A DNA stretch of 10,886 nt, taken from Deltaproteobacteria bacterium. GTDB taxonomy: Bacteria; Desulfobacterota; DSM-4660; Desulfatiglandales; HGW-15. The notes under the pieces are model-generated. The model did no database searches. It saw only the letters and a program-made list of their open reading frames with translations, and had not been told where the DNA came from. The position numbers and the translations under genes were made by a program. How positions within the stretch are numbered: the stretch's first letter is position 1; each line of letters starts with the position of its first letter. The stretch is from positions 1 to 10,886 of the forward strand of contig JAFDIC010000119.1 of the NCBI GenBank assembly GCA_019308525.1, written 5' to 3'. This document shows, one piece after another, positions 1-10,886 of the stretch.

Positions 1-236
1 TCGCCCGGCCCGATGGTCTGAATGATGCGCGAGCCCTTCTTGGGCTCGAAAATCTCAATGGCGACCTTTCCGAAACTGATGAGATGAAACTGATTGGCAT
101 CTTCTCCTTCCCTGTAAATCATCCGCCCCGCATCATATTGGACCTGGCTTGCAAAGCTGGCGATAACCTTTACGAGATCAGGTGCCAGGCCCTCAAAAAA
201 GGGATGAGCGGCTACTGTCTTGTACATTGCTTCCAT
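1..236 (-). CDS. Cyclic nucleotide-binding domain protein, partial (runs off the left edge)
   Basis: The N-terminal 78 codons are visible and the gene continues past base 1. The residues read as the start of a CAP/cNMP-binding beta-roll: an N-terminal helix with HPFFEGL (about 11-17), FASQVQYDAGRMIYREGEDA (about 32-51), then FHLISFGKVAIEI and a terminal IGPG that begins the phosphate-binding cassette region. No DNA-binding part is visible, so it may be a stand-alone cNMP sensor rather than a full Crp regulator. Start: ATG at 236 with AAAGGG about ten bases upstream; an in-frame ATG at 227 is possible. It follows the HydB gene on the same strand after a 158-bp gap. Small cNMP-binding proteins are known next to HydB-like iron-sulfur proteins in deltaproteobacterial group 3 hydrogenase operons, so I infer a regulatory or accessory role in that complex. 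Whether it binds a nucleotide cannot be told from this part. Confidence 0.8.
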   Translation of the reverse strand, partial: MEAMYKTVAAHPFFEGLAPDLVKVIASFASQVQYDAGRMIYREGEDANQFHLISFGKVAIEIFEPKKGSRIIQTIGPG

Positions 237-297
237 AGTGAAAACCCTTTCTCTGACTCCCGATGGGGTCAAGACAGGCAATGGAGATAGTTTGGTG

Positions 298-318
298 TCG
301 GTTATCGGTTACCGGTTA
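298..318. repeat. Three tandem 7-bp repeats, (T/C)CGGTTA
   Basis: TCGGTTA at 298-304, TCGGTTA at 305-311 and CCGGTTA at 312-318 lie in perfect register in the 158-bp gap between the HydB gene and the cNMP-binding gene. The first two units are identical and the third differs at one base. The array is too short to be a CRISPR and has no spacers. It may be a small intergenic tandem repeat or spaced protein-binding half-sites. Its function is unknown. Confidence 0.6.
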
Positions 319-394
319 TTCGACTTCTTTTTTCCGCTATCCTTGTATCTCTAGCAGAGGAAGGACGTCATTTCAGGTAGTTGTATTTCGGAAC

Positions 395-1579
395 CTAAGG
401 ATCCTGGTCCCCAGAGATCACCCGTGGTCCCCCCATTATGATTTGGGCTTCTTCTGTGATGTCTATTCCCACAGGGCACCAGGTTATGCAACGTCCACAA
501 CCCACGCATCCGTATGTGCCAAACTGTTCCAGCCATGTCGCGAGTTTATGGGTGAGCCATTGCCGGTAGCGAGCCTTCGCGGATGGCCGTATGCATCCTC
601 CATGCATGTATGAAAAATCCCGGCTGAAACAGGAATCCCACTTCCGCCACCGTTGTGCTTCCTGGCCGCTAAGGCTGTTGGCCTCGTTCACGTTGTAACA
701 AAAACACGTCGGACAGACCATGGTACAGTTTCCGCAGGTCAAACACCTCTCCGCCACCTCCTCCCAGTGGGGATGCTCGAAATGTTGGTAGAAAACCCTT
801 TGAAGTCCCGCGAGCTGTAAAGTACGTCCCATTTCTTGGGATGCCCCGTCCAGAGACTGCCTGGCAATACCCATTTCCCTTTCTTTGGCATTCGAAAACC
901 GGGTTTTTTTCAAGATGTTCCTTCCCAGGTCGGTTCTCGCTTCGACAAGATAACGATATTCGCCTCCATCGGAGAACTCCGTCAATGCGATATCAAAACC
1001 CGAAGTCGCTTTCGGGCCTGTATTCATGGAAGCACAGAAACACGTTCCCCCGGGGCTGGTGCAGTTTACCGCGATAATGCATGTCTTCTCGCGTATTGCA
1101 TTGTAAAGGGGGTCGGAAACAGGGCCTGCGTTGAAGACCTTGTCAAGGATGTTGATGGCATGGATATCACAGGAGCGAACACCCAGAAAAGCATACTTGG
1201 GTATATGGTGCTCCGGTTCCTTCACTTTGAATGTTTTGCCCTCCCTCCGGAGGCAAAACATTTGGACACTTGAGGGATGGAGAAATCTTTTCCATGGATG
1301 GGGACCAACTACGTATTGGAAAAGGGAGCCGGCAACTTCACTGTCCTCACGGAGCCTATAGGTTCCGGGCTCCTGGATGTCTTTCCACCCCACGGGAAGA
1401 TCCTTCAATGAGCTGATCCTATCGTATACAATAGCACCGCCCTCTATCTTCGGCCCTATGACCTCGTACCCTTCTTGGACCAGTGCATCCAGTAGACCCT
1501 GAAGGTCACCCTGCTCCATGATGCCGTTGATTCCAGTGTCCAGAGGTAGAGTTGGATTTCCCACTTTTACCCTTTCCAT
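395..1579 (-). CDS. hydB: [NiFe]-hydrogenase/sulfhydrogenase beta subunit, 4Fe-4S dicluster protein (HydB-like)
   Basis: A cytoplasmic electron-transfer subunit that, in group 3b hydrogenases, passes electrons between the flavin subunit (HydG) and the hydrogenase core. From the first ATG it is 394 aa. Two C-terminal ferredoxin-type clusters are clear: [11 protein letters not shown] at 279-289, followed by PTCFC, and [14 protein letters not shown] at 358-371. The central [13 protein letters not shown] (177-189) and RSCDIHA (135-141) are hallmarks shared by HydB and its relative AsrA (anaerobic sulfite reductase A). Divergent hyp genes and the neighbouring cNMP-binding gene favour HydB over AsrA. 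The start is uncertain. ATG 1579 is the first possible start after an upstream in-frame TAG but has a poorly spaced SD. GTG at 1564 has GGAAAGG six bases upstream, and ATG 1519 begins the part that looks family-like ([20 protein letters not shown]). It ends with TAG and has no membrane segments. Confidence 0.88.
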
Positions 1580-1729
1580 TGCCTTGAAAATGGCAGGGCA
1601 GGTCTACTTTCCCCGACCCCAGGCCTTTGACCCTGTCTTTGCCTTTCTCAAAGGGATTTCTTGCCTGGTGAGGTCCCTGGCGAGAACAACAGGAATCAAA
1701 CCTCCATTTCCACCCTCTTCGGATGGCTG

Positions 1730-1758
1730 ATTATGGCAGAGAACATCATCCCTGTAAA
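1730..1758 (-). promoter_or_regulatory. Putative sigma70 promoter for the hydB operon
   Basis: On the minus strand TTTACA (1758-1753) and CATAAT (1735-1730) are separated by exactly 17 bp. Each matches the consensus at five of six positions. Transcription would begin near 1723, leaving a leader of about 140-160 nt before the HydB start, long enough for leader regulation. Predicted by eye only. Confidence 0.5.
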
Positions 1759-1826
1759 GAGTAAAATCCGGGCCGCAGAAAGGGACTGTTCCTTAGACCG
1801 CACCTCCAGGAGAGTTTGAAAACCTG

Positions 1827-1855
1827 TTGACCTGGAAGTGCCCGTCTGGTAATTT
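1827..1855 (+). promoter_or_regulatory. Putative sigma70 promoter for the hypCFDE operon
   Basis: TTGACC (1827-1832) and TAATTT (1850-1855) are separated by exactly 17 bp. The start of transcription would be near 1862, giving a leader of about 70 nt before hypC. If real, it rules out the upstream in-frame ATG at 1859 as the start of hypC. Predicted by eye only. Confidence 0.5.
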
Positions 1856-1933
1856 TTCATGACTGTCTTCGTGTCCAGCCGACGAAGGCAGCGGCGGTTC
1901 CAGGCGAAGAGCTTAAAAAGGGAAAAGGAAACC

Positions 1934-2164
1934 ATGTGCGTTGCAATACCCTCTCGAATCGAAAAGATTGATCGTCATAGGGGCATTGTAGATATCGATG
2001 GTGTGAAGAGAGAAATCAGTCTGCTTCTCCTCGAAGATGTAAGTCCGGGTGATTGGGTCATCATACACGCGGGTTTCGCCATACACAAGATTGATGCTTC
2101 CAAGGCTCTGGAATCCCTGGAGCTATTGCATGAGGCATTCTCCGGCAAAGGCATCAAACCTTAG
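1934..2164 (+). CDS. hypC: [NiFe]-hydrogenase maturation chaperone HypC
   Basis: A small cytoplasmic chaperone (76 aa) that works with HypD to carry iron with its CO2/CO and cyanide ligands and deliver it to the hydrogenase large-subunit precursor. The start MCVAIPSRI matches the family signature MC(L/V)AIP; Cys2 is the essential iron-binding cysteine, exposed after removal of Met1. The rest has the HypC beta-barrel pattern: a valine/isoleucine-rich strand with VDIDGVKREISLLLLEDV (16-33) and then GDWVIIHAGFAI (36-47). Length agrees with the family (about 75-90 aa). The ATG at 1934 is preceded by GGAAAAGGAAACC, a good SD. A longer in-frame form from 1859 would bury Cys2 and is rejected. It is first in the hyp operon and ends with TAG, 15 bp before and in the same frame as hypF. 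Confidence 0.95.
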   Translation: MCVAIPSRIEKIDRHRGIVDIDGVKREISLLLLEDVSPGDWVIIHAGFAIHKIDASKALESLELLHEAFSGKGIKP

Positions 2165-2179
2165 ATCCCCCGAACGAAA

Positions 2180-4492
2180 TTGGAAATCTCTAGTTGCAAT
2201 AATTCAGGCGAGACGGCACGTGAGCATGTTGCACGTGCCGTAAGCGTTGAAGGAATCGTCCAGGGCGTGGGTTTCCGCCCTTTCGTATATCGCCTGGCAA
2301 AGGATTACAAACTGAGGGGTATGGTTGCCAACACCTCTTCCGGGGTTTTGATTCACGTTGAGGGGCCCTTGGAAGCTGTCCGAGAATTCTGTCGCCAACT
2401 CTCGGACAGGAGCCCGCCACTTGCTCGAATCACCAGAATCTCTGCCAAGCCTGCGCAGTTAACGGGCTTTGATCGTTTCACCATTCAAAAGAGCGACCGG
2501 GGGCACAAGAGGTCTGTACTGGTCTCGCCTGACAGCTCCGTGTGTGATGACTGTCTCCGGGAACTATTTGATCCCAATGACCGCCGCTACCTGTATCCCT
2601 TCATAAACTGCACCAACTGTGGTCCCAGGTATACTATTATTTATGATATTCCCTACGATCGCGCCAACACCACAATGAGACCCTTTCGAATGTGCAGCAT
2701 GTGCCAGGCAGAATATGATGACCCGGATGACAGGAGATTCCATGCCCAACCCAATGCCTGCCCCCAATGCGGCCCGCGGGTATCCCTGTATGATACCGAA
2801 AAGAACATCGTTCATGGGCCAGATCCGATTGCAAAGGCCGTTGCCCTGATAAGGCAAGGGTCGATACTGGCAATCAAAGGGCTCGGCGGGTTTCACCTCT
2901 GTGCGGACGCGGAGAACGATGAGGCCGTTGCGAGGCTCAGGGGAAAAAAGAGGCGTAACGATAAACCATTTGCACTCATGTCATACGATGTCGGTCGGAT
3001 CCGCGCCTTTGCCCGCGTGGCTCCAGAGGAGGAGGATCTACTTGAGTCAATTCAGCGGCCCATAGTCATCCTGGAAAAAAAGAATCCCAACTCCATATCA
3101 AAGAAGGTATCACCGGGAAACAGGCATTTTGCCGTGATGCTCCCCTATACCCCTCTCCATTACTTGATTTTGAGAGAGGGTTTCTCGGCCCTTGTCATGA
3201 CCAGCGGAAATATCAGCGATGAGCCCATTGCCCTTGAAAATGAAGAGGCATTTCAAAATCTTGCCAGGTTGGCCGACTATTTCCTCGTCCACAACAGGGC
3301 CATTCACACGAGAAGCGATGATTCTATCCTAAGGCATGCAAACGGAGCCATACGTTTGATCCGTCGATCAAGAGGCTTCGTACCCAGCCCGGTATTACTC
3401 AAGGACAAGGGCCCCCGGGTGCTGGCATGCGGCGGCCAACAAAAGAACACCGTTTGCCTCACCAGGGAAAACCAGGCCTTCTTGAGCCAGCACATCGGGG
3501 AGCTGGAAAACCTTCCAACCTACCGCTTTTTTCAATCCACTATCCAGCATCTGAAAAAGATCCTGGATATCGAACCTGAGATAATCGCCCACGATCTTCA
3601 CCCCGACTATATAAGCGCGCGTTATGCAAAGGAGCAGGAACAGGGGCGGAAGATCGGCATTCAGCACCATCATGCCCATATCGCCAGTTGTATGGCTGAA
3701 AATATGTTGGACGGACCTGTGATCGGGCTTTCTTTTGACGGGACCGGCTACGGAGTGGATGGTCATATCTGGGGTGGCGAGGTGCTTGTTGCGGAGGCAA
3801 CTCATTTCCAAAGAATGGCGCATCTGTCATATGTTCCCATGCCGGGTGGCTCATCAGCAATAAAAGAGCCTTGGAGAATGGCCGTCAGTTACCTGTACGG
3901 GACCTTTGGTGAAGATTTTTGGGAACTCGGGGTGCCCATTCTTGGTGAGATTGAAGAGAAGAAAATCCGAATCATCACCCAGATGATATCCAAAGGTATT
4001 AACTCTCCGGGCACGTCGAGTATCGGGCGGCTTTTCGATGGTACAGCCGCAATACTGGGGCTGAGGTACGCTGCGTCCTTTGAAGGACAGGCCGCCATGG
4101 AGCTGGAATCACTGTCCACTGAAGCAGCCCAGGAAACCTACGATTATGAATGGGTATCTGATGGAGGTTGTTACAGGATCCTGCTTCAACCACTCATCGA
4201 AGGAGTTGTAAAGGATGTCCAGAACCAGGTATCCCCTTCCAGGATCGGCAGCAAATTTCATCAATGGTTGATCTCACTTTTTTCCGACCTGTGCCAAGTA
4301 CTAAGGAAAAATACCGGCGTGAATCGAGTGGCGCTTAGTGGGGGGGTATTCCAGAATATGATCCTACTTGGCGGACTGTCCGGGGCACTTGAAAAAAAAG
4401 GCTTCGAGGTGTACAGCCATCGCCTTGTGCCGGCCAATGACGGGGGTCTTTCCCTGGGCCAGGCCTACGTCGCAAGGGCAACTTTTCGCTGA
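2180..4492 (+). CDS. hypF: Carbamoyltransferase HypF, [NiFe]-hydrogenase cyanide-ligand synthesis
   Basis: HypF turns carbamoyl phosphate and ATP into a carbamoyl adenylate and transfers the carbamoyl group to the C-terminal cysteine of HypE. It is 770 aa, normal for the family. Domains in order: acylphosphatase-like (about 18-105; VQGVGFRPF at 27-35 with catalytic Arg33, NTSSG at 51-55); zinc-finger-like region with four CxxC pairs (122/125, 144/147, 172/175, 194/197); YrdC-like domain (about 210-400; KPFALM, TSGNISDEP); Kae1-like domain (about 410-770; HHHAH at 496-500, FDGTGYG at 519-525, LSGGVFQN at 719-726, PANDGG at 751-756). All key motifs are present. The start is odd: the only canonical start in frame before the acylphosphatase domain is TTG at 2180, without a clear SD, so translation is probably coupled to hypC. 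It overlaps hypD's earliest possible ATG by one base (TGATG). Confidence 0.95.
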   Translation: MEISSCNNSGETAREHVARAVSVEGIVQGVGFRPFVYRLAKDYKLRGMVANTSSGVLIHVEGPLEAVREFCRQLSDRSPPLARITRISAKPAQLTGFDRFTIQKSDRGHKRSVLVSPDSSVCDDCLRELFDPNDRRYLYPFINCTNCGPRYTIIYDIPYDRANTTMRPFRMCSMCQAEYDDPDDRRFHAQPNACPQCGPRVSLYDTEKNIVHGPDPIAKAVALIRQGSILAIKGLGGFHLCADAENDEAVARLRGKKRRNDKPFALMSYDVGRIRAFARVAPEEEDLLESIQRPIVILEKKNPNSISKKVSPGNRHFAVMLPYTPLHYLILREGFSALVMTSGNISDEPIALENEEAFQNLARLADYFLVHNRAIHTRSDDSILRHANGAIRLIRRSRGFVPSPVLLKDKGPRVLACGGQQKNTVCLTRENQAFLSQHIGELENLPTYRFFQSTIQHLKKILDIEPEIIAHDLHPDYISARYAKEQEQGRKIGIQHHHAHIASCMAENMLDGPVIGLSFDGTGYGVDGHIWGGEVLVAEATHFQRMAHLSYVPMPGGSSAIKEPWRMAVSYLYGTFGEDFWELGVPILGEIEEKKIRIITQMISKGINSPGTSSIGRLFDGTAAILGLRYAASFEGQAAMELESLSTEAAQETYDYEWVSDGGCYRILLQPLIEGVVKDVQNQVSPSRIGSKFHQWLISLFSDLCQVLRKNTGVNRVALSGGVFQNMILLGGLSGALEKKGFEVYSHRLVPANDGGLSLGQAYVARATFR

Positions 4493-4542
4493 TGCCTGAT
4501 TTTGTTCAAGACCGAGCAGGAAGCCCCGGGGGAAGAGGTGGC

Positions 4543-5682
4543 ATGGTGAATCCCGCAAAAGACTACCAAGGAAGAGGCGCTTATAGAGATCCCCGGATTT
4601 GCCGGGCGATCCTCGAAGAAATCAAAAAGACAAGCCGTAGAGAAGTCCGATTAATGGAAGTTTGCGGCACCCACACCACGTCTATCTTTAGAAGCGGGAT
4701 TCGATCCATGATCCCTGACAGTATCTCTCTCCTCTCCGGGCCCGGCTGTCCCGTGTGTGTCACCACTCGAAGCGAAATCGACGTCTTTATCCGCCTCTCA
4801 GGCATGGAGGACCTGGTACTGGTAACCTTTGGCGATCTCATGAGGGTCCCAGGCTCAGAGTCCTCTCTTTCGAAGGAAAGGGCAAAGGGTAGAGATATCA
4901 GGATCGTCTTTTCGCCCCTTGACGCACTGGCAATTGCGGAGCAGAACCCCTCAAAGAAGATCGTTTTCCTGGGGATCGGCTTTGAGACAACAGCACCTTC
5001 GGTCGCCGCATCCATGATGTCCGCAAAGAGCATGGGCATTGAGAACTATTTCGTCTTTTCGGCCCACAGGAGGATACCACCCGCCCTGTTTGCCCTGATG
5101 CAGAACAGGGCTGCCAGGGTGGATGGTTTTATTCTCCCCGGGCACGTGTCTGTGATTATCGGGCAGAGTGCATATGTCTCTTTCTTTGAAGGATTCAAAA
5201 CACCGTGCGTGATTGCGGGGTTTGAGCCAGCTGACATTCTTCTGGCTATCCTGACGCTTGCCGAACAGCTTGAGTCAAACCATCCCGCACTGGTAAATAT
5301 TTACTCAAGGGCGGTCTCCTTCCATGGGAACCAAAAGGCAAAGGGCGTTATGGAGGAGGTCTTCGAGCCCCTTGATGTCAGGTGGCGCGGTCTTGGAAAA
5401 ATCCCGGAAAGCGGGCTGAAAATAAGAGAAAGTTATGCATCCTTTGATGCTGAGAGGGCCTTTGACATAACCCTGCCTGACTCTGAGGAGCGGGAAACAT
5501 GCGCCTGCGGAGATATACTCGCAGGCATAAAAGCTCCGCCGGAGTGCCCCCTTTTCAAGAAACCTTGCACTCCCTTTGATCCCCTTGGGCCATGCATGGT
5601 ATCAAGTGAAGGGGCCTGCTCGGTCTATTATAGGTATCACCAGGATATGAGAAATCTCCCCTCAGGGGGAGGGGCTGCATAG
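4543..5682 (+). CDS. hypD: [NiFe]-hydrogenase maturation iron-sulfur protein HypD
   Basis: HypD is the [4Fe-4S] scaffold that, with HypC, holds the iron while the Fe(CN)2CO group is assembled. From ATG 4543 it is 379 aa. Visible motifs: MEVCGTHT (38-45) with the essential Cys41, GPGCPVC (66-72), GIGFETTAP (144-152), and a C-terminal cysteine-rich part: CACGDILAG from 320, CPLF at 335, and Cys342, Cys351 and Cys359, which includes the 4Fe-4S ligands. I chose 4543 because GGAAGAGGTGGC lies just before it and the N terminus then fits the family. The alternative ATG at 4492 overlaps the hypF stop (TGATG) and would add 17 residues (396 aa) that look unlike HypD but would suit translational coupling. 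It ends 55 bp before hypE. Confidence 0.94.
   Translation: MVNPAKDYQGRGAYRDPRICRAILEEIKKTSRREVRLMEVCGTHTTSIFRSGIRSMIPDSISLLSGPGCPVCVTTRSEIDVFIRLSGMEDLVLVTFGDLMRVPGSESSLSKERAKGRDIRIVFSPLDALAIAEQNPSKKIVFLGIGFETTAPSVAASMMSAKSMGIENYFVFSAHRRIPPALFALMQNRAARVDGFILPGHVSVIIGQSAYVSFFEGFKTPCVIAGFEPADILLAILTLAEQLESNHPALVNIYSRAVSFHGNQKAKGVMEEVFEPLDVRWRGLGKIPESGLKIRESYASFDAERAFDITLPDSEERETCACGDILAGIKAPPECPLFKKPCTPFDPLGPCMVSSEGACSVYYRYHQDMRNLPSGGGAA
5656..5671 (+). other. GC-rich hairpin at the 3' end of hypD
   Basis: CTCCCC (5656-5661) pairs perfectly with GGGGAG (5666-5671) around a four-base loop, inside the last codons of hypD. No T-run follows directly. It could slow decay or partly separate hypD from hypE in the message, or merely be the result of a Pro/Ser/Gly codon run. 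Confidence 0.3.
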
Positions 5683-5686
5683 TGCC

Positions 5687-5710
5687 GCCTTTTAAATCGC
5701 TGCCTTTTAA
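5687..5710. repeat. 9-bp direct repeat in the hypD-hypE gap
   Basis: GCCTTTTAA occurs at 5687-5695 and again at 5702-5710, start-to-start distance 15 bp, in the 55-bp spacer before hypE. The second copy lies inside CTGC-N7-GCAG, a weak 4-bp hairpin. It may be a small local duplication; no function is assigned. Confidence 0.4.
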
Positions 5711-5737
5711 GCAGTTATTCTCCAAGGGGCAAAATCA

Positions 5738-6748
5738 ATGGGTTTTGAACACATTCTGATGGATCATGGAAGTGGAGGGGAGCTTTCGCACAGGCTTGTC
5801 AAGGAGACCATCCTCCCCCTGTTTGACAACCCTATCCTCTCCGAGCTTGGTGATGGTGCTGTTCTTGACATGGAAGGCACACGCCTTGCCTTTTCCACGG
5901 ACACGTTCGTCGTAGATCCAATCTTTTTCCCGGGCGGGAGTATCGGATCCCTTGCCGTCAACGGGACAGTAAACGATCTTGCCATGTGCGGCGCCACACC
6001 CCTTTACCTCAGTGTCGGACTTATTCTCGAAGAGGGGTTCCCCGTGAAGGACCTGGAAAGGGTCCTCAGCCATATGCGAGCTGCCGCGAAGGAAGCCGCC
6101 GTAGAAGTGGTAACAGGGGACACAAAGGTCGTCGGGAAGGGCGCTGGAGACAAGGTTTTCATCAACACGGCAGGTATCGGCCTGGTACCGCAAGGCTTGG
6201 ATCTTTCCGGTCGTGACATAGAGATTGGAGACAAGATCATTGTAAGCGGATATATCGGTGATCATGGCGTAACGATCCTGACCCAAAGAGAGGGCCTGGG
6301 CTTCGATGCCCCCATCAAAAGCGATACTGCCCCCTTGAATCATCTTGTCAGAAAGCTTCTTTCAACCGGCCGTGGCATCCGAGTACTGAGGGACCCGACC
6401 CGGGGTGGTGTTGGAACCGTACTGAACGAAATCGCTCAAAGATTCCATGTGGGAATCATGATCCTCGAAGAGGACATTCCCGTAAGGAACGAAGTTGCGG
6501 CCGTCTGTGATCTCCTGGGCCTGGACCCTCTGTACCTGCCCAATGAAGGAAAGTTCATTGCACTGGTAAGTGCCCGGCAAGCAGACTCGATCCTTCAAAC
6601 CATGAAAAGTGACCCACTGGGCAGGGACGCTGCTATGATCGGAGAAATAGCTGAAGACTGCCCAGGTCAAGTCTTTATGAAAACCCGGATCGGCGGCACG
6701 AGGATCATCGAAATGTTGACCGGGGAGCAGTACCCGAGGATCTGCTAA
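5738..6748 (+). CDS. hypE: Hydrogenase maturation protein HypE, carbamoyl dehydratase
   Basis: HypE accepts the carbamoyl group from HypF on its C-terminal cysteine and dehydrates it with ATP to a thiocyanate, the source of the cyanide ligands passed to HypC-HypD iron. It is 336 aa, usual length. Visible: MDHGSGG (8-14), STDTFVVDP (53-61), GTVNDLAMCGA (76-86), VVTGDTKVV (124-132), RDPTRGG (218-224), NEGK (269-272), and the diagnostic C-terminal PRIC ending in Cys336. The fold is the AIRS/PurM-like ATP-binding family, related to SelD and ThiL, but the PRIC tail and the hyp context exclude those. ATG 5738 has AAGGGG upstream at normal spacing. It is the last hyp gene here; hypA and hypB are not in the window. 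A GNAT gene follows on the same strand after 72 bp. Confidence 0.96.
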   Translation: MGFEHILMDHGSGGELSHRLVKETILPLFDNPILSELGDGAVLDMEGTRLAFSTDTFVVDPIFFPGGSIGSLAVNGTVNDLAMCGATPLYLSVGLILEEGFPVKDLERVLSHMRAAAKEAAVEVVTGDTKVVGKGAGDKVFINTAGIGLVPQGLDLSGRDIEIGDKIIVSGYIGDHGVTILTQREGLGFDAPIKSDTAPLNHLVRKLLSTGRGIRVLRDPTRGGVGTVLNEIAQRFHVGIMILEEDIPVRNEVAAVCDLLGLDPLYLPNEGKFIALVSARQADSILQTMKSDPLGRDAAMIGEIAEDCPGQVFMKTRIGGTRIIEMLTGEQYPRIC

Positions 6749-6820
6749 GCTTCAGGGGGTCACCCATTAGAGGGCCGGTCAAGTGAAAAAAATACTTTTG
6801 GCCTGAGGAGGAGTCGAGGG

Positions 6821-7237
6821 ATGATTCGATATGTACCGTCCGTGGAAGGGGTGAATTGGAAAGAGGTGTCTTCCATCTTCAAGGAAGTCAACTGGGGAGA
6901 AAGGGACCCGGCGGACATTTCCATGACCTTCAGAAAGAGTACTTACACCGTGTTTGCCTATGATGATGACAGGCTGATCGGTTTTGGGAGGACCCTGGAT
7001 GATGGGAAGTATTACGCGGTTCTCGTTGACGTTGTGGTAAGGCCTGCTTACCAAAAAAAGGGCATAGGCACTCACATCGTGAATTACCTCAAAGACGCCT
7101 GCAAGGGCTACATCTTTGTCACCCTTACGTCTGCGCCGGGCAAGGAAGAATTCTATGAAAAACTTGGCTGGAAAAGGCAGAAGACGGCCTACATGTGGCC
7201 CAAAGACAGCGCCCAGGAGAAGGAACACTGTCTTTAG
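6821..7237 (+). CDS. GNAT-family N-acetyltransferase
   Basis: A 138-aa single-domain protein of the acetyl-CoA-dependent GNAT superfamily; the substrate is unknown. Motif A is clear at 70-87: the strand DVVVRPAYQ followed by the acetyl-CoA pyrophosphate loop QKKGIGTHIV (78-87). Before it a strand-turn-strand LIGFGRTLDDGKYYAVLVD, and near the end the family-typical EFYEKLGW (110-117). No signal peptide or membrane segment, so cytoplasmic. ATG 6821 follows AGGAGGAG within a purine-rich leader. It lies 72 bp after hypE on the same strand with no clear terminator between them, so it may be co-transcribed, though no link to hydrogenase maturation is known. The closest type is the small YhbS/ArgA-like group of general GNATs; a finer call is not justified. 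Confidence 0.87.
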   Translation: MIRYVPSVEGVNWKEVSSIFKEVNWGERDPADISMTFRKSTYTVFAYDDDRLIGFGRTLDDGKYYAVLVDVVVRPAYQKKGIGTHIVNYLKDACKGYIFVTLTSAPGKEEFYEKLGWKRQKTAYMWPKDSAQEKEHCL

Positions 7238-7275
7238 ATAAATACTTGGTCCCCAATACCTGGCCCGGGGTCCCA

Positions 7276-7305
7276 GCCAACCTGTTACGGCACAACCAGG
7301 TTGGC
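7276..7305. terminator. Perfect 9-bp hairpin between convergent genes, possible bidirectional terminator
   Basis: GCCAACCTG (7276-7284) and CAGGTTGGC (7297-7305) are exact reverse complements around a 12-base loop, in the 88-bp gap where the plus-strand GNAT gene and the minus-strand DsbA-fold gene converge. Neither arm is followed by a T-run, so it is not a classical intrinsic terminator. Its symmetry and position suggest a transcript-end hairpin working on both strands. Confidence 0.45.
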
Positions 7306-7325
7306 AGAGGTTTGCCCGGAGTGCG

Positions 7326-7979
7326 CTATGAGCCCTTTTGAAATCTTATCCTTGGGCGAGGGCCGAATACCGGCCCGGTGTCCCGCCTCCGCTTCAGCTC
7401 GAAAAACCCAGGCGTGCCGCCCAGGGTGATGAGGGCCTCCCACACCGCTACGGCTTTCTTTCCCCTTGGCGCCGGACTCATGACCGGGCCGAAAAACCCC
7501 TCTCCTTTTCCGCCCTCCAGCACAATGAGCGGCACTCCCACGTCCTTTCCAACCTTGTCCATGGCCTGGGCCATGTCCCCTTCAATCTCCAAATCGAGGG
7601 ACCTGTCCTTGAGAGCCTTTGCCAGTTCGGCGGGGTACTTGCAGGTCCTTAATATTTCTTCCATTACTGAAAGTTCGTCCATGTCCCCGTGGTCATGGTG
7701 GTAAAGGGTACCCATCACCGTGTAAAGCCTTTCCACCCCGGCGTTTCCAAATTCCCGGCGCACTGCTGCGGCAACACGCAACGCCCTTAGGCCGATCTCC
7801 TGAACTATTTTGAAGTCCTTCCTGATCCTGCGGCCCTTGTTGACAATTCTAAGGCTGAAAAACTTCCATCTCACTGAAATATCCTTTTGCCGGCCCACGT
7901 CTGCCATCCACCTGGATGTAATCCAACACCAGGGTCAAATGGGATCAAAGTAGAAATCAATCCTGTCTCTCCTTTTCAA
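7326..7979 (-). CDS. DsbA-fold thiol oxidoreductase (Rv2466c/mycothiol-dependent nitroreductase-like), probable selenoprotein read through an in-frame TGA
   Basis: A 217-aa thioredoxin-superfamily protein with a DsbA-like helical insertion. Reading from TTG 7979 the N terminus is KRRDRIDFYFDPI, then TGA (7937-7935) as residue 15, then PWCWITSRW. The family has Cys-Pro-Trp-(Cys/Ala)-Trp-Ile-Thr-Ser-Arg-Trp here, so the TGA replaces exactly the catalytic cysteine: Sec15-Pro-Trp-Cys18. Downstream, FSLRIVNKG, LYTVMGTLYHH, GKDVGVPLIVLEG, FFGPVMSPAPRG and PGFFELKRRR are as in actinobacterial Rv2466c-type proteins (about 207 aa). Homology continues unbroken across the TGA. TTG 7979 has GGGAGG six bases upstream, so the upstream part is translated. 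The first downstream ATG (7907, residue 25) would give 193 aa without an active site. It ends with TAG. Mycothiol is an actinobacterial thiol, so the partner here must differ. A decayed gene with a nonsense mutation is the alternative, but less likely. Confidence 0.85.
7905..7918 (-). promoter_or_regulatory. Putative bacterial SECIS hairpin downstream of the TGA codon
   Basis: On the minus strand CATCC-AGGT-GGATG forms a perfect 5-bp stem with a four-base loop. The loop begins 21 nt after the TGA (7935-7937) and has G as its second base. Known bacterial SECIS rules (loop about 16-37 nt from UGA, G among the first two loop bases, stem of at least 4 bp) are met, and the loop AGGU resembles the AGGUCU loop of E. 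coli fdhF. Unpaired U's lie on the 5' side below the stem. A competing fold pairs CCTGG (7933-7929) with CCAGG (7915-7911). Confidence 0.6.
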
Positions 7980-8050
7980 GACATAACCTCCCGTCCATTT
8001 GTTGAGAGCATTCTCAATATCAGAGATCAGAGCAAAACAACACTGCTGTC

Positions 8051-8449
8051 TCACCAGCGAACCCTCAAGCCGTAATCCCTGTAGGACCTAAATTCCTTGT
8101 CCTTGGAAATGAGGGTCATTCTGTTTCCGATTCCTTGCCATATCATCATGCGGTCGAAAGGATCCTTGTGAGCAAGCCTGGGAAGCCTGTGAAAACTTGC
8201 AGCCTCCTCAGCTCTCAAGGGGATGATATCCAGGGGAACCTCCTGGGCCGCACCAGGGAGATCCGCAGGACTAACATTGTGAAGTTCAAGCTTTCCGAGT
8301 GAGTATTTGAGGGAGATCTCCCAAAATGTCACAATACTCACCGCAACCCTATTCTTAGGATCTCGTATCTCTTTTCGAGCCCATGAGCTTAGCTTTTCGG
8401 GTTCAAATAGAACCCAGAGGAAAGTATGGGTATCCAGCAGGTAGTTCAT
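8051..8449 (-). CDS. PIN-domain toxin ribonuclease, VapC-like
   Basis: 132 aa, the usual size of a PIN-domain toxin of a type II toxin-antitoxin system; such toxins cut RNA using Mg2+ held by acidic residues. Visible acidic positions: Asp6 in LLDTHTFLW, Glu44 in SIVTFWEISLKYSLGKL, Asp96 and Asp99 in HKDPFDRMMIWQ, and Asp117 in ISKDKEF, followed by a typical YGL ending. The DTHxxLW start places it in the COG3744-like branch that pairs with Phd-type antitoxins. Its ATG overlaps the antitoxin stop by four bases (ATGA), the standard arrangement, so translation is coupled. All catalytic residues are intact, so it is probably functional. The RNA target is unknown. Its stop lies 71 bp before the start of the selenoprotein gene on the same strand. 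Confidence 0.9.
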   Translation of the reverse strand: MNYLLDTHTFLWVLFEPEKLSSWARKEIRDPKNRVAVSIVTFWEISLKYSLGKLELHNVSPADLPGAAQEVPLDIIPLRAEEAASFHRLPRLAHKDPFDRMMIWQGIGNRMTLISKDKEFRSYRDYGLRVRW

Positions 8450-8685
8450 TGATTGATCAACTCTTCGTCAGTCATCTTGAAATTCCTGTGAATGACACAT
8501 GAGCCTCGATCTTTCAGCAAACCCATTCTTCTCTCCTCTTCGAAGGAGTAGTCTTCATATGGCACCAATACCGCTATTCTTTGGCGTTTCTTACCATAGC
8601 TTATGACTATCCTTTCACCCCGTTTGACCCGCTCCAGGACTTCAGAAAACCGCGATTTCAGCTCACCTACGCCGATACTTTCCAT
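8446..8685 (-). CDS. Phd/YefM-family antitoxin
   Basis: 79 aa. The N-terminal IGVGELKSRFSEVLERVKRG (4-23), then ERIVISYGKKRQRIAVLVPYEDY (24-46), is the Phd/YefM DNA-binding fold, in which the dimer binds its own promoter; the charged C-terminal tail (about 47-79, ending MTDEELINQ) would wrap the PIN toxin and block its active site. ATG 8685 has AGGAG eight bases upstream. It overlaps the downstream PIN gene by four bases, which fixes their relation as a toxin-antitoxin pair. Autorepression of the operon, with the toxin as co-repressor, is expected from the family. The sequence is typical and unbroken. Confidence 0.88.
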   Translation of the reverse strand: MESIGVGELKSRFSEVLERVKRGERIVISYGKKRQRIAVLVPYEDYSFEEERRMGLLKDRGSCVIHRNFKMTDEELINQ

Positions 8686-8706
8686 ATCAATTCTCCTGCT
8701 TTTTTG

Positions 8707-8735
8707 AGCCTACCAATCTTTTTGTCAAGTTTCAA
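8707..8735 (-). promoter_or_regulatory. Putative promoter of the toxin-antitoxin operon
   Basis: On the minus strand TTGAAA (8735-8730) and TAGGCT (8712-8707) are separated by 17 bp, just upstream of the antitoxin start; an overlapping TTGACA occurs at 8728-8723. Transcription would start near 8700, leaving a short leader of about 15 nt. Predicted by eye only. Confidence 0.4.
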
Positions 8736-8815
8736 GAAAAGGCCTTTCTGGATCATCGATCACCAGTTGCCCTTTTCCAGACACCGACTTTTGGATGGCT
8801 TATCTGCTATGGGCG

Positions 8816-8834
8816 AAAATCTGCTAAACAGCAA
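8816..8834 (-). terminator. Weak hairpin with T-run after the epimerase gene
   Basis: On the minus strand TGCT-GTTT-AGCA (8833-8822) is followed by GATTTT, 14 bp after the epimerase stop codon. The stem is only 4-5 bp, so it is at best a weak intrinsic terminator between the epimerase gene and the toxin-antitoxin operon. Confidence 0.25.
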
Positions 8835-8846
8835 GGGCAAGCGAAG

Positions 8847-9821
8847 CTATTTTTTGTAGTATTCCCTGTACCAGGCGACAAACCTCTTTATGCCCTCCCT
8901 GATGTCGGTCTTGGGATCGAATCCCAGCAATTCCCTGGATCTTTCAATGTCAGCGGATGTCTCTGGCACATCTCCGGGCTGCATGGGCAACATCTCCTTC
9001 TTGGCCTCCCTGCCCAGCTCTTCCTCGATGATGCGGATAAAGTCAAGCAGCTCTATCGAGCTGGAGTTTCCCAGGTTGAAGATCTCATACTCAAAGGGCC
9101 TCTCGAGCGCCGAGATGGTGCCCTCCACTATGTCATCGATGTAGGTGAAGTCTCTCTTCATGCGGCCGTGGTTATAGACCTTTATTGGCCTGCCATGGAG
9201 GATTGCGTCAGTGAAAAGAAACAGGGCCATGTCAGGACGTCCCCAGGGGCCATAGACCGTGAAATACCTCAACCCGGTGCACGGGATCTGATAGATGTGG
9301 TTGTACGCATGAGCTATCAACTCGTTGGCCCTTTTTGTAGCCCCGTAAAGGGAAACAGGGGCATCCGCCCTGTCTTCAGGACTGAACGGGACCTTGGTGT
9401 TTTTTCCGTAAACGGATGAGGAGGAGGCATAAACAAGATTGTCGACCTCCTGTTCACGGACCAATTCCATCAAATTCAGGAAGCCTAGAAGATTGCTCCT
9501 TTCATAGGAAAAGGGGTCCTTGAGCGAGTGTCTCACCCCTGCCTGGGCAGCCAGGTTGCAGACCCTGCTTACCCGGTGATTTTGAAATACACGCCTCATG
9601 CCCTCCAGATTCTCAAGGTCCTCCTTGTAAAACGTAAAGCCATCGTGGGATTCAAGAATCTCGAGGCGGGCCCTTTTCAGGGAGACATCATAATAGTTAT
9701 TGAGATTGTCAAGGCCGATAACATCCTCGCCATTCTCCAGGAGCTTCTTGGCCACGTGAAAGCCGATGAATCCTGCAGCCCCCGTTATGAGGATGGCATT
9801 GTTTCGGGACATGAGCGGCAT
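8847..9821 (-). CDS. NAD-dependent sugar-nucleotide epimerase, UDP-glucuronate 4-epimerase type
   Basis: A 324-aa extended short-chain dehydrogenase that interconverts UDP-glucuronate and UDP-galacturonate (or similar) for capsule, O-antigen or exopolysaccharide synthesis; cytoplasmic. Visible: Rossmann NAD site GAAGFIG (14-20), acidic loop LDNLNNYYDVSLKRARL (37-53), which is typical of UDP-glucuronate 4-epimerases, NLAAQAGVRHS (89-99), SSSSVYG (133-139) with the catalytic Ser, and YGATK (159-163), the Tyr-x-x-x-Lys pair. GRPDMA (194-199) and FTYIDDIVEG (225-234) fit the same branch. Length is close to the usual 330-340. ATG 9821 is taken as start; ATG 9812 is possible, and the SD is weak for both. 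It starts 27 bp after groEL on the same strand with no terminator, so it may be read from the groEL promoter. Precise substrate is inferred; related 4-epimerases cannot be excluded. Confidence 0.9.
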   Translation of the reverse strand: MPLMSRNNAILITGAAGFIGFHVAKKLLENGEDVIGLDNLNNYYDVSLKRARLEILESHDGFTFYKEDLENLEGMRRVFQNHRVSRVCNLAAQAGVRHSLKDPFSYERSNLLGFLNLMELVREQEVDNLVYASSSSVYGKNTKVPFSPEDRADAPVSLYGATKRANELIAHAYNHIYQIPCTGLRYFTVYGPWGRPDMALFLFTDAILHGRPIKVYNHGRMKRDFTYIDDIVEGTISALERPFEYEIFNLGNSSSIELLDFIRIIEEELGREAKKEMLPMQPGDVPETSADIERSRELLGFDPKTDIREGIKRFVAWYREYYKK

Positions 9822-9848
9822 CCGCCTGTTTTTTGCAAGTAATTTACA

Positions 9849-10886
9849 TTACATCATTCCGCCCATGCCGCCTCCAGGTGGCATTCCCGGGGTTTCTTCC
9901 TTTTCCTTGGGTTTCTCAGCTACCAGGGCCTCGGTTGTAATAAGCAGGGCGGCCACGGATGCGGCATTCTGGAGGGCAAACCTGGTCACCTTGGTAGGAT
10001 CAATGATACCTGCCTTCATCAGGTCCTCGTACTCTCCTGTCTCAGCGTTATATCCAAAGGCGCCCTTGCTGGATTTTACCTTTTCCACCACCACCGAGCC
10101 TTCCGCGCCGGCATTGTTTGCTATCTGGCGCAAGGGCTCTTCCAGGGCGCGCCTGACAATGTTGACACCGTTTTGCTCTTCTCCCTCCAGCTTCACCTTG
10201 GACAGGGCGTTCATACACCTCAGGAGGGCGACTCCTCCACCAGGTACGATGCCCTCTTCGACTGCGGCCCTGGTGGCATTCAGGGCGTCTTCAACCCTGG
10301 CCTTTTTCTCTTTCATCTCTACCTCTGTGGCTGCTCCCACGTTTATCACTGCAACACCGCCCACCAGCTTGGCCAGCCTCTCCTGGAGCTTTTCACGATC
10401 ATAGTCCGAGGTGGTCTCCTCTATCTGCACCCTGATCTGCTTCACCCTGCCTTCCAGGTCCTTTCTGCTTCCGCCGCCGTCCACTATGGTCGTATTGTCC
10501 TTGTCAATGTTCACGGTCTTGGCGGTCCCGAGGTCGTTGAGGGTGACATTCTCCAGCTTGAGGCCAAGGTCCTCGGCGATGACCCTGCCGCCGGTAAGGA
10601 TTGCTATGTCTTCCAGCATGGCCTTTCTTCTGTCACCAAAGCCCGGGGCCTTGACCGCCGCACACTGAAGGGTCCCTCTCAGCTTGTTCACGACCAGGGT
10701 AGCCAAGGCCTCTCCTTCCACGTCTTCCGCAATTATCAGCAGGGGCCTGCCCATCTTGGCTATCTGTTCCAGGATGGGGATAAGATCCTTCATATTGCTG
10801 ATCTTTTTCTCATGGAGCAATATATAGGGCTCGCTAAGGGTTACCTGCATCTTTTCAGGGTCGGTTACGAAGTAGGGTGAGAGGTA
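9849..10886 (-). CDS. groEL: 60-kDa chaperonin GroEL, partial (5' end beyond the right edge)
   Basis: The C-terminal 345 residues of GroEL, the ATP-driven barrel chaperone that folds proteins in the cytoplasm with GroES. The visible reading begins with [13 protein letters not shown], equal to about residue 199 of the E. coli protein, so roughly 200 residues and any groES lie to the right of the window. Key segments follow: [20 protein letters not shown] and [13 protein letters not shown] (apical domain), [32 protein letters not shown] with the ATPase Asp (D398 in E. coli), GGG, and the C-terminal flexible tail [10 protein letters not shown]. No frameshift. The methionine 12 residues into the visible part is internal, not a start. 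The [13 protein letters not shown] tail and general sequence look deltaproteobacterial. Confidence 0.98.

Follow-up and report, generated by a model that had tools for sequence, protein, structure and literature searches.

Predicted selenocysteine at the active site of Rv2466c-like DsbA-fold oxidoreductases in deltaproteobacterial genomes

Does an in-frame TGA near the start of an oxidoreductase gene in a deltaproteobacterium end translation, or does it encode selenocysteine (Sec)? The gene lies on a stretch of 10,886 nucleotides (contig JAFDIC010000119.1), referred to here as the window. The original prediction described one long frame interrupted by a single TGA, opened by a TTG start behind GGGAGG, and carrying a Sec-Pro-Trp-Cys site on the column of the nucleophilic cysteine in Rv2466c-like proteins, while the conventional ATG reading was said to give a protein without a redox centre. 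All four points held when the frame was retranslated and compared with its homologs (Table 1). With TGA read as Sec (U), positions 7979 to 7326 of the minus strand encode 217 residues, U15 is the sole internal TGA, and the frame ends at TAG. TGA serves as an ordinary stop elsewhere in the window, terminating hypF and both genes of a toxin-antitoxin pair.

Table 1. Features of the Rv2466c-like locus in the window
Feature	Positions	Strand	Remarks
Predicted selenoprotein gene, Rv2466c-like DsbA-fold oxidoreductase	7326..7979	-	TTG start, 217 codons, TAG stop
In-frame TGA, U15 = predicted selenocysteine	7935..7937	-	At the nucleophilic Cys position of CPWC
Resolving Cys18 codon of UPWC	7926..7928	-	Cys in 8/8 TGA genes
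GGGAGG ribosome-binding site	7987..7992	-	7 nt upstream of TTG
Shortened frame, standard code	7326..7907	-	ATG at 7907, 193 aa, without the redox centre
Predicted upper bacterial SECIS hairpin, CAUCC-AGGU-GGAUG	7905..7918	-	Loop 21 nt past UGA
Predicted extended SECIS stem, lower part	7888..7931	-	Weaker support
Inverted repeat between the selenoprotein gene and the convergent GNAT gene	7273..7310		Sub-threshold Rfam match and sequence; possibly a shared terminator (a guess)

Active site and family of the read-through protein

Reading through the TGA raised the score against the Rv2466c-like family PF22234 from 136 bits for the shortened protein to 168.5 bits (Pfam cut-off 27), and a match to PF01323 (DSBA) appeared only on readthrough (37.6 bits, cut-off 25.6). 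The active-site motif is UPWC, as compared to CPWC in the family. A search with the read-through protein returned 2195 homologs at E ≤0.001. Among the best 120 of these 2195, the TGA column was occupied by Cys in all 117 that span the site (115 CPWC, one CPWF, and one CAWC), in keeping with the prediction that Cys would align to the TGA; the other three, which include the window's own shortened form, start downstream of it. Cys at this column in every spanning homol­og listed places the TGA there beyond chance. No relatives were found in a scan of a viral collection.

The closest solved structures by sequence were the Rv2466c entries and a homolog from Mycobacterium leprae, and the same proteins made up the top ten PDB fold matches to an AlphaFold model computed with Sec as Cys (pLDDT 82.4; TMq 0.71–0.78 for Rv2466c). 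The predicted protein shares with Rv2466c (Mrx2, the mycothiol-dependent nitroreductase of PF22234) its fold, its length, and the C/U-P-W-C motif, at 38–39% identity in structural alignment; it differs in that Sec replaces the nucleophilic Cys. DR2335 and FrnE of Deinococcus radiodurans adopt the same superfamily fold with lower similarity (TMq 0.53–0.71, 17–21% identity).

Recurrence of the TGA and the extent of the coding frame

A genome scan identified five loci. Two of these carry TGA at the same codon, namely L001 in Deltaproteobacteria bacterium Meg22_1214_Bin_272 (genome G001), an organism name placed under Myxococcota by NCBI ranks, and L002 in Desulfobacterales bacterium bin60 (G002; CP070694). 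The remaining three (L003–L005) come from actinobacteria and are distantly related; their motif is CPWA, which keeps Cys at the TGA column but has Ala where the second Cys would be, and they stand outside the gene count given below. Six-frame searches found matches in 16 of 389 genomes from the class of G002, ten of them strong, and in 2 of 85 genomes from the class of G001. Searching the order of G002 gave matches in 11 of 389 genomes, nearly the same ones as for the class with G394 added, the order sample being almost identical, by genome handles, to the class sample. Six genomes with weak matches (G218, G263, G285, G291, G292, and G374; best E 1e-7 to 8e-4) were kept out of the active-site count. 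In the 14 strongly matching genes that were read, window included, the codon is TGA in eight (window, G001, G002, G351, G343, G386, G269, and G394) and TGC or TGT in six (G272, G146, G079, G201, G369, and G478). The gene is uncommon, and both Sec and Cys forms are present in related genomes; the further TGA homologs that had been called for thus exist in seven other genomes, at the same codon.

Recurrence of the TGA bears on the reading of the window gene as a pseudogene or sequencing error, in which a nonsense change would have struck a former Cys gene. The standard code does leave only the shortened frame open, and some relatives are damaged: L015 has no recognisable N-terminal part, the TGA gene L018 (G269) is broken where its sequence gives way to N, and the Cys copy L019 (G369) is affected as well. 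Set against this, the same TGA recurs in eight genes of different genomes, the clade of TGA genes is rich in shortened annotations, the relatives carry Sec machinery (both described below), and dN is well under dS between the window gene and L001 (0.144 and 0.856). We regard this explanation as extremely improbable. Two further observations were made on the damaged copies. In G269, the C-terminal part is matched ~98 kb away, on the opposite strand; L019 has lost most of its middle part and is still in frame.

A second alternative holds that only the shortened protein is made, from ATG 7907 by way of AGGTGG as an internal ribosome site, with upstream translation stopping at the UGA. AGGTGG does stand immediately before the ATG, and none of the TGA genes departs from it; its AGG, however, is just three bases ahead of the ATG, and the product would be missing both redox residues along with the first strand. 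Across the eight TGA genes, the codons from the TGA to the ATG show only four variable columns, all third positions and all synonymous, and the peptide after the TGA is PWCWITSRWM in every one. Solely synonymous variation here argues that the stretch is translated in this frame. Upstream starts are also in place, with ribosome-binding-like sequences in the window (TTG with GGGAGG) and L001 (GTG with GGAGG), and five other TGA genes start with ATG. Exclusive production of the shortened protein is therefore very unlikely, and the window gene is, with high confidence from sequence comparison, a selenoprotein gene of the Rv2466c-like DsbA-fold family.

Automatic annotation had been expected to shorten such genes, and an exact instance was found in P0130 (hypothetical protein JSV83_02480), whose 187 aa are identical to the frame that follows the TGA in L002. 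A profile built from seven shortened TGA genes gave 957 matches. Among the best 120 of these 957, 115 are proteins of 184–194 aa with a Met start just past the site, and five are full-length Cys forms. The TGA was seen in the DNA for P0130; we infer that the other shortened proteins also follow a TGA. Where these matches carry a name, it is mostly "hypothetical protein" or "2-hydroxychromene-2-carboxylate isomerase"; one of them, P0211, goes by "Mycothiol-dependent nitroreductase Rv2466c". A tree was computed from 114 rows with the active-site columns removed (7 TGA, 63 Cys, 41 shortened, and 3 outgroup), sampling 58 of the 118 full-length rows P0004–P0121 (every second row, with P0110 removed because of its motif) and 41 of 117 shortened rows; L018 and L019 were excluded as damaged from both the tree and the codon-conservation count. 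One clade (99/97, starred) united the 7 TGA rows, all 41 shortened rows, and 4 Cys rows (P0004, P0022, P0066, and P0082), with the outgroup and the remaining 59 Cys rows falling outside it. This topology fits a single origin of the Sec form with a few returns to Cys.

The surroundings of the gene (window, L001, and L002) suggested no pathway. The window has groEL, an epimerase, and the GNAT gene in common with L001 (94, 81, and 82% identical), while the frames near L002, named from their translations, resemble a peptide-transporter ATPase, a phosphomutase, and a pyruvate kinase. A pyruvate-kinase-like frame, again named from translation, follows within ~2.2 kb of the selenoprotein gene in both L001 (6913–8334) and L002 (12702–14132), in settings that differ. 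In the window, a PIN-domain and Phd/YefM toxin-antitoxin pair (8051–8685, minus strand) sits between the selenoprotein gene and the epimerase; the corresponding interval of L001 has no PIN-like frame among the listed frames of at least 90 aa. The hydrogenase maturation genes hypC, hypF, hypD, and a HypE-like (AIR synthase) gene follow one another at 1934–6748 on the plus strand of the window. The inverted repeat beside the GNAT gene (Table 1) was not listed by a terminator scan.

Selenocysteine machinery and a candidate SECIS

The presence of selA, selB, selC, and selD had been proposed as a check on the Sec reading, and the genomes of relatives contain all four with one exception. In a set of 11 relatives (six TGA and five Cys), selB and selA were over cut-off in 11/11, as compared to 2/14 and 1/14 control genomes, respectively. 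A BLAST search with the G001 gene located tRNA-Sec (selC) in ten of the 11, all ten confirmed by ARAGORN. The exception is G002, a TGA genome, in which no tRNA-Sec was detected by BLAST, by Rfam, or by ARAGORN on the stretches scanned, the best Rfam match being a tRNA-Ser according to ARAGORN; a gap or masked stretch is a possible cause. The same genome (L002, L009, L028, and L030) has selA, selB, and a TGA-bearing selD. A wider set of 13 relatives, adding G394 and G478, had selD over cut-off in all 13, and the best selD match in each (L048–L060) contains a single TGA, which falls within G-TGA-A-(A/S)-K at codon 9–11 of the matched stretch. Sec at UxxK is known for selD (PMC13188914 Table 1), and selD appears to be itself a selenoprotein in 13/13. 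With TGA at this known Sec site, all 13 genomes look like Sec users, whichever form of the oxidoreductase they have. Cys-form genomes have the machinery to the same extent, and its presence alone therefore does not distinguish the TGA genes.

These data also bear on near-cognate readthrough, by which the UGA would be decoded as Trp or Cys rather than Sec. Plain readthrough would likewise yield 217 aa, but Cys occupies the column in each of the 117 spanning homologs among the matches listed, the relatives have Sec genes with a TGA at the early motif of their selD, and TGA terminates hypF and both toxin-antitoxin genes in the window. Near-cognate decoding is accordingly a most improbable account, and insertion of Sec is retained as the preferred one. 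By the proposed mechanism, a hairpin immediately downstream would direct SelB with Sec-tRNA to insert selenocysteine at the UGA, as supported by conservation and by the machinery genes of the relatives.

Bacterial SECIS elements consist of a hairpin downstream of the UGA with a G in the apical loop. Within the loop of a SECIS-like hairpin, a Ser-Arg codon pair is TCC-AGG in 8/8 TGA genes, and AGG occurs at this pair in 0/6 Cys genes. The predicted hairpin CAUCC-AGGU-GGAUG can form in seven of the eight TGA genes, with one pair broken in L045. In the seven TGA genes other than L018, 5 of 91 invariant degenerate residues are encoded by a single codon, and two of the five are the adjacent Ser-Arg pair. 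For a subset of five TGA genes the count is 17 of 110 residues, Ser-Arg pair included; for five Cys genes it is 16 of 105, and the pair is not among them. AGG is also the Arg codon used most often across seven other window genes (75/181). Folding statistics were null: hairpin covariation did not exceed that of shuffles (188/500 as high), and the single-sequence fold was no better than shuffles (z 0.49; 133/200 at least as good). A loose hairpin rule was satisfied by 6598 of 20000 synonymous recodings of the window gene (~1/3) and by 3/6 Cys genes, and was missed by L045. The argument for a putative SECIS is one of codon conservation across genes, not of fold. Rfam gave no match at the TGA site, and its two sub-threshold matches, both at other places in the window, are taken as chance.

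Likely chemistry, thiol partner, and relation to known selenoproteins

Rv2466c uses Cys19 as its nucleophile and Cys22 as the resolving residue, and is reset by mycothiol (PMC8280269 and PMC11841060). By analogy to Rv2466c and its kin, a reductase cycle is moderately probable for the predicted selenoprotein. Sec15 would attack an oxidised substrate in the cytosol, the location being one that we infer, and this substrate could be a disulfide, either within a protein or mixed with a small thiol, or else an electrophile, for instance a nitro compound. The resulting Se-S bond would be resolved by Cys18, and the enzyme would be reset by a small thiol other than mycothiol or by a dithiol protein.

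The marker genes of three low-molecular-weight thiols were not over cut-off in any of 13 relatives. For the mycothiol ligase MshC (0/13), a point of difference from the Rv2466c system, sub-cut-off matches of up to 296 bits occur in 13/13 and are presumably cysteinyl-tRNA synthetases. For the proteobacterial glutathione synthase GshB (0/13), sub-cut-off matches occur in 12/13, up to 158 bits (G386), and other glutathione-type ligases may be present. The bacillithiol marker BshC was likewise over cut-off in 0/13. The reductant is thus probably something other than mycothiol, glutathione, or bacillithiol, such as thioredoxin. A thiol partner different from that of Rv2466c, as originally predicted from the presence of Sec outside actinobacteria, agrees with the MshC result; the mycothiol marker was not over cut-off in the Cys-form genomes either, so its lack is not a consequence of Sec.

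Whether this Sec form is already catalogued had been left open, and the answer has two parts. DsbA-like UxxC selenoproteins are a known class, appearing in reports on Sargasso Sea data (PMC1088965) and the Global Ocean Sampling (PMC2398784), in a 119-family inventory (PMC13188914), and in a 2022 review (PMC9312934); a DsbA-like selenoprotein is also reported from Asgard archaea (PMC11227280). The window protein has both the DSBA domain and the UxxC motif that define DsbA-like selenoprotein form 1 (PF01323; COG2761), which likewise has Sec at the first motif position (entries in PMC1088965 and PMC13188914). In the portions of these sources compared, form 1 is catalogued as DSBA/COG2761 and Rv2466c-like or PF22234 is not named; the Rv2466c-like Sec subtype may overlap the published representative NIP15863.1. 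Neither "nitroreductase" nor "mycothiol" occurs in the main texts of PMC13188914, PMC9312934, and PMC2398784, "nitroreductase" is absent from that of PMC1088965, and "dsba" from that of the deltaproteobacterial survey PMC8318568. Literature searches found no paper combining Rv2466c with selenocysteine, and no selenoprotein under the names "dithiol-disulfide isomerase" or "hydroxychromene". Mycothiol-dependent nitroreductase and selenocysteine came up together in a single review, on antimicrobials acting through oxidative stress, and selenoproteins with DsbA and FrnE in a single paper, on an animal database.

Taken as a whole, there is about an even chance that these genes form a so far unnamed Sec-type Rv2466c/Mrx2-like subfamily of Desulfobacterales-like bacteria, with an unknown or thioredoxin-type reductant, one origin, and a few returns to Cys. 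The locus adds a well-supported selenoprotein type that is uncommon and commonly shortened. The shortened entries suggest that many database copies begin just past the redox centre, leaving the enzyme activity invisible to annotation. With Sec and Cys forms available as close sister genes, the contribution of selenium to an Rv2466c-type reductase, and the thiol background in which it is made, could be studied on a natural pair.
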